A stretch of 64,000 nt of DNA from an uncultured Flammeovirgaceae bacterium (lineage in GTDB: Bacteria; Bacteroidota; Bacteroidia; Cytophagales; Cyclobacteriaceae): positions 1-64,000 of the forward strand of contig CAJWQD010000008.1 of assembly GCA_913045135.1 (NCBI GenBank), given 5' to 3'. The stretch's first letter is position 1. Each line of letters starts with the position of its first letter. Below, piece after piece: positions 1-64,000 of the stretch. The translations under genes were made by a program, and so were the position numbers. Under the pieces are notes generated by a model, which was not told the DNA's origin, did not search any database, and saw nothing but the letters and a program-made list of their open reading frames with translations.

Positions 1-97
1 CTCTATACGCAGATGCGTCTGTAGCATAAATCCTTCGAGTTGCTTCATCGGTTAGTAGGGTACCAGTTAATTGTTTTTTTAATGTTTCGAAATCCAT
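1..97 (-). CDS. FAD-linked oxidase, N-terminal fragment cut by window edge
   Basis: Only the first 32 codons are inside the window; the gene continues to the left. The start ATG is at 97 on the minus strand. The peptide contains L-T-D-E-A-T-R-R-I-Y-A-T-D-A-S-A-Y-R, which matches the N-terminus of FAD-binding oxidases of the GlcD/D-lactate dehydrogenase type, often fused to an Fe-S domain in Bacteroidota; in those proteins this segment leads into the FAD-binding PCMH domain. The substrate cannot be told from this fragment. The call rests on this one motif, so it is moderately confident. Confidence 0.6.
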   Translation of the reverse strand, partial: MDFETLKKQLTGTLLTDEATRRIYATDASAYR

Positions 98-125
98 TTT
101 TTTATTTCTCTTCCTTAAAAATAAA

Positions 126-954
126 CTATGAGATCACGGGGAAATGATCCGTAGGATAATGTTGTTCAATCAATTGCGAAATTATATCAGTTTTAGTTGG
201 AATGAGTTGCTCATTATGGAAAATAAAGTCGACACGTCTAATTTCTTCAGATGCTATATTAAATCCATTAAAAGCAGAATTTCCACCAAAAAAATGGTCT
301 GAGGAATAGCGGCTGTCAAGATTTTTTTTCGTGATTAGCTGAATAAGGGGCTCTCTTTCAAGAGCATTGAAATCGCCCATTAAAATTACAGGATGTTCTT
401 GTTTATTAATCTTTGCTATTTTTGTGAAAATTAATTCCGAAGAGGCGAATCTAGCCATTTTACCCAAATGATCAAAATGAGTATTGAATATCCAAAATTG
501 AATTTCTTTTAAACTAAAGTACAAATAGATACATATCCTTGGTGAAGCCGCATCCCAAATTTTTGAAGGAATTTCGGATGTTTTAGAGAGCCGAAATAAG
601 TCTGTATTTTTCATTTTTAGCTGTTTATTATTATAAAAAAGGGCACAATATTCACCTTTTTGGCCCCCCGTCATCTCGACCAATACCTAAATATTTATAA
701 TCTTTTAAATTCTTATTAATATACTTTATTTGGTGCAAAAGGTCTTTTTGAATATCTAAGATGTCGGGGGCATAAAATTGGATCTGGTCAGTCAAGATTT
801 TTTTTCTATTATCCCATTGATCAAGTCCATCATTTGGATTATCATATTGGATATTATAGGTCATTACGGATAAGTTATTTTGGGCAAAAGTTTGGAGACT
901 AATACCTTGAAAAAGCAACCATAAAAAAGTTTTGATTGAGAGATTATTTGTCAT
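126..954 (-). pseudogene. Endonuclease/exonuclease/phosphatase family protein, frameshifted
   Basis: Two reading frames together make one exported protein of this family. The first part (954 to about 663) has a signal peptide ending near T-F-A-Q and the family opening V-M-T-Y-N-I-Q-Y-D. The second part carries F-N-T-H-F-D-H, G-D-F-N-A and the closing S/T-D-H-F-P. The frames join at a run of six C at 664-669: with five, the reading continues G-R-D-D-G-G-Q-K-G-E, as in intact relatives. The metal-binding Glu expected in the I-Q-E motif is Lys here (D-I-Q-K). Frameshift plus lost catalytic residue point to a dead gene, although a sequencing slip in the homopolymer could explain the shift alone. 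No internal stop codons are present otherwise. Confidence 0.8.
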
Positions 955-1219
955 CTTTAAAAAAATCGTTTTAAATTATCCCCGGGTAATTTAATTTCAA
1001 TTCAGAGTAAAAACATTCAGTTTAAAAACTATTTTACAGAGGTAAAAGTTTCAATTTTTTAAAACCATTTAATTAGATGGACAAGTTATTAATGCAGGAT
1101 AAGGTGGAAAATTTATATTTTTGTAATGTAGTTAGATTGGTTTTATTTAAATTATTTTTGATTTTTCTTTTAATAAAAATTGAGTTTTTGAAAATTGAAG
1201 AAGACAATGAAAGAAAGCT

Positions 1220-2272
1220 ATGGTCAAAAGTTTAGTTTATCAAATAATTAAATATTATTGTCGCTTTCTTGTTCATTTTTTCTTTGCGAAAGTAGAAATA
1301 ATTGGGAGAGAAAATATTCCAAAAAATTTACCAGTGATCTATTCATCAAATCATCAAAATGCATTTATGGATGCTTTGATTATTGGTGGATTATCTCCAA
1401 AAATTACTTATTCGGTTACCCGATCAGATGTATTTAAAACACAACTTCAATGGTTTTTGGATGCTCTTAAGATGATTCCTATTTATCGGATTCGTGATGG
1501 ATTTAGTCAATTAGCCAAAAATGAAGAAACTTTTAGGAAAATAAATAGCTCTCTCTTTCGAGGACATGCATTAACCATATTTTCTGAAGGGAATCATGGG
1601 AATGAGTTTTTTTTACGCAATTTATCCAAAGGGAGCTCGAGAATGGCCCTTGAGGCACAAGAAAAAATGGACCATTTAGATCTTCAGGTTATACCGGTTG
1701 GGCTGAATTATTTTCATCATCAAAGGCCTTTCAATAAAATTTCGATTGTTTTTGGTCAACCGATTTCTGTAAAGAATTTTTTACCAATTTATATTAAGCA
1801 AAAAGCCAAGGGGATCAATCAAATGAGGGAAATCATTGATCAAGGAATGCGTAACTGCCTCTTAATTCCTGCAGATGGTCCTAATTATCGGGAACAACGA
1901 AACTTTATTAATCGTCAGAACGAATCTCAATCATTTCAGCAATTAAGACAAGGCATAGCTTCGGGAAAAGGTTTAAAACCTTTGTGTAAACCTAACAAAT
2001 TTCTGTATTGGCTAGGAAAATGTTTGGGTATTTTTAACTTCGGGCCATTATGGTTGCTTCAATCTATTTTATCTGGGATCACAGATATTGTATTTTATTG
2101 TTCAGTGAAATGGGCCTTAGCTATGTTCGTCTTTCCCGTTTGGTTTTTACTTATCTTGGGGTTAAGTTCATTCTTGTTAGACATTCGATGGGGATTAATG
2201 ATTGTCTTGATGTGTATTGTCATGCTTTATGTCAGACAATATCTGATTAAAAGGTCTAATATTCCGCATTAA
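1220..2272 (+). CDS. PlsC-like 1-acylglycerol-phosphate acyltransferase family protein
   Basis: A 350-residue membrane-associated acyltransferase of the LPLAT/PlsC family, which transfers acyl chains to lysophosphatidate or related lipids. Motif I is N-H-Q-N-A-F-M-D at residues 44-51 (H45, D51), the variant with one extra residue that is usual in Bacteroidota. Motif III is F-S-E-G at 121-124, and I-P-V-G follows about 40 residues later. The C-terminal 80 residues hold hydrophobic segments likely to span the membrane. It stands alone on the plus strand with an AT-rich upstream region, and its last 4 bases overlap the stop of the convergent gene. The exact acyl acceptor is unknown; other lysophospholipid or aminolipid acyltransferases are possible. 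Confidence 0.8.
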   Translation: MVKSLVYQIIKYYCRFLVHFFFAKVEIIGRENIPKNLPVIYSSNHQNAFMDALIIGGLSPKITYSVTRSDVFKTQLQWFLDALKMIPIYRIRDGFSQLAKNEETFRKINSSLFRGHALTIFSEGNHGNEFFLRNLSKGSSRMALEAQEKMDHLDLQVIPVGLNYFHHQRPFNKISIVFGQPISVKNFLPIYIKQKAKGINQMREIIDQGMRNCLLIPADGPNYREQRNFINRQNESQSFQQLRQGIASGKGLKPLCKPNKFLYWLGKCLGIFNFGPLWLLQSILSGITDIVFYCSVKWALAMFVFPVWFLLILGLSSFLLDIRWGLMIVLMCIVMLYVRQYLIKRSNIPH

Positions 2273-3102
2273 GGCTTACGACTGTCGTAGATGAGTATCC
2301 CTTTTTTATTCCATTCTCTTAAAATTGAAGGAGGTGAACCTTTTTGAAATGGCTCTTTTGGATATTTAATTTCCCGTTTCGATCTTTTATTTTCATAATA
2401 CTCCCTCCATAATCCTACTTTTTCATCAAACACATATTTACCCGTAGCGGCGACATTTCCGTTGAGATGGAAGGCAAAATAAGTGCCTTGCCGGTCTCCA
2501 AAATGTATTGGAATTACTTCTCTTAGATTTTCACGTTTGAGGTCATAGAATCTCAATAATGATTGTTGCGTCCAACCTTTCCAATAGATTTCTTTATCTT
2601 GGAGGATATCATTTCGATCAAAACGTACCCATCGCATGTGTTTTTTCCCTTTATAATAAAATCCTTCTTCTATGATATTATCATTGAGTTTTTTAACATA
2701 TTTCCCATGAAGCAATCCGATTTTTTGATCTTCTTTAATTTTTTTAGAATTAACGATGCTCTTTTTTTTTCGATCGAAATAATAAAAATTCTGATCGAAT
2801 AAACTAGGGCTCTCGAAATCTTTGTCTTTTAAAAAATAAAATAATTCGGAAGTGGTATTCCTTCCTCTCGTTTTTTTAATAAAACCTTTCTTTCCTTTGA
2901 TGCCATAATAAATTTTTGGATTTAATTTTTTTTTCTTTTTAATGTCTTGGACAAGATCAGGATCCTCCTCTGCTTTGAGGTCTTTGAGGGCGATTGTCAG
3001 CGGAGTTTCATAATCTATTTTGAATAGGTCAACAATTGATTTTTCTTGCCCCATCAGGGGCAATATGGTAAGCAAACAAAGGGAATATAGCAGTGACTTC
3101 AT
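2269..3102 (-). CDS. Exported YwqK/MORN-like repeat protein
   Basis: A 277-residue protein with a signal peptide (cleavage near P-L-M-G-Q). The first half is Lys-rich and not recognisable. The second half has repeats of the YwqK/MORN-like kind: L-L-H-G-K-Y-V-K-K followed by E-E-G-F-Y-Y-K-G-K-K, and later H-L-N-G-N-V-A-A-T-G-K-Y-V-F-D with V-G-L-W-R-E-Y-Y-E-N. Such repeats occur in many exported Bacteroidota proteins of unknown role; some are labelled 'antitoxin YwqK' without a toxin partner, and none is visible here. It is convergent with the acyltransferase gene and overlaps it by 4 bases. Function unknown. Confidence 0.6.
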   Translation of the reverse strand: MKSLLYSLCLLTILPLMGQEKSIVDLFKIDYETPLTIALKDLKAEEDPDLVQDIKKKKKLNPKIYYGIKGKKGFIKKTRGRNTTSELFYFLKDKDFESPSLFDQNFYYFDRKKKSIVNSKKIKEDQKIGLLHGKYVKKLNDNIIEEGFYYKGKKHMRWVRFDRNDILQDKEIYWKGWTQQSLLRFYDLKRENLREVIPIHFGDRQGTYFAFHLNGNVAATGKYVFDEKVGLWREYYENKRSKREIKYPKEPFQKGSPPSILREWNKKGILIYDSRKP

Positions 3103-3226
3103 ATAATACTAACACTTAACAGATGAATAAATTGTAAAAACATCTGTAAGGGATTAAAGGCCCTGGTCTATTTTACAACACTAGTCTTAAATGAAAGGGC
3201 ATCAAACCATACCCTCTAAATTGATA

Positions 3227-5116
3227 TCAATCAGCGACAAGATCGACGCTTCGCTTGATGAAGGCCGTTAATGACTTGCCTTTTAGCATGCCTTGTGAGA
3301 GAAGTGCGAGGTCATATGATTGTTTGGCTAAATCAATCTTTTTATCTTTTTTCTTTGCTGCAAGAATTTTTTGAATAATAGTGTGATTGGCATTTACGGC
3401 AATGGCGAGATTAACAGGTAAATCACCAAACATCATGGGACCACCACCACCAGCTGCTTGCATATCCTTCATTCTTCGCATGAACTCAGGAAGGCTTATA
3501 GTAACTGGCAAATCGTCTGTAGCCATGGTCTCTACTGTGACGGAGTTATTTTTGTCGTTTATAGCCTTTTCAAAAATTTCTTTTATTACTTTTTCTTCTT
3601 TATCGCTGAGAACTGAGGTTTTTGCTTCTCCTTTGTCTATAAGTTTGTCAACAACATCGGCATCAACACGTTTGAAAGTAACTTCGAATTTTTGCTCACA
3701 GTGATTAATGAAATGACTATCAAGAACTTCATTTAGAATTAAAACATCATAGCCTCTTTTTTCAGCGGCATCTATGTAGCTATGCTGTTGATCCTCATTG
3801 GAGGCATATAAAATTACCTTTTGTTTGTCTTTGTTGACCTGATTAGCGTCAATGAAAGTTTTATATTCTTCAAAAGTAAAAAGTTTGGAGGCAGTATTTT
3901 TTAGTAGTACAAAATCTTTGGCTTTATCATGAAATTTTTCTTCTGAGATCATTCCATATTTCACGAAAATACCAATATCATCCCATTTAGATTCATAGCT
4001 GGTTCGATCTTCTTTGAAGAGATCATTAAGTTTATCAGCTACTTTTTTGGTTATATAGCCATTAATTTTCTTGACATTGCCATCTGCTTGCAGATAACTT
4101 CTAGAAACATTCAAAGGAATATCAGGGGAATCAATTATGCCATGCAGCAGCTGTAGAAATTCTGGGACTACATTTTTAACTTCATCTGTAATAAATACTT
4201 GTCTTGAGTATAGTTGAATTTTATTTCGTTGAATTTCAAAGTCTTTTTTGAGTTTGGGGAAATATAAAATGCCTGTCAAATTAAAGGGGTAATCAACATT
4301 GAGGTGAATCCAAAATAATGGGTCTTCACTCATTGGATACAACTCCTTATAAAATTTTAGGTAGTCCTCATCCTTCAGATCATTCGGACTTTTCGTCCAA
4401 ATAGGGGCTGTATCGTTAATGATATTATCTTTCTTAACTGTTTTGTATTTAGGTTTATCCTCCTTGTCTTTACCGTCTGGTACACTCTCATCTTTGGTTC
4501 CAAATTTGATTGGAATAGGTAAAAATTTACCATATTTATCTAGAACAGATTGTATTCGTGTATCTTCGAGGAACTCTTTAGAATCCTCAGCAATGTGGAG
4601 AGTGACTACTGTACCCCTAGTTTTTTTCTTTGAGGATTTGATTTCAAATTCTGTTTCCCCATCACAAATCCATTTGGCTGCTGTAGAACCTTCTTTGTAG
4701 GAAAGCGTTTCTATTTCTACCTGTTTTGAGACCATAAAAGCAGAGTAAAAGCCTAGCCCAAAATGTCCTATTATTTGTTGATCTTCTCCTTTATCTTTAT
4801 ATTTTTCTATAAATTCTGTGGCTCCTGAGAAAGCTATTTGATTAATGTACTTTTTAATTTCTTCGGCAGTCATCCCGATGCCGTTATCCTTGATGGAGAT
4901 GGTTTTTTTCTTTTTATTAACCTCGACCTCTACTCTTAGTTTGCCTACCTCTTTTTTGTACTCACCTAGCGTAGCCAACCGCTTGATCTTTTGAGAAGCA
5001 TCAACAGCATTTGAAACCAGTTCTCTTAAGAATATCTCGTGGTCGGAATATAAAAATTTTTTGATGATGGGAAAAATATTCTCTGTATGTATGGAAATAT
5101 TACCTTTTTCTTGCAT
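3227..5116 (-). CDS. htpG: Molecular chaperone HtpG (bacterial Hsp90)
   Basis: A 629-residue ATP-dependent cytosolic chaperone. The GHKL ATPase domain is complete: F-L-R-E-L-V-S-N-A at residues 29-37 with the catalytic Glu32 and Mg-binding Asn36, D-N-G-I-G-M at 77-82, and G-H-F-G-L-G-F-Y at 117-124. The middle domain follows with R-x-x-Q at the R-N-K-I-Q-L-Y-S-R-Q segment, and the C-terminal dimerisation domain ends in S-V-D-L-V-A-D. Length is normal for the family. The start is followed at once by the conserved N-I-S-I-H-T-E-N segment. It lies downstream of the DUF4293 gene on the same strand with about 130 bases between, so it probably has its own promoter. Confidence 0.97.
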   Translation of the reverse strand: MQEKGNISIHTENIFPIIKKFLYSDHEIFLRELVSNAVDASQKIKRLATLGEYKKEVGKLRVEVEVNKKKKTISIKDNGIGMTAEEIKKYINQIAFSGATEFIEKYKDKGEDQQIIGHFGLGFYSAFMVSKQVEIETLSYKEGSTAAKWICDGETEFEIKSSKKKTRGTVVTLHIAEDSKEFLEDTRIQSVLDKYGKFLPIPIKFGTKDESVPDGKDKEDKPKYKTVKKDNIINDTAPIWTKSPNDLKDEDYLKFYKELYPMSEDPLFWIHLNVDYPFNLTGILYFPKLKKDFEIQRNKIQLYSRQVFITDEVKNVVPEFLQLLHGIIDSPDIPLNVSRSYLQADGNVKKINGYITKKVADKLNDLFKEDRTSYESKWDDIGIFVKYGMISEEKFHDKAKDFVLLKNTASKLFTFEEYKTFIDANQVNKDKQKVILYASNEDQQHSYIDAAEKRGYDVLILNEVLDSHFINHCEQKFEVTFKRVDADVVDKLIDKGEAKTSVLSDKEEKVIKEIFEKAINDKNNSVTVETMATDDLPVTISLPEFMRRMKDMQAAGGGGPMMFGDLPVNLAIAVNANHTIIQKILAAKKKDKKIDLAKQSYDLALLSQGMLKGKSLTAFIKRSVDLVAD

Positions 5117-5243
5117 GATAGTAAACTAAATTTAGATATGATTGTATTAAGATATCAAATATTATTCCATTATTATCAATTGCTAGTTAATATGCCAACT
5201 TGGCAGTATTCATGCCAGGAAAGTCAGTGGCTTTATTTAAAAT

Positions 5244-5732
5244 TTACCGAATACGGTTCATGTTTTTAATTAATTTTTCATCCTTTCGTATAAATCGATT
5301 GGCAGTAAAATTGCAAAGGAGTGAAGCTAGAGGGAGATAAAAACCGAAGAGATAATTCCCTTGGTGCGCAGGCTCAAGAAGAGTCTCTGCTTTGAATACA
5401 AAATACATCAATACTACAAGGATGATTCCAATTAACAAACTGTTCAATGCACCCAATTGGATTTGTCGCAAGCGGTTTTTGTATTGAAAAATAGAATAAA
5501 GAGAAAGTGCTGTAGATAGGCTACCTAATAAGGCGATATAGAATGTATTTTTAAGGATAATTTGTTTTGATCCAGTTGTGAAATCGAGGACTTCAAAGGC
5601 TAAGTGAAAAGCATCAAGGGTAGCCTCTTCTGGAGGTTCAATACTTACTTTTTGCCAAAGTGGAAAGAAAAGCATGAGCCCCATGGCCGTGGCTGATATT
5701 AATAGGAAAATAGATTGAATGCGTTGGATCAT
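5244..5732 (-). CDS. DUF4293 family membrane protein
   Basis: A 162-residue integral membrane protein. The start chosen, ATG at 5732, gives the family opening M-I-Q-R-I-Q-S-I-F-L-L; an upstream in-frame start adds 11 atypical residues. Four hydrophobic helices are visible, the first ending at L-F-F-P-L-W and the last near L-P-L-A-S-L-L-C-N-F, with a basic C-terminal tail. This matches DUF4293, a family found in Bacteroidota whose function is not known. It is divergent from truA with about 70 bases between the starts, an arrangement seen in related genomes as far as I recall. Confidence 0.75.
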   Translation of the reverse strand: MIQRIQSIFLLISATAMGLMLFFPLWQKVSIEPPEEATLDAFHLAFEVLDFTTGSKQIILKNTFYIALLGSLSTALSLYSIFQYKNRLRQIQLGALNSLLIGIILVVLMYFVFKAETLLEPAHQGNYLFGFYLPLASLLCNFTANRFIRKDEKLIKNMNRIR

Positions 5733-5802
5733 ATTAATGTTAAATAAGCAAAAGAATACATCCAATTGTACAAAGACAAATAGATTAGCTTTATTTTGCG
5801 AT

Positions 5803-6546
5803 ATGCGCTTTTTTTTAGAGATTAGTTATGATGGGTCAAAGTATCATGGTTGGCAATACCAACCCAATGCGATTTCGATTCAAGAGACCATTGAAAACGC
5901 CTTAGGCAATTTATTAGGGGCAAAGACGCCAATAGTGGGGAGTGGGCGTACCGATGCTGGTGTACATGCCTATAGTCAGATCGCTCATTTTAATGCTCAA
6001 AAGATTGACAAAGAGAAGCTTAAAGTCCAATTAAATTCTTATTTACCCAGAGAAATAGCAATTCATAATATTCACTTAGTTACCAAAGAGGCTCATGCTC
6101 GGTTTGATGCGATTTCTAGGACTTATGCCTACCACATGCACTTGAATAAGAATCCTTTTAAAGTTGGAACATCTCATTATTTGAGGACTTCGCTAGACTT
6201 AAGTAGTATTAAAGCGGCTTGTACTGTTCTTTTAAAATGTACAAATTTTAAGGCAATGAGTAAAGTAAATACTGATGTGAAACATTTTAATTGCCAAATA
6301 CTTAAAGCGGAGTGGAAGGAAGTTGATGGAGGGTATATATTTTTGATACAATCCAATCGCTTTTTAAGAGGGATGGTGCGAGCGTTGGTTGGAACCTTGC
6401 TTGAGGTGGGTACAGAAAAAATGTCCCTTGATCGTTTTAGTGAAGTATTAGCAGTAAAGGAAAGAGCTCATGCAGGAGTTTCGGTTCCTGCATCAGGTTT
6501 ATTTTTATTAAAAGTGGAATATTCAAAGGATATTTATATAAATTAA
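5803..6546 (+). CDS. truA: tRNA pseudouridine(38-40) synthase
   Basis: A 247-residue TruA, which converts U38, U39 and U40 in the tRNA anticodon stem to pseudouridine. The ATG at 5803 gives the normal N-terminus M-R-F-F-L-E-I-S-Y-D-G; an earlier in-frame start would add 28 foreign residues. The catalytic Asp is D51 in S-G-R-T-D-A-G-V-H-A, and the C-terminal half carries R-F-L-R-G-M-V-R-A-L-V-G. It is followed after 5 bases by an ABC exporter gene, so the two are probably cotranscribed. Confidence 0.95.
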   Translation: MRFFLEISYDGSKYHGWQYQPNAISIQETIENALGNLLGAKTPIVGSGRTDAGVHAYSQIAHFNAQKIDKEKLKVQLNSYLPREIAIHNIHLVTKEAHARFDAISRTYAYHMHLNKNPFKVGTSHYLRTSLDLSSIKAACTVLLKCTNFKAMSKVNTDVKHFNCQILKAEWKEVDGGYIFLIQSNRFLRGMVRALVGTLLEVGTEKMSLDRFSEVLAVKERAHAGVSVPASGLFLLKVEYSKDIYIN

Positions 6547-6551
6547 CGTTA

Positions 6552-8318
6552 GTGAATCAAGAGTCCATTCAAGCAAAAAATATATTAGATTTAGAAGTTC
6601 TTAAAAAGCTTTTTTCTTTTGCCAAATCTTATATGTATCAGTTCTGGATATTAGTTTTTTTGACTATTTCCATGGCGGTTATTGTACCCTTGAGGCCGTA
6701 TTTTATTAGGATCATAATTGATAATCAAATTGCCTCAGTGGATTATGAAGGATTGATCAATATGATAGGTTTGCTTTTGGGCTTATTGTTGCTTCAATCA
6801 ATTGTCCAATATTCACATACTTTTCTTTCAGGCGTATTGGGGCAATTTGTGATCAAGGACATTCGAATTAAACTATTTAGACATGTTCAGTCTTTGCGTT
6901 TGAAGTTTTTTGACCAAACTCCTATTGGGAGATTGGTGACGAGAAATGTTTCAGATATCGAGACTCTGGCGGAGGTTTTTAGTCAAGGTGTAGCAGCTAT
7001 AATTGGAGATTTATTGCAGCTGGTGGTCATATTTGGCTTTATGCTTTATATTGATTGGGAATTGGCTTTGATCAGTCTTTCAACATTACCCATTTTAATA
7101 TTAGCTACCTACATATTTAAAGAACGTATCAAAGTCTCTTTTAATACTGTTAGATCTGCGGTGAGTAATCTCAATACATTCGTGCAGGAGCATATTACAG
7201 GTATGAGTATTGTACAAATATTTAATAGTGAAACAACAGAGATCAATAAGTTTAGAGAGATAAATAAAGAGCATCGAAAGGCCAATATCAAATCAGTCAT
7301 GTATTATTCAATTTATTTCCCTGTAGCAGAAATTGTCCAGGCCTCAGGTATTGGATTGGTAGTTTGGTTCGGAGCGGGAGGCGTAATTCAAGAGCGGATT
7401 GAGGCGGGCGTTTTAATTGCTTTTATTATGTACATTCAAATGTTTTTTAGGCCGATCAGGATGATCGCTGACCGATTTAATACTTTACAAATGGGCATTG
7501 TCTGTGCTAAGCGAATTATGGATTTGCTTGATAACAAAGAAATGGCGTCTAATGCAGGTATTTGGATACCAGAGGCACTAACAGGGATGGTGAAATTTGA
7601 GGAAGTTTGGTTTGCTTACAATAAAGAAGATTGGGTTCTTAAAAACATTTCATTTGAGGTTAAATCGGGCAAAACTTTAGCTTTGGTGGGTGCCACTGGT
7701 GCAGGTAAAAGTTCAATTGTAAATTTACTTAACAGGTTTTATGAAATTAATAAAGGTCATATTTATTTAGACGACCGGGAAATTAAAGATTATGAGCTCT
7801 CTTTTTTGAGGAAGAATATTGCTCTGGTTTTACAGGACGTATTTTTATTTTCCGATTCTATTTTTAATAATATTACCCTCAGAAACCCAAATATTTCCCG
7901 AGAGCAAGTGTATCAAGCTGCTGATTTGGTGGGTGCCAGCGCATTTATTGAGCGCTTACCGGGGGATTATGATTATAATGTAATGGAGCGTGGCGCTACG
8001 TTATCTGTTGGTCAACGTCAGTTGATTTCTTTTGTGAGAGCATTAGTTTATGATCCTAAAATTATTATTTTGGATGAGGCTACTTCTTCGGTTGATTCAG
8101 ATACTGAATTTTTAATTCAAGAAGCTATAAATATCTTAATGAAGGGAAGGACGGCAATTGTTGTCGCCCATCGACTGTCTACTATTCAAAATGCAGATAA
8201 TATCATAGTGCTTGATAGAGGAGAAGTCAAAGAACAGGGGTCTCATGAAGAGTTATTGAGTATTGGTGGATATTATTCCAAACTCCATGAGATGCAATTC
8301 AAAGAGCTCATTTTGTGA
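6552..8318 (+). CDS. ABC exporter half-transporter (MsbA/MdlB type)
   Basis: A 588-residue fusion of a six-helix membrane domain (about residues 25-320) and an ATPase domain. Walker A is G-A-T-G-A-G-K-S near residue 380, the Q-loop V-L-Q-D-V-F near 423, the signature is L-S-V-G-Q-R-Q near 483 rather than L-S-G-G-Q, and Walker B is I-I-I-L-D-E-A near 505, followed by the switch His in V-A-H-R-L. The start is a GTG 5 bases after truA. It exports an unknown substrate, possibly lipid or drug, as homodimer or with the second half-transporter at 8866-10650. The last 4 bases (GTGA) are shared with the next gene. Confidence 0.9.
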   Translation: MNQESIQAKNILDLEVLKKLFSFAKSYMYQFWILVFLTISMAVIVPLRPYFIRIIIDNQIASVDYEGLINMIGLLLGLLLLQSIVQYSHTFLSGVLGQFVIKDIRIKLFRHVQSLRLKFFDQTPIGRLVTRNVSDIETLAEVFSQGVAAIIGDLLQLVVIFGFMLYIDWELALISLSTLPILILATYIFKERIKVSFNTVRSAVSNLNTFVQEHITGMSIVQIFNSETTEINKFREINKEHRKANIKSVMYYSIYFPVAEIVQASGIGLVVWFGAGGVIQERIEAGVLIAFIMYIQMFFRPIRMIADRFNTLQMGIVCAKRIMDLLDNKEMASNAGIWIPEALTGMVKFEEVWFAYNKEDWVLKNISFEVKSGKTLALVGATGAGKSSIVNLLNRFYEINKGHIYLDDREIKDYELSFLRKNIALVLQDVFLFSDSIFNNITLRNPNISREQVYQAADLVGASAFIERLPGDYDYNVMERGATLSVGQRQLISFVRALVYDPKIIILDEATSSVDSDTEFLIQEAINILMKGRTAIVVAHRLSTIQNADNIIVLDRGEVKEQGSHEELLSIGGYYSKLHEMQFKELIL

Positions 8319-8863
8319 AGAGGACCTCAAAAAGGGCCAAAGCATTAATTATTTTTTTTTCGACATTGATTCTTACTTTTTGTCTTCATTATCTGTATTC
8401 ATATTTGGGAGGATATGATAAGGTGGCAGTTTTTCATTTAGGTGCAGATCACCGTTTGGTTGTAGGCCGAGCCTTTTCGGGACGTCAAACCTCAATGATC
8501 ATTGAGAAATATTATACCGAAAGTCGTGCAATGGTATTGGACAGTATTTTGAAGGGAACTTTGACCGTGGTCAGTTTTGAGGATCCTAAATTGGCTGAAG
8601 GTGAGGTGAGTCTTTTTATAGGGGTTACTTTGACAGGGGAATGTGCAAAGGTGCCTATGGAATATGAACTTCGAGAGTTTGATTGCGATCAAAAGCTGGT
8701 AACTTATTTAAGTATGCATCCTTTGGTGATGCCTAATTCGGAGGATATAGAACAAAAATTGAAGCAAAAAGCTGACAGCCTTAAAATTGAATTAAGTAAT
8801 TTTATATTTGAAATACATTATCCTGACAATTCAAAGATCATTGAGGCCTGGTCAAAACGATAG
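8315..8863 (+). CDS. Hypothetical membrane-anchored protein coupled to the ABC exporter
   Basis: A 182-residue protein I do not recognise. It starts at a GTG that overlaps the stop of the exporter gene (GTGA), which implies translational coupling. There is one N-terminal transmembrane helix (about residues 9-30) after a Lys/Arg-rich start, then a soluble domain of about 145 residues with alternating strands and helices, likely outside the cytoplasm. It ends 2 bases before the stop of the convergent exporter gene. A role as partner of the ABC transporter is an inference from position only. Confidence 0.55.
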   Translation: MKRTSKRAKALIIFFSTLILTFCLHYLYSYLGGYDKVAVFHLGADHRLVVGRAFSGRQTSMIIEKYYTESRAMVLDSILKGTLTVVSFEDPKLAEGEVSLFIGVTLTGECAKVPMEYELREFDCDQKLVTYLSMHPLVMPNSEDIEQKLKQKADSLKIELSNFIFEIHYPDNSKIIEAWSKR

Positions 8864-8865
8864 CA

Positions 8866-10650
8866 TCAATTTTTTTTATCCTGGTCTAATTGCTTGTTAT
8901 AAATTGCTTTATAGGTCCCATCTTTTTCCAATAGACTTTCATGGGAGCCTTGCTCAATAATGAAGCCATCATGGAGAACGATGATTTTACTTGCTAGCTT
9001 TGCCGAGGATACCCTGTGGGAGATAATTAATGAAGTCCGCCCCTTCATAATTTTTGTCATTGCTTCAAGAATAGTATTTTCAGTCTTAGTATCTACAGCG
9101 GACAGCGCATCATCTAAAATAAGTATTTTTGGTTCTCTCGCTACTGCTCGAGCAATAGAAACACGTTGCTTTTGACCTCCTGATAAAGTGATACCTCTTT
9201 CACCAACTTGTGTATCAAATCCGTTGGGCAAATCATCTATATTATTTAGTAAATCTGCGTCTGTAGCTGCTTGAATAATTTTTTCTTCATTCATTTCGGG
9301 ATTGCCAAAAGCGATATTATTACGAATGCTATCTGAGAACAAAAAAACATCTTGTGGAACAAAACCGATTTGTGATCTCAAGCAAGAGAGATTATATTTT
9401 TGAATGGATTGCTCATCTATCTTTAAAGATCCAGAGGATATGTCATACATACGGCAAATTAAGTTTGCGAGCGTGCTTTTCCCAGAACCTGTATTACCGA
9501 TGATAGCTACAGATTCTCCATGATTAATTTTGAATGAGATATTTTTTAAGGCATGAATCCCTGAATCCGGATAGGTAAAATCAACATTCTTAAATTCAAT
9601 AGTGCCTACCAGTTTTTCTATTAAATTATCAGTCGAAATTATATCTGTTTTTGTTTTCAGAAATTCATTAATTCTCTTTTGAGAGGCCGCTGCTTGTTGG
9701 ATGATACTGGTAATCCAACCTAATGCTGCCACTGGCCAAGTTAATAAATTTACATAAATTATAAATTCGGCAATTGTACCTGTACTTATATTTCCATTAA
9801 ATACTTCAATGCCTCCAATGTAGACAGTAAGTATTACACTGAGTCCGATAAGAGACATAATAAGTGGAAAGAAAACGGCCTGGACGAATGTAAGTTTTAA
9901 AGCTTTGTTTTTATAATCTGTACTTTCCTTTTCAAATTGAGTGTTGATGTCCTCTTCCCGATCGAATGCTTTTATTACTCTTATACCTGAAAAGGCTTCT
10001 TGAACGAAGGTTGATAAATTAGATAAGCTTTCTTGAATTTTTTCTGAACGCTTGTGGATAATATTATTTACCAGATAAATACCGATAGAGAGTATGGGAA
10101 GGGGAATTAGGGAATAAATGGTCAGTTTAAAATTTATGGAGAACATAAAAGGGATAACCATGAGGAATAAGGTAAATAAGGTAATCCCATACATTATGGC
10201 GGGGCCAAAATACATGCGTACTTTGCTAACGTCTTCCGATATCCGATTCATCAAATCTCCAGTATTATTTTTTCTGTAAAAACTTAAGGGTAAACTTTGA
10301 TAATGCTCAAAAATCTCATTTTTCAAGTCATATTCAATTAGACGAGACATGACAATTATGGTTTGCCTCATGAAAAACATAAAAACGCCTCTCAGAAGTG
10401 CTGTAATCAATATTAAAATCCCAAGTATACAAATAGATTTTGCAAATAATGCATAAGCATCCGTTTGAAGATAAAAACCATCAAAGAGTGTAAAAAGCAT
10501 ATAATTACTCATTAAAAGGTCAAAAGAATACCTCACTAAAACCGCAGGCATGATGGAAAAATAATTGGCAATGATTATAAACAAAGTGCCCAATATAAGT
10601 TGATACTTATATTTAAATAAATATTTATTCAAGTAGGCTAAATCATTCAC
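8866..10650 (-). CDS. ABC exporter half-transporter (MdlA/MsbA type)
   Basis: A 594-residue half-transporter with an N-terminal membrane domain of six helices and a C-terminal ATPase domain. Walker A is G-N-T-G-S-G-K-S near residue 385, Q-loop V-P-Q-D-V-F, signature L-S-G-G-Q-K-Q-R near 488, Walker B I-L-I-L-D-D-A, and the switch His is in I-S-H-R-V. The Asp-Asp after Walker B replaces the usual catalytic D-E; A-L-S-A-V-D follows, as in many MdlA-like proteins. It faces the other exporter gene tail to tail. A heterodimer of the two is possible, with this subunit holding the canonical signature and the other the canonical Glu, but it is unproved. Confidence 0.9.
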   Translation of the reverse strand: MNDLAYLNKYLFKYKYQLILGTLFIIIANYFSIMPAVLVRYSFDLLMSNYMLFTLFDGFYLQTDAYALFAKSICILGILILITALLRGVFMFFMRQTIIVMSRLIEYDLKNEIFEHYQSLPLSFYRKNNTGDLMNRISEDVSKVRMYFGPAIMYGITLFTLFLMVIPFMFSINFKLTIYSLIPLPILSIGIYLVNNIIHKRSEKIQESLSNLSTFVQEAFSGIRVIKAFDREEDINTQFEKESTDYKNKALKLTFVQAVFFPLIMSLIGLSVILTVYIGGIEVFNGNISTGTIAEFIIYVNLLTWPVAALGWITSIIQQAAASQKRINEFLKTKTDIISTDNLIEKLVGTIEFKNVDFTYPDSGIHALKNISFKINHGESVAIIGNTGSGKSTLANLICRMYDISSGSLKIDEQSIQKYNLSCLRSQIGFVPQDVFLFSDSIRNNIAFGNPEMNEEKIIQAATDADLLNNIDDLPNGFDTQVGERGITLSGGQKQRVSIARAVAREPKILILDDALSAVDTKTENTILEAMTKIMKGRTSLIISHRVSSAKLASKIIVLHDGFIIEQGSHESLLEKDGTYKAIYNKQLDQDKKN

Positions 10651-10763
10651 AAGTATAAAAGGGTTGAATTTCTGGGTGGTAATTTGGTATAAACAAGGTA
10701 ATTTTGAATTTTATATTAATTTGACTTAAAAACAAAACAAAGTTAGATTAGAATTTCTTTAAA

Positions 10764-11867
10764 ATGGGAAGAGACTCCACTCAGCTGAAAATTCCAACAA
10801 TTTTAGATAAAATGTGGGACATGTCACATGAACAACTTGTTTTTTGTAGCGATCATGTGCTTGGACTGAAAGCAATCATTTCTATTCATAATACCGTGCT
10901 TGGACCTGCCATGGGTGGAACGCGTATGTGGGATTATACTTCTGAAACGGCTGCCATTGAAGATGCTTTAAGATTATCAAGAGGAATGACTTTTAAAAAT
11001 TCGATTGCTGGGTTAAATATTGGTGGGGGTAAAGCGGTAATTATCGGAGATGCTAAAAAAATTAAAGGTGAAAAACTCATGCGCCGATTTGGGAAGTTTA
11101 TCAATGGATTAGGAGGGCAATATTGGACGGCTGAAGATGTGAATATGACCATCCAGGATATGGAATATATCAGAATGGAGACACCTTATGTGGCAGGCCT
11201 TTCCGAAAAAAATGGAGGATCTGGAGACCCCAGCCCAGTAACAGCATATGGTGTTTATTGTGCGATGAAGGCTTGTGCTAAAACGGTTTATGGATCAGAT
11301 ACATTGGCGGGGAAGAAAATATTAGTTCAGGGGTTAGGAAATGTAGGCTCTCATTTGATTGAATTACTGTTACAGGATAAAGCACACGTTCTGGTCTCAG
11401 ACATCTTTGATCATAAAATTAAAGCGATAACAGAACGATTTAAGGTTACTGTAGTAGCAGTAGATGATGTTTATAGTGCAGAGGTAGATATTTATGCACC
11501 TTGTGCTCTAGGAGCTACTATCAACAGCCAGACCATACCTATGATGAATTGTAAAATTATTACTGGAGGGGCTAACAATCAACTGGATGATGAGACTTTA
11601 CATTCAAAAATGCTCAATGAAAAAGGGATTCTTTATGGGCCAGATTTTCTTGTTAATTCTGGGGGAATAATCAATGTTTATTTTGAACAACAAGGAAATT
11701 ACAATAAAGCTAAAGTTTTGGAAAAGACGGAAGATATTTATAAAATGACCAGTGATGTGATTAATCTTGCATTTGTAAATCAAATTACGACACATCAAGC
11801 TGCTTTAAATATAGCAACGAAGCGTATTGAAGATTTTAGTAGGGTAAAATCACCTACTTTTAAATGA
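10764..11867 (+). CDS. Leucine/valine-type amino-acid dehydrogenase
   Basis: A 367-residue NAD-dependent dehydrogenase of the Glu/Leu/Phe/Val family that interconverts a branched-chain amino acid and its 2-oxo acid plus ammonia. The substrate-binding segment M-T-F-K-N-S-I-A-G-L-N-I-G-G-G-K holds Lys78 and the catalytic Lys90; G-D-P-S-P-V-T-A-Y-G-V and the Rossmann motif G-L-G-N-V-G-S-H follow. The length fits leucine dehydrogenases rather than the longer glutamate dehydrogenases. NusB follows 16 bases downstream, so they may share a transcript. The preferred amino acid cannot be read from sequence. Confidence 0.88.
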   Translation: MGRDSTQLKIPTILDKMWDMSHEQLVFCSDHVLGLKAIISIHNTVLGPAMGGTRMWDYTSETAAIEDALRLSRGMTFKNSIAGLNIGGGKAVIIGDAKKIKGEKLMRRFGKFINGLGGQYWTAEDVNMTIQDMEYIRMETPYVAGLSEKNGGSGDPSPVTAYGVYCAMKACAKTVYGSDTLAGKKILVQGLGNVGSHLIELLLQDKAHVLVSDIFDHKIKAITERFKVTVVAVDDVYSAEVDIYAPCALGATINSQTIPMMNCKIITGGANNQLDDETLHSKMLNEKGILYGPDFLVNSGGIINVYFEQQGNYNKAKVLEKTEDIYKMTSDVINLAFVNQITTHQAALNIATKRIEDFSRVKSPTFK

Positions 11868-11883
11868 ATTAAAGTTCTTTAAA

Positions 11884-13047
11884 ATGTTAAATAGGAGGGT
11901 TTTAAGAGTAAAGGCAATGCAGTCTTTGTATAGCTATTTCTTACTAAAGTCATCATTATGTGATCTTATCGAAAAAGAGTTGGTTGCGAAATATGCTTTA
12001 AATCCTTCATTGCATGATTTTGCAGATCGCGGGCTATTTGAAACTAAGCAAAATTTAATTAAAATCTGCTTTAGAAATAAGTTTACTGATGAACCGTTGC
12101 AGGTTTTGGAAGCACTAGGTAAAGAAGAACTTCAAGAAGTTGAAAACAGCTATTTAAATTATCAAAAACTGATGAATGCTGAGATAAAAAGTATTAAAAA
12201 CACCATGATGTCTGAGCGTTCGAGGCTTCAGAAGTCATATCTAAAAATACTGTTATTACCTATCTCACTCGCCTATGGGGATAAGCAGGACTTGGGAAGA
12301 ATAAAAAGTAGTTCTGTCGAATCATCTCCGAGTGGAAATTTATCACAGAATAGATTCATTTTAAACCTAAAGGAAGATCCCAATTTATGTGAATTAGCTA
12401 AAAAAAGAGAGGTTGACTGGGAAGCGGAAAGTTCGGTTGTAATACAGTGGTACAAAGATGTTTTGAGTGTAGATGAATTTATAATAAATTATCAACGACT
12501 TAAAGATCCTAGCAAAGAACAAGAATTTGAATGTGTGCAATATCTCTATAAAAAAATCATTTTCAAAAGTGAGATTATCGGGGACTATTTTGATCAGCAT
12601 GATTTGAGATGGAGTGAAAATAAATCGATCATTAGAAGCATGGTTCTTAAAACATTAAAGAATTTTCACATTGAAAATCCATTAGAATTACAGCCGTTAA
12701 GTTACAACGAAGATGATGATTTTAAATATGTTGACCTTTTATTTTCTAAAACTATCAGTCGCGAGTATGAGTTGGAAACAATAATTTCTAAAAGAGTGAA
12801 AAATTGGGATATTTCTAGAATGGCACTGACTGATTTGGTAATTTTAAAAATGGCTTTAGCGGAAATGATGACCTTTCCAAGTATTCCAATAAAGGTTACA
12901 ATTAATGAGTATATTGAGATTTCCAAAAATTACAGTACTCCGAGAAGTAAACAATTTGTGAATGGAATTTTGGATGTTTTGGCAAACGAGTTATCTTCGG
13001 AGGGTATTATTAAGAAAAGTGGTAGAGGTTTAATAGATAACAAATAG
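11884..13047 (+). CDS. nusB: Transcription antitermination factor NusB, long form
   Basis: A 387-residue protein opening with R-R-V-L-R-V-K-A-M-Q-S-L-Y, the RNA-binding start of NusB, and closing with the conserved I-P-I-K-V-T-I-N-E-Y-I-E-I-S-K and F-V-N-G-I-L-D-V-L. NusB binds boxA RNA with NusE (S10) in rRNA antitermination. The E. coli protein is about 140 residues; here roughly 240 extra residues sit between the N-terminal helix and the C-terminal core, a pattern usual in Bacteroidota. The gene heads the run nusB-ytxH-DUF1573-yajC-ybbR-coaE. Confidence 0.88.
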   Translation: MLNRRVLRVKAMQSLYSYFLLKSSLCDLIEKELVAKYALNPSLHDFADRGLFETKQNLIKICFRNKFTDEPLQVLEALGKEELQEVENSYLNYQKLMNAEIKSIKNTMMSERSRLQKSYLKILLLPISLAYGDKQDLGRIKSSSVESSPSGNLSQNRFILNLKEDPNLCELAKKREVDWEAESSVVIQWYKDVLSVDEFIINYQRLKDPSKEQEFECVQYLYKKIIFKSEIIGDYFDQHDLRWSENKSIIRSMVLKTLKNFHIENPLELQPLSYNEDDDFKYVDLLFSKTISREYELETIISKRVKNWDISRMALTDLVILKMALAEMMTFPSIPIKVTINEYIEISKNYSTPRSKQFVNGILDVLANELSSEGIIKKSGRGLIDNK

Positions 13048-13054
13048 AAAAATC

Positions 13055-13357
13055 ATGAGTAAAAATTCAGAAAATTCATTTTTTGCCTTTCTTTTCGGCA
13101 TTTTTGCTGGAGGAATTTTGGGGCTTTTATTTGCTCCAGAGAAGGGATCGCAGACACGTGATCGACTATCTTTCTTACTGGATAAATACAAAAAAAGAGT
13201 AGAGGAGTTGATGGTGGAATTAGTGGAAGGTAAAGAAGAGGGGGATAATAAGGCAAAGTCAGAAGGAGAAAAAATCATCGATGACACTAAGCAAAAAGCC
13301 GAAGAACTACTTGACGATGTGAATGGTTTAATTGATCAGATAAAAAAATCAGATTGA
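13055..13357 (+). CDS. YtxH domain-containing protein
   Basis: A 100-residue protein with one N-terminal transmembrane helix (about residues 9-27) ending in the family signature G-L-L-F-A-P-E-K-G, followed by a long charged amphipathic helix rich in Lys, Glu and Asp. YtxH proteins are small membrane-anchored coiled proteins often induced by stress; their function is poorly known. It begins 7 bases after nusB, so it belongs to that transcript. Confidence 0.82.
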   Translation: MSKNSENSFFAFLFGIFAGGILGLLFAPEKGSQTRDRLSFLLDKYKKRVEELMVELVEGKEEGDNKAKSEGEKIIDDTKQKAEELLDDVNGLIDQIKKSD

Positions 13358-13372
13358 ATAAATTATAAAAGC

Positions 13373-13387
13373 GTTACTTTAAGTAAC
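13373..13387 (+). terminator. Short inverted repeat, weak terminator candidate
   Basis: GTTACTT and AAGTAAC flank a single T and are followed by TATTTTTAT. This could end the nusB-ytxH transcript before the DUF1573 gene, but the stem is short and A/T-rich, so read-through is likely. TAAATTTG at 13396-13403 fits the -7 element of Bacteroidota promoters but no clear -33 TTG precedes it. Confidence 0.25.
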
Positions 13388-13419
13388 TATTTTTATAAAT
13401 TTGACTAAAATTAAATAAA

Positions 13420-13938
13420 ATGAAACAAATAATTAAAATCACATTGACATTGAGCCTAGCGGCGATAGGCTTCAGTTGTTCGAACAAAGAATTGGAATCA
13501 CGCATAGCAAAATTAGAAGGAAAAATTGCCCAATTAGAGACTAAGAATGGAGTGAGAACAACTCCAGTAGCACCCACCTCTTCACAACAGCCGAATGTTA
13601 AACCGGAGGGTCCGCTTCCTGCATTCAAATTTTCAGAGGAAAGCTTCGACTTTGGAACCATAACAGAGGGAGATGTAGTTGATCACGTTTTTTCATTCGT
13701 GAACCAAGGTGAAGCTCCTTTAATTATCAGTAGTGCTACTGCCTCCTGCGGTTGTACAGTACCGGTATGGCCTAAAGCTCCAATTGCTCCTGGAGAGCAA
13801 GGAGAAATTAAGGTACAGTTTAACAGCAGGAGTAAACCAGGTGTCCAGAATAAGACGGTAACGGTTACTGCCAATACTTATCCTAAAGTGACCCGCTTGA
13901 AAATTAAAGCAAATGTGAGTAAAGCGAATCCTTCGTAG
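13420..13938 (+). CDS. DUF1573 domain lipoprotein
   Basis: A 172-residue lipoprotein. The signal peptide ends in a lipobox with I-G-F-S-C (Cys20), then comes a short coiled segment (E-L-E-S-R-I-A-K-L-E-G-K) and a DUF1573 Ig-like domain. Diagnostic pieces are F-D-F-G-T-I-T-E-G, A-S-C-G-C-T-V-P and I-A-P-G-E-Q-G-E-I-K-V. DUF1573 proteins are common in the Bacteroidota envelope and their function is not established. It lies 6 bases ahead of yajC. Confidence 0.85.
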   Translation: MKQIIKITLTLSLAAIGFSCSNKELESRIAKLEGKIAQLETKNGVRTTPVAPTSSQQPNVKPEGPLPAFKFSEESFDFGTITEGDVVDHVFSFVNQGEAPLIISSATASCGCTVPVWPKAPIAPGEQGEIKVQFNSRSKPGVQNKTVTVTANTYPKVTRLKIKANVSKANPS

Positions 13939-13944
13939 ATAGGT

Positions 13945-14253
13945 ATGTTAGAGATAATATTTTTACAAGCAGGGGGTAATAATTATTCTCAATTCATCAT
14001 GCTAGGAGGCATGATAGCTATATTTTACTTTTTTTTTATTCGTCCGCAGCAAAAAAAGCAAAAAGATACTAAAAAGTTTATTGAAGCGGTCAAGAAAGGA
14101 GATATGGTAGTGACCTTGGGGGGAATACACGGGAAAGTATTTTCGATTGATGAGGCTACTATTACCCTTGATGTTGATCGGGGCAACAAGCTAGTGGTGG
14201 AGAAATCATCTATTTCAATGGATACTAGCGCTCAATATGTATCCAAAAAATAG
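13945..14253 (+). CDS. yajC: Preprotein translocase subunit YajC
   Basis: A 102-residue single-helix membrane protein that associates with SecDF at the Sec translocon. The transmembrane helix (about residues 17-34) ends in F-F-I-R-P-Q-Q-K-K, the family signature, and is followed by a soluble domain with K-K-G-D-M-V-V-T-L-G-G-I-H-G-K. The length is typical. Its partner SecDF is encoded at 31762-34764 in this window. Confidence 0.93.
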   Translation: MLEIIFLQAGGNNYSQFIMLGGMIAIFYFFFIRPQQKKQKDTKKFIEAVKKGDMVVTLGGIHGKVFSIDEATITLDVDRGNKLVVEKSSISMDTSAQYVSKK

Positions 14254-14268
14254 CTTAGGTATGGTTTG

Positions 14269-15201
14269 ATGATCAAATTCAATCTTAACAAATTCAAAAA
14301 TAACTGGAAGGTAGTAATGTTCTCCATTTTGGGGGCTGCTACCTTTTGGCTTTTTAGGGCATTGAATGAGAAGCATAGTGCTATCATCAGTTATCCATTA
14401 GAATTCGTTTTTAATAAGGATAGCACAGTAGTTATGAATCCTCTGCCAAAGGTCATTAAAATAGATGTAAGTAGTGGTGGCTGGAACTTGTTTAGAAGAA
14501 CCTTGATATTTGGTGTGGATCCCCTAAAAGTAGAGCTTGATAATCCGTCTGAAGTTAATTTTTTAACTCAATCATTTTTAAGTCCAATTGTTGAAGATCA
14601 GTTGGAAGGTCTTACGATAAATTATATTGTTACAGATACCTTGTTCCTCAATATAGAACGAAAAATAACGAAACGGATGAGGTTAAAAGTGGATAGCTTA
14701 AGCTTATCACTTGAAAAAGATTATCAACTCATTTCGAGTATAGAGATTCAGCCCGACCATATGATGTTGATTGGGCCTGAATCCATTATTAATTCTTTTG
14801 AAACAGATTTTGATATTACTCCAGATGATAATGGGATCGATGAGGATTTTGATAGTCGGGTAGAAGTTCCAATAGTATTTAAGGACCTCATTCAATCTGA
14901 CCCTAGTGAAGTTAATGTTAGTTTTGAAGTGGATAAGTTTAAAAATGTTAAAATAGGAGTTCCTATTGTTTTACAAAATTTTCCCACTGACCGTATTCCG
15001 ATGCTGCGAGATTCTATAGTAAATCTGACTTACAGAGTTAATGAGTCTATTGCGGAGGAATATTCGGTGGGGGATTTTCGCGTTGTTTTAGATTATGATT
15101 TTTTGAAAACAGATTCTATGGGTGTACCTATACTGATGAAATATCCAGACACTTTGAAACAGATTAGTATGGATATTCAAAAAGTTAGATTTATCTACTG
15201 A
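14269..15201 (+). CDS. YbbR-like domain protein
   Basis: A 310-residue protein with one N-terminal transmembrane helix containing V-V-M-F-S-I-L-G-A-A-T-F-W-L-F, followed by beta-rich YbbR-like repeats. ATG at 14269 is preferred over the TTG directly in front of it. The N-terminal layout (N-W-K-V then helix then R-A-L-N-E-K) is that of YbbR proteins in Bacteroidota, which lie next to yajC and coaE. Firmicute YbbR (CdaR) regulates a diadenylate cyclase; none is visible here, so that role is not assumed. One base separates its end from coaE. Confidence 0.72.
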   Translation: MIKFNLNKFKNNWKVVMFSILGAATFWLFRALNEKHSAIISYPLEFVFNKDSTVVMNPLPKVIKIDVSSGGWNLFRRTLIFGVDPLKVELDNPSEVNFLTQSFLSPIVEDQLEGLTINYIVTDTLFLNIERKITKRMRLKVDSLSLSLEKDYQLISSIEIQPDHMMLIGPESIINSFETDFDITPDDNGIDEDFDSRVEVPIVFKDLIQSDPSEVNVSFEVDKFKNVKIGVPIVLQNFPTDRIPMLRDSIVNLTYRVNESIAEEYSVGDFRVVLDYDFLKTDSMGVPILMKYPDTLKQISMDIQKVRFIY

Positions 15202-15202
15202 A

Positions 15203-15808
15203 ATGGAAAACAGTCCATTATTAATTGGTATTACAGGGGGGATTGGAAGTGGTAAAAGCCTTATAGGTAGAATCTTTAACGCTTTGGGGGTTCCTGTATA
15301 TGATTCCGATGCTCGAGCCAAATGGTTAATGGCAAATGATCCAAATATTAAGTCTCAGCTCATTGAATTGTTCGGTCCAGACAGTTTTATTGAGAAAGGA
15401 TTAAATAGGGCCTTTATTGCACGTAAATCTTTTAACAACGAGAAGATTTTGGCTAGGTTAAATTCAATCGTTCACCCTGAGGTAGGTGTGGACTTTACTA
15501 GGTGGGTAGCCTTGCATCATAAGAGTCCAGTTTTGTTAAAGGAATCAGCCTTAATTTTTGAAACGTCTTCGCATGCTGATTTTGACCAAGTTATTTTAGT
15601 TTTGTCTCCATTTAAGCTAAGAATTAAAAGAGTTTTGGCCCGTGATTTATATCGAAGTAGGGAGGATATTGAAGCGATTATTTTACGCCAGAGGTCAGCT
15701 ACTGAAACAAGTGTTATGGCACAATTCATTGTCAATAATGATGAAAAAGATCTGCTACTTCCTCAGGTTTTGAGTATTTACAAAATTTTGATTGCCCAGG
15801 CCGATTGA
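15203..15808 (+). CDS. coaE: Dephospho-CoA kinase
   Basis: A 201-residue kinase for the last step of coenzyme A synthesis, phosphorylating the 3'-hydroxyl of dephospho-CoA. The P-loop is G-G-I-G-S-G-K-S at residues 12-19, followed by Y-D-S-D-A-R-A (substrate-binding Asp) and later I-V-H-P-E-V. R-Q-R-S-A-T-E near the C-terminus fits the lid/adenine region. It is the last gene of the nusB-coaE run and is convergent with the WG-repeat gene. Confidence 0.93.
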   Translation: MENSPLLIGITGGIGSGKSLIGRIFNALGVPVYDSDARAKWLMANDPNIKSQLIELFGPDSFIEKGLNRAFIARKSFNNEKILARLNSIVHPEVGVDFTRWVALHHKSPVLLKESALIFETSSHADFDQVILVLSPFKLRIKRVLARDLYRSREDIEAIILRQRSATETSVMAQFIVNNDEKDLLLPQVLSIYKILIAQAD

Positions 15809-15824
15809 AGATTGCTAATTTTTT

Positions 15825-18434
15825 TCAGTTATCACAAACAATTTGCTCATACTCATGGGGCTTATACGTCTGAGAATGGATTAGATGCCCACTAAAATCT
15901 TTGGTAACGACGATGTGCAAAGGGGCCGATGCAATAAATATTTCAAATTGAAAAAGCGTAGCATCATGGTTTGAAATAGATTGTATGGCGTCGTACTCCG
16001 CAGGATAATGAATAGATTGATCTCCATAAATGAGACCATATTTGTTATTTTTTAAATAACGAAAAACATTTTTAGATATAGGTGTAAAATCACTAATTCC
16101 GGTTAAGATATTTTTTTGTTGATCAGTAATAAGGGACCAGCTGCTATCTGTTTGTGCCCAAAATAAAGAATCATTAACGAGTAGAATATTTTGATATTTG
16201 AAGTCAATTACAACATTACCATCACTATTTATTAATCCTTTAAGTGATTCTTTTTTTGTTAAATAATATGGGCCTAATCGTTTAAATAGGCCTTTATATA
16301 CATCAGGAAGTTTAATATTATTGTCTAAGTCAAATCCTAAAATTTCCCCATTTTTTAGTAGTTGCGCGAGGTGGTTTTTTTGCTCAATAAAGTCATAGTC
16401 AATGGGAATGATTAAATTTCCTTTTGAATTCAATATTCCTTGTTTATTATTGAGTGTAATTTTAAAGAGGGAATCTGTTAACAGATCTATCCCATCAAAA
16501 CCACCTTTGAACATTAATTTGCCCTTCTTATTGTAGATTTCTTTCATATCTCTGTGAGATTTGAGTAAATAACGGGCCTTCACTTTTCCTTGACGATCTC
16601 GAAACTGTAGACTGTTAACGGTAATTTCTTTGTTTATAAGGATTGATTGTTCGTTGGGGAATAAGATATATGAAGAGTCAGTATCTCGAATGACCAATGC
16701 CAATTCACGAAGTGATTGAATGGAATCCACTTTGATGAATGTGCCTTTTGGATCGATTAAGTACCAATGATTTTTTTGTTTGAGGGCTAAGTATGGCTGG
16801 TGGTCAATTAGATTTTCAAAAAGATTGAGATCTAAATTATCAATGATTTCTTCATTATATATTTTATAATCTGATACGCCTTGAGTGTAATGATAGAACT
16901 CATCAGCATAAATATCACGGTCTGCTTCCCATGGTATTTGGAAGTTCATATTGCTTTCAAGTAACGCTTGTTCGTTCTCATTATAAAGTAGAATTAAGGA
17001 GTCATTAATTAACTCATAGTCGTCGGCTAAAAAATTGGGAGTTAGATGATTTTTTTCAATTCCTACTTGAACAAAAGACAAGTTGTGAAAGGCACTTTTT
17101 TCGTCTTTACGAAATTCCCAAAAATCACCTACCGTATTGATTTCATCATAAGTGAAGCTGGTCAGTATTTTACCAGTATAGGTAGCCAAAGACCAGCCGT
17201 CCTCTTTTCTTAATTTTAGCCACCTTTCACCTACAATTGCGGCATCCATGAGCTCATCAAATAGTAATTTACCTGATTTATGAATAATCTTGATTTGTGT
17301 GGGCTCTTTGATCTTTATAAAGCCAAAGCCTAGGTCTTCATAAGTGTTTATGGGACCCGAATAGATGGATTTACCCGCTCTATTGATCAGTTGCTTGACT
17401 CCGGAAGTATAACTCACTCCTATGATGTCGGTTTGTAATGTTCGGCAAAGCAGTTCTTGCTTCAAAAGAGAGTGATAATTAGGTTTTAATATGGGGATTC
17501 CTTTTAAATTTATGAAGCCAATTTTCTCTTTTTCTATGAAAGGCAACAGAGGATGTGTATTTAATTCAGAAATCACTCGCAGGGAATCTATTTTTTCCTT
17601 AAAATCAGGGAATGTAGAAAGCCCAAAGAATACCTCTGGATTCATATGGTATAGGATTGATAGTAGCTCCTCACTGTATGGGCTTTGAGGATAATTTTCT
17701 AGGTAATTCAAAAAAGAATCAGAGGTATTAAGATCCAAAGTTCGCTCGAAAATAATTTTAAAAGCAGTGTTTACATATCGAGAGTTGGGATACTCATTAA
17801 TAAAATTTTTAAATTCATTAATGTCATCATTTATCGTTTTTTCTTCAAATAGGAGCCGTTCGTAATACGCTTTTGCCTGGGCCGAAAATCTTGATTTAGA
17901 ATATATTTTTGTATAGTTTTCATAGGATCTCCAGGTATGAATTTGTTTTACCGAATCAAAGGCTAAGCTGTCAATGTTATAGAGGATATTTTTGGTATAA
18001 ATACTTTTGGGGTATATAGAAATAAAAAAATGAAAGCTATTCATTGTATATTGAGATAAAATTTTTTCATAGGTTTGATTTTCAATATCAGTATTAGTTT
18101 TTTCGATATCAAGGAGGCTAAATGAATCTGTGGTAAAAGCTAATTTCATTTTTTTATTGGCCTCCTGAAAATCAGTAATTGCTCGTTGCCCGTAAATGCG
18201 TGCTTGATCTAAGTCATAGTATTGGGGAAGGCTATCGCAAGACAAGAGTCGGGCATACATCCATTTACTTCCTGGATTGATGGAATCTTTAGAAATTTGA
18301 CTTTCTAAGAGTTCCTTAGCTTTTGTAATATCCTTTTTCTCAAGTGTTTTGAATACACGTTTGAGGTCTTGAGCGTTAACCATCAGATGAGATATCAGGA
18401 AGAAGAAAAAGTAAATAATTTTAATAAAATTCAT
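15825..18434 (-). CDS. Large exported WG-repeat protein with TPR-like N-terminus
   Basis: An 869-residue protein with a signal peptide ending near L-M-V-N-A-Q. Residues 25 to about 270 are helical and TPR/outer-membrane-lipoprotein-like, with repeated spacing of I-Y-P-K-S, Y-S-K-S-R, Y-P-N-S-R and Y-P-Q-S-P motifs. From about 300 on there are beta repeats of the WG family, such as G-I-L-N-S-K-G-N-L-I-I-P and G-L-I-N-S-D-G-N-V-V-I-D. WG proteins are frequent in Bacteroidota and are thought to be surface binding scaffolds; no ligand is known. It stands alone, about 90 bases downstream of dinB on the same strand. Confidence 0.72.
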   Translation of the reverse strand: MNFIKIIYFFFFLISHLMVNAQDLKRVFKTLEKKDITKAKELLESQISKDSINPGSKWMYARLLSCDSLPQYYDLDQARIYGQRAITDFQEANKKMKLAFTTDSFSLLDIEKTNTDIENQTYEKILSQYTMNSFHFFISIYPKSIYTKNILYNIDSLAFDSVKQIHTWRSYENYTKIYSKSRFSAQAKAYYERLLFEEKTINDDINEFKNFINEYPNSRYVNTAFKIIFERTLDLNTSDSFLNYLENYPQSPYSEELLSILYHMNPEVFFGLSTFPDFKEKIDSLRVISELNTHPLLPFIEKEKIGFINLKGIPILKPNYHSLLKQELLCRTLQTDIIGVSYTSGVKQLINRAGKSIYSGPINTYEDLGFGFIKIKEPTQIKIIHKSGKLLFDELMDAAIVGERWLKLRKEDGWSLATYTGKILTSFTYDEINTVGDFWEFRKDEKSAFHNLSFVQVGIEKNHLTPNFLADDYELINDSLILLYNENEQALLESNMNFQIPWEADRDIYADEFYHYTQGVSDYKIYNEEIIDNLDLNLFENLIDHQPYLALKQKNHWYLIDPKGTFIKVDSIQSLRELALVIRDTDSSYILFPNEQSILINKEITVNSLQFRDRQGKVKARYLLKSHRDMKEIYNKKGKLMFKGGFDGIDLLTDSLFKITLNNKQGILNSKGNLIIPIDYDFIEQKNHLAQLLKNGEILGFDLDNNIKLPDVYKGLFKRLGPYYLTKKESLKGLINSDGNVVIDFKYQNILLVNDSLFWAQTDSSWSLITDQQKNILTGISDFTPISKNVFRYLKNNKYGLIYGDQSIHYPAEYDAIQSISNHDATLFQFEIFIASAPLHIVVTKDFSGHLIHSQTYKPHEYEQIVCDN

Positions 18435-18522
18435 TTCGATTATAAAATTACATATTTGAAGTAAGTCCTTCGAATAACCTCATGAAAACCTTTTGTAGTT
18501 TGTGTAGTATTTCCTTTTACTG

Positions 18523-19749
18523 TTATGTACGACGATTGGCAAGTAGCGGAGGAGGCTCTCCTGTAAATGGGTTCCATCTACTGATGGTTTTAGTATCAAA
18601 GCCAGAAGCACGCATGATCAGGCGATCTCCGTATTTATCTCGAATCTTATCCATGGCTTGATATAGATTGAACATATTTTCAGAATCTTCAAATAAGTGG
18701 ATTTGATGACCGCCACCTACTAGATGGCTGAATTTGATTCCTATTAGGCGTACGAGAAGTCTTTTTTGATAGAGTTTTTTATATAATGCCGTCACGATGG
18801 GTAAAATGACTTGGTCTGAAGCACTATAGGGAATTCTTTTTTGTATTGTATAGGTTTGAAAGTCTGAATATCTAAGTTTTAGGGTAATACAAGACGTTAG
18901 TTTATTTCCCCTACGTAATTGAAAGATAAGATTTTCTGTCATTGCCGTCAGTAGGGACTTTAGTTTACCTATGTTTATGGTATCTATTTCAAAGGTGCGC
19001 TCTGTAGAGATGGATTTACGCTCTTGATAAGGGATGACAGGCCTAAGATCTATCCCATTTGCTTTTTCCCAAAGTTTAGTGCCATTTTTACCAAGTACTT
19101 TATTGATCATATTAACAGGCATTTCTTGAAGAGTTTGAATTTTTCGAATACCTAAGTCACAGAAGATACGATAGGTTTTTTCTCCAATCATAGGAATTTT
19201 CCTAATTGATAAAGGTGCCAAGAAGGATTTTTCATTTCCTTTGAAAATATTGAGATGATTATTAGGCTTCGCTTCGATAGTAGCTATTTTTGAGACCGTT
19301 TTGTTGGAGGATAATCCAAAAGAGATAGGAAGTCCCGTTTCTTTAATAATCTTTTGGCGTAATTCAGTAGATAAATTTTGAGAATCATAAAATTTATCTA
19401 TACCCGTTAGATCAATGTAGAACTCGTCAATTGAACTTTTCTCATAAAGAGGTACTGTATCTCGGATGATATCTGTGACATTTTGGGAATGTTTGGAATA
19501 AGTTTCTGAATTACCTCTTAATACAATGGCCTCAGGACACAGCTTCTTAGCCATTTTCATAGGCATAGCTGAGTGAATTCCAAAATTACGGGCTTCATAA
19601 CTGCAGGAGGCGACGACGCCTCGATCAGAAATACCTCCAATTAAGATGGGCTTACCTATAAGTTGGGGATTCATTAAGCGCTCACAAGAGACAAAAAAAG
19701 TATCTAAATCAATGTGCATAATGTTTCTCGGGGTTATTTCTTGTTTCAT
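18523..19749 (-). CDS. dinB: Y-family DNA polymerase IV
   Basis: A 408-residue translesion polymerase. Catalytic carboxylates are in M-H-I-D-L-D-T-F-F (D14) and S-S-I-D-E-F-Y-I-D (D107, E108), so it looks active, unlike ImuB proteins that lose these residues. G-L-S-S-N-K-T-V-S-K-I-A-T, the little-finger region and a helix-hairpin-helix-like segment (P-M-I-G-E-K-T-Y) follow. The ATG is one base after the stop of the upstream polymerase gene, so the two are clearly cotranscribed. It would act with the neighbouring DnaE in error-prone synthesis past lesions. Confidence 0.92.
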   Translation of the reverse strand: MKQEITPRNIMHIDLDTFFVSCERLMNPQLIGKPILIGGISDRGVVASCSYEARNFGIHSAMPMKMAKKLCPEAIVLRGNSETYSKHSQNVTDIIRDTVPLYEKSSIDEFYIDLTGIDKFYDSQNLSTELRQKIIKETGLPISFGLSSNKTVSKIATIEAKPNNHLNIFKGNEKSFLAPLSIRKIPMIGEKTYRIFCDLGIRKIQTLQEMPVNMINKVLGKNGTKLWEKANGIDLRPVIPYQERKSISTERTFEIDTINIGKLKSLLTAMTENLIFQLRRGNKLTSCITLKLRYSDFQTYTIQKRIPYSASDQVILPIVTALYKKLYQKRLLVRLIGIKFSHLVGGGHQIHLFEDSENMFNLYQAMDKIRDKYGDRLIMRASGFDTKTISRWNPFTGEPPPLLANRRT

Positions 19750-19750
19750 A

Positions 19751-22729
19751 TTAGGTAGTTATTTCTCCTTTTTTTAAATCTTTATATCTAGGGTCTTCTA
19801 CGATAGGTAAAAACTCCATGTAGTTAATGTTTATATTGATGCAATCGAATTCTTCTACAACTACTCCTTTGAGTAGATAAATACCTCTACCTCTAAAAGG
19901 ATATTGAATAGTGATTTGAGGGAAATGAACGGTATCGATGAAATGACCTGTATAATCTAAAAAATTTCCGAACTGCATAAGGGCTCCAGTATGTGTTTTC
20001 GTTTTCTTGTAGGTCACTAAATATCCATATACTTCTACCTCTTCGTCGATATGGTACTTTAAATCTTTTGCAGATAATGACGGTGTAACTTTTTTGATAA
20101 GTAGTTTAAAAGGATCGCAAAGAGAGAATCCAAAATATTCTATTTCATTGAATGCATGAGCTAAAGGAATTTGCTTGAACTTAGGCATTCTGTAGGTCTT
20201 TTGTGCGATTTTGAATAGATTGAAAGTCTGAACTTCCATATTTATTTTATTTATTTTCATGTGACTCTCCCAAAGTAATTCGTAGGAATTCTTTTTCGTA
20301 AATCGAAAAGCTTCGATTTTAATAAGTAGCGTAAGTTGTTCTATAGAAATGGGTACGCGTTTGATAAAATCACTCAAGCTTTTAAATCTGCCTTCCTTTG
20401 CTCGACATGTAGTGATTTTTTTTATAGTACTGATCTCAATAGATTTAGTCAAGATGAAGCCAAGAATGATGTGTTTGTCCGAAATAGTGGTCTCTAATTC
20501 ACCAGTATTTACACAGGGAGGAGAAATAAGAGCACCATGCATACGTGCTTCATGTACATAAAGTTCGGTTTGATAAAATCCCCCAAAATTATTAAGGGTA
20601 GCCACTAAATATTCTAAAGGATAGTAGGCTTTGAGAAATAAGCTTTGATAGCTTTCTACGGCATAAGAGGCCGAATGACCTTTGGCAAAGGCGTAACCTG
20701 CAAAACTCTCAATTTGTCTCCAAACTTCATGGATTTCTTCGATAGGGTATTTTTCCCTTATACAGTTTGCGAAAAATTTCTCTTTAACTGCTATGAATTC
20801 TGATCGCCCTCTGTATTTTCCTGACATTCCCCTTCGCAAGACATCGGCCTCCCCAAGGTCAAGTTTCCCATAATAGTGAGCCACTTTAATTACATCTTCT
20901 TGATAAACCATGATACCAAAAGTTTCTGGCATAATTTTTAGCATGATGGGATGGGCTTCTTTCATACGCTCGGGGATGCGACATCTCAAAATATATTCTT
21001 GCATCATACCTGATCTGGCCACACCCGGCCTGATGATAGAGCTGGCGGCTACCAATCCCAAATAGGTGTTAACTTGTAGCTTTTTAAGGACCATACGCAT
21101 GGCAGGAGATTCTACATAAAAGCAGCCTATGACTTTACCAAGGCGGAGCAATTTTTTTATTTTTTCGTCAGATTTAAAGTACTTGATATCATGAATATCT
21201 ATAGGTGACACATTGGGATAATTTTTTGCAATAATACTTATGGCATCTTTGATTTTTCCTAAGCCTCTTTGACTTAGAATATCAAACTTATAGATTCCAA
21301 TGTCTTCTGCTGTCACCATATCAAAATGAGTAGTAGCATAGCCTTTTTGGGGCATAAATGTAGCTGTATAATAGTTAATCGGTCTTTCGGAAATCACAAT
21401 ACCTCCCGCATGAATACCTAGATAATTAGGAAATCCTTCAAGTCTTTTGGCGTAAGTAATGACCAAATTTGAGAGCTTATCGAAAGGATTTTTTTTGGTT
21501 GAAGCTCCTTTCGAAAGGAGGTCTATTTCATATTTAGGAAGGCCAAATACTTTACCAAGTTCACGTATAGATGCACGGTATTGAAAAGTATTGTAGACAG
21601 CAATGAGTGCTGTATGGGGGAATCGCTTAAAAATATAATCAATGACATCATCCCGATCACGCCAGGAAAAGTCAAGATCAAAGTCTGGAGGAGTTTTCCG
21701 ATAAAAATTAATAAATCGTTCAAAATACAGATCAAGTTCTATTGGATCAACATCTGTAATTCTGAGTAGATAAGCAACAATACTATTAGTACCACTGCCT
21801 CGTCCGATATAAAAGTAACCCTTACTTCGTGCATAGTTGATGATTTCCCAATTTATGAGAAAATAGGAAACAAAGTTTTTTTGATAAATGATATTTAATT
21901 CTTTTTTTATTCGATTGAGAATAATTTTATTTGGGTTAGGATATCGATAAGGTAGCCCTTGTTCACAAAGTGTTTTGAGTAATTCAAAATCTTTTTTTTT
22001 ATCACTCAAAAACGTTTCTTGATTTTTAGAATATATGTGTTCGAAGTCAAAAGAAATTGTACATTGATTGAGTAGTAGATATGTGTTTTCAATGAGTTTG
22101 GGCCATGCAGCAAATTTGCGTTGAAGTAGCTTTCCATCGTTGTATAAGTCAGTGGCTTGACCCTGTTTATTTATAGAGAGTTTACTTAGTAAAGTATTTT
22201 GATCAATGGCTCGGAGAATCCGATGTGTATTGAAGTCCTTTTTATCTCTAAAAGAGCAGGTATGAAGTATGACAATTTTATCGATATTGAGATATGCTCT
22301 GCTATATTCAAGTTGAGGGATATGCTCTGTATTGACACCCAAGAATTCATTATTTTTTAATTTGAAATGTTGGCATTTAGTGTAGGGGTAAACCACAACT
22401 GTATCTTCTAAGGTCTTTGCTCGTTCAGGGATATGAGACATCTGTGTGGAGGTAAAGTTGGACAGATACGTATTTATTTGTTGAAATCCATTATTGTTTT
22501 GAGCTAAAATAATGAATTGTTGTATGCCGTTATTTCTAAAATCCACACCCAATACAGGTTTTATATTGTATTTGGGAGCCATACGAACGAAATCTAGAGA
22601 AGCAGAAGTATTGTTAATATCAGTAAGTGCCAATGTTTTAATCCCCCCTTTTTGGGCCATCTTGAGGATAGATTCGGGAGCGACAGTTCCGTACCGAAGG
22701 CTAAAATAGCTGTGATTATTGATAAACAT
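19751..22729 (-). CDS. Short DnaE-type DNA polymerase III alpha subunit, likely error-prone
   Basis: A 992-residue C-family polymerase, shorter than a replicative DnaE (about 1150-1200). The N-terminal PHP domain lacks the usual metal ligands: N-N-H-S-Y-F-S replaces the H-x-H motif and A-L-T-D-I-N-N lacks the motif II His. The polymerase core is intact: G-R-G-S-G-T-N-S, the acidic P-D-F-D-L-D-F near residues 346-352, and A-F-A-K-G-H-S-A-S-Y-A. A C-terminal OB-like domain starts near V-Y-G-Y-L-V-T. With dinB one base downstream this forms a mutagenic translesion cassette similar in idea to imuB-dnaE2. The start codon abuts the inverted repeat at 22729-22749. Confidence 0.87.
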   Translation of the reverse strand: MFINNHSYFSLRYGTVAPESILKMAQKGGIKTLALTDINNTSASLDFVRMAPKYNIKPVLGVDFRNNGIQQFIILAQNNNGFQQINTYLSNFTSTQMSHIPERAKTLEDTVVVYPYTKCQHFKLKNNEFLGVNTEHIPQLEYSRAYLNIDKIVILHTCSFRDKKDFNTHRILRAIDQNTLLSKLSINKQGQATDLYNDGKLLQRKFAAWPKLIENTYLLLNQCTISFDFEHIYSKNQETFLSDKKKDFELLKTLCEQGLPYRYPNPNKIILNRIKKELNIIYQKNFVSYFLINWEIINYARSKGYFYIGRGSGTNSIVAYLLRITDVDPIELDLYFERFINFYRKTPPDFDLDFSWRDRDDVIDYIFKRFPHTALIAVYNTFQYRASIRELGKVFGLPKYEIDLLSKGASTKKNPFDKLSNLVITYAKRLEGFPNYLGIHAGGIVISERPINYYTATFMPQKGYATTHFDMVTAEDIGIYKFDILSQRGLGKIKDAISIIAKNYPNVSPIDIHDIKYFKSDEKIKKLLRLGKVIGCFYVESPAMRMVLKKLQVNTYLGLVAASSIIRPGVARSGMMQEYILRCRIPERMKEAHPIMLKIMPETFGIMVYQEDVIKVAHYYGKLDLGEADVLRRGMSGKYRGRSEFIAVKEKFFANCIREKYPIEEIHEVWRQIESFAGYAFAKGHSASYAVESYQSLFLKAYYPLEYLVATLNNFGGFYQTELYVHEARMHGALISPPCVNTGELETTISDKHIILGFILTKSIEISTIKKITTCRAKEGRFKSLSDFIKRVPISIEQLTLLIKIEAFRFTKKNSYELLWESHMKINKINMEVQTFNLFKIAQKTYRMPKFKQIPLAHAFNEIEYFGFSLCDPFKLLIKKVTPSLSAKDLKYHIDEEVEVYGYLVTYKKTKTHTGALMQFGNFLDYTGHFIDTVHFPQITIQYPFRGRGIYLLKGVVVEEFDCINININYMEFLPIVEDPRYKDLKKGEITT

Positions 22730-22757
22730 TTACTAATTTTTTTAGTAAATACTAATT
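22729..22757 (-). promoter_or_regulatory. Inverted and direct repeats abutting the dnaE start codon, operator candidate
   Basis: TTTACTAA and TTAGTAAA form a perfect 8-base inverted repeat with a 5-base T spacer at 22729-22749. A further half site TACTAATT at 22750-22757 makes AATTAGTA (coding strand) occur twice with a 19-base period. The last base of the repeat is the A of the start ATG. Such a site would block initiation if bound by a repressor. Since it controls a translesion polymerase pair, a LexA-like SOS repressor is the natural suspect; Bacteroidota are known to have non-canonical LexA proteins. The link is inference. Confidence 0.5.
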
Positions 22758-22910
22758 TAAATAGTTTTAAATATTTAGATCCTCATTTTCAGTTTTTTTT
22801 AATAAAAAGATCAATAAAGTTGAATAAATATTCCACTTGCGTTTATACAAAATTAAAGGGTAAGCAAGAAATTAATTTTAAATAAAATAGTTATTTCTAG
22901 GATAAAATGG

Positions 22911-24560
22911 CTAAGGCTTGAACAAATCTGGATGTTCTTTATTGTAAGAGGTAATTTCTTGTAGGAATCGTGCTAAGGTCAAAATACTTGCCTCATCGAA
23001 ATGATTTCCCAAGAGTGTAATGGATCCTGGATTTTCATCGGCATAGGAGCCATTTGGAATCACTACACATGGATGACCCGTGAGATTAGTGATTAATAAT
23101 TGGTTACTAAAGGAGGGCACTATCAATATATCGATATCAGACATTAATTCGTTAAATTGTAAGGTAAGTTCATATCTCAACCTATTGGCCTGAATGTAAG
23201 CTACGGCTGGAATCAATTGAGCCGCTCTAAACACATTGGGCCATGCATTGTCTATTTGTCTAACCATCAGATTATCTTGATTTGATTGGGTAAGGAAGTC
23301 AAAGGCCGCAGCAGCTTCTGCTTGCAGAATAAAACTCAAGGCTTCTATAGGTATATTTTCTGGTAATGTTTTTTCGACCAGATCATATCCTTTAGATTTT
23401 AATAGTAATAGAGTATTTTGATCATTTTTTGAATAAAAATTAGGGTTTTGATCATCAGTGAGTACTCCAATACGAAGGGTTTTTATCTTGTTATCATAAT
23501 GATAGTTAAACGGAGCATCTCTGACCGAGAGGTCTTTGCGATCGGTTCCTCTGATGGCCTCGAAGACCAATGCACAGTCTAAGGCATTTCTGCAAATGGG
23601 TCCTAATTTATCCATTGTCCAGCTGAGCGCCATAGCTCCATTTTTACTTATGCGGCCAAAGGTAGGGCGTAGTCCCGTAGCGCCACATCTTGTAGATGGG
23701 GATACAATGGAACCTCGGGTTTCGCTTCCAATCGCAAAAGGAACTAATCCGGCTACTGTTGCGGATGCTGATCCTGCCGAAGATCCACTGCTACCTTGCT
23801 CAAGATTCCAAGGATTTCTGGTTTTACCACCATACCAGACGTCACCCCAAGCTAGGGCACCTAATGTTAACTTAGCAACTAATACTGCGCCAGCAGCTTC
23901 TAATCGGTTAATTATTTCAGCATTTTTAGAGAATACTTGTGATTTAAAAGGAGTAGCACCCCAAGTCGTCTTATATCCAGCTACATTCAATAAATCCTTT
24001 GCACCATAGGGTATGCCATGAAGAGGTCCTCGATAAATGCCTTGTTTAATTTCAATATCTGCTCGTTGGGCTTGACTAAGGGCGAGTGAATCCGTTATGG
24101 TAATAACACATTGTAAGGTATCACCATATTTTTTCAGTCGATTGAGAAACAATTGGGTCAATTCTAGGGAAGTGATTTGCCTGTTTTTAATCAGGTAAGC
24201 TAATTCAGATACAGGATAAAAAGCCAATTTACCTCTATCTTTTGGTAGAGGGACATTGGTGGGAAGAGCCCAATCAATGATGGACTGCTTATTTGGGATT
24301 CGAGAATGATTTACTGGTGGGATCCAAATTAAGCCTAAGGGCATATTATTTGGAATATCTTGTCTTTGCAAGGTATTAACTTTTAAAAGTTGAGCGGCTA
24401 CCGCAGGCTTCATTTGTGATAGTTCTGCTGAATCAAAGTCTAAACCAATGAAGGTAGAAGTAATTTTGAGACTATCTTGGCCTTTAAGGGGTGAATGGAA
24501 AAAATTGCATAAGAGGAATAAAAAAACATATGACAATTTTAATTTTTTTTTGCTTCTCAT
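22911..24560 (-). CDS. Exported amidase (amidase signature family)
   Basis: A 549-residue amidase with a hydrophobic signal peptide (residues about 8-27, ending S-P-L-K-G-Q). The Ser-Ser-Lys triad is visible: Lys in Y-G-A-K-D-L-L, then G-S-S-G-S-S-A-G-S-A and the nucleophile Ser in G-S-E-T-R-G-S-I (family usual: G-S-D-T-G-G-S-I). The enzyme hydrolyses an amide bond to acid and ammonia outside the cytoplasm. The start at 24560 overlaps the stop of the TRAP binding protein gene (ATGA), so the two are translationally coupled; an upstream in-frame start would add 14 residues. The substrate is unknown; peptide-amide or aryl-amide hydrolases of this family are possible. Confidence 0.85.
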   Translation of the reverse strand: MRSKKKLKLSYVFLFLLCNFFHSPLKGQDSLKITSTFIGLDFDSAELSQMKPAVAAQLLKVNTLQRQDIPNNMPLGLIWIPPVNHSRIPNKQSIIDWALPTNVPLPKDRGKLAFYPVSELAYLIKNRQITSLELTQLFLNRLKKYGDTLQCVITITDSLALSQAQRADIEIKQGIYRGPLHGIPYGAKDLLNVAGYKTTWGATPFKSQVFSKNAEIINRLEAAGAVLVAKLTLGALAWGDVWYGGKTRNPWNLEQGSSGSSAGSASATVAGLVPFAIGSETRGSIVSPSTRCGATGLRPTFGRISKNGAMALSWTMDKLGPICRNALDCALVFEAIRGTDRKDLSVRDAPFNYHYDNKIKTLRIGVLTDDQNPNFYSKNDQNTLLLLKSKGYDLVEKTLPENIPIEALSFILQAEAAAAFDFLTQSNQDNLMVRQIDNAWPNVFRAAQLIPAVAYIQANRLRYELTLQFNELMSDIDILIVPSFSNQLLITNLTGHPCVVIPNGSYADENPGSITLLGNHFDEASILTLARFLQEITSYNKEHPDLFKP

Positions 24561-25687
24561 ATCATTTTTGAATAAAACGGTTTTTCCGTGATTTGGATCC
24601 ATGGGATGATTTTTTTTTGAAAGTCCAAAAAGGCGGAATATATTTTTTTACTTTGGGGATCTTGTTCAGTTAATTCAGTAATGGTTTCAATAGTTTTTTC
24701 TTTTAGGTTTTCCATTACTACATCAGGATAAGGTCTCATACTTACCGAGGGTTCCATTTGAATTTTTGGTAAATAGATTGCGTTCATTGTATCAAATTTA
24801 ATGGGAACTATTCGATTCAAACGAAGACACGCTGTTCGAATAATTTCTTGTAAATCTGTAGGAAGGGCCTCAAATTTTGATTTATTGACCAGCATTTCCA
24901 ATACTGTACCTAATTCATGCCAGCCTGGGTAATAATAATATTTAGCTACGTTATGGAATCCCATGAGGTAATCATGATAGGGACCAATCCATTCGGTGGC
25001 ATCGATCACGCCTCTTTCCAAATTGGTGTATATTTCTCCCCCAGCCATGAGCATAGGCGTACCCCCAGCTTTGGCTAATACCTTTCCTCCCAAGCCAGGC
25101 ATACGCATTTTAAGGCCTTTTAAATCATTAATGTTATTGATTTCTCTATTGAACCATCCTCCCATTTGGCAACCTGTATTTCCTGCACTGATGGGGAGTA
25201 AATCGAAAGGGGCATACAGCTCTTCCCATAATTTCTGACCTCCATTGTAGAGAATCCAGGTATCCATCACCTGGGCATTTACACCGAAAGGGATGGTTGA
25301 TAGAAATTGACCTGCAGGTAGCTTTCCTGCCCAATAATAGGCTGATCCGTGATTCATTTCCACTGCTCCATTGCTTACCGCATCAAAACCCTCGAGTGCT
25401 GGAATTAATTCACCACCACCATAGACTGTAATTTGCAATCGTCCTCCAGACATTTTTTCAATCCATTGCGTAAGATCATTGCACCCCTCACCTAATATAG
25501 GAAAATTGGGCGACCAAGTAGTAGTCATTTTCCATCGATAGGTATTATTGAAGTTGATATAGGGCCCTTTTTGAATATTCTGATCAGCATCTGTTTGACA
25601 ACTTGCCAGACTGAAAGTGCTTGCTGTCGCGATGGATTGAATAGACTTTTTGAGAAATTTTCTCCGTTTATTATTTGTTTTTTTCAA
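24557..25687 (-). CDS. TRAP transporter substrate-binding protein DctP, Tat-type lipoprotein
   Basis: A 376-residue DctP-like solute-binding protein. The N-terminus has a twin-arginine-like R-R-K-F-L-K-K followed by a hydrophobic stretch and lipobox L-A-S-C (Cys29). Diagnostic parts are W-K-M-T-T-T-W-S-P, G-L-K-M-R-M-P-G-L-G-G and G-V-I-D-A-T-E-W-I-G-P, the segment holding the conserved Arg for carboxylate ligands in the R-M-P stretch. This subfamily often binds oxo acids or aromatic acids. No DctQ or DctM permease gene lies nearby. It is the first gene of a two-gene operon with the amidase. Confidence 0.88.
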   Translation of the reverse strand: MKKTNNKRRKFLKKSIQSIATASTFSLASCQTDADQNIQKGPYINFNNTYRWKMTTTWSPNFPILGEGCNDLTQWIEKMSGGRLQITVYGGGELIPALEGFDAVSNGAVEMNHGSAYYWAGKLPAGQFLSTIPFGVNAQVMDTWILYNGGQKLWEELYAPFDLLPISAGNTGCQMGGWFNREINNINDLKGLKMRMPGLGGKVLAKAGGTPMLMAGGEIYTNLERGVIDATEWIGPYHDYLMGFHNVAKYYYYPGWHELGTVLEMLVNKSKFEALPTDLQEIIRTACLRLNRIVPIKFDTMNAIYLPKIQMEPSVSMRPYPDVVMENLKEKTIETITELTEQDPQSKKIYSAFLDFQKKIIPWIQITEKPFYSKMI

Positions 25688-25931
25688 GGTTTCTTATTTA
25701 AAAAGATAAATTAGGATAATGGTCAAAACATAAATTATTCATTTTTACTAATTTCTTATCAAAAAAATGGATTGCCATATTTTTAACCATTTTATGAATG
25801 AGCTTACCAAATTAAGACATTTTGTCCTTTTTTACAGTTAACGAATAGATACATCAGTCAAATTGACTTAAAACTTCGAATGGTATTTAATTTGTAATTG
25901 CAGTAAATAGATTCAGCAGAACTTATTGATT

Positions 25932-28547
25932 ATGAATTTCAATAATTATACCATAAAATCGCAGGAAGCTTTAAATAAAGCTACAGAGATCGCTTCGACC
26001 CATGGGCAGCAGGTGATTGAGACCGCTCATTTACTACAAGCTATTTTGCAATCTGATGAAAATTTAGTTTCATTTTTAATTAAAAAAATTGGGGCTAATC
26101 GATCAATAATTGAGCAAAAATTAGACAAAATTATTCAGAAATATCCTTCAGTAAGTGGTGGCCAAGCTTATTTATCTAATCAAGCGGCCGAAGCATTAAA
26201 AAATTCAGAAGCCTATTTGAAGGATTTAGAGGATGAGTATGTGGCTGTCGAGCATATTGTGCTTGGAATACTTAAAGGAAAAGACCAGACGGCTCAATTA
26301 CTAAAGGATTCCGGCTTTAGCCAAAAAAGTGTTCTATCAGCTATTTTTGAGCTCAGGGGTGGGCAAAACAGTCGTGATGTGCATGCTGAATCTAAATATC
26401 GCGTGTTGGATCGATATTCTATCAATCTTAATGCACTAGCCTTAAAGGGTAAAATTGATCCAGTGATTGGGAGGGATGAAGAAATCAGGAGATTATTACA
26501 AATTTTAGCTAGAAGGACCAAAAATAACCCGATTCTTTTGGGAGAACCTGGTGTTGGTAAAACTGCGATTGTAGAGGGATTGGCACAAAGAATTATCTCA
26601 GGGGATGTACCTGAGAATTTAAAATCTAAGATTATTGTAACCTTAGATATGGGCTTATTGATCGCTGGAGCAAAATTTAAGGGAGAATTTGAAGAGCGAC
26701 TTAAAGCAGTGATCAAAGAGGTTACTGATAGTGATGGGGAGATCATATTATTTATTGATGAAATTCATGTCCTTATTGGGGCCGGAGGAGGTAACGACGG
26801 TGCCATGGATGCGGCGAATTTATTGAAACCGGCACTGGCCAGGGGTGAATTACATGCAATAGGAGCCACTACTTTGAATGAATACCAAAGGTATATCGAG
26901 AAAGACAAAGCTTTGGAAAGAAGATTTCAATCGGTTCAAGTGGCTGAACCCAATCTTCAAGATGCTATATCTATACTCAGAGGAATAAAGGACAAATATG
27001 AATTGCACCACGGGGTTCAAATCAAGGATGAGGCCATTATTTTAGCGGTTGAGCTATCAAGTAGATACATAACCGATCGATTTTTACCTGATAAAGCCGT
27101 TGATTTAATTGATGAGGCTGCTTCCAAACTAAGAATAGAGATTGATTCTCTCCCTGCGGAGTTAGATGAGCAGAATAGAAAAATTAGACAGTTAGAAATT
27201 GAACAGGAAGCCATTAGAAGAGAGAATGATCAAGCCAAGGCCTTGGACTTGAGCCGCACCATTGCAGACTTGGAAGGGACCCGCAACGAGTTAAAAGCTA
27301 AATGGGAAAATGAGAAAGGAATTATACATGGTATTAGAAAGCAAAAAGAGGCAATTGAAAGTTTCAAAATTCAAGCAGATCAAATGGAGCGCAGCGGAGA
27401 ACTAGGTCGTGTAGCTGAGATTCGCTACGGTAAAATTATTGAAGCAGAAAAAAAGTTGAAAGGTTATCAAACTCAGCTTTTGGAGATGCAAAAAGGAGAC
27501 TTTTTGTTAAAAGAAGAAGTAGATGGAGCAGATATTTCAGAAGTAGTAGCAAAATGGACAGGAATTCCCTTAACAAAGATGTTGCAAAGTGAAAGAGGTA
27601 AATTATTATCTCTTGAAGAGGAATTAGGTAAAAAAATAGTAGGTCAATCTGAAGCAATTGTAGCCGTTTCAGATGCGGTAAGAAGAAGCAGAGCGGGCTT
27701 GCAAGATCCTAAACGTCCTATTGGATCTTTTATATTTTTAGGGACTACCGGCGTAGGTAAAACAGAGCTTGCTAAAGCATTAGCTGGGCACTTGTTCAAT
27801 GATGAAAGTTGTATGGTTAGAATTGACCTTTCTGAATATCAAGAAAGCCATGCAGTCAGTAGACTGATTGGGGCACCTCCAGGCTATTTAGGTTATGATG
27901 AAGGGGGACAATTGACCGAAGCTGTAAGAAGAAAGCCTTTCAGTGTCATTCTTTTCGATGAAATTGAAAAAGCCCATCCTGATGTATTCAATTTATTATT
28001 ACAGATATTAGATGATGGTATTTTAACAGATAGTAAAGGTAGAACTGCTAATTTTAAAAATGCCATCATTATCATGACGACTAACTTAGGGGCTCATTTA
28101 ATCCAAGAAAACTTTGCAAATTTGGAAGCATGGAATTTTGAAGAAATTATAGTAGATACAAAGCAACAGGTATTGGACTTAGCTAAAGTGTCTTTTCGCC
28201 CCGAATTTCTTAATCGAATAGATGAAACCATCATGTTTCGCCCCTTGAAAAAAGAAGATTTTAAACAAATTGTGAGCATTCAGTTCAAGTTGATCCAAAA
28301 GAGACTAGAAGAGAATGGGATTAAGATTGAGGCGGATGAAAAAGTATTATTGTATTTGGCTGAAATAGGGTTTGATCCTCAACTGGGGGCTCGTCCATTG
28401 AAACGGGTGTTACAAAATACCTTATTAAACCCGTTATCGAAAGAGATCTTGCAGGGGAATTTAAATAAAGAGTCGATTATTGGAGTAATCCTTAATGAAG
28501 ATCAAAAGATTGAATTTATCAATTTGGATGATATTATTGTAAATTGA
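25932..28547 (+). CDS. clpB: ATP-dependent disaggregase ClpB
   Basis: An 871-residue Hsp100 chaperone that, with DnaK, pulls proteins out of aggregates. The N domain (residues 1-145) is followed by the first AAA domain with Walker A G-E-P-G-V-G-K-T near 204, a coiled middle domain with the L-D-L-S-R-T-I and R-R-E-N-D-Q segments (about 400-520), and the second AAA domain with G-T-T-G-V-G-K-T near 603 and a Walker B I-L-F-D-E-I-E-K. ATG at 25932 is chosen over the TTG two codons upstream. It is monocistronic, with about 240 bases upstream. Confidence 0.96.
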   Translation: MNFNNYTIKSQEALNKATEIASTHGQQVIETAHLLQAILQSDENLVSFLIKKIGANRSIIEQKLDKIIQKYPSVSGGQAYLSNQAAEALKNSEAYLKDLEDEYVAVEHIVLGILKGKDQTAQLLKDSGFSQKSVLSAIFELRGGQNSRDVHAESKYRVLDRYSINLNALALKGKIDPVIGRDEEIRRLLQILARRTKNNPILLGEPGVGKTAIVEGLAQRIISGDVPENLKSKIIVTLDMGLLIAGAKFKGEFEERLKAVIKEVTDSDGEIILFIDEIHVLIGAGGGNDGAMDAANLLKPALARGELHAIGATTLNEYQRYIEKDKALERRFQSVQVAEPNLQDAISILRGIKDKYELHHGVQIKDEAIILAVELSSRYITDRFLPDKAVDLIDEAASKLRIEIDSLPAELDEQNRKIRQLEIEQEAIRRENDQAKALDLSRTIADLEGTRNELKAKWENEKGIIHGIRKQKEAIESFKIQADQMERSGELGRVAEIRYGKIIEAEKKLKGYQTQLLEMQKGDFLLKEEVDGADISEVVAKWTGIPLTKMLQSERGKLLSLEEELGKKIVGQSEAIVAVSDAVRRSRAGLQDPKRPIGSFIFLGTTGVGKTELAKALAGHLFNDESCMVRIDLSEYQESHAVSRLIGAPPGYLGYDEGGQLTEAVRRKPFSVILFDEIEKAHPDVFNLLLQILDDGILTDSKGRTANFKNAIIIMTTNLGAHLIQENFANLEAWNFEEIIVDTKQQVLDLAKVSFRPEFLNRIDETIMFRPLKKEDFKQIVSIQFKLIQKRLEENGIKIEADEKVLLYLAEIGFDPQLGARPLKRVLQNTLLNPLSKEILQGNLNKESIIGVILNEDQKIEFINLDDIIVN

Positions 28548-29278
28548 TATAGTTGGATATGAGATGTTATTGGCGATAAATATAGTTTGCATAAAACCCA
28601 TTTATAAAAAAATATTGCTGAATGAGTGTGAGAGTTTCTTCAGTCATATGCTAATACTTGTAGATTAAAATTTTAATCATTTTTTTTAAACTATGAATCT
28701 TTTTTGTGAGGTTAAAAACAACTTTAAAGAAAAATATTCATCAAAAGATAAAGATTAATTTTGGATAGGTATTTTAGATAATTTTTTAATGTTCCTCAAG
28801 AAAGAGGATTGTGTATTAGATCATTATTTTGAAATACATATTAATCAAACTTATTCAGCATTAGATTAAGTCCTGAAATTGAAATTGAGCTTTTGGATTT
28901 GTCTAGTTGTACCAGGTAAATCACCTTTCGGCATGGATATTTAAAAGAAATATTTTCTAATAAAAATTAAGATATTTTGCATGATCAGCATTTGGCTATT
29001 CTGGCAGGTTCAATGGCCAAAATTAACTTGGAGTAAGATTGTCTATTTCAAAAATAGGTAAAGACTTTTTCTTTCAGCTTTTGGAGATCTTTTGAAGATG
29101 GAAACTTCTTCAATATGAATACTTGGATTTACGGTTTGTACCTTTCGCTTTGATCTATATATTTTATATTTTTCTCAGTTACATTTTGACTTGAAAGTCC
29201 TGATCGTGCCAACGGAAAAAGTATTTTTTTGTACTCTCAGTGAGTAATCTTTTCTCTTTGGTATAAACTTTAAAAAAA
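28548..29278. other. Gene-poor stretch with possible decayed plus-strand frame
   Basis: No intact gene is seen in 731 bases. On the plus strand from about 28694 a frame can be followed with several in-frame TAA/TAG stops: F-W-I-G-I-L-D-N-F-L-M-F-L-K-K-E-D, then S-P-E-I-E-I-E-L-L-D-L-S-S-C and H-D-Q-H-L-A-I-L-A-G. These pieces look like broken coding sequence, but no family is recognised. Confidence 0.3.
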
Positions 29279-29641
29279 TCAATCCAAGGCTGCCAGAACT
29301 TTACTGATGTGGGGAGCAATAAATAATTCTTGGTCATTCACCACTACTACTGGTATACTAAATCCCTTAGTATGGCCAGCCACTTTTACTCTTTCTACCA
29401 TTTCGAGAGCGTATTGATCACTAACATCAATGTCATGGAATGTATACTCTAGTCCAATGGAATCCAATTTTGCTTTAAAATTAATACAATGAGGGCATTG
29501 ATTACTACCATAAACTATAATTGATTTCTGTATGGTTTTAGTGGTGATTTGTTCATTATTGAGTTTTTTTTTTGGTGCTGAGCTGCATTGAATCAATGTC
29601 CAATTTAAGACTACTATTAAAACTATTGGTAGGATTTTCAT
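29279..29641 (-). CDS. Glutaredoxin-like thiol-redox lipoprotein
   Basis: A 120-residue protein with a lipoprotein signal (lipobox L-I-Q-C, Cys19) and a thioredoxin-fold domain. The redox motif is C-P-H-C at residues 49-52 after I-I-V-Y-G-S-N-Q, followed by Y-T-F-H-D-I-D-V and the cis-Pro loop F-S-I-P-V-V-V-V-N-D. This arrangement matches glutaredoxin-family proteins, here moved to the envelope. It stands alone between two gene-poor stretches. The redox partner is unknown. Confidence 0.8.
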   Translation of the reverse strand: MKILPIVLIVVLNWTLIQCSSAPKKKLNNEQITTKTIQKSIIVYGSNQCPHCINFKAKLDSIGLEYTFHDIDVSDQYALEMVERVKVAGHTKGFSIPVVVVNDQELFIAPHISKVLAALD

Positions 29642-30033
29642 ACTAATTAGATTTTTAAATTATCATATTGAACTTTACATAAAACCACTGCCCTCTTTGA
29701 ATTTTTGGGGATCCTAATTATTGTAATATTCAGGTTTTCTTATAAGTGGTAGTTGCCTCATTATGTCCTTTTACTAAGAGAGCAAGATGTGCAAATGGTT
29801 TATTAATTTCCCCAAAGTTCTTGACTTTTTGATAAACTTCATACGATGAAACAATTTATGTTAATTAAATAGAATATGTTCCGAAAAATTTTAGCGTATG
29901 CTGAGAAAGCTAATCTATATCTTTTGGAGATGATTCAAAAGTTAGCATTAGTAGTCATTGTCCTAAGTTGAAAAATTGGGAAGCTGGAATAGAAATATCC
30001 AGTTTTATGAGCCAATCTCATGGACAGAGCAGA
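29642..30033. other. Gene-poor stretch with a short minus-strand coding remnant
   Basis: No intact gene is seen. On the minus strand 29855-29730 a 42-codon open stretch bounded by stops reads S-S-Y-E-V-Y-Q-K-V-K-N-F-G-E-I-N-K-P-F ending in T-Y-K-K-T; it has protein-like composition but no start codon. A 31-codon frame (ATG at about 29877, plus strand) has no family features and is not called as a gene. Confidence 0.3.
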
Positions 30034-30714
30034 TCAATTGTCCTGGGGAGCAAAAAATTCTTCCCAGGTTAACCCTACTTTTTTTAGAGTGTCATTAAGT
30101 AAATACCATATGATAACCATAAGAATCACCATCATTGGAAGTGCAATAATGGGTAAACTCAATAAGTTCATTAGTCCGAGCTCCTGATTAAAGGCTTCTG
30201 TACCAGGGTCACTAACAACAATCCATGTCGCTAAGAAAAAATTAAGAAAGGAGGAAATAAAAAAAGTTCCACCTAATAGGAATGAGCTAAATCGGAATCT
30301 CGCACTAAAACATTCATTTTCAGAACGTGTTAGTTTTTTCCTTAGCCCCTCAATATTTAATGTTTCTTCAAAAAACATTTTAAGCAACGGATATTTTGTG
30401 TAGGTAGAAATAATAACTGCCATACCGATGATTCCAGGTATAAATGCTTCTTTTATAGCCAGCCAATTGGTTGGAAATTGAAAAATTCCAATTCCACCTG
30501 TAAGCAATACGCTAATAAGTCCTAAGACGGAAAAAAAGTTGATTTTCTTATTGAAATAAAATTCTGAAAGCCCATAAAATATGGGGAAACTTAAGGCAAT
30601 CAATAAACCATAAAAAGATCCTAATGTATTTTCTGAACTGAATTTAGTCAATATAATCGTGGGGATTATAAGGTTACAGATCAGATTTAAAAAGGAGGAA
30701 CTTGATTTATTCAT
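30034..30714 (-). CDS. VC0807-family integral membrane protein
   Basis: A 226-residue membrane protein with about six hydrophobic helices. N-L-I-C-N-L-I-I-P-T-I-I-L near the start, F-F-S-V-L-G-L-I-S-V-L-L-T-G-G-I-G in the middle and W-L-A-I-K-E-A-F-I-P agree with what I recall of the VC0807 family, whose function is unknown. The C-terminus is cytosolic by charge (W-E-E-F-F-A-P-Q-D-N). It is flanked by about 190 bases on the upstream side. The family call is by memory of the pattern and is moderate. Confidence 0.62.
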   Translation of the reverse strand: MNKSSSSFLNLICNLIIPTIILTKFSSENTLGSFYGLLIALSFPIFYGLSEFYFNKKINFFSVLGLISVLLTGGIGIFQFPTNWLAIKEAFIPGIIGMAVIISTYTKYPLLKMFFEETLNIEGLRKKLTRSENECFSARFRFSSFLLGGTFFISSFLNFFLATWIVVSDPGTEAFNQELGLMNLLSLPIIALPMMVILMVIIWYLLNDTLKKVGLTWEEFFAPQDN

Positions 30715-30905
30715 TTTGTTGTTTGATTAATTAATTGGAATAAATAATAATTTATTAGTTTTTTGGTATTTAATAAGAGATCTATAATGATATGATTTAA
30801 AGATGTGATGTAAAATAGGCAATTTGGTCATCTGAAATGAAAATGCTTGGCAATTTTAGGGGAATTGTTGGATTTTCAAACTTTTCTATTCCAACAACAA
30901 ATTAA

Positions 30906-31658
30906 CTATAATGAAGCTCCAGGGCGCTCAAAATTCCGGACTTTTTTATAAGTTAAAATAGGTTGTTCCTCAATCAAAGGATTTATTCCAATTTCTATGG
31001 CATAGGGTTTCCAATCGCTATGATAACTGGATGGTACCATTTGTTTTAATGGAATACCTTGTTTTAATAAGACATAAGCCACCAATTGAATATCTTCGAG
31101 TACAACGTCTTCACCAAAACGTATTATATTGGCTACATCCTTTGAATTATTAGTGTATTTATTATGTATTTCAAAGCCCAGTTGCGTTAATGTTATAGAT
31201 TGTTTAGCATCTTCCTTACGGTTGTAGTATTGAATGAGAACATCAGATCGCAACTGATTGGGTCGAAGTTTTTTGATTTTTCCATTTTTATAATTATCTA
31301 ATAAGTAATCAAAAAATATTGAATCAGCAGGAGTCATCGATATTTTTTTTTGTTTGACTGTCTCTGTTTTCTTTTCCTTTTTAAGAGTCATGAGTACAGT
31401 AGTCTCATCTAATGCTGTTTTGGGTATATCAATTACCTCTTTTACCTCTTCTCTTTTTTCTTGTTCTTTTTTTTCTTTGATAAGAAGCGTGTCAGGAAGA
31501 GAAGACTTTGTTGGCAAGTAAATAGGCTCGTTAAAGGCGACTAACGTTTCTTTGGTATATTTAGGGCCACCCACAAAATCAATACCAAATAGGATTACAA
31601 AGCCTATTAAGACTATTACTAAATAAAGAAGTGACCGATCAGGAAATTTTTGATTCAT
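30906..31658 (-). CDS. Hypothetical membrane-anchored protein with Lys/Glu linker
   Basis: A 250-residue protein I do not recognise. It has one N-terminal transmembrane helix (about residues 10-27), then about 70 residues rich in Lys and Glu (K-E-K-K-E-Q-E-K-R-E-E-V), a likely extended linker like those in TonB-type proteins, and a C-terminal globular domain of about 140 residues from M-T-P-A-D-S. It follows secDF on the same strand after about 100 bases. A periplasmic role is inferred from topology only. Confidence 0.5.
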   Translation of the reverse strand: MNQKFPDRSLLYLVIVLIGFVILFGIDFVGGPKYTKETLVAFNEPIYLPTKSSLPDTLLIKEKKEQEKREEVKEVIDIPKTALDETTVLMTLKKEKKTETVKQKKISMTPADSIFFDYLLDNYKNGKIKKLRPNQLRSDVLIQYYNRKEDAKQSITLTQLGFEIHNKYTNNSKDVANIIRFGEDVVLEDIQLVAYVLLKQGIPLKQMVPSSYHSDWKPYAIEIGINPLIEEQPILTYKKVRNFERPGASL

Positions 31659-31761
31659 TAAAATATAACCTACATCATAAAATTACGCATTATATAATTA
31701 ATAGAAAAAAAGTCAAAGGTTCTTATACCTTGGCTTTTGTCTATTTTAACATCAGTTCAAA

Positions 31762-34700
31762 TTAAGATTTACTCCTTAAAGTTAAGTCTAAGGCGACTGG
31801 AGTGGCAATGAAAAGGGATGAATAAGTACCAATAAGTATTCCTACCAAAAGGGCAAATGAAAAACCTTTAAGTACCTCTCCACCAAATAAGAAAAGAATA
31901 ATTACAACGATTAACGTCGTCAGCGAAGTGATGAAAGTTCTACTAATGGTATTGCTTAAAGACTCATTGAACACCTGATAAATTTCAGAGCCTGATTTGA
32001 TACCCAAGTTTTCTCTGATCCTATCAAATACCACTACTGTATCATTGATAGAATATCCAATTATGGTAAGTATAGCAGCAACAAAAACTTGATCCACCTC
32101 AAATGATATTCCCAATAGATTTGCAATGGCAAAGGCTGAAATAACGAATAAAGCATCATGTAGAAGTGCAACAATAGCACCAATACCAAATTGCCATTTT
32201 CTAAATCTAATTAAAATGTAAAGGAAAATGCATATCAACGCAATAACTGCAGATTTGTAAGATGAGTTTTTGATATCATCAGCGATGGTAGCACCGACTT
32301 TAGATGAGCTACCAATTGAAAAATGGTTAGCATCGACCGCTGCATCATTGGCAGTGTAGGTTTGGCCTGTAGCTGTTTCAAGCTCTGCGATTAATGTTGC
32401 TTTAACACGTTCATCTGCAAGGTCTGTATCGTCATCCGTCAAATAGCTGGTGGTAATTTTTACAATCTTATTGGATCCAAAGGTTTTCACTTCGGTTCCT
32501 TGTCCATTAAAACCCTCGGTTAGCTGAGTTTTTAGAATGGATGTTTCCATTGCTTGATCAAACGCCACAATATAAGATCTGCCTCCTTTAAAATCTACTC
32601 CCATAGACAAGCCGTTAAAGATCATGGCTAGTACACCTACGCATATAAAGCTACCACTAAAAATGTAAGCCATTTTTCTTTTGCTTAGAAAGTCAAAATG
32701 AAAATGGGTTAAACTGTTTATTGATATTTTGTTTGCAAAACTGATATTTGAATGATCTCCTTTTTTTGAAAACCATTCTATTACTACTCGCGTAATAAAA
32801 ACAGCAGAAAAGAAAGAGCAAATAATACCGATAATCAGGGTAATAGCAAAACCTTTAACAGGCCCTTGTCCGAGCATATAAAGGATAAACCCCACAATCA
32901 TGGTGGTGACATTGGCATCTATGATAGAGGAGTAGGCTTTTTTATAGCCTGAACTGATGGCTTGTTTTAATCCAGACCCTAATCTTAACTCTTCCTTAAT
33001 TCTTTCAAAGATCAATACGTTTGCATCTATTGACATACCGATTGTCAATACAATTCCTGCAACACCGGGCAAGGTCAATGAAGCATTTAACTGAGCCAAA
33101 ATACCAAGAATGAAAAAGATATTCAAAAACAAGGCAATATTAGCAATTAATCCACCTTTTGAATAATAGAAAATCATAAATATAATAACAATAGCCAATC
33201 CAGCCATCATGGAATTGATGCCTTGAGCACGCGCGGATCTACCAAGTGTGGGTCCAATGACGACATCCTCGACAATCGTCGTAGGCGCAGGCAGGGCCCC
33301 TGCTTTAAGAATATTTGCTAAATCTTGTGCCTCTTCAATAGTAAAATTACCTGAAATTGAGGAATTCCCATTCGGAATTTCTCCCTGAACAGTGGGTGCT
33401 GAATAAACAAAATTGTCCAATACAATAGCAATTCTTTTACCTATATTATTACCTGTAAGGCGTTTCCAAGTTTTCGCACCCATCGCATCCATTTGCATGG
33501 AAACGGCAGGTCTTGATCTGTCATCGAGATCTTGTCGTGCATCTATAATAGATTCACCGGTTAGTGGAGCCTTACCATTTCTAGACTTTTTGATGGCATA
33601 TAATTCAAGGAGTTCAGATTCATCAAGGGCATTTTGAGTATCAATTTTTTTAACAAGCCACAGAAATTTAACCGTTGATGGGATAATGGACTGAACGCTG
33701 GGGTGCTGAAGAATCCTATTAATGCTAGAGGTATCTTTAATTTTGTAAACTAATCCATATTGGGCCTGAAGTAAGCTTAAAATAGGCGAAACTTGATTTT
33801 TTTGGATTGTATCTAATTTAGCAAGGTTAGTGTCATCCTCTTGAATTTCCGAGGAGCGACCATCATCGGTAACATTTGTCGTTGTATCCTCCTCGTCCAA
33901 TAATAAAGTTGAAAGATCTTCTAATGCAGAGGCGTCAACGGGTTGTTCTTCAGTATCAGAGATCGAAGTAAAACCAATTTCTTTGACGGCGATATCATTT
34001 ATGCTTTGAAGGATTGGAGTTAACTCATTTATTTCATAAACTTCCCAAAACTCCAATTTTGCGACGCCTTGTAGTAATTTTCTCACGCGCTCTGGATTGT
34101 CCACGCCCGGTAATTCTATTTGTATCCGTCCGGAGCCTTCTAGTTTTTGAATATTAGGTTGAGAAGTACCAAATCTATCAATTCGTGTTCTTAGAATATT
34201 GAACGAGCGATCGATAGCACCATCGATTTCCGAACCAATGATTTCCAAAACTTCTTCATCTGTAGAATTCAAATTGATACGACCTCTATTAGAGGCATTG
34301 GAAAAGATATAAGCCAATGTTTTGTCAGACTCCAGCTGTTTGTAACGAGCATAAAATTCATCTAAAAATTGAAGTTGCGTACCTCGAATTGTTTTTTCTG
34401 CTGTATTAATAGCGTCTAAATAATTTGGATCTTGATTGTTATCACTGAGGCCTTTAAGAATATCTACTGGAGAAACTTCTAGTGTTACATGCATACCTCC
34501 CTGCAAATCAAGTCCGAGATTCAGTTCTGTTTCTTTGATATCTTGATAGGTATAATCTTGCCCTAGAAGCGAATAAATAGGGGTATTCCAAACCGAATCT
34601 AAATATTGTTGTTTTTCCGTAAAATTCACGGTTCCCGTAGAATCCGTTGCTTGGTTAGTGGCTTCTTGTTGTATTCCTTGAGCAACGAATGTAAAGGAGA

Positions 34701-34764
34701 GATAATAAATACACAAAAGAGAAATAATAACAGTCAAAAAGACTATAAAACCTTTGTTTTTCAT
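31762..34764 (-). CDS. secDF: Fused protein translocase SecDF
   Basis: A 1000-residue fusion of SecD and SecF, which uses the proton gradient to help proteins leave the Sec channel. The SecD part has the L-G-L-D-L-Q-G-G-M-H-V-T motif near residue 82, a large periplasmic domain, and six helices around F-E-R-I-K-E-E-L. The SecF part starts near residue 690 with G-V-D-F-K-G-G-R-S-Y and contains V-V-F-D-R-I-R-E-N-L. Fusion is normal in Bacteroidota. An acidic insertion rich in Asp/Glu/Thr lies near residues 265-320. YajC, its partner, is at 13945-14253. Confidence 0.96.
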   Translation of the reverse strand: MKNKGFIVFLTVIISLLCIYYLSFTFVAQGIQQEATNQATDSTGTVNFTEKQQYLDSVWNTPIYSLLGQDYTYQDIKETELNLGLDLQGGMHVTLEVSPVDILKGLSDNNQDPNYLDAINTAEKTIRGTQLQFLDEFYARYKQLESDKTLAYIFSNASNRGRINLNSTDEEVLEIIGSEIDGAIDRSFNILRTRIDRFGTSQPNIQKLEGSGRIQIELPGVDNPERVRKLLQGVAKLEFWEVYEINELTPILQSINDIAVKEIGFTSISDTEEQPVDASALEDLSTLLLDEEDTTTNVTDDGRSSEIQEDDTNLAKLDTIQKNQVSPILSLLQAQYGLVYKIKDTSSINRILQHPSVQSIIPSTVKFLWLVKKIDTQNALDESELLELYAIKKSRNGKAPLTGESIIDARQDLDDRSRPAVSMQMDAMGAKTWKRLTGNNIGKRIAIVLDNFVYSAPTVQGEIPNGNSSISGNFTIEEAQDLANILKAGALPAPTTIVEDVVIGPTLGRSARAQGINSMMAGLAIVIIFMIFYYSKGGLIANIALFLNIFFILGILAQLNASLTLPGVAGIVLTIGMSIDANVLIFERIKEELRLGSGLKQAISSGYKKAYSSIIDANVTTMIVGFILYMLGQGPVKGFAITLIIGIICSFFSAVFITRVVIEWFSKKGDHSNISFANKISINSLTHFHFDFLSKRKMAYIFSGSFICVGVLAMIFNGLSMGVDFKGGRSYIVAFDQAMETSILKTQLTEGFNGQGTEVKTFGSNKIVKITTSYLTDDDTDLADERVKATLIAELETATGQTYTANDAAVDANHFSIGSSSKVGATIADDIKNSSYKSAVIALICIFLYILIRFRKWQFGIGAIVALLHDALFVISAFAIANLLGISFEVDQVFVAAILTIIGYSINDTVVVFDRIRENLGIKSGSEIYQVFNESLSNTISRTFITSLTTLIVVIILFLFGGEVLKGFSFALLVGILIGTYSSLFIATPVALDLTLRSKS

Positions 34765-34831
34765 ATTTGATAAGTATTAAAAAAAGTAATTGAAAATTTA
34801 AATCTGAACTGTTGAGCTTTGCATAGATAAT

Positions 34832-35209
34832 CTAAGGGCCATTAGGAGAAATAATTCGCCGGACAAGTACAACAAAATATTTAGAAAGGGAAGTGTCAAA
34901 TTGATTTGACAAAGAGGAGAGACATTTACTATTCTTAATGTCTAAAAAAAGAAAAAAAAAATCATCAGCAAATTTAAAATTGAAGGCTACTGAGTAGGAT
35001 TGTGTTGGTGTATATACAGAAACGGCTGGCGTGGGCACATCATTTTCTCGATCGTGTGAAGACTCGCAGGTATCCGTATTTCTTTGCGCCATATGCGGCA
35101 TAAAAGCCATAGAAGACGTCAATGATAGGACCATTATCAAAACAATAATAGTCTTATAAATCCATATGTATTTTGCTATGTTGTATGCTGTTTTCACAAT
35201 TTCAGACAA
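34832..35209 (-). CDS. Hypothetical small membrane-anchored or exported protein
   Basis: A 125-residue protein I do not recognise. A hydrophobic segment (about residues 17-36) near the N-terminus may be a signal peptide or anchor; the rest has C-E-S-S-H-D-R and a run F-A-D-D-F-F-F-L-F-L, and the end is R-R-I-I-S-P-N-G-P. It begins 11 bases after the udk stop and so is likely the last gene of the FKBP-rdgB-udk transcript. No function can be given. It is moderately likely to be real because of its position and codon use. Confidence 0.45.
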   Translation of the reverse strand: MSEIVKTAYNIAKYIWIYKTIIVLIMVLSLTSSMAFMPHMAQRNTDTCESSHDRENDVPTPAVSVYTPTQSYSVAFNFKFADDFFFLFLDIKNSKCLSSLSNQFDTSLSKYFVVLVRRIISPNGP

Positions 35210-35220
35210 AGGTAAGTAAT

Positions 35221-35853
35221 TTATTGTCTAGATACTATTTTTAAATGCTGTCTGATTTTATAACAAATTGAAGCAAAGGGCTTATCAAAACCTTGATTAT
35301 TTGAAACAAGTATATCTGCTTGGTTTTTTAAGGGTAAAATATATTTTTTATAACCTGGCAGGGTATGTTTTTCAAATTGATAGATAACCTCATTTATGGA
35401 ATAACCTCTGTGATGTAAATCGCGGTTCATTCTTCTTTTGAGCATGACATCCTTTGGAGCTTCTAAAAAAATTTTAATGTCTATTAATTGTAATATTCTA
35501 GGATAAGAAAAGGCAAATAAACCTTCAATTATAATAACAGGACGGGGTTGAATGATTAATGTTTTGGCTGCAACTTCTTTTAGGTTGAAGTTATATTCTA
35601 CAAGTTCAATGGATATTCCAGATTTTAGTTTGATAAGATCAAGACAAAGCTGGTGGTGATCGATAGCCTCAGGGAGATCAAAGTTTTCAACACCTTTTTT
35701 ATCTTTGGCCTGAACATCCAAAGGCAAATAATAGTTATCTAAAGAAACCCGACTTATATGATTTTCTGAAAAACAGTTAAGTAAACGATTTGCAAAAAAA
35801 GTTTTTCCTGAACCACTTCCTCCCGCAATACCTATGACTAGTTGAGGCGTCAT
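35221..35853 (-). CDS. udk: Uridine kinase
   Basis: A 210-residue kinase that phosphorylates uridine and cytidine in pyrimidine salvage. The P-loop is A-G-G-S-G-S-G-K-T at residues 10-18, the substrate segment has S-L-D-N-Y-Y-L-P, N-F-D-L-P-E-A-I-D-H-H follows, and I-I-I-E-G-L-F-A-F is the conserved core strand. R-M-N-R-D-L-H-H-R-G is the arginine region near the C-terminal half. The start overlaps the rdgB stop by 4 bases. Confidence 0.93.
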   Translation of the reverse strand: MTPQLVIGIAGGSGSGKTFFANRLLNCFSENHISRVSLDNYYLPLDVQAKDKKGVENFDLPEAIDHHQLCLDLIKLKSGISIELVEYNFNLKEVAAKTLIIQPRPVIIIEGLFAFSYPRILQLIDIKIFLEAPKDVMLKRRMNRDLHHRGYSINEVIYQFEKHTLPGYKKYILPLKNQADILVSNNQGFDKPFASICYKIRQHLKIVSRQ

Positions 35854-36422
35854 TTTGATACTAAATTGTTAAGAAATTTTCTAAGGGCGATACCTCGATG
35901 AGAAATCTTGTTTTTTTCATCCAGAGGCATTTGAGCAAAGGTTTCTCTATAGCCATTTGGTTTAAATATTGGGTCATAACCAAATCCTTCAGTACCTTTT
36001 TTTTCTAAGATTATTTTTCCATGAACGATTCCTTCAAAAACAAAGTGCTTACCGTTTTCATTAAAAAAGGTTATAATTGTTTTGAATCTAGCTTTTCTGT
36101 TTTTTTGACCGATGAGATTTTTCAATAATAAATTGATGTTATCCTCGGTCTTTCCGGATCCAGCATAGCGCGCTGAAAAAATGCCAGGTTCATTATTGAG
36201 GATTGATACTTCCAAACCAGTGTCGTCCGAAAAACAAGCTTTTTGATATTTTTTAAAAATATATTCAGCTTTTATTAGTGAATTTTCTTCTATGGTATTT
36301 CCGGTTTCCGGAATTTCTTTTTCATTGAGGTCACCTAAGCCTTGAACTGTATATTTATTTCCTAGGGCATTACGGATTTCATATAATTTATGAGGATTGT
36401 ATGTCGCAAAAATAAGTTCCAT
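35850..36422 (-). CDS. rdgB: XTP/dITP diphosphatase (RdgB/HAM1)
   Basis: A 190-residue enzyme that removes non-canonical purine nucleotides (XTP, dITP, ITP) by cleaving pyrophosphate. The opening F-A-T-Y-N-P-H-K-L-Y-E-I is the substrate-binding motif. A-C-F-S-D-D-T-G-L-E-V carries the metal-binding Asp, G-I-F-S-A-R-Y-A-G and G-F-G-Y-D-P-I-F follow, and S-H-R-G-I-A-L closes. It starts at an ATG sharing its A with the upstream TAA stop (TAATG) and overlaps udk by 4 bases, so translation of the three genes is coupled. Confidence 0.95.
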   Translation of the reverse strand: MELIFATYNPHKLYEIRNALGNKYTVQGLGDLNEKEIPETGNTIEENSLIKAEYIFKKYQKACFSDDTGLEVSILNNEPGIFSARYAGSGKTEDNINLLLKNLIGQKNRKARFKTIITFFNENGKHFVFEGIVHGKIILEKKGTEGFGYDPIFKPNGYRETFAQMPLDEKNKISHRGIALRKFLNNLVSK

Positions 36423-37024
36423 TAATGGACATAAAGAGGAGATATCTCATATCTGAGGACAGAAAAAGAGGAGATAATATTAGATGGATCACTTGATGAG
36501 CCAAAACCCAAATTAGAAGGTAACAAGATCACTACTTGCCCCCCAGTTTTCATTTGGACTAGCGCCGCCGAAATGGCTTCAGATAGACCATCTCCTTGAA
36601 GCGTTGAAATTAAGGAAGTATACTTTAGCGTCCAACCTGAGGAGGTGTAGGTAAAAGTTAGAGGATCATATATTGGATAAATATAATATTCATTGTCATC
36701 TGGAGTAATGGTTGATTTAAAAATAATGCCACTGTTGTCGTAGGCAGTATAATTTATAGTAATCAGGTCATTATAGTTTATACTATCTCCTTCTCCAATA
36801 CTTTGAATCGCATACCTCGCACCTGAAGCTGTGGTAAAAACAGGATTAAGATTATTTTCCTTAAAATAGTTATCTATTGTAAGACTATCTGACTCCCATA
36901 TTTCTTGATAATTTACTATTTCAATGGATTCATTTTCCTTACAAGAAATGAATAATGTGATTAAAAACATGGTAGGCAAAATTAACAAGAGTTTAGCCGA
37001 TTGATAAATTTTGGCGGCATTCAT
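36422..37024 (-). CDS. FKBP-type peptidyl-prolyl isomerase lipoprotein
   Basis: A roughly 200-residue envelope lipoprotein. The ATG at 37024 is chosen, giving M-N-A-A-K-I-Y-Q; a start 15 codons upstream is possible. The lipobox is F-I-S-C. The FKBP domain covers the C-terminal two thirds, with D-L-I-T-I-N-Y-T-A-Y, the G-D-G-L-S-E-A-I-S-A-A-L segment, K-T-G-G-Q-V-V-I-L-L-P and L-G-F-G-S-S. The V-I-L-L-P-S-N-L-G-F part is the family core, although the domain is divergent, so isomerase activity is uncertain. It resembles GldI-like lipoproteins but gliding cannot be claimed. Confidence 0.78.
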   Translation of the reverse strand: MNAAKIYQSAKLLLILPTMFLITLFISCKENESIEIVNYQEIWESDSLTIDNYFKENNLNPVFTTASGARYAIQSIGEGDSINYNDLITINYTAYDNSGIIFKSTITPDDNEYYIYPIYDPLTFTYTSSGWTLKYTSLISTLQGDGLSEAISAALVQMKTGGQVVILLPSNLGFGSSSDPSNIISSFSVLRYEISPLYVH

Positions 37025-37248
37025 GTTGCTATAGTTAGATGTGAATGAGTTAAAAATTGTTACCTTCAAGTTTTTATGTAACTCGTAATTGCCAATATAA
37101 ATTACTCTTCGAGTTCTTTTTAATTTGCAATTTAGCTTAACGTCTATGATAAGATAAATAATTGTTTGTTTTTTATTTAATTAGAGCTGTGAGATCGAGT
37201 CTTTCTGAGTGGGTATCATGAATACAATTACTTTTAAAACAAGTGTAT

Positions 37249-38262
37249 TCATGATGATCCATATTTTTCTTTAAAACCAATAGCCAACGCTTTAAATTTT
37301 TCAATGGTTGCCTCAAGAGAAAGGTACGAAATACCTCCTGAAGCATTTTTATGCCCTCCTCCCTCGAAATGATCACTCGCAAATTTATTTACAGCAAAAT
37401 CTCCAGTGGATCTAAAAGATAATTTAACTTCTCCGTGATCTTCTTTAATTATAGTTGCCATTATGATTCCTTGAATAGATAGCGCATAATTTACTAAACC
37501 TTCGGTATCTCCTTTTTTTAAATCAAACTGCTGAATATCTTTTTCAGAGATTGAGAAATAGGCAATGTTATTTTTCGGGTCAACTATTAGCTTTTCAAGT
37601 AGTGAAAAACCTATAAACCGCAATCTATTTATGGTATTGGTGTCATAAATAGAACGACTTACCTTATTGACATTTGCTCCCAAATCAATTAATTCTGCTA
37701 CTGTTCTATGTACTTTAGAAGTAGTATTTCCGTATCGAAATGAGCCAGTATCAGTCATAATACCTGCATAAAGACAATTCGCTATATCTGCAGTTATGGC
37801 CTTTTTTTCATCAATAGATATTATAAAATCATAGATTAATTCGGCAGTTGCTGCCGCAGAAACATCCCAAAGACGGTAGTCATCAAAATTTTCAGGCTCT
37901 AAATGATGATCGATCATTACTTTTAATGCGGGTGAGGTAGCAACCGCATCTGCAAGCCCATTGACTCTTTTAAGATCTGAAAAGTCCAAACAAAATATCA
38001 ATGCATAGGATTGAATCATTTCAAGAACTAAATCTTTATTTGTTGAATTGAACTCAAGAACCTGATCGTTTCCTGGGAGCCAAGAAATGAAATTAGGATA
38101 ATCTGTGGGAGTGATTATTTGAACTTCATGGCCTCTTGCCTTAAGAAAATGGAAAAGCCCAAGAGAAGATCCAAGTGCATCAGCATCAGGATTTGCATGC
38201 GTCGTGATAATGATTTTTTTGAAATCATTTAAAACAGGTATTAAGTCAGTGATAGGCCTCAT
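37249..38262 (-). CDS. DHH-family phosphoesterase, NrnA-like
   Basis: A 337-residue protein of the DHH/DHHA1 family, similar to NrnA, which degrades oligoribonucleotides and 3'-phosphoadenosine phosphate. The ATG at 38262 gives M-R-P-I-T-D-L-I-P; an upstream start adds 11 residues. Metal-binding motifs are T-H-A-N-P-D-A-D-A-L-G, C-L-D-F-S-D and M-I-D-H-H; the DHHA1 domain has the motif G-G-G-H-K-N-A-S-G-G. The neighbouring ndk gene is divergent. The exact nucleotide substrate is inferred from the family. Confidence 0.87.
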   Translation of the reverse strand: MRPITDLIPVLNDFKKIIITTHANPDADALGSSLGLFHFLKARGHEVQIITPTDYPNFISWLPGNDQVLEFNSTNKDLVLEMIQSYALIFCLDFSDLKRVNGLADAVATSPALKVMIDHHLEPENFDDYRLWDVSAAATAELIYDFIISIDEKKAITADIANCLYAGIMTDTGSFRYGNTTSKVHRTVAELIDLGANVNKVSRSIYDTNTINRLRFIGFSLLEKLIVDPKNNIAYFSISEKDIQQFDLKKGDTEGLVNYALSIQGIIMATIIKEDHGEVKLSFRSTGDFAVNKFASDHFEGGGHKNASGGISYLSLEATIEKFKALAIGFKEKYGSS

Positions 38263-38333
38263 TAATCTTACTTTTATCAGAAAAAGAAGAAGCAAAAATT
38301 ATAAGAAATAAGGGTAAACACAAAATTATTAAT

Positions 38334-38368
38334 TTGAGCAAACTAATTATTTAAAATACTTATTTTTG
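38334..38368 (+). promoter_or_regulatory. Candidate Bacteroidota-type promoter for ndk
   Basis: TATTTTTG at 38361-38368 fits the TAnnTTTG -7 element, and TTG at 38334-38336 could be the -33 element, 24 bases upstream. The spacing is at the upper end of what is accepted. The -7 element ends 35 bases before the ndk start. Confidence 0.4.
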
Positions 38369-38403
38369 TCAATCAAAAAAAACACATCTATCACTAAGCT
38401 AAA

Positions 38404-38826
38404 ATGGGATCAAAAAAGACCTTTACAATGATAAAGCCGGACGCCGTTTCTGCCGGTAATTCTGGTGCAATTATTAAGATGATTGAAGACCATGGATTTG
38501 TAGTTAATGCAATGAAATTAACACAGCTGACAACCGTTCAAGCGGGCCTGTTTTATGAAATTCATAAAGAGAAAACTTTTTATAATGATTTGGTAGAATA
38601 TATGTCTGGAGGCCCAATTATTCCTATGATATTGGGGAAAGACAACGCAGTAGAAGATTTTCGTGCACTTATAGGTTCTACCAACCCGGCAGAGGCAGCT
38701 GAGGGGACCATACGAAAATTATTTGCTACCTCTATCTCGGCAAATGCTATACATGGATCAGATTCCAATGAGAATGCATTGATTGAAGGGAATTTCTTTT
38801 TTTCTAATTTAGAGAGAATGAAATAA
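38404..38826 (+). CDS. ndk: Nucleoside-diphosphate kinase
   Basis: A 140-residue enzyme that balances NTP and dNTP pools by phosphate transfer through a histidine. F-T-M-I-K-P-D-A-V opens the fold, and the active His is H117 in N-A-I-H-G-S-D-S. The length is standard. It is transcribed alone, divergent from the DHH gene and convergent with scpA. Confidence 0.97.
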   Translation: MGSKKTFTMIKPDAVSAGNSGAIIKMIEDHGFVVNAMKLTQLTTVQAGLFYEIHKEKTFYNDLVEYMSGGPIIPMILGKDNAVEDFRALIGSTNPAEAAEGTIRKLFATSISANAIHGSDSNENALIEGNFFFSNLERMK

Positions 38827-38866
38827 AAGCATATCTTTTTTACTCTATAGAGAAGCGTAGTAAATT

Positions 38867-39646
38867 TTAAATACTACCCGTTCGGGGCTCTATCCAAAAG
38901 TTATTAAAACCTTCACCAAGGTGAAGTATAATTTTTTTGAGTTGAAGTAATTCTAGGACTGCCAAAAAGTTGAAAATTGTCAGTATTTTTTCTGGTTGCT
39001 CGGCTAATAATTCTTCGAAAGAAATACGCTGACTTTCACTTTGATATAGTTTTTTAATCAAGATCTCTTTTTGGTTTTCAACGGTGAAGGGATAAGGAAT
39101 AATCTGGTGGACAGGGTTGTTCTTTTTTAGTTCATAGCGCTCCATCACTTTATAAAATACTCTCATGAGCTTGTAAAGATCCAAATCTTGGATCTCGCCC
39201 TCAACGTTTACCGATGCAGAAATTTTTTTAATTTCCAAGGCTAGATTACCACGGGTTTCTTTTTGCAAACGCATGGCTTCCAAATGGGAAAGTTGTTCAA
39301 TAACAGATTTATATTTTTTGTATTCTAAAAGATGTTTGACCAATTCTTCCCGAGGATCAATTTCATTACCCAATTCATCTAAAACAGGCCTTGGAATTAA
39401 CATTTTTGCTTTGATGCGCATCAATGTAGCAGCTACCAAAATAAATTCACTAGCCACTTCAACATTCATTTTTTTCATATGATTCAAATACTCAAGAAAA
39501 TCAAGGACAATAGTTGCAATTGGAATATCGTAGATATCTAATTCATCTCGCTCAATAAAAAATAGGAGCAAGTCAAAAGGGCCTTCAAAAATAGGGAGTT
39601 TAATTTCAAATTTTCTGGGTGGCTCTTTTATGGTGCTATATGTCAT
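38867..39646 (-). CDS. scpA: Segregation and condensation protein ScpA
   Basis: A 259-residue kleisin that bridges the SMC heads for chromosome condensation. The N-terminal region reads F-E-G-P-F-D-L-L-L-F-F-I-E-R, the family signature, followed by A-S-E-F-I-L-V-A-A-T-L-M-R-I-K-A-K-M-L. The C-terminal winged helix has A-V-L-E-L-L-Q-L-K-K-I. No scpB or smc is in the window. The ATG at 39646 fits. It is divergent from dxs with about 110 bases between starts. Confidence 0.93.
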   Translation of the reverse strand: MTYSTIKEPPRKFEIKLPIFEGPFDLLLFFIERDELDIYDIPIATIVLDFLEYLNHMKKMNVEVASEFILVAATLMRIKAKMLIPRPVLDELGNEIDPREELVKHLLEYKKYKSVIEQLSHLEAMRLQKETRGNLALEIKKISASVNVEGEIQDLDLYKLMRVFYKVMERYELKKNNPVHQIIPYPFTVENQKEILIKKLYQSESQRISFEELLAEQPEKILTIFNFLAVLELLQLKKIILHLGEGFNNFWIEPRTGSI

Positions 39647-39668
39647 AACTTCAACAAAGATGCATGAT

Positions 39669-39695
39669 TTGGAGAATCAAAAAAAAATATTTTTG
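39669..39695 (+). promoter_or_regulatory. Candidate promoter for dxs
   Basis: TTG at 39669-39671 and TATTTTTG at 39688-39695 are separated by 16 bases and match the Bacteroidota pattern TTG then TAnnTTTG. The -7 element ends about 60 bases before the chosen dxs start, in the gap between divergent scpA and dxs. Confidence 0.45.
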
Positions 39696-39754
39696 TAAAT
39701 AACCAAACAGTTCGTTAGTTTGTGTTAGCAACTTTTTTGTTAAAATGTCATAGT

Positions 39755-41662
39755 ATGCAAATTAAACAAGGTCCCTTATTATCGAACGTAAATTATCCTA
39801 GAGATTTGCGAAAATTAGAGAAACAGCAATTAAATCAATTTAGCGAGGAATTGAGAAATTACATTGTTGACCATGTTTCTATTTATGGAGGCCATTTTGG
39901 GGCCAGTTTGGGTGTAGTTGAATTGACAGTAGCCCTTCATTATGCATTTAATACCCCAACCGATCAACTTGTCTGGGATGTGGGGCATCAGGCTTATGGG
40001 CACAAGATAGTAACAGGAAGGAAATCTGATTTTCATTCTAATCGTATTTATGGTGGGTTATCTGGGTTTCCAAAACGAGCTGAGAGTAAATTTGATGCTT
40101 TTGGGGTAGGTCATTCATCAACTAGCATATCTGCTGCACTAGGGATGTCTATAGCCAATCAGGCAAAAGGAAAAGACCGACAGCACATAGCGGTCATAGG
40201 AGATGGAGCTTTGACTGGAGGAATGGCTTTTGAGGCCATGAATCACGCGGGGGTTTCAAACTCTAATCTAATCATTGTATTGAATGATAATTGTATGTCT
40301 ATCGATCCAAATGTGGGAGCTTTGAAAGAATATCTCACGGATATTAGCACCTCACAGGTCTATAATAAATTTCGCGATGAGGCATGGAAAATTTTAGGAA
40401 AAATCAGTAAATTCGGCCCCAATGCTCAAGAGCTCTTGTCGAGCGTGGAAAATAGTATAAAGACTTTTTTACTTAAACAAAGTAATTTATTCGAATCTTT
40501 TAATCTCAGATATTTTGGCCCTGTTGATGGGCACGATGTCAATCATTTAGTGCATGTTTTCAATGACCTCAAACAGATCCCGGGTCCAAAAATTTTACAT
40601 TGTATCACTAAAAAAGGTAAAGGTTACGAAGCAGCGGAAAAGAATCAAACAGCATGGCATGCTCCGGGGACTTTCGATAAAATTTCAGGAGAGATTCATA
40701 AAAATTTATCTTTGACTCCGCAGCCGCCGAAATATCAAGATGTGTTTGGCCATACTTTAGTTGAATTGGCTGCTGAGAATTCAAAAATCATGGGAATTAC
40801 TCCTGCCATGCCTTCAGGATCTTCTATGAATATTATGATGGAGGCATATCCTGAGCGGTCATTTGACGTCGGTATTGCTGAGCAGCATGCAGTTACTTTT
40901 TCTGCAGGGTTAGCCACACAGGGAGTCATACCTTTTTGTAATATTTATTCCACATTTATTCAGCGAGCATATGATCAGGTCATTCACGATGTTTGTGTTC
41001 AAAATTTACATGTGGTATTTTGTCTCGATCGAGCGGGGTTTGCTGGAGCAGATGGGCCTACTCATCATGGAGCTTATGACATCGCCTTCATGAGATGTAT
41101 ACCTAATTTGATCGTTTCTGCACCTATGGATGAATCTGAGCTTAGAAATTTGATGTATACTGCAATGCATGAGGCACATCCTTTTTGTATCAGGTATCCA
41201 AGGGGTAAAGGAGTTTTAGTCGATTGGAGAACACCATTTAGAAAAATTGAAGTGGGAAAGGGTCGTTGTATAAAAGAGGGGAGAGACATAGCTCTGCTCA
41301 CTTTTGGTACCGTAGGAAATTACGCATTTACAGCTTGCAAAGAATTAGAGAAAATAGGGGTGAATGCAGCTCTCTATGATATACGTTTTGTTAAACCTAT
41401 AGATGAAGCTTTGCTGCATAATGTATTCAAATCATTTAAGCATGTAATCACCGTTGAAGATGGCTGTCTCATGGGTGGATTTGGAAGTGCTGTGGCCGAG
41501 TTTTTAGTAGACCATGGTTATAACACAAAATTAGAGAGGTTAGGTATTCCAGATCGAATGGTAGAGCATGGAACTCAGTTAGAATTACATAAAGAATGTG
41601 GATTTGACCCCGAAGGCATTTATAGATCAGCAATAAAAATATTGGAAATTGAAATTACCTAA
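39755..41662 (+). CDS. dxs: 1-deoxy-D-xylulose-5-phosphate synthase
   Basis: A 635-residue thiamine-diphosphate enzyme that makes DXP from pyruvate and glyceraldehyde 3-phosphate, the first step of the MEP isoprenoid route. ATG at 39755 is preferred over a GTG 11 codons upstream because it leads directly to the conserved opening. The TPP motif is G-D-G-A-L-T-G-G-M-A-F-E-A-M-N, the domain II Glu is in G-I-A-E-Q-H-A-V-T-F, and D-R-A-G-F-A-G-A-D-G-P-T-H-H-G follows. Length is normal. Confidence 0.95.
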   Translation: MQIKQGPLLSNVNYPRDLRKLEKQQLNQFSEELRNYIVDHVSIYGGHFGASLGVVELTVALHYAFNTPTDQLVWDVGHQAYGHKIVTGRKSDFHSNRIYGGLSGFPKRAESKFDAFGVGHSSTSISAALGMSIANQAKGKDRQHIAVIGDGALTGGMAFEAMNHAGVSNSNLIIVLNDNCMSIDPNVGALKEYLTDISTSQVYNKFRDEAWKILGKISKFGPNAQELLSSVENSIKTFLLKQSNLFESFNLRYFGPVDGHDVNHLVHVFNDLKQIPGPKILHCITKKGKGYEAAEKNQTAWHAPGTFDKISGEIHKNLSLTPQPPKYQDVFGHTLVELAAENSKIMGITPAMPSGSSMNIMMEAYPERSFDVGIAEQHAVTFSAGLATQGVIPFCNIYSTFIQRAYDQVIHDVCVQNLHVVFCLDRAGFAGADGPTHHGAYDIAFMRCIPNLIVSAPMDESELRNLMYTAMHEAHPFCIRYPRGKGVLVDWRTPFRKIEVGKGRCIKEGRDIALLTFGTVGNYAFTACKELEKIGVNAALYDIRFVKPIDEALLHNVFKSFKHVITVEDGCLMGGFGSAVAEFLVDHGYNTKLERLGIPDRMVEHGTQLELHKECGFDPEGIYRSAIKILEIEIT

Positions 41663-41679
41663 AAAATTCGAAAATTTAT

Positions 41680-42954
41680 TCAAACAAAAACCTGATTCAA
41701 AAGATCTACTACTCTTCCCACTTCTTGAAAGGTATTGTAAAAAGGGACAGGAGCCACTCTAATCACATTTGGTTCACGCCAGTCAAGGACTACTCCATTT
41801 TTTGCAAGGTGGTCAAAGGCTCTTCTTCCTTGATTATAAAAATAGAGGGATAATTGACAACCCCGTTCTGATTTATTTTCGGGAGTTAGTATATTGATGT
41901 GCGGCTTGATGGCTACATTATTTTTTAATAAATATTCTAAATATCCAGTTAATAAGACACTTTTTTTTCGAAGTTCGTGAATACCAACTTTTTCGAACAA
42001 TTCTAAAGAAGCTAAATGGGCTGCAGAGGAAATAATATTGGCATTACTGAGCATCCAGCCATCGACTCCAGGAATAGGATCAAAATAATTTTTCATCTTG
42101 AAACGAATGGTTTCATTTTGTCCCCACCAACCTGTTAACCGCGGGAAATTCGAATTGTTTCCATGTGTTTCATGTATAAATACTCCGGAAACATTACCTG
42201 GTCCAGAGTTTAAATACTTGTAGCTACACCAAGCAGCAAAATCAATTTGATCTTCATGAAGTTTTACAGGAATGTTCCCCACGACATGTGCTAAATCGAA
42301 TCCAGCATAGGCACCAACTTTATGTGCTGCATTTGTTATGGATTTCAGATCTAAAAATTGGCCACTATAATATTGAATACCTGGAAGCATCACTAAGGCC
42401 AGCGTATCCTTAGCAGTTAGAATGACATGGCAAATTTTTTCAGTAGAAAGATAGCCATTTTCATCAGGGCTAATTTCAATGAGATGATCATTTGGATTGA
42501 TGCCTTTTTGCTTCATGTGAGAGGTGATCGCGAAATAATCTGAAGGAAAAGCTCCTTTTTCGATGATAATCTTTTTCCTATTCCCTTTAGGTTGGTAAAA
42601 AGAGGCTAATAGAAGATGCAAATTTGTAGTCAGATTGTTCATTGCAACTACCTCATGAATTTTTGCACCCACAAGATTTGAAATAGCTTTTTTTCCTTTA
42701 TGATGATGGTAAATCCACGGATCGTCATCAAAATGAGCATCAACTCCTTTTTCAGCCCATTTTTTCAGTTCAAAGTCAATTTTTTCAGAAGTTATTTTAG
42801 GTTGTAAACCTAATGAATTTCCACAGAAATAAATGACCTCTTTATTATTTCGCTTGGGGATATGAAATTGTTCTCTAAATTCTTTTAAAGGGTCTTGCTG
42901 ATCAAGAAGCTTTGCGGTTAAAGAGTCATTTTGAAAATGTGTTACTTTCTTCAA
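41680..42954 (-). CDS. kynU: Kynureninase
   Basis: A 424-residue PLP enzyme that cleaves kynurenine or 3-hydroxykynurenine to anthranilate or 3-hydroxyanthranilate plus alanine. The opening F-C/F-Y-F-C-G-N-S-L-G-L-Q-P, the F-P-S-D-Y-F-A-I segment, D-L-A-H-V-V-G-N and the PLP Lys in W-C-S-Y-K-Y-L-N-S-G-P-G (near residue 245) are all present, as is W-M-L-S-N-A-N. No other tryptophan catabolic gene lies in the window. It is 11 bases downstream of the membrane zinc-ribbon gene and convergent with dxs. Confidence 0.93.
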   Translation of the reverse strand: MKKVTHFQNDSLTAKLLDQQDPLKEFREQFHIPKRNNKEVIYFCGNSLGLQPKITSEKIDFELKKWAEKGVDAHFDDDPWIYHHHKGKKAISNLVGAKIHEVVAMNNLTTNLHLLLASFYQPKGNRKKIIIEKGAFPSDYFAITSHMKQKGINPNDHLIEISPDENGYLSTEKICHVILTAKDTLALVMLPGIQYYSGQFLDLKSITNAAHKVGAYAGFDLAHVVGNIPVKLHEDQIDFAAWCSYKYLNSGPGNVSGVFIHETHGNNSNFPRLTGWWGQNETIRFKMKNYFDPIPGVDGWMLSNANIISSAAHLASLELFEKVGIHELRKKSVLLTGYLEYLLKNNVAIKPHINILTPENKSERGCQLSLYFYNQGRRAFDHLAKNGVVLDWREPNVIRVAPVPFYNTFQEVGRVVDLLNQVFV

Positions 42955-42965
42955 TGAGGTTTCAA

Positions 42966-43706
42966 TTAATCCGTGGAAAGCGCTTTTGGATTAAGTTTTG
43001 CGATATTATGTGATTTTTTTTGTTTGTGACCACAGTATGTGCAACAAAAAAGTTTTGTAAGTTCACCTGTATTTTGAAGGGTAGCTTTTTGAATGACCTC
43101 TTCTTTCACTAATTTCAGTGTTTGGTAATTACAATTTTCACATTTTAAGGCACGAAGTTTACCGTTATATTTTTCAATTTTTGTTGAACCAGTTTTTTCA
43201 TCAATCCAAACATCATAATCTATAGAGAAGACATTTTCTTCTGCCTGCATGCCTTCATCTAAGTAAACATCCTCTTCTTCTTCACTTAATAATTTCATGA
43301 TATTGCCATCAGCTGAAATTCTTGGTGAATATCTTAATTTTTTTAGTCTTTTTTCAATAAAGAAAGGGAAATAAAATTTTAGCATATTTTGAACTACAAC
43401 ACTTATAATGATTGTCATCATAGAACTTAAGAAAAGTCGTACGAAGAACCAAAGCCAAGTAGTCGGAGAGAATAAGGTGTTGAGCAGAAGGGTAGCCCCT
43501 ACGGCAAAAAGTAAAAAGGAAAACCACAAAGATTTTATTTCATTCTTGTTGATGTAATCGTATCGAGATTTTTTATCAGTCAAAATTAAGAGGTAGAAGT
43601 AATAGCTTAATACTAGGATGAGTCCAGCTGTCATCAATAAAATGGCAGTGTAATTACCAAATATGTTCCAAGCAGATAGTATATAATCAGGCATTAAAGG
43701 TATCAT
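42966..43706 (-). CDS. Membrane protein with C-terminal zinc ribbon, unknown function
   Basis: A protein of about 246 residues I do not recognise. ATG at 43706 is chosen (M-I-P-L-M-P-D-Y); a start 14 codons upstream and another ATG four codons downstream are possible. Three hydrophobic helices occupy the first 110 residues. The cytosolic part has an acidic patch (E-E-E-E-D-V-Y-L-D-E) and then two C-x-x-C pairs, C-E-N-C and C-T-Y-C about 40 residues apart, typical of a zinc ribbon. It precedes kynU by 11 bases on the same strand, so cotranscription is likely, without known link. Confidence 0.55.
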   Translation of the reverse strand: MIPLMPDYILSAWNIFGNYTAILLMTAGLILVLSYYFYLLILTDKKSRYDYINKNEIKSLWFSFLLFAVGATLLLNTLFSPTTWLWFFVRLFLSSMMTIIISVVVQNMLKFYFPFFIEKRLKKLRYSPRISADGNIMKLLSEEEEDVYLDEGMQAEENVFSIDYDVWIDEKTGSTKIEKYNGKLRALKCENCNYQTLKLVKEEVIQKATLQNTGELTKLFCCTYCGHKQKKSHNIAKLNPKALSTD

Positions 43707-44234
43707 GGTAAACAATCGTTTAAAGGGTGCGATCTCACAAATAATCATAAATTTATTAACTTATTTAATAAGAAAGCATTCAAGTGCTCAAGAAATAGTT
43801 GTTTTGATCAGTATTTTTTTAAAAAGATATCTCCATTTGTTATTAAGTTTGGTTTTAGAGATCGAAAATCATATTTTGGTACGATAAACTCTAGAAAGTA
43901 CTAGTTTTTCTGCTATATCTACTTTTAAAATTTAAGATTATTGTATTGGCCTTTTCATTAAATTGTTTCGGTGGGAGTGTTGAAAAAATTAAAAGTCATG
44001 AACCTTTTTAACTATGGCAAAGAGCTCAACTATTGAGTCAAAACGTATTATACCCTATGGATATGTTGATTTATCTTGCTGTATTGAAGAGAAAGAGTGC
44101 ATGGAAAAAGTAATTTACTACATATATTTATTTGATTTGTACGTTATGAATACAAGGATTTATTAAAGATTTGCCTCAAGGGTTCTTCCCAAATAGGATG
44201 AAACCCTGTAAATGGCATCAAACTTCCAAGACCA
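43707..44234. other. Gene-free stretch
   Basis: About 530 bases without a supported gene. A 60-codon frame on the plus strand (43705-43887) overlaps the neighbouring gene start and has no family features. The short arms AGGGTT and AAACCCT near 44178-44210 could form a loose hairpin downstream of the 44235-44858 gene. Nothing else is seen. Confidence 0.4.
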
Positions 44235-44858
44235 TTAGTTTTTTTTTAGTGAACGTATAAAGGATGACCAAGCGAAAGGGTTTAAATAATTATTGGCTGC
44301 AGGTTGATATTGATATCTATTATAATTCATTTGTTCATTCATGGCATTACGGAAGTTGGCATTACCACTATTGACTTGATTTCGATACATTTCTCGCATG
44401 ACCTGACTATTCATCCATACATTGAGATTACTTTGATCAAATTCATTGGGTAATCGTGTCGCTAAAATACCTGCCTTAAAAGTGGCTTCAGAGGGATAAG
44501 GGAAGATGGCTACATCTTCCAAGTAAAAGATATCTTCAGTTAGATATAGGACCAACTTCAAACTATTGGGTTCTTTATGAGCCGGGATGATATAGTAAGT
44601 TTTCTCAAAACCTATAGCGGAGAATATAATGCTATCTCCTTCCAAGACAGGCATTGAAAAGAATCCATAAGGGTTGGTGGTGGTTCCGCGTCCTCCTTGA
44701 GGTACATAAACATGAACACCTGGTATAATAGATGCGCTGTCATTGGCAAATATGACACCGGTAAATTGAATTACTTTAGGTGCAGTTCCATCATATTGAC
44801 CATAGGTCAAAGAAGATAGTGCAAGGGAGAGAATTAAGAGGGCGCTTATTTTTTTCAA
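44235..44858 (-). CDS. Exported carboxypeptidase-like regulatory domain protein
   Basis: A 207-residue exported protein. The signal peptide ends near S-L-T-Y-G-Q. Residues about 30-105 form a CarboxypepD_reg-like beta domain: F-T-G-V-I-F-A-N-D-S-A-S-I-I-P-G-V-H-V-Y-V, then G-T-T-T-N-P-Y-G-F-F-S-M-P-V and I-I-F-S-A-I-G-F-E. This is the plug-like domain found at the start of TonB-dependent receptors and in stand-alone proteins. The C-terminal half is Asn/Tyr/Met-rich (M-N-Y-N-R-Y-Q-Y-Q-P). Divergent from the ArsR gene. Role unknown. Confidence 0.72.
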   Translation of the reverse strand: MKKISALLILSLALSSLTYGQYDGTAPKVIQFTGVIFANDSASIIPGVHVYVPQGGRGTTTNPYGFFSMPVLEGDSIIFSAIGFEKTYYIIPAHKEPNSLKLVLYLTEDIFYLEDVAIFPYPSEATFKAGILATRLPNEFDQSNLNVWMNSQVMREMYRNQVNSGNANFRNAMNEQMNYNRYQYQPAANNYLNPFAWSSFIRSLKKN

Positions 44859-44937
44859 GTATGAAAAAGTAACAAATTCCTACTAACTAAACTTAAAAAG
44901 TTCACATTTTTGATAACTTAGTAGAAAAATATCAATT

Positions 44938-45321
44938 TTGAAGCTTAAAAAATTTAGTCTTTTAATTGGAACTCAGATATTCAAGTCTTTTTCGGAGGAG
45001 GCGAGAGTTCGAATTATTCAATTACTGCTTGAAGCAAAAGATCTTACTATTTCGGATTTGGTATTAATTCTAGATTTTACCCAGACAAAAACCTCAAGGC
45101 ATGTGGCTTATTTAAAGAATACGGGGCTGGTTAAATCAAAAAAACTGGACCAATGGGTATTTTACAGTCTTAAAGAGGAAGTGATAGAAATAGTAAGTAA
45201 GATGTTGATTTTTCTTCAAAAAGATCCTCAATTATTGAAAGATCTTGAGGTATATGTTATTATGGATTCCAACAGAGAATTGGCCATGCATAAGGTGAAA
45301 ACAAAAGAATTGAGGGGGTGA
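44938..45321 (+). CDS. ArsR-family winged-helix regulator
   Basis: A 127-residue DNA-binding protein starting at a TTG; no ATG gives the full domain. The ArsR-type winged helix runs from F-S-E-E-A-R-V-R-I-I-Q-L-L-L through S-D-L-V-L-I-L, the recognition helix Q-T-K-T-S-R-H-V-A-Y-L-K and the wing W-V-F-Y-S-L. No Cys-rich metal site is visible. CTACTAA at 44880-44886 and TTAGTAG at 44918-44924 form an inverted repeat in front of the gene and could be its operator. The stop overlaps the next gene (GTGA). Confidence 0.8.
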   Translation: MKLKKFSLLIGTQIFKSFSEEARVRIIQLLLEAKDLTISDLVLILDFTQTKTSRHVAYLKNTGLVKSKKLDQWVFYSLKEEVIEIVSKMLIFLQKDPQLLKDLEVYVIMDSNRELAMHKVKTKELRG

Positions 45322-46001
45322 CAAAGTTATTTTTTGATTTAGATCATACTTTATGGGACTACGAGACTAATTCGCGAGCTACATTGCTCGATTTATATAG
45401 TGCTTTTGAACTTCATCGATTTTTTAATGACGAGGGTCATTTTATTCAAACATTTAAGCGACAGAATCAGCATTTATGGCATCGCTATAATTTGGGAGAA
45501 ATAGATAAGTTTGAAATTCGAAATCATCGGTTTGACTACATAATGAATACTGTGAAAAACACAGACCTCAACTTAGCCCGAGAATTATCAAATCAATTTA
45601 TCGTTGAATGTCCTAGGAAGAAGGTATTGATGCCTAATGCACGTCAAGTTCTTGATCAACTATCAAAAGATTTTGAATTAGGAATTATCACCAATGGTTT
45701 TGATGATACCCAGAACATCAAATTGAAATTCAGTAAGATTGATCATTACTTTAATTGGGTGGTTACCTCTGAGTCTTCGGGTCATAGAAAACCTGCAAAG
45801 GGCATTTTTGATTTTACGCTTGACTGCAGTGGAGGATCCAGAGAAGATATGGTCATCATTGGAGATAATCTGCGAACAGACGTATTAGGGGCTTATAATG
45901 CGGGGTGGAGATCTGTTTGGTACAACCCCCTAAAAGAATCGATTTCCCGCTCTCAATTGCAAGTTCATGATTTGATTGAACTCCCTGCGATATTCATATA
46001 A
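45318..46001 (+). CDS. YjjG-family noncanonical pyrimidine nucleotidase (HAD)
   Basis: A 227-residue HAD phosphatase that starts at a GTG sharing GTGA with the ArsR stop. Motif I is F-F-D-L-D-H-T-L-W-D (D7, D9), motif II I-T-N-G-F near residue 121, motif III Lys in H-R-K-P-A-K-G-I-F and motif IV I-G-D-N-L-R-T-D-V-L-G-A. The D-H-T-L-W-D start is typical of the YjjG group, which removes phosphate from damaged or non-canonical pyrimidine nucleotides. Other HAD substrates are possible. Confidence 0.85.
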   Translation: MTKLFFDLDHTLWDYETNSRATLLDLYSAFELHRFFNDEGHFIQTFKRQNQHLWHRYNLGEIDKFEIRNHRFDYIMNTVKNTDLNLARELSNQFIVECPRKKVLMPNARQVLDQLSKDFELGIITNGFDDTQNIKLKFSKIDHYFNWVVTSESSGHRKPAKGIFDFTLDCSGGSREDMVIIGDNLRTDVLGAYNAGWRSVWYNPLKESISRSQLQVHDLIELPAIFI

Positions 46002-46050
46002 ACTATTAGTGATTGTTTATATTTAAGCTAAAAAATTAAACATGTAAACA

Positions 46051-47682
46051 ATGTCTAACGGAAATTTCAAAATACCCGAACCTTCTAATGAACCAGTACT
46101 TAGTTACATTGAAGGGTCCTACGAAAAGCAGGCAGTTAAGGAAGCTTTAAAACAGGCAAAGTCTAAAGAAAAAGATGTGCCAATGTATATTGGTTCTGAT
46201 GAAATTAGAACTGAGAAAAAAATTAAAATCAGTCCTCCCCATGACCATCAATTCGTATTAGGATATTTTAATGAGGGGGATACAAGTCATGTTCATGATG
46301 CCATTGAGGCAGCATTAGCAGCTAAGGAAGCTTGGGCGAATTTGAGTTGGGAGCACAGGGCTTCAATATTCCTCAAGGCGGCAGATTTAATAGCAGGACC
46401 ATACCGAGCGAAGATTAATGCAGCAACTATGCTAGGTCAATCCAAAAATATTCACCAAGCCGAAATAGATGCGGCGTGTGAGTATATAGATTTTTTAAAG
46501 TTCAATGCGACTTACATGGAAGAAATTTATAGCCAGCAGCCTAAATCTACAATAGGTGTTTGGAATAGAATGGAGTATAGACCACTCGAGGGATTTATTT
46601 TTGCGGTAACACCGTTCAACTTCACCTCAATTGCGGGTAATTTATGTACAGCTCCGGCAATGATGGGGAATACTATTGTGTGGAAACCTGCGTATACTCA
46701 GATTTATTCGGCACAAATCATTATGGAAATTTTTAAAGCAGCAGGATTACCCGATGGTGTGATCAATATCATCTATGTTGATGGTCCTGTCGCGGGAGAA
46801 GTTGTATTCAACCATCCAGAATTTGCAGGATTGCATTTTACGGGGAGTACAAAAGTATTTAAACATCTTTGGAAAACCATAGGACAAAATATAGATATTT
46901 ATAATAGTTATCCACGAATTGTCGGCGAGACGGGGGGTAAAGATTTTATAATGGTTCATGCTTCAGCCGATGTGCAAGAGGTTTCAGCAGGAATTGTTAG
47001 AGGGGCCTTTGAATATCAAGGTCAAAAATGTAGTGCAGCTTCGCGTGTTTACATCCCCGATAATTTATGGGATGAGGTTCATGCGAACTTAATTAGTATT
47101 TTGAGGAGTATTAAAATGGGCTCTCCGGAAAATTTTACTAATTTTATTAATGCGGTGATCGATAAGAAATCCTTTGAAAAAATTACTAGATACATTGATG
47201 GTGCGAAGGCATCTAGTGATGCTGAAATTATATTAGGAGGCAATTATGACGATACCAAGGGTTATTTTATTGAGCCAACCGTGATTTTATCCACCAATCC
47301 ACGTTATGAGACAATGTGTGAAGAAATATTTGGACCTGTCGTGTCTATCTATGTGTACCCTAAGGATAAATTTGAAGCAACCCTTACACTCGTAGATCAA
47401 AGTTCAGCTTATGCTTTGACTGGAGCAATATTTAGCAAAGACAGATATGCTATTGAGCGAGCTTCAGATGTTTTACAATATGCTGCTGGCAATTTTTATA
47501 TCAATGATAAGCCTACAGGAGCAGTGGTCGGGCAGCAGCCATTTGGTGGGGCGAGGGGGTCTGGGACCAATGATAAGGCAGGAGCTCAAATGAATTTATT
47601 GAGATGGGTAAGCGCACGTACTATAAAGGAAACATTTTTGGAAGTGAGTGATTACAATTATCCTTTTTTGGATTCAGAATAG
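46051..47682 (+). CDS. pruA: L-glutamate gamma-semialdehyde (P5C) dehydrogenase
   Basis: A 543-residue ALDH4-type enzyme that oxidises glutamate semialdehyde to glutamate, the second step of proline breakdown. The N-terminus has N-E-P-V-L-S-Y-I-E-G-S, the NAD site contains V-T-P-F-N-F-T-S-I-A-G-N, catalytic Glu lies in I-V-G-E-T-G-G-K, and the nucleophile is Cys near residue 327 in Y-Q-G-Q-K-C-S-A-A-S-R. Proline dehydrogenase is not in the window, so it is encoded elsewhere as a separate protein. Confidence 0.92.
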   Translation: MSNGNFKIPEPSNEPVLSYIEGSYEKQAVKEALKQAKSKEKDVPMYIGSDEIRTEKKIKISPPHDHQFVLGYFNEGDTSHVHDAIEAALAAKEAWANLSWEHRASIFLKAADLIAGPYRAKINAATMLGQSKNIHQAEIDAACEYIDFLKFNATYMEEIYSQQPKSTIGVWNRMEYRPLEGFIFAVTPFNFTSIAGNLCTAPAMMGNTIVWKPAYTQIYSAQIIMEIFKAAGLPDGVINIIYVDGPVAGEVVFNHPEFAGLHFTGSTKVFKHLWKTIGQNIDIYNSYPRIVGETGGKDFIMVHASADVQEVSAGIVRGAFEYQGQKCSAASRVYIPDNLWDEVHANLISILRSIKMGSPENFTNFINAVIDKKSFEKITRYIDGAKASSDAEIILGGNYDDTKGYFIEPTVILSTNPRYETMCEEIFGPVVSIYVYPKDKFEATLTLVDQSSAYALTGAIFSKDRYAIERASDVLQYAAGNFYINDKPTGAVVGQQPFGGARGSGTNDKAGAQMNLLRWVSARTIKETFLEVSDYNYPFLDSE

Positions 47683-48277
47683 TTTCATACCTAAGTCAAA
47701 ATAGACATATTAGGATTGAGCGTTCATAAATATTTTAAGATTCATCTTGTATTTAAATTGAGTTATATGCCTGGCTTTTCTAAATACAAATAATGTTGTT
47801 TAATCAGTATTTTTTCTCAATTCAATCGGAAAAAAATATGAAAAAGTTGAGAGAAAAGATCTTTGTTCTTGTGAAAGTGGGACAAAAATTATTATGTAAT
47901 AAAAGATATTGCTATTCACAATGTAATATATTCTTTTGGATAATTGATTTATTGCTTGTTGTATTTATCAAACTATCTATAGATAGTTTGATAAAAGCCA
48001 ATAGATCGTGAATATGCGACTCTAAGGACAGGCTCCAGCAATTAGAGTATGGTCATCAGCTCATGGTCATTGACATGATGCCAAACTGTGTAAGGTTAAG
48101 AAAGTGCTAATACAGTAAATTTTTGTAAAACGAAATGTTTTAAAACAAAGCTCTTGAATGTAAGAATTTTTCTTGTTTCAGTATTATTTTAAGATTTATA
48201 ATTTTATCAAATGGAGGGGATTTCCTATAAATACTCTATATTTCCACATTTAATTTGTGTTGATGCAGGAAAATAAA
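47683..48277. other. Gene-free stretch containing a perfect palindrome
   Basis: About 600 bases between pruA and the CotH gene. A 72-codon plus-strand frame at 47793-48011 has no family features, and its end runs over the palindrome at 47964-47995, so it is not called. The 3' part is AT-rich and probably holds the CotH promoter, but no convincing -7 element is seen. Confidence 0.4.
47964..47995. repeat. Perfect 32-base palindrome
   Basis: The sequence is identical to its own reverse complement over 32 bases, centred between 47979 and 47980 (arms TTTATCAAACTATCTA and TAGATAGTTTGATAAA). There is no spacer and no T-run on either side, so it is a poor intrinsic terminator. An operator for a dimeric regulator or a cruciform-forming site is possible. 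It sits about 280 bases upstream of the CotH gene. Confidence 0.8.
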
Positions 48278-50875
48278 ATGAGATATTTATTTACATTTTT
48301 AATTAGTTCAATTTGCACATTTTGCTATTCGCAAATAGATCATTGGGAGAGTGTTGTTCTCCCGGGTGATTATTGGTTTTATATGATACCGAGTAGCCAA
48401 CCAAGCGCGTCATGGAATCTACTTAATTTTGATGAATCAAATTGGTCCCAAGGGATGTCTGGATTTGGCTATGGAGATGATGATGATTCTACTTTAGTTC
48501 CTGAAAATACCATTTCAGTTTACTTGAGAAAAACTTTTGAGATTATTGATATCAATGCAATTGACAAGATACGATTAGACATTGACTATGATGATGGATT
48601 TGTGGCGTATCTCAATGGTCAAGAAATTGCTAGGGATCTAGTTTCGGGAGCTATCCCTCGATATGATCAATTAAGCGATGGACATCACAACGCGTTATTG
48701 CCTGATGGTCAAAAACCAGAATTTTTTTATTTCGATATGGATCTTTTGGTGGAAGGGCCTAATGTCATTGCCGTACAAGTACACAATCAATCAAGTACTT
48801 CATCTGATCTGACAGCATTACCGGTACTATCACTGGGGATCAATAATGTTGAATACAATTATCGAAGTACTCCAAATTGGTTTTCAGCTCCTATTTTTGT
48901 CGATTTTCAATCATCCAACTTACCTATTGTAGTTATAGAAACGGTTAATAATCAATCTATTCCACAAGAACCTAAAATTAATGCAAATATGATTATTTTG
49001 GATAGAGGATTGGGGCAAAGAAATGATATTTCTGATTTGTCTAATCATGATCATGTAGATTTTAATGGGGCCATAAAGATAGAAGTGCGTGGTTCATCAT
49101 CATCTCTATTACCAAAAAAGCAATATGCTTTAACTACTTATGATAGCCTGGGTCAGAAGGCCAACGTGGAAATATTGGGAATGCCTAAAGAAAATGATTG
49201 GATTTTAAATGGTATAGCTTATGATTCTTCCCTAATCAGAGATTACATAAGTTATCAATTATCAAATAGAATTGGGCAGTACGCCTCTAGAGGTAAATAC
49301 TGCGAAGTTATGCTGAATGGTAATTATGAAGGGATTTATATTTTTCAAGAAAAATTAAAGATTGATGACAATAGAATAAATATAATAAAAATTCGTCCGG
49401 AGGATCTTTCACAATCCAATCTAACAGGAGGATATATAATTAAGACAGATAAAATTGAGGGCGCAGATTTGGAAGCTTGGAGTATGCCCAACTATAGTGG
49501 ATGGAGGAGTAGCTTTGTCCATGAATATCCGAAGTCTACAGAGATAAAACCGGCGCAACACGATTACATTAAAGGGGAGTTTGAGCGTTTGGCAAATACA
49601 TCAAGTAACAAAAATAGCTCCTTCGAGGATGGATATCCATCTGTGATTGATGTTCCTTCATTTATTGATTTTATGATTTTAAATGAGTTTTCAGCAAATG
49701 TAGATGGCTATCAGTTTAGTACTTTCTTTCATAAAGAGCGTAATGGAAAATTACGTGCAGGCCCTATTTGGGATTTTAATTTAACGTTTGGTAATGATCT
49801 TTTCCTTTGGGGGTATGATCGAAGTTTTACTTTTGGGTGGCAGTTTGATGATGGAGATAATGTGGGAGCAAAATTTTGGAAAGATTTATTTGATGACCCA
49901 GTTTATAAATGTTATCTGAGTAAAAGATGGCAAGAATTGACGAGTTCAGGAGGCCCATTAAATACTTCAGAGGTAATAAATTTTATTGATTCAACTGCAG
50001 TTTATATCTCGGAAGCGGCGATTCGACAAGAAACTTTATGGGGCACCAATGGTATTTTTGGTGAGCAGATCAGCGAACTAAAAAGGTTTATTGATGGCAG
50101 GAATAAATGGATATCTAGTCAGTTAGTAACCACAGGGACTTGTCTTGTAGTAACTCAGCCATCACTTGTAATTAGCAGAATAAATTATAATCCCTTGGCT
50201 GATGAGGATGAAGTATCAAGTGATTTTGAATTCATTGAGATTACCAATAATAGTGATATCTCTGTCGATCTTTCGGGTGTATATTTAGGTGGGCTAGGTC
50301 TTACATATCAATTTCTTCGAGGAATATCTATGGGTGCTAATACTAGTTTATTTCTAGCTAATGACACAAAATCATTTGAAGATCGTTATGGATTCATTCC
50401 TTTTGATGAATTTACGAGAAGTTTATCTAATGAGAGTGAGAAAATTTTATTGTTAGATGGTTATGGAAATACAATAGACGAGGTTACTTATAGTGATAGT
50501 TCTCCATGGCCATTAGAACCAGATGGTTCAGGTCCTTTTTTGGTGTTAAAAGGATTCGAGCTAGACAATAATGAAGGAGTAAATTGGGAGTCAGCATTTA
50601 ATTTACCTGCTAATGTGAGCGCTTTGGGGAGATTAAATATTTCAAAACCTTTAGTTTCCATTTTCCCTAATCCGTCCAGGGATAGGTTATATATTCATTC
50701 AAAGGGAAAAGTTAAGCAAGTTAATATTTGGAATGTTGGGGGAAAACGTTTGGGTCAATATATCTTTAAAAGTGAAGAGGTTGAACTGGATTTGAATAGT
50801 TTCAAGAGAGGAACTTATCATATTGAGATAAAAACTGATAAAGGACAATATTTAAGAAAAGTAATAAAAAATTAA
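48278..50875 (+). CDS. CotH-kinase protein with lamin-tail domain and T9SS tail
   Basis: An 865-residue exported protein. ATG at 48278 gives a clean signal peptide (cleavage near F-C-Y-S-Q) and is preceded by AGGA; an upstream GTG would add 7 residues. Residues about 25-190 form a beta domain with D-Y-D-D-G-F-V-A-Y-L-N-G-Q. The CotH-like kinase domain (about 215-590) has G-K-Y-C-E-V-M-L-N-G-N-Y-E-G-I-Y and G-P-I-W-D-F-N-L-T. A lamin-tail domain follows (F-E-F-I-E-I-T-N). The end, V-S-I-F-P-N-P-S then G-T-Y-H-I-E-I, is a type A T9SS sorting tail, so the product goes to the surface or outside. Confidence 0.88.
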   Translation: MRYLFTFLISSICTFCYSQIDHWESVVLPGDYWFYMIPSSQPSASWNLLNFDESNWSQGMSGFGYGDDDDSTLVPENTISVYLRKTFEIIDINAIDKIRLDIDYDDGFVAYLNGQEIARDLVSGAIPRYDQLSDGHHNALLPDGQKPEFFYFDMDLLVEGPNVIAVQVHNQSSTSSDLTALPVLSLGINNVEYNYRSTPNWFSAPIFVDFQSSNLPIVVIETVNNQSIPQEPKINANMIILDRGLGQRNDISDLSNHDHVDFNGAIKIEVRGSSSSLLPKKQYALTTYDSLGQKANVEILGMPKENDWILNGIAYDSSLIRDYISYQLSNRIGQYASRGKYCEVMLNGNYEGIYIFQEKLKIDDNRINIIKIRPEDLSQSNLTGGYIIKTDKIEGADLEAWSMPNYSGWRSSFVHEYPKSTEIKPAQHDYIKGEFERLANTSSNKNSSFEDGYPSVIDVPSFIDFMILNEFSANVDGYQFSTFFHKERNGKLRAGPIWDFNLTFGNDLFLWGYDRSFTFGWQFDDGDNVGAKFWKDLFDDPVYKCYLSKRWQELTSSGGPLNTSEVINFIDSTAVYISEAAIRQETLWGTNGIFGEQISELKRFIDGRNKWISSQLVTTGTCLVVTQPSLVISRINYNPLADEDEVSSDFEFIEITNNSDISVDLSGVYLGGLGLTYQFLRGISMGANTSLFLANDTKSFEDRYGFIPFDEFTRSLSNESEKILLLDGYGNTIDEVTYSDSSPWPLEPDGSGPFLVLKGFELDNNEGVNWESAFNLPANVSALGRLNISKPLVSIFPNPSRDRLYIHSKGKVKQVNIWNVGGKRLGQYIFKSEEVELDLNSFKRGTYHIEIKTDKGQYLRKVIKN

Positions 50876-51300
50876 ATCTCTATTTACCAGTTTTAAGGAA
50901 GATAGTGAGCTTGATTGAAATTGAGGTTAAATCTCAATTTATTAGTCGGATATTTTGAGGTAACAAGGTCCGTATAGTAAAGTGTGAAATATTTCAGACA
51001 ATTAACATTCGATCTACAAATTGTGCTTGAATAATTGATTACTTAATAATACAACCTTTATAGGAGCCTGGCAATCAATATAATCCTATTGTAATTTGAA
51101 TTAAATTTTGTTTAATAAAATCTTTTCTATTTTCCTTTTTCATGGATAATAAAAAATTCTTTCTCTTTTTGGTGTGCATCTTTTGACCAATATAAGAATC
51201 AGGAATTAGTATTCGGATAAAATTTTCCGACAAAGGTAGAAATATTTGTCATCCGGATTCATTGACAGAAAGTATTAAATGAATAACTTGTTTTACGAGA
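50876..51300. other. Gene-free stretch
   Basis: About 425 AT-rich bases between the CotH gene and the small Arg-rich genes. No coding frame, hairpin with T-run or repeat could be supported. Confidence 0.4.
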
Positions 51301-51531
51301 TCATTTTTGAAGTCGTCTTCGTGAAAGCCTACGTTCAGCTCTCCTTCCTTTATTACCTCTTCTAGGCAGTTCCTTTTTTAGGGAGTGTAATTGAGAATTT
51401 TGCGCTTCAATTATTCGCAGTTTTTCAACAATCGGGATAAAGTTGGAATATTTGATCGAATTTTTAGTGGGTTTTGCATTAATGAAAATTTGGCACAAAA
51501 ATGCTGCAAAAAATATTATGATTTTTTTCAT
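51301..51531 (-). CDS. Small exported Arg-rich protein (copy A)
   Basis: A 76-residue protein with a signal peptide of about 19 residues ending I-N-A, then about 30 residues with mixed charge, then a strongly basic tail: P-R-R-G-N-K-G-R-R-A-E-R-R-L-S-R-R-R-L-Q-K. No Cys is left after cleavage. The family is not recognised. A protein of the same design lies 71 bases upstream on the same strand. A basic exported peptide could bind nucleic acid, acidic polysaccharide or membranes; this is inference only. Confidence 0.55.
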   Translation of the reverse strand: MKKIIIFFAAFLCQIFINAKPTKNSIKYSNFIPIVEKLRIIEAQNSQLHSLKKELPRRGNKGRRAERRLSRRRLQK

Positions 51532-51602
51532 CGGAAATTTAAAAGTATTTTTATTAAACCTTTTTTTCGAATAGATTTAATATTTTTTTGATCAGAGGTT
51601 AT

Positions 51603-51824
51603 TTACTTCTCGACTCTTTTGTTTCTTCTAGCTTGTCTTTTCATCTTGCTTCTTCTTCTCCTTTGTTGTTGCATTTCATCTGAAGCGTTAACAAAGACTT
51701 TATTATTTTGATCTAGTTTGGCCAATAAAACTTTTTCTTTGATTTCTTTCGACGACTGCAAAGGAGAGGCTTGGGCAAACCCGAATGCCAATAATGTTAT
51801 GAAAATTGGAATTAATTTTTTCAT
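51603..51824 (-). CDS. Small exported Arg-rich protein (copy B)
   Basis: A 73-residue protein starting at the second of two adjacent Met codons (51824). The signal peptide ends F-A-Q-A at about residue 19, followed by a 30-residue segment with K-E-I-K-E-K-V-L-L-A-K-L-D and a basic tail Q-Q-Q-R-R-R-R-S-K-M-K-R-Q-A-R-R-N-K-R. It has the same order of parts as copy A, to which it is probably related though sequence identity outside the plan is low. Both are likely cotranscribed. Confidence 0.58.
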   Translation of the reverse strand: MKKLIPIFITLLAFGFAQASPLQSSKEIKEKVLLAKLDQNNKVFVNASDEMQQQRRRRSKMKRQARRNKRVEK

Positions 51825-51981
51825 CATGCTCTTTTTTTAATTAAAAAATTTAAATCAATTTAATATTTTTAATTTTGAAATGCAATGCAGACTAATAATT
51901 TCTTTATTTTCTGTGTATTTTAAACTAATTCTTACATTAGGGTCGAAGAAAAAAATCATGCAAAAAAGGTGCATTTTGTAA

Positions 51982-52077
51982 TTATTGCACAGGATCTAAA
52001 GCGAAACTTTTTCCCAAAACAATAGGTGTCCATACATCGGGTATGATTTCACCGAGCTCAGTCACGACAAATCTCCA
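51982..52077 (-). pseudogene. Short C-terminal coding remnant
   Basis: A 31-codon frame with no start codon, bounded upstream by a stop, reads W-R-F-V-V-T-E-L-G-E-I-I-P-D-V-W-T-P-I-V-L and ends S-F-A-L-D-P-V-Q. The composition is that of a real protein end, perhaps exported, but the family is not recognised. It lies in 51825-52168, where nothing else is seen. Confidence 0.3.
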
Positions 52078-52168
52078 ATTTTATTAAAATAATTCGTCAG
52101 GTAGTGTAAAAATATTTATAATAATTTTTTATCCTAGTGAAATTAAAGATGTATTTTTTGAGGAAGTT

Positions 52169-52931
52169 TTATTGTACAGTATTTGCGATCATCTGGAAAA
52201 TTGGCATATTGGTAAAGCCCTCAGGATTGTAGTCTTTCATTTTAGATTTCTTTGATAATTCTGTAGGTAATTCAAATCTAATTCGATAATTCATCAACTC
52301 TTCCAATGAATTGAACATATCCCATGTAGATACTTTGGCCCAATTAGTACCCTATGGGACAAGTTTTTTACCAACGCCCAAATTGACCATACCCATGCTG
52401 GCCATATTTTATTCGAAATAGGGTTTCCATAAGGTTAAATTTTCTTAAATGACCTCTCTACATTTTCTAGACGGGCAAAGTTGAATTGAATAAAACTACC
52501 TATTCCTTTGGCAAGACTACCTTCATCCTGATAGATATGTCTTGAATCAGCTGTTCAGTTGTGGGTAGCACTAAGGGCAGTTACTATAGCTTGTTCTTCT
52601 GAACTTTATACAGCGTCCGCTTGATTCCACCAGCTATTTTTTTCACTAAGCATTGTTCTGATATTAACATTTGACTGAACAAAAATATAATTATACCCTT
52701 CTTCATCATTTATATTGTCCATAGGGACATGTTTAAGAATGCCCAAAATGAGATATCTCCTTTTTCAGCAGCTTGTTTAGCTACTTTTTGCATATATAAT
52801 GATTGAATTTTTTCAAAGTTTTCCGTATTGCCTTCTATTCTTACAAAATGCATTGAATAAACACCATACACTTGTGCTTAGATTATGTAGTTACTTAATA
52901 AGAGAATTATTGAAGTAAATAAATTTCTCAT
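52169..52931 (-). pseudogene. Decayed copy of an exported two-repeat protein
   Basis: From ATG 52931 the frame can be followed to TAA at 52169 over about 254 codons with a signal-like start (M-R-N-L-F-T-S-I-I-L-L), about five in-frame stops and at least two frameshifts. Pieces: Y-S-M-H-F-V-R-I-E-G-N-T-E-N-F-E-K, F-V-Q-S-N-V-N-I-R-T-M, G-S-F-I-Q-F-N-F-A-R-L-E-N and N-W-A-K-V-S-T-W-D-M-F-N-S-L-E-E-L. Length and order of motifs match the intact gene at 54605-55348, so it is a diverged paralogue that has died. Confidence 0.82.
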
Positions 52932-53355
52932 TTCATTGTTGTTTTATAGGTAGGGATTAAATATAAAAAGTATTTAACTGGTAAAACATCAGATATGTGT
53001 TTTTTGTGAGGAATAGACCATGGCTTTTTGGAGGAATTTAGCAAATAATTGCTGTTGGTAATTGCAATATTTTACTTCCACTGTTAATTTTGGGAAAACA
53101 TTCGTCTTATTCTTTATTATTCGATAAATCGTGCCCTCATAAGTTATCTATCAAGAATAATTAAGTTCATTTTTTGATAAAAAATTGGGATTCGATTTGG
53201 TAAATAATGTTTTTCAAACCTCTTATTTGACATATTAAATTTCCCTTCTGGGTCCTTTCTTTTTCCTTTAATAGATTACTTTATTTAGCTTTTAAATTTC
53301 ATTATTATGTCATAAAATTCATCTTATGAAGAAATTATAAGTTTAATTTGTTATT
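52932..53355. other. Gene-free stretch
   Basis: About 420 AT-rich bases between the divergent pseudogene and the J-like gene. Nothing more is seen than a likely promoter region; no element could be picked with confidence. Confidence 0.4.
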
Positions 53356-54474
53356 ATGAAAGCGAAGTATAAAACCCTTGGACTTAAGAAGGGGGCTTCT
53401 CAGAAGGAGATCCAAGAGGCTTATGAGCGTTTAACTAAAAAGTTAGATCCTAAGGGCAACAATAACGATCCATTTTTTGAAGAGCAGCTCGCTAAAGTAA
53501 AGACAGCCTTCGAAGCCTTATCAAAGCATTTTATTTTGTCAAATAAAGAAGGAGGGAATTTTGTTGAAGAATATTCCAAGGAAAGAGGAAAAAAAAATAA
53601 GCATAAAAATAAGAATATCGGTAATGACATACCCGTAAAAGAGCTTAATTGGTTCCTTAAGATCTTCACTATTGGGGATAAGTTTAGTCTTCAAGATTTC
53701 CTTGATCGAGCTAAAAAAATGGTCGTTGAGTTTTTCGCTATTTTTTTTGGAGTATTTCTATCGTTGGCGGTCGATCAAAAGAGAGAGAATAGCAACCATC
53801 GAAGTGATAATATAAATAACATGAAAAAGTTGAAAGTCGAATTACAGGATATTCTCGTTTATACCGATGAATACATTGAGGGTGTTACGTGGTTCTATGA
53901 TCTTTTTCAAAGGCAATATGACCGTTGGGGTGAGAATAGCGATTCTGTCTTTTTGGATATTATGGGTGAAGGTGATGACGCTTATGCATTTGCTCCACTA
54001 AGTTTTTATGAACAAGCGATGCCTTACGATCCACCTAAAGTAGCTTATGAGTCTGTGCAGCTCGATGGCACTTTTCGATTTCTTGATGATACTTTAGAGC
54101 ATGAATTGACTCAAATATATTCTGGAAGTACATTATTTTACATTAAGGAAAATGCCTATGCCAGAGATCAAGCAATTGTTGATGATTTTGTATCTCGTAT
54201 TTCTGATCGTTGGGTGGAAGAGTTAGGTGATGTTAAAACTCAGTATAATTATTTTTGGGAGGACAATAGAGAATACATACAAAATGATTATTACATAAAT
54301 CATAATGTTTTTCGAAGGCTTGGGAATTTTAATCAAATTACAGATCAATTACTGGAGCATAAAGCGAGTGTCGAAGGGGCTATCTCCTTGTTAGATTCTA
54401 TATTGAAGCATAAGGAGGAAGAGTTTGAAATCATTTATTGGGTAGTTGATTTTGATTTTTTGCACAAGGAGTAA
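53356..54474 (+). CDS. Membrane protein with degenerate J-like domain and DUF6090-like region
   Basis: A 372-residue protein. Residues 1-58 align with a J domain (Y-K-T-L-G-L-K-K-G-A-S-Q-K-E-I and V-K-T-A-F-E-A-L-S), but the HPD triad needed to stimulate DnaK is replaced by D-P-K in K-K-L-D-P-K-G-N. A Lys-rich linker follows, then one transmembrane helix near residues 125-142 (F-F-A-I-F-F-G-V-F-L-S-L-A-V) and a Glu/Asp-rich helical domain resembling DUF6090-type proteins, probably outside the cytoplasm. Function unknown. It stands alone in an accessory region. Confidence 0.62.
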   Translation: MKAKYKTLGLKKGASQKEIQEAYERLTKKLDPKGNNNDPFFEEQLAKVKTAFEALSKHFILSNKEGGNFVEEYSKERGKKNKHKNKNIGNDIPVKELNWFLKIFTIGDKFSLQDFLDRAKKMVVEFFAIFFGVFLSLAVDQKRENSNHRSDNINNMKKLKVELQDILVYTDEYIEGVTWFYDLFQRQYDRWGENSDSVFLDIMGEGDDAYAFAPLSFYEQAMPYDPPKVAYESVQLDGTFRFLDDTLEHELTQIYSGSTLFYIKENAYARDQAIVDDFVSRISDRWVEELGDVKTQYNYFWEDNREYIQNDYYINHNVFRRLGNFNQITDQLLEHKASVEGAISLLDSILKHKEEEFEIIYWVVDFDFLHKE

Positions 54475-54604
54475 TTTTTTGTGCAGGATTTGACACATTT
54501 TTAAAGGGTCTCAATCTTTAATTATCTCTATACAATTGTCATTAATAAATTGAATTTTTTGATTAAAATTTCAATACTGTTTGATATCTTAATTTTTGAC
54601 TATC

Positions 54605-55348
54605 CTACCTTACCGACATTATTTTTCGAAGAACGGTACGATCGCGAAAGTCTCGAATGGCCATCATAGATTGATAATTCTTATCTGCATCGATAGTTGG
54701 AATTGATGATGCTTTTATATAATCTGAATATTTGGTATACCAATCTACGGTCAGATAATTCCAATGTAAATCTGTACCGTATTTATCTATTCTTTTTTGT
54801 AAAGACCATCCCGTTCTGAATTTCTCATTAGGCATGGTCGTCGTGGTTAAATTTATTTCCATGTTTTCAAATGTCTTGAATTTACCTTCCTTAACTTTCA
54901 TGAAATTCATCACCATAAATTCTTCAGGGATATTATTGGTTTTTGAAATACTTTTAACAGTGGTAATTATGTAATCGCCAATGATATCACGACTTGTAAT
55001 ATTATTTTCGTAAAAAGTTTCAATATCACTATTGGTCATGTCCGGAAAAACTTTTTGCATGTTGACACCTGAATAAAGGCTATCCATTTTGGATATATCT
55101 GTCAAGGTGACAATTACATGACTAAAAGGGGTTTGGCGTGAGTTGACGACTTGCCACAAATCCCAACCATTGATAATTCCATCTTCTATTCTTTGTTGGT
55201 GAAGGCGTGCAAATTTTTGTGTCAGATTTTCACGATAATTACTTCCTTCTTTAGCTTTGATGAAGGTAAGTCTTAGGTACGTATTATTATCTTGCCCTAA
55301 CACATTTAGGCAGAAGCAAAAGGTCAGAAGAGAGATATAATTTTTCAT
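54605..55348 (-). CDS. Exported two-repeat protein of unknown function
   Basis: A 247-residue exported protein. The ATG at 55348 gives M-K-N-Y-I-S-L-L-T-F-C-F with a signal peptide ending N-V-L-G-Q; an upstream start adds 10 residues. Two similar halves of about 110 residues are visible: Y-L-R-L-T-F-I-K-A-K-E-G-S-N-Y and F-M-V-M-N-F-M-K-V-K-E-G-K-F, each followed by a G-W segment, like tandem ferredoxin-like (dimeric alpha-beta barrel) domains. The dead gene at 52169-52931 is a paralogue. No function is known. Confidence 0.6.
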   Translation of the reverse strand: MKNYISLLTFCFCLNVLGQDNNTYLRLTFIKAKEGSNYRENLTQKFARLHQQRIEDGIINGWDLWQVVNSRQTPFSHVIVTLTDISKMDSLYSGVNMQKVFPDMTNSDIETFYENNITSRDIIGDYIITTVKSISKTNNIPEEFMVMNFMKVKEGKFKTFENMEINLTTTTMPNEKFRTGWSLQKRIDKYGTDLHWNYLTVDWYTKYSDYIKASSIPTIDADKNYQSMMAIRDFRDRTVLRKIMSVR

Positions 55349-55501
55349 GATAATTTTAAGAATGAATATATTTAACAAATTACAAAATTCTTACAATGTG
55401 GGATTTTAATCCGGGATATTCGATTATTCAGCTCAATATAGGCGATTTTATTTTTTTACTTTGGGAACGTTAAAAAGAGTTTTTTACTCATGAGTTATTT
55501 T

Positions 55502-56452
55502 TTATTGCTGCTGTTGAATAAATTCCTGATTTTGAGCAAAGCTGTTTGATTTAGCGGATTGATTTGTTTCATGGGGGTTCATTTTTTTATTTTTTAGGTC
55601 AAATTCATTTTTTTTATTTGTTTGAACATTAACAAGTAACCTTGTATTTGAATCTCCTCTAAAAACACCTTTTACCGGAGAGCAGTCATTATAATTTCTT
55701 CCAACGCTTAATTTTACATGATGGCTCTTTGCTAAACAATTATTTGTGGGATCTAGACCAACCCAGCCATGGATAGGGATATAAATTTCAACCCAAGCAT
55801 GCGTTGCTCCAGACCCCCTAAAATCAGAATGGTCTTCCGGGCATATGTATCCACTTACATATCTACTCGGAATCCCGTAAATCCTACACATTTGGATTAA
55901 AATGTTGCTAAAGTCTTGACAAACACCACATTTTAGATCCCAAACTTCTTCAAGTGAGGAATTTACATTAGTAATTCCTTTTTCATATTTAAATAGATTG
56001 TATACACTTTCGCAAAGCATTAAGCCAATTTCGAATGGACTCCATTTTTGAAAGTTAATAGGTAATATTTTTTTGAGTGCTTTATTTCCTTTAAATTTTT
56101 GATAGGGATAAAACAGATAGAATTCGATTGATTTTTGAAGGGTTGACAATTTTTCCCATTGCTTAAAGGGATTTTCACTGAGCTTAGGCATCGACACTTC
56201 ATATTGCTCTATTTCTATTTTTGAAATAATTTTTAAATAGTTGTGGGAATCAAAAAGATTAAAAGTTCCTACTTTATTACCGAAAAAGTCAAAATGAGTT
56301 GTAATCGATGGATTTTCAGTAATGAATAATTGATGGCGAATAATCTTTTGAAAATCACTGTTTACTGGATAAAGCTTTATTTGATTGGCTCTTTCTGAAA
56401 CCCAGCTATCACAATAAAATTCAGTAGAATGTCTCAGAAATATTTTACGCAT
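55502..56452 (-). CDS. Transglutaminase-like protein of the alpha-E cluster
   Basis: A 316-residue protein starting at ATG 56452 (M-R-K-I-F-L-R-H). An N-terminal bacterial transglutaminase-like domain is followed by the core with the Cys-His-Asp triad: C in C-G-V-C-Q-D-F-S near residue 178, H in A-T-H-A-W-V-E-I near 218 and D in G-L-D-P-T-N near 233. The tail after residue 290 is Gln/Asn/Lys-rich and looks disordered. The start overlaps the alpha-E gene by 8 bases. In the family such genes pair with ATP-grasp and alpha-E proteins; the enzyme may cut or join peptide bonds. Confidence 0.83.
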   Translation of the reverse strand: MRKIFLRHSTEFYCDSWVSERANQIKLYPVNSDFQKIIRHQLFITENPSITTHFDFFGNKVGTFNLFDSHNYLKIISKIEIEQYEVSMPKLSENPFKQWEKLSTLQKSIEFYLFYPYQKFKGNKALKKILPINFQKWSPFEIGLMLCESVYNLFKYEKGITNVNSSLEEVWDLKCGVCQDFSNILIQMCRIYGIPSRYVSGYICPEDHSDFRGSGATHAWVEIYIPIHGWVGLDPTNNCLAKSHHVKLSVGRNYNDCSPVKGVFRGDSNTRLLVNVQTNKKNEFDLKNKKMNPHETNQSAKSNSFAQNQEFIQQQQ

Positions 56453-57392
56453 GGGTTGGATTAATATAATGAAAATATTGGCTATCAATTTGCTCTGATA
56501 TTAACATGAGATCAGACTTGAGTGTTGTCAAAAAAATATTGGGTCCCATAGAATTTAAATTTTCAACTTTAGTGTAAAAAAGGCTGCTTTCAAGTTTTCC
56601 AACCAGGAAACTGAGGTCATTTGTTGACTTTATTTTATTAAAAGTGCTGAGTCGGCTAATATGCAAAGATAATTTTTGTGTACAGTAATAAATTGATCTT
56701 GGAAAATGAGGATTTAGAATGATCATTTCCATAATTTTTTCAGTTAGGAAAACAGACTTATGAGTTTTAATATATTGTTGATAACCACCAATTGAAATTA
56801 ATAAATATTTCCAATATATATTTTCTTCTAATGCATCAATACTTTTTACAGAACTCAGTTTACGTGAAAGTAAAAACTCAGTACTTTGAAAAAGCCTCTC
56901 CAGATATTTACCAATATTCATAAAGCAATAGGCATTCCCTCTTTCTTGGGTAACATCAGAGGTGCTGAGGTGGATCATATGATAATTTAAAATTTCATCA
57001 ATCAATAATATTGGATCTTCTTTTTGGAATCTTGATCGTATATTTTTTTTTGTAATGGCAAGAAAGTATTTATTTATATTAAGCCACATTTCAGTGGATA
57101 TATGTCCTTGCACGCTCCTGGCATTTTCTCTTGACTTCTTGATTAAATTAATTACTGTATTGGGATTATTGAGGTCTAAAATCATATATTTTAAAATTTC
57201 CATAGCACTTCCTTCAATTAAGAGTTTTTGCTGTGGGATATCGCAATATGTAGTCAACATTTTGCCCCATGATTTTGGATTTTGAAAATCTTGATCAGAA
57301 AGATAATTAGCTTTTAAGAGGTTTAAAAGGCCATTTGATCTTTCAATATATCGTTCCAACCAAAAAAGGTTATTTGCTACTCTGCTTAACAT
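56445..57392 (-). CDS. Alpha-E domain protein (DUF403)
   Basis: A 315-residue all-helical protein opening with M-L-S-R-V-A-N-N-L-F-W-L-E-R-Y-I-E-R-S, the signature of alpha-E/DUF403 proteins. Further helices contain Y-C-F-M-N-I-G-K-Y-L-E-R. No catalytic residues are known. It is the middle gene of an overlapping trio: its start lies 23 bases inside the ATP-grasp gene and its end overlaps the transglutaminase gene by 8 bases. A scaffold or substrate-handling role for the ATP-grasp partner is inferred from gene order. Confidence 0.85.
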   Translation of the reverse strand: MLSRVANNLFWLERYIERSNGLLNLLKANYLSDQDFQNPKSWGKMLTTYCDIPQQKLLIEGSAMEILKYMILDLNNPNTVINLIKKSRENARSVQGHISTEMWLNINKYFLAITKKNIRSRFQKEDPILLIDEILNYHMIHLSTSDVTQERGNAYCFMNIGKYLERLFQSTEFLLSRKLSSVKSIDALEENIYWKYLLISIGGYQQYIKTHKSVFLTEKIMEMIILNPHFPRSIYYCTQKLSLHISRLSTFNKIKSTNDLSFLVGKLESSLFYTKVENLNSMGPNIFLTTLKSDLMLISEQIDSQYFHYINPTHA

Positions 57393-58854
57393 TCGAATTC
57401 TTTGAATAATTATTCAATACCCAAGTATCTTTACTACCGCCTCCTTGAGAGCTATTAACTACAAGAGAACCTTCTTCTAATGCAACTCTTGTTAATCCAC
57501 CTGGGCAAACGTGAATACCGTTTGCACCAGTAAAGGCAAAAGGTCTGAAATCAACGCATCGAGGCTTAAATTGTCTGTCTATATAGCATGGTGCAGTCGA
57601 TAAATTCAAAATTGGTTGAGCGATGTAGCCATCTGGATTTAGTAGAATTTGTTTTTTATAATCATCAATTTCTTTGTCCGAAGCATCTTTTCCAATCAGC
57701 ATTCCATAACCTCCGCTTCCATTAGTCTTTTTGATTACCATTTTGTCCATATTTTTAAGTGTAAACTCAAGTTCATCCGGGCGCCCTAGTTTGTAAGTTT
57801 TAATATTGTTTAAAATAGGTTCTTCATTTAGGTAGTATTTTACCATGTCAGGAACGTAAGTGTATGTGGCTTTATCGTCGGCAACTCCGGTACCGGGAGC
57901 ATTTACTATGGCTACATTTCCTTTGCGATAAACAGACATAATAGAAGAAATACCAAGTTTGCTGTTGGCATTAAAAACAAGTGGATCTAAAAAATCGTCA
58001 TCAATTCTTCTGTAAATAACATCTACGCGCTTAAATCCTTCAATATTTTTCATATATACAAAATGATCTTTAACGAATAAATCTTGACCTTCAACTAATT
58101 CAATCCCCATCAACCGGGCTAAAGTTGCATGTTCGTAATACGCAGAGTTTAGCACACCTGGGGTAAGTAATACTACATTTGGATTAGATTGTTTTGATAT
58201 ACTTTGGAGATGATTGTAAAGAATTTGAGGTGAATTTGAAATGTTAGAAATCTTTGAGGCATTGACTGCACCGGGGAATATACGTTTCGAAATTTCCCTA
58301 TTTTGAAGCATATAACTCAGTCCTGATGGTGTTCTAAGATTATCTTCTAAAACATAAAATTCACCATCATTATCGCGAATCAAATCTATTCCGGAGATGT
58401 GATTATAGATATCAAATGGTACATTCAGGCCATTCATTTCTTCGAGAAAATTATGACTAGACATTATTTGGTCAACTGGTATTATTCCATCTTTGATTAT
58501 GAATTTCTCATGGTATGTATCTTTAAGAAAAAAGTTTAATGCTTTAATCCTTTGGATAATTCCTCTTTCTATTTTGTCCCATTCTTTAGCTGAGATGATC
58601 CTTGGAATTACATCGAATGGGAAAATCTTTTCTGTACCTACTTTGTCTTCATAGACAGTAAATGTCACACCTTGATCAATGAATAGTTGAGAAGATAATT
58701 CTTCTTTTTTATCCAATTCTTCGATGTGGATTTTATCTAATATTGTTTTTAGATTTTGATAGTGTTTTTTAATTTGATTTGTATCAGTGAACATTTCATC
58801 TAGGCTATTTTCACGAAATGTATATTGGTCAAATGGGTGGGAATGAAAGCACAT
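57370..58854 (-). CDS. Circularly permuted ATP-grasp type 2 protein (DUF404/DUF407)
   Basis: A roughly 494-residue ATP-grasp enzyme. The ATG at 58854 is preferred to a GTG 11 codons upstream that adds a hydrophobic stretch. Family segments: L-D-E-M-F, F-P-F-D-V-I-P-R-I-I, L-E-D-N-L-R-T-P-S-G-L-S-Y-M, V-V-L-L-T-P-G, V-I-Y-R-R-I-D-D-D-F-L-D-P, and I-K-K-T-N-G-S-G-G-Y-G-M-L-I-G near the end. ATP-grasp enzymes ligate a carboxylate to an amine; here the product may be a peptide or isopeptide. It is the first gene of the trio. Confidence 0.88.
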   Translation of the reverse strand: MCFHSHPFDQYTFRENSLDEMFTDTNQIKKHYQNLKTILDKIHIEELDKKEELSSQLFIDQGVTFTVYEDKVGTEKIFPFDVIPRIISAKEWDKIERGIIQRIKALNFFLKDTYHEKFIIKDGIIPVDQIMSSHNFLEEMNGLNVPFDIYNHISGIDLIRDNDGEFYVLEDNLRTPSGLSYMLQNREISKRIFPGAVNASKISNISNSPQILYNHLQSISKQSNPNVVLLTPGVLNSAYYEHATLARLMGIELVEGQDLFVKDHFVYMKNIEGFKRVDVIYRRIDDDFLDPLVFNANSKLGISSIMSVYRKGNVAIVNAPGTGVADDKATYTYVPDMVKYYLNEEPILNNIKTYKLGRPDELEFTLKNMDKMVIKKTNGSGGYGMLIGKDASDKEIDDYKKQILLNPDGYIAQPILNLSTAPCYIDRQFKPRCVDFRPFAFTGANGIHVCPGGLTRVALEEGSLVVNSSQGGGSKDTWVLNNYSKNSNVKQSSK

Positions 58855-59594
58855 ATACGATATTAATAACAATTTTGCTAAAATCACTATTTATTTGTAT
58901 TAATACTTATTTTTTATTGAAATGTCTTCTAGAAATATTCAATAAAATTACAGATAACTTATTTTACAGATTAATAAATAGCTATTTATAAAACTTATTC
59001 CTAGAAATACATTGCCAGTATTTTTCTAAATCGTGTAATTATCAAGAATAAAAAACTTAAAATAGGTAGTTGATGAAATGTTTTTGATTACCGTGTCAAA
59101 GCTTCATTTTAAAGTTTTAGTAATAGTTACGTTAAATCTTGAAGAGTAGATAATCAGCGTCTCTAGATTGATCTTGAATATAGCACGTTACTCGGCTAAG
59201 GATATCTGAGTTTAAGAGCATTCACTAATAACATTTTTGAAGAAGGAAAGTCCGTGAGATTGAGATGATGTTCTATTTGATCAATTACAATTGATAGCGG
59301 GGATAGGTTGTCAAGATTTTAAATTATTTTTATCTAGGGCTAGGCCAGGGATGTTTAGCTATCATCAATAGGCATATTGTTAAAGATGTAAGTTTCCAAG
59401 CATTATTTTTTTTAAAGTTATTTTAACTCCTAAAATATTATTTTGAAACGGTTTAAACAGATAGCTTTTGTTGTATCACATAAATATCCGATTTATTTTA
59501 TTGAAATAAGTATAAGTTTGAAATTTAGTTAGCTAAAGTTCAATTGTGAATTGGAATTTAAAAATGCCATAATTTGTATATTCAATAATGATAG
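58855..59594. other. Gene-free stretch
   Basis: About 740 bases without a supported gene. A loose hairpin with arms TATTGAA and TTCAATA lies near 58915-58945. GGAAAGTCC at about 59245-59253 recalls RNase P RNA but no other part of that RNA is present. The promoter of the ATP-grasp operon should lie at the low-coordinate end. Confidence 0.4.
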
Positions 59595-60053
59595 TTAGAC
59601 TATCGCTTGAATATTATGTGTTTTACCCCTAAATTCAAAACACCTGTCTTTTGTTTTACCAAGCATAGCTTGACCGATGGGAGATAAGGTAGAAAGAGCA
59701 AAAACTTTTATATCGGCTATGTCCAAGACTCCAAAGTTGGCAGAGAAATAATAAAGATTATTAGATTCTTTTACCAAGGCGCCGAGTCTTACTTTATTAA
59801 TTGATTTACTGAGGTCTATTAAATCCAAAGCTTTTTTCAGCTTATAGGCCTCTAGGAGTTGAGCGACAAGCTTTTCTTTTTCAAGAACAATCATGGAACG
59901 TCCTGTTTCGTATTTGTCTCCTGCCGAACTTTTGATGTCTTGATTGGAAGCTTCTTGTAGGACCATCAATTCTGATTTTAAGTTTTCAATTTTTGTTAAA
60001 GCAAGATATGAGCATTTTTGATGAACCTTTAATTTTAGTGCTGCTAAGTCCAT
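59595..60053 (-). CDS. GreA/GreB-like transcript cleavage factor-type protein
   Basis: A 152-residue protein with an N-terminal coiled helix pair (K-V-H-Q-K-C-S-Y through L-E-K-E-K-L-V-A-Q-L, with S-A-G-D-K-Y-E-T-G-R at its turn) and a C-terminal GreA-like beta domain (V-R-L-G-A-L-V, L-S-T-L-S-P-I-G-Q-A-M-L-G-K, then F-R-G-K). This is the Bacteroidota protein often mislabelled '3-oxoacyl-ACP synthase'. The S-A-G-D-K-Y-E turn resembles the Gre tip, but activity on RNA polymerase is unproved. It follows the ALDH gene by 5 bases. Confidence 0.72.
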   Translation of the reverse strand: MDLAALKLKVHQKCSYLALTKIENLKSELMVLQEASNQDIKSSAGDKYETGRSMIVLEKEKLVAQLLEAYKLKKALDLIDLSKSINKVRLGALVKESNNLYYFSANFGVLDIADIKVFALSTLSPIGQAMLGKTKDRCFEFRGKTHNIQAIV

Positions 60054-60058
60054 CATAA

Positions 60059-61597
60059 CTAAATGTCAAATTTGATTCCTTGGGCCAATGGTAGTTCTTT
60101 GGAATAATTAATTGTATTGGTTTGCCTTCGCATGTAGGCTTTCCAAGCATCAGAACCTGACTCCCTTCCACCGCCTGTTTCTTTTTCACCACCAAAAGCA
60201 CCACCAATTTCTGCGCCCGAAGTGCCAATATTTACATTAGCAATGCCACAATCTGAGCCTGCATGAGATAAGAAAAGTTCGGATTCACGCAAGTTGTTGG
60301 TCATGATCGCAGACGAAAGGCCTTGAGGGACATTATTTTGAATTTGAATGGCCTCATTTAGGTTTTTATATTTGAACAAATACAAGATAGGTGCAAAGGT
60401 TTCTTCACGTACCATTTTATGATGTTGGTTCATTTCATAAATACAGGGTTTGACATAGCAGCCCGAGGTATATTCATTACCGGTCAAAACACCACCTTCT
60501 ATCACAATTTTTCCGCCTTCAGCAGCGATCTTCACAAGTGCACTTTCATAAGTTTTTACCGCGTCCTGATCAATTAGTGGGCCCATGTGGTTTTGTTCAT
60601 CAAGGGGATTGCCAATGGCTATTTGTTGATAGGCATTTATTAATTTGGATTTCATGGCCTCAAATTGGCTCTCATGGATGAGTAATCTTCGGGTGGAGGT
60701 ACATCGTTGTCCGGCCGTACCTACAGCACCAAAAACTGCACCAGGGACAGCTATTTCAAGGTCTGCGTTTTTGGTGATAATCATAGCATTGTTACCCCCC
60801 AGCTCCAAAATTGATTTGCCCAATCGAGCTCCTACGGCAGCAGCTACAGATTTACCCATTCTGGTGGATCCGGTAGCTGAAATTAATGAGATTCGAGAAT
60901 CTTCAGCCATGATTTTACCTATTGAGGCGTCACCTATTACCAAACCACAGATACCTGGGGGAACTTCATTGGTTTCAAATACTTTCTGTACAATCTTTTG
61001 ACAGGCAATAGCGGTCAGAGGCACTTTTTCTGAAGGCTTCCAAATGCAAACATCTCCACATACCCAAGCCAACATGCTGTTCCAAGCCCAAACGGCTACT
61101 GGAAAATTAAAGGCTGAAATAATTCCTACAACTCCCAAAGGGTGCCATTGCTCATACATTCTATGGGCAGGTCGTTCGGAGTGAATGGTTAAACCATAAA
61201 GTTGCCTTGATAATCCCACTGCAAAATCACAGATGTCTATCATTTCTTGCACCTCACCCAAACCTTCTTGCAGGGATTTACCCATTTCATAAGAGACCAA
61301 TTTGCCCAATGCCATTTTTTTTACTCTTAAGGCATTACCAATTTGACGAACGATTTCACCGCGTTGAGCAGCAGGGATCAGTCTCCACGTAAAAAAGGCT
61401 TCTTTCGCGGCTGTGACAACTTGGTTATATTCTTTTTCGGTGACTAAATTCACCGTACCGATGACGGCTGCATCTACAGGTGAAATAGATTTGATTGAGG
61501 CACCTTGTGTTGAAATCCATTTCGGGCCGATGGCAGCTCCCAAGTTTTCTTTTTTAATTTGTAGTTCAGAAAGAAAAGAGGTATTAATAAGAGTCAT
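60059..61597 (-). CDS. ALDH7-type aldehyde dehydrogenase (aminoadipate semialdehyde type)
   Basis: A 512-residue NAD(P)-dependent aldehyde dehydrogenase of the ALDH7/antiquitin group, whose members oxidise alpha-aminoadipate semialdehyde in lysine breakdown. S-A-F-N-F-P-V-A-V-W-A-W-N contributes to the cofactor pocket, the general base Glu is in L-E-L-G-G-N-N-A and the nucleophile Cys near residue 297 lies in A-G-Q-R-C-T-S-T-R-R. E-I-G-G-A-F-G-G-E-K-E-T-G-G-G-R-E-S-G-S is the ALDH7 C-terminal signature. No lysine degradation partner is nearby, so the physiological substrate is inferred. Confidence 0.9.
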   Translation of the reverse strand: MTLINTSFLSELQIKKENLGAAIGPKWISTQGASIKSISPVDAAVIGTVNLVTEKEYNQVVTAAKEAFFTWRLIPAAQRGEIVRQIGNALRVKKMALGKLVSYEMGKSLQEGLGEVQEMIDICDFAVGLSRQLYGLTIHSERPAHRMYEQWHPLGVVGIISAFNFPVAVWAWNSMLAWVCGDVCIWKPSEKVPLTAIACQKIVQKVFETNEVPPGICGLVIGDASIGKIMAEDSRISLISATGSTRMGKSVAAAVGARLGKSILELGGNNAMIITKNADLEIAVPGAVFGAVGTAGQRCTSTRRLLIHESQFEAMKSKLINAYQQIAIGNPLDEQNHMGPLIDQDAVKTYESALVKIAAEGGKIVIEGGVLTGNEYTSGCYVKPCIYEMNQHHKMVREETFAPILYLFKYKNLNEAIQIQNNVPQGLSSAIMTNNLRESELFLSHAGSDCGIANVNIGTSGAEIGGAFGGEKETGGGRESGSDAWKAYMRRQTNTINYSKELPLAQGIKFDI

Positions 61598-61657
61598 ATG
61601 TTCTTTGGGGTTAAGATTTTAATACAAATTAAAAGAATCTTAATTCTAGAACATAAA

Positions 61658-61685
61658 AAATCCGTTTCTAATTAGAAACGGATTT
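61658..61685 (-). terminator. Intrinsic terminator downstream of the DegP gene
   Basis: A perfect 28-base palindrome (arms AAATCCGTTTCTAA and TTAGAAACGGATTT) with GC-rich part CCGTTTC. Read on the minus strand it is followed by a run of T (A-run at 61655-61660 on the plus strand). It lies between the stop of the DegP gene and the start of the ALDH gene. Confidence 0.8.
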
Positions 61686-61704
61686 AATTTATTAGAAAAC
61701 CTCG

Positions 61705-63192
61705 TTACCAAGCAATACCATAATACACTTTTTCACCATTAGGATAATATCCCGTAATCAGTATTCCATCTCCTTTTACTGTATCTAAATAAATTTTTAA
61801 CTCTTCTATGTTTTTGATAGATCTTTTATCTATCATGGTAATGATAAAGCCGGGTTGAATTCCCGCTTTTTTCCATTTTCCTGGACCAATTTCTTTCAGT
61901 TTGATACCGCCTCTAAGGTTGAGTTTTTCAAGTTCTCTTTGAGATAAATCTTCAAAAGAACCACCATCCAAATTTAGACGGTTAATTGCTTTAACTACTT
62001 CCATGGTACCCAGGCTATTTTGCAATATCACTGATACTGTTTGGGTCTTTTGATTACGAATGTATTTAATCCATACTTGATCTCCTGGGCGGTTCAATGC
62101 GACTTGCTCTTGTAATTCTGAGGTATTATTTACAGATTTTTCATTCACAGCAATGATGACATCTCCGGATTCCAATCCAGCGAGGTCTGCAGCAGACTGG
62201 TCTCCAACTGAAGCAATATACACGCCTCGATTGACCCCTAAATTTTCTTCTTTAGCCAATTTAGCATTTACATCCCCGATTCTGATTCCTAATAAGGCTC
62301 GCTGCACTGTTCCATATTCCAACAAATCGTCATAAACTTTTTTGACTAAACTTACCGGTACAGCGAAGGAATAACCTGCATAGGATCCGGTTGGAGACAT
62401 AATTGCTGTATTTATGCCCACTAACTCTCCCTTTAAATTGACCAATGCACCACCACTATTTCCTGGATTAACCGCTGCATCGGTTTGAATGAAAGATTCA
62501 ATACTTAAGTCATTTGCATTTTTTCTAAGGATATCAATATTTCTTGCTTTTGCGCTAACGATACCAGCAGTTACCGTACTATTAAAAGTATATGGATTAC
62601 CTACTGCAAGCACCCATTCTCCGATGTTAATCAGGTCTGAGTTCCCCCATTGCATTGCAACTAGTCCTGTTTGATCAATTTTTATGACTGCCAAATCGGT
62701 GGTGGGATCGATGCCGACAATAGATGCCTTGAAAGTACGGTTGTCATTTAATAAAACATCAATTTCTTCGGCTCCATCGATTACATGATTATTCGTAACA
62801 ATGTACCCATCTGATGATACAATTACCCCAGATCCTGAACCAGAACGTTGTCTTCTGTCTCTTGGGACCTCATCATCTAAATAATCTTTAAAAAAATGGT
62901 ATAATGGATTTTGTTCCATGTTGTAGTCTGCTGCAACTTTTGTACTTATATGAACGACCGCAGGTGTTGATACTCTGGCAGCCGTTACGAAGTTGAGACC
63001 CTCTGGAACCACAAAAGCCGTCGTATCAAGTTGATAACTCGTTAAGGCAGCAGAACGGATTGTTTTTTCATTGGAGACAGGAACAGTTATTGGCTCCGCA
63101 TTTGGCTGCAAGAGCATAAAACTACCAAGTGCTAAAAATCCTCCCATGAAGGAGGAAACTGTTAATGCAAAAATTAATTTTTTTCTAGACAT
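61705..63192 (-). CDS. DegP/HtrA-type serine protease with two PDZ domains
   Basis: A 495-residue envelope protease that degrades or refolds damaged exported proteins. The N-terminal hydrophobic segment (about residues 7-28) anchors or exports it. The triad is H136 in T-N-N-H-V-I-D-G, D166 in T-T-D-L-A-V-I and S246 in P-G-N-S-G-G-A-L. Two PDZ domains follow, the first near A-D-L-A-G-L-E-S-G-D-V-I and the second at the end, with K-K-A-G-I-Q-P-G-F-I-I. It is monocistronic with its own terminator. Confidence 0.93.
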   Translation of the reverse strand: MSRKKLIFALTVSSFMGGFLALGSFMLLQPNAEPITVPVSNEKTIRSAALTSYQLDTTAFVVPEGLNFVTAARVSTPAVVHISTKVAADYNMEQNPLYHFFKDYLDDEVPRDRRQRSGSGSGVIVSSDGYIVTNNHVIDGAEEIDVLLNDNRTFKASIVGIDPTTDLAVIKIDQTGLVAMQWGNSDLINIGEWVLAVGNPYTFNSTVTAGIVSAKARNIDILRKNANDLSIESFIQTDAAVNPGNSGGALVNLKGELVGINTAIMSPTGSYAGYSFAVPVSLVKKVYDDLLEYGTVQRALLGIRIGDVNAKLAKEENLGVNRGVYIASVGDQSAADLAGLESGDVIIAVNEKSVNNTSELQEQVALNRPGDQVWIKYIRNQKTQTVSVILQNSLGTMEVVKAINRLNLDGGSFEDLSQRELEKLNLRGGIKLKEIGPGKWKKAGIQPGFIITMIDKRSIKNIEELKIYLDTVKGDGILITGYYPNGEKVYYGIAW

Positions 63193-63307
63193 AATACAAA
63201 AATTTTATCAAAAATAAGAGTAATGATTTTATAATATTCTTTTTTCAACGTAAAAAATAGATCAACTGATCGCTACCTTAACATGATTTAACAAAAAAAG
63301 AATAAAT

Positions 63308-63342
63308 AAGATCAGAACAAGTCTAAAACTTGCTCTGATCTT
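63308..63342 (-). terminator. Intrinsic terminator downstream of hsp20
   Basis: Arms AAGATCAGAACAAGT (63308-63322) and ACTTGCTCTGATCTT (63328-63342) pair over 15 bases with one non-Watson-Crick position and a 5-base loop. On the minus strand a T-rich stretch follows about 5 bases later (A-run at 63294-63300). It lies just past the stop of the small heat-shock gene. Confidence 0.8.
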
Positions 63343-63356
63343 ACGTCTAGTTAGCC

Positions 63357-63788
63357 TTAGCTGATCGCAATTGATTTCTTAATCATTTTCTTCATATCCT
63401 TCGGTATTTCAATAATCAAGATACCGTGGGTGTGATTCGCTTTTATTTTATCTTTATTGATATCTTCCGGTAAAGTAAATGATCTTTTGAAAGCACCAAA
63501 ATGACTCTCAATACTATTGAATTTTTTACCTTTTTCATTTTTTTCAATATTACGTTCACCACTTACGGTTATTTGATCTCTTTCTATTGTGATATCGATT
63601 TGATCTTTGGGTATGCCAGGTAATTGTAGTTGGATTTCAAATGATTTATCACTCTCTGCGATATCAACTTTAGGCGTAAATTCCTGGGCCATCCGATCGC
63701 CAGGATAACCTTCGTTAATAAATTGATGAATGAAATTATCGAAAGGAATCGGTCTGTAAAAATCTGAATTGTAGTTGAATGTTTCCAT
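63357..63788 (-). CDS. Small heat-shock protein, Hsp20/alpha-crystallin family
   Basis: A 143-residue ATP-independent holdase. The N-terminal arm is followed by the alpha-crystallin domain: K-V-D-I-A-E-S-D-K-S-F-E-I-Q-L-Q-L-P-G, then Q-I-T-V-S-G-E-R, F-G-A-F-K-R-S-F-T-L-P and the core A-N-H-T-H-G-I-L-I-I-E-I-P. The C-terminal I-A-I stands in for the I-x-I anchoring motif. The upstream region has two palindromes at 63877-63938 that could be operators. Confidence 0.93.
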   Translation of the reverse strand: METFNYNSDFYRPIPFDNFIHQFINEGYPGDRMAQEFTPKVDIAESDKSFEIQLQLPGIPKDQIDITIERDQITVSGERNIEKNEKGKKFNSIESHFGAFKRSFTLPEDINKDKIKANHTHGILIIEIPKDMKKMIKKSIAIS

Positions 63789-63876
63789 TTTTTTTAATAT
63801 TTAAATTATTTAACATTTTAAAATTACGTCTTCAGAATTTGTGCCATTTTCTTTTTTTTAACTTACGCTTATATTA

Positions 63877-63938
63877 TAATGACAATATGTCATTAATGTT
63901 TAATTTTAACCTTTATAATATGCCATAATGGCATATTA
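63877..63938. promoter_or_regulatory. Two related palindromes upstream of hsp20, operator candidates
   Basis: TAATGACA-ATA-TGTCATTA at 63877-63895 is a perfect 8-base inverted repeat with a 3-base spacer. TAATATGCCAT-A-ATGGCATATTA at 63916-63938 is a perfect 11-base inverted repeat with a 1-base spacer. Both share TGNCA/TGNCA half sites and are centred about 41 bases apart, near four helical turns. They lie about 90-150 bases upstream of hsp20, and could also serve a gene beyond the right edge. Confidence 0.55.
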
Positions 63939-64000
63939 AGTGTTTTAGTGATAATAAGATTAAAATGAATAGACAATTTTTTTAGGTTAAAGGCTTTGCA

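What the first reader, a model, noticed from the sequence alone, without database searches (positions are those of the whole stretch)
51301..51824. Tandem pair of tiny exported proteins with Arg-rich tails
Two adjacent genes encode 73-76 residue proteins of the same plan: signal peptide, about 30-residue middle and a tail with 8-11 Arg. They are too short and too divergent for easy annotation. Possible roles include binding extracellular DNA or acidic polymers, antimicrobial activity, or being modified or cross-linked after export; the last would fit with the transglutaminase operon 4 kb away, though nothing proves a link.
Basis: partly seen in the sequence, partly recalled or inferred. Interest (0 to 1): 0.6.

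Follow-up and report, generated by a model that had tools for sequence, protein, structure and literature searches.

The report
Genus-only exported proteins with basic tails
Two neighbouring genes of a probably marine bacterium encode tiny proteins that look exported and end in a strongly positively charged tail; they are real, fast-changing genes kept by nearly all sequenced relatives in the genus, but what they do is not known.

Summary
Two minus-strand genes, A (51603-51827, 74 aa) and B (51301-51531, 76 aa), share a plan: signal peptide, spacer, tail with 12 and 11 Lys+Arg of 22 residues. Homologues of A lie at the same place in 8 of 9 other genomes of the genus, a Cyclobacteriaceae clade; the ninth also lacks close copies of both adjoining genes tested. 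B is a paralogue of A. All 14 copies keep 9-13 Lys+Arg in the last 22 residues while the sequence drifts. dN/dS of close A copies (0.24-0.55) shows a constrained protein-coding gene, looser than the neighbouring CotH gene (0.10-0.14). Pfam, NCBIfam, PHROG and PDB gave no significant match. One protein of the same plan was seen outside the genus, homology unproven. The transglutaminase link fails: its operon partner PF04168 is in 2 of 10 genus genomes, one of which lacks A/B. Best reading: a Sec-exported polycation binding acidic polymers (inferred, 0.4). Rivals: cationic prepropeptide, substrate of the CotH-type kinase, regulatory or toxin-like peptide. Modest interest.

The parts
51603..51827 (-). 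gene A, 74 aa (73 from the second ATG at 51824): putative exported protein with basic tail
   Evidence: ORF; homologues in 8 of 9 other genus genomes; dN/dS 0.24-0.55 among five close copies of A
51768..51824 (-). gene A, putative Sec signal peptide (residues 1-19 of MKK..., ending ..FAQA)
   Evidence: sequence; hydropathy rule; aligned with relatives; no predictor run
51603..51671 (-). gene A, basic tail (last 22 residues and stop)
   Evidence: 12 K+R of 22
51301..51531 (-). gene B, 76 aa, paralogue of A
   Evidence: ORF; homologues in G001 and G002; hhalign of A and B profiles 97.8%
51475..51531 (-). gene B, putative Sec signal peptide (residues 1-19)
   Evidence: sequence; hydropathy rule
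51301..51369 (-). gene B, basic tail (last 22 residues and stop)
   Evidence: 11 K+R of 22; RRG and RAER stretch shared by the three B copies
48257..50875 (+). convergent neighbour (context, not part of the pair): CotH-type kinase with LTD and T9SS sorting tail
   Evidence: Pfam CotH 2.3e-52, LTD, Por_Secre_tail; next large ORF beyond A/B in 8 of 9 genomes with A
52172..52931 (-). decayed copy of a 254-aa putative exported-protein gene that lies upstream of A in relatives (context)
   Evidence: tblastn with the intact G002 protein: three pieces in three frames, 73-77% identity

Best explanation
A and B are small Sec-exported polycations. The signal peptide takes the chain across the inner membrane; a spacer of about 27-35 residues, net acidic in 10 of 14 copies, lets export begin before the charged tail arrives; the mature protein of about 49-57 residues then presents 9-13 Lys/Arg that bind an acidic polymer in the periplasm or outside the cell (lipopolysaccharide, acidic exopolysaccharide or DNA). 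Shown: the genes, the plan, their conservation and the keeping of charge in the genus. Inferred: export, cleavage, place, ligand and role.
For: 14 of 14 copies have 9-13 K+R in the last 22 residues, 13 of 14 have 11-13, with Lys and Arg swapped freely while the sequence drifts. In an unselected simulation from one tail K+R fell to 6.4 (sd 1.7) at 40% identity, and 0 of 1000 runs kept 12. The spacer of the nine A copies is net 0 to -6, which fits the rule that positive charge just after a signal peptide hinders Sec export (recalled; the passages of PMC9360617 seen do not state it). Tails have 2-4 hydrophobic residues of 22, so they look like charge carriers more than membrane-piercing helices. 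Both AF2 models show helices only and no packed fold (mean pLDDT 70 and 73, pTM 0.23 and 0.26).
Against: No binding, transcript or proteome data. Polymer binding is the default reading of any basic tail. Four of 14 spacers are not net acidic: G000 A 0, G000 B +4, the G006 pair +1 each (the fixed 22-residue cut leaves part of the G006 basic stretch in the spacer). The three B tails share specific residues, more than charge alone needs. The models give the tails as helices with pLDDT about 74-85, the highest beside the signal peptide, so they may be structured. The simulation uses one start tail and a simple mutation model.
Confidence: 0.4

Rival explanations
1. Prepropeptide of a cationic antimicrobial or signalling peptide: after the signal peptide is removed, an exported protease cuts near the kept S-x-E-M-P motif and frees the basic tail; the acidic spacer is the inhibitory pro-part.
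For: Order signal peptide, mostly acidic spacer, short kept motif (S48, E50, M51 invariant, P52 in 8 of 9 A copies), cationic tail; faster drift than the CotH neighbour; tandem duplication; a further A copy on a G001 contig among dispersed repeats.
Against: None of the eight other window proteins scanned between 44235 and 58887 matched a transporter, immunity or peptidase family (not all ORFs there were scanned, and the relatives' extra genes were not annotated). Tails have 2-4 hydrophobic residues of 22, few for a membrane-active peptide (recalled). Window A lacks the Pro of the motif.
Confidence: 0.2
2. Substrate of the convergent CotH-type kinase, which would phosphorylate Ser/Thr in the basic tail, as CotH does with the Ser/Lys/Arg repeats of CotB and CotG in Bacillus spores.
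For: The CotH gene is the next large ORF beyond A/B in 8 of 9 genomes with A; G008 lacks A and a close CotH copy; the known substrates are Ser/Lys/Arg-rich (PMC7821199, passages).
Against: Tail Ser/Thr/Tyr number 0-5; the three B tails have one Ser, one Thr and none. No repeats. The whole region is syntenic, so neighbourhood says little. In G006 five ORFs of 120 aa or more lie between.
Confidence: 0.1
3. Regulatory or toxin-like small membrane peptide: an uncleaved N-terminal segment with the basic tail acting on the ribosome or membrane (SecM-type arrest peptide, or type I toxin-like peptide).
For: Small, tandem, narrow distribution; weak NCBIfam SecM_small match of A (E 0.027, 15.3 bits against a cut-off of 45).
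Against: No same-strand ORF of 120 aa or more follows before the convergent gene, whereas the Sec arrest peptides described lie upstream of sec or yidC genes (PMC10987492, passages). A kept Ala before a possible cleavage site. No Rfam match at gathering threshold in 50800-53400, which does not exclude an undescribed antisense RNA.
Confidence: 0.1

Closest known systems
CotB and CotG spore coat proteins (substrates of CotH kinase)
   Same: basic stretch rich in Lys/Arg; CotH-type kinase gene nearby
   Different: no direct repeats, few Ser, putative signal peptide; much smaller and not from a spore former (size and spore remark recalled)
SecM-type arrest peptides
   Same: signal sequence plus a distinctive C-terminal stretch in a small protein
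   Different: no sec or yidC gene downstream; SecM model far below cut-off; tail drifts freely
Cationic antimicrobial prepropeptides and protamine-like polycations (from general knowledge)
   Same: Arg/Lys-rich end; in precursors also signal and acidic part
   Different: no sequence relation found in the libraries searched; few hydrophobic residues; no activity known
69-aa protein of genome G322 (L137:1489-1698 minus), another family of the same order
   Same: signal peptide, about 24-residue spacer, 13 K+R in the last 22; profile match over 1-67 of 71, E 3.0e-4 for that genome, in a search of 291 genomes
   Different: homology unproven, the match may rest on signal peptide and composition; other neighbours within the 3.2 kb seen

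Membership tests
CotB/CotG-type CotH substrates | Ser/Lys/Arg direct repeats | tested here: not met
   22-residue tails without repeats by eye, 0-5 S/T/Y
CotB/CotG-type CotH substrates | phosphorylated by CotH | not testable with these tools
   needs a kinase assay
SecM-type arrest peptides | same-strand sec or yidC gene directly downstream | tested here: not met
   convergent CotH gene in 8 of 9 genomes; in G006 another plus-strand ORF
SecM-type arrest peptides | curated SecM model score | tested here: not met
   15.3 bits against cut-off 45
Cationic antimicrobial peptide precursors | mature peptide cationic and rich in hydrophobic residues | tested here: not met
   2-4 hydrophobic of 22 in the tails; the criterion is recalled and not all such peptides meet it
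Cationic antimicrobial peptide precursors | inhibits other cells | not testable with these tools
   needs an assay
Type I toxin peptides | antisense RNA opposite the toxin gene | tested here: inconclusive
   no Rfam match at gathering threshold; promoter-like sites at chance level, 15 against 12.4
Any Pfam, NCBIfam or PHROG family | match at curated or significant score | tested here: not met
   5, 6 and 5 copies of the family scanned (23; 24); best E 0.0049, signal-peptide part, 17 bits against cut-off 35
Transglutaminase substrate | co-occurs with the transglutaminase operon | tested here: not met
   PF04168 in 2 of 10 genus genomes, A in 9 of 10, both in 1; the transglutaminase gene itself was not searched genus-wide

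The most novel reading that the evidence does not exclude
A so far undescribed class of exported protamine-like proteins in Cytophagales, selected for tail charge and not for sequence, that coats or compacts an acidic polymer at the cell surface of marine bloom-associated bacteria; the G322 protein would be a second, perhaps independent, instance of the same design.
Probability: 0.2. Interest if true: 0.5.

Novelty: new member of a known kind. Interest (0 to 1): 0.3.

Why it matters
Small exported proteins that keep charge but not sequence escape normal annotation. Here synteny across the genus makes one such family traceable and testable. If the tails bind surface polymers, it would add a simple building principle for the envelope of marine Bacteroidota; if they are peptides freed by cleavage, they could be new antimicrobials or signals. 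As it stands it is one more lineage-restricted family of unknown function.

Tried and rejected
Transglutaminase link: rejected as a kept partnership. Pfam, NCBIfam, PHROG, PDB and Rfam gave nothing significant for the family; PADLOC was not searched. Viral contigs: for A2 10 pattern stretches and for the G322 protein 76, none a relative; plasmids with A and phages with the G322 protein: no match. A recalled Bacteroidota-type -33/-7 promoter pattern was found upstream of 0 of 14 copies; a -7-like element alone in three, G004, G005 and G007. Sigma-70-like sites were at chance level and no terminator was found. No convincing trace of B in the A-to-CotH gap of the five A-only genomes with that layout, G003, G004, G005, G007, G009. 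Both models were too uncertain for a fold search, so none was run. Integron idea for the repeat islands: TIGR02249 passed its cut-off in 0 of 10 genomes, though G007 and G004 have a tyrosine recombinase with sub-cut-off pieces; a simple attC-like pattern gave no hit in the three loci scanned, L069, L113, L116. Paper searches, listings only; none of the listed papers describes such a family as far as titles and abstract starts show; the library holds open-licence papers alone. Passages were read of PMC7821199, PMC9360617, PMC10877868 and PMC10987492.

Limits of the counts: one search listed 12 weak places outside the genus that I did not read. The ORF that my script picked for L088 and L141 was plainly not the matched one. 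One search's first table read minus-strand loci in the wrong orientation and was redone. dN/dS was printed for 20 A pairs with pN below 0.35 and for 3 B pairs and the G006 pair; more distant A pairs were left out.

Full report
Observation. The window holds two minus-strand ORFs, A at 51603-51827 (74 aa) and B at 51301-51531 (76 aa), 71 bp apart. Both begin with Lys plus a hydrophobic stretch ending at a plausible signal peptidase site (judged by eye) and end in a tail with 12 and 11 Lys+Arg of 22. Among 102 window ORFs of 50-120 aa only these two have that plan; in 40 Markov copies of the window 1 of 4984 ORFs had it.

Relatives. The genome is fragmentary (2.1 Mb, 97 contigs, 82% complete). 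Five named records that encode A relatives are MAGs titled Flammeovirgaceae or Cyclobacteriaceae, one of them UBA4465; that they are marine I infer from the isolate names and from PMC10877868. A profile of 14 copies (A1) matches full length in 9 of 10 genus genomes, this one included. Those rows are in the profile, so the independent evidence is the single-protein search with A: E 4.4e-15 to 1.5e-5 for seven of the eight other genomes, but only 0.023 for G006, where orthology rests mainly on position. The tenth genome, G008 (84% complete), has no match beyond the signal peptide; its best hits to the CotH neighbour (42% over residues 27-169) and to the DnaJ-like neighbour (25%) are not close copies, so the locus may be absent or not assembled.

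B was found in this genome, G001 and G002. It is a paralogue of A (hhalign 97.8%, E 9.3e-13, in part through the signal peptide). G006 has its own Lys-rich tandem pair in the corresponding place. No other copy was found in this genome (next E 0.09, with stops inside).

Restriction. Of 196 family genomes searched, 6 genus members matched; the rest, about 190 (unlisted G008 may be among them), gave 21 places at E up to 0.01, all starting in the signal peptide or one residue on and reaching query position 62 of 71 at most. Of these 21 loci, read, one 130-aa protein (L096) also has a basic end but is otherwise different. Of 291 order genomes, two genus members matched; among the others one protein, G322 L137:1489-1698 minus, shows the whole plan, while 12 further weak places were not read. 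The family and order samples overlap. Homology of the G322 protein is not shown. In the 668 kb of loci held (overlaps included) the plan filter flagged members of the family and one unrelated membrane protein (L116:8007-8279); it missed G002 A, whose ORF starts further upstream.

Selection. Among five close A copies (G003, G004, G005, G007 and the second G001 copy; 10 pairs) dN/dS is 0.24-0.55; over all 20 A pairs printed it is 0.22-0.64, over the three B pairs 0.21-0.37, for the G006 pair 0.41. The CotH gene gives 0.10-0.14 for the six pairs of G003, G004, G005 and G007 (ratios of the printed values). So A is translated and constrained, but loosely. Tail charge is kept: 9-13 K+R of 22 in 14 of 14 copies, 11-13 in 13 of 14, against 6.4 (sd 1.7) without selection at 40% identity. 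Spacers: nine A copies net 0 to -6, B +4, -1 and -3, the G006 pair +1 each.

Surroundings. The CotH-type kinase gene (48257-50875, with a T9SS sorting tail) is the next ORF of 120 aa or more beyond A/B in 8 of 9 genomes; in G006 five such ORFs lie between. Upstream of A on the same strand, relatives have two proteins of about 250 aa with signal-like starts and no significant Pfam match. In this window the 254-aa one is broken into three frames at 52172-52931; the 249-aa one is broken in G003 and G005. A and B stay open in this decaying stretch, which speaks for a function of their own. The transglutaminase operon (55502-58887) is missing from the same interval in the six relatives whose stretch spans it, G002-G005, G007 and G009, and its Alpha-E gene occurs in G000 (two copies) and G008 alone.

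A further A copy. G001 contig C82 (L069) carries another A gene with a 25-nt repeat on either side, part of repeats found in islands of exported-protein genes of the genus. G001 is listed with 5% contamination, so the contig may belong to a relative; either way the family has a second genomic setting.

Mechanism. The most likely reading is a Sec-exported polycation that binds an acidic polymer: charge kept under free drift, few hydrophobic tail residues, a mostly acidic spacer and no packed fold in the models. Against it, the models give the tails as helices at pLDDT about 74-85, and B tails share specific residues, so a specific partner is possible. A cleaved cationic peptide is the main rival, helped by the kept S-x-E-M-P motif just before the tail. 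A CotH substrate is attractive by analogy with CotB/CotG (PMC7821199, passages), but the tails have few Ser/Thr and synteny alone explains the neighbourhood. An arrest peptide is unlikely because no large gene follows on the same strand (PMC10987492, passages). None of this has been tested at the bench.

Ecology. [quoted passage not shown]); the passage does not mention these genes.

Noticed in passing
loci L069, L113-L119 (G001:C82, G003:C4, G003:C11, G000:C44, G009:C6): Islands of single exported-protein or lipoprotein genes, mostly on one strand in the two stretches listed (L113, L116), with many partial copies of a 158-aa gene (L069:1764-2240 minus, no Pfam match) and a roughly 130-bp element on its 3' side holding a CTCCTAG...CTAGGAG hairpin. 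Not an integron by the tests made; might be a gene-shuffling system of this genus.
   Followed up: partly
52172-52931 minus: Gene for a 254-aa putative exported protein broken into three frames here, intact in several relatives.
   Followed up: yes
55502-58887 minus: Operon of CP_ATPgrasp_2, Alpha-E and transglutaminase-like genes, present here but not in the same interval of six relatives; a second Alpha-E gene at G000:C69.
   Followed up: partly
G322, locus L137:1489-1698 minus: 69-aa protein of the same plan with 13 K+R in the last 22 residues, in another family of the order.
   Followed up: partly
L069:2753-3433 plus: MerB-like gene (alkylmercury lyase, PF03243, E 5.1e-35) on a contig with the island repeats; a 92% identical stretch in G003:C4.
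   Followed up: no
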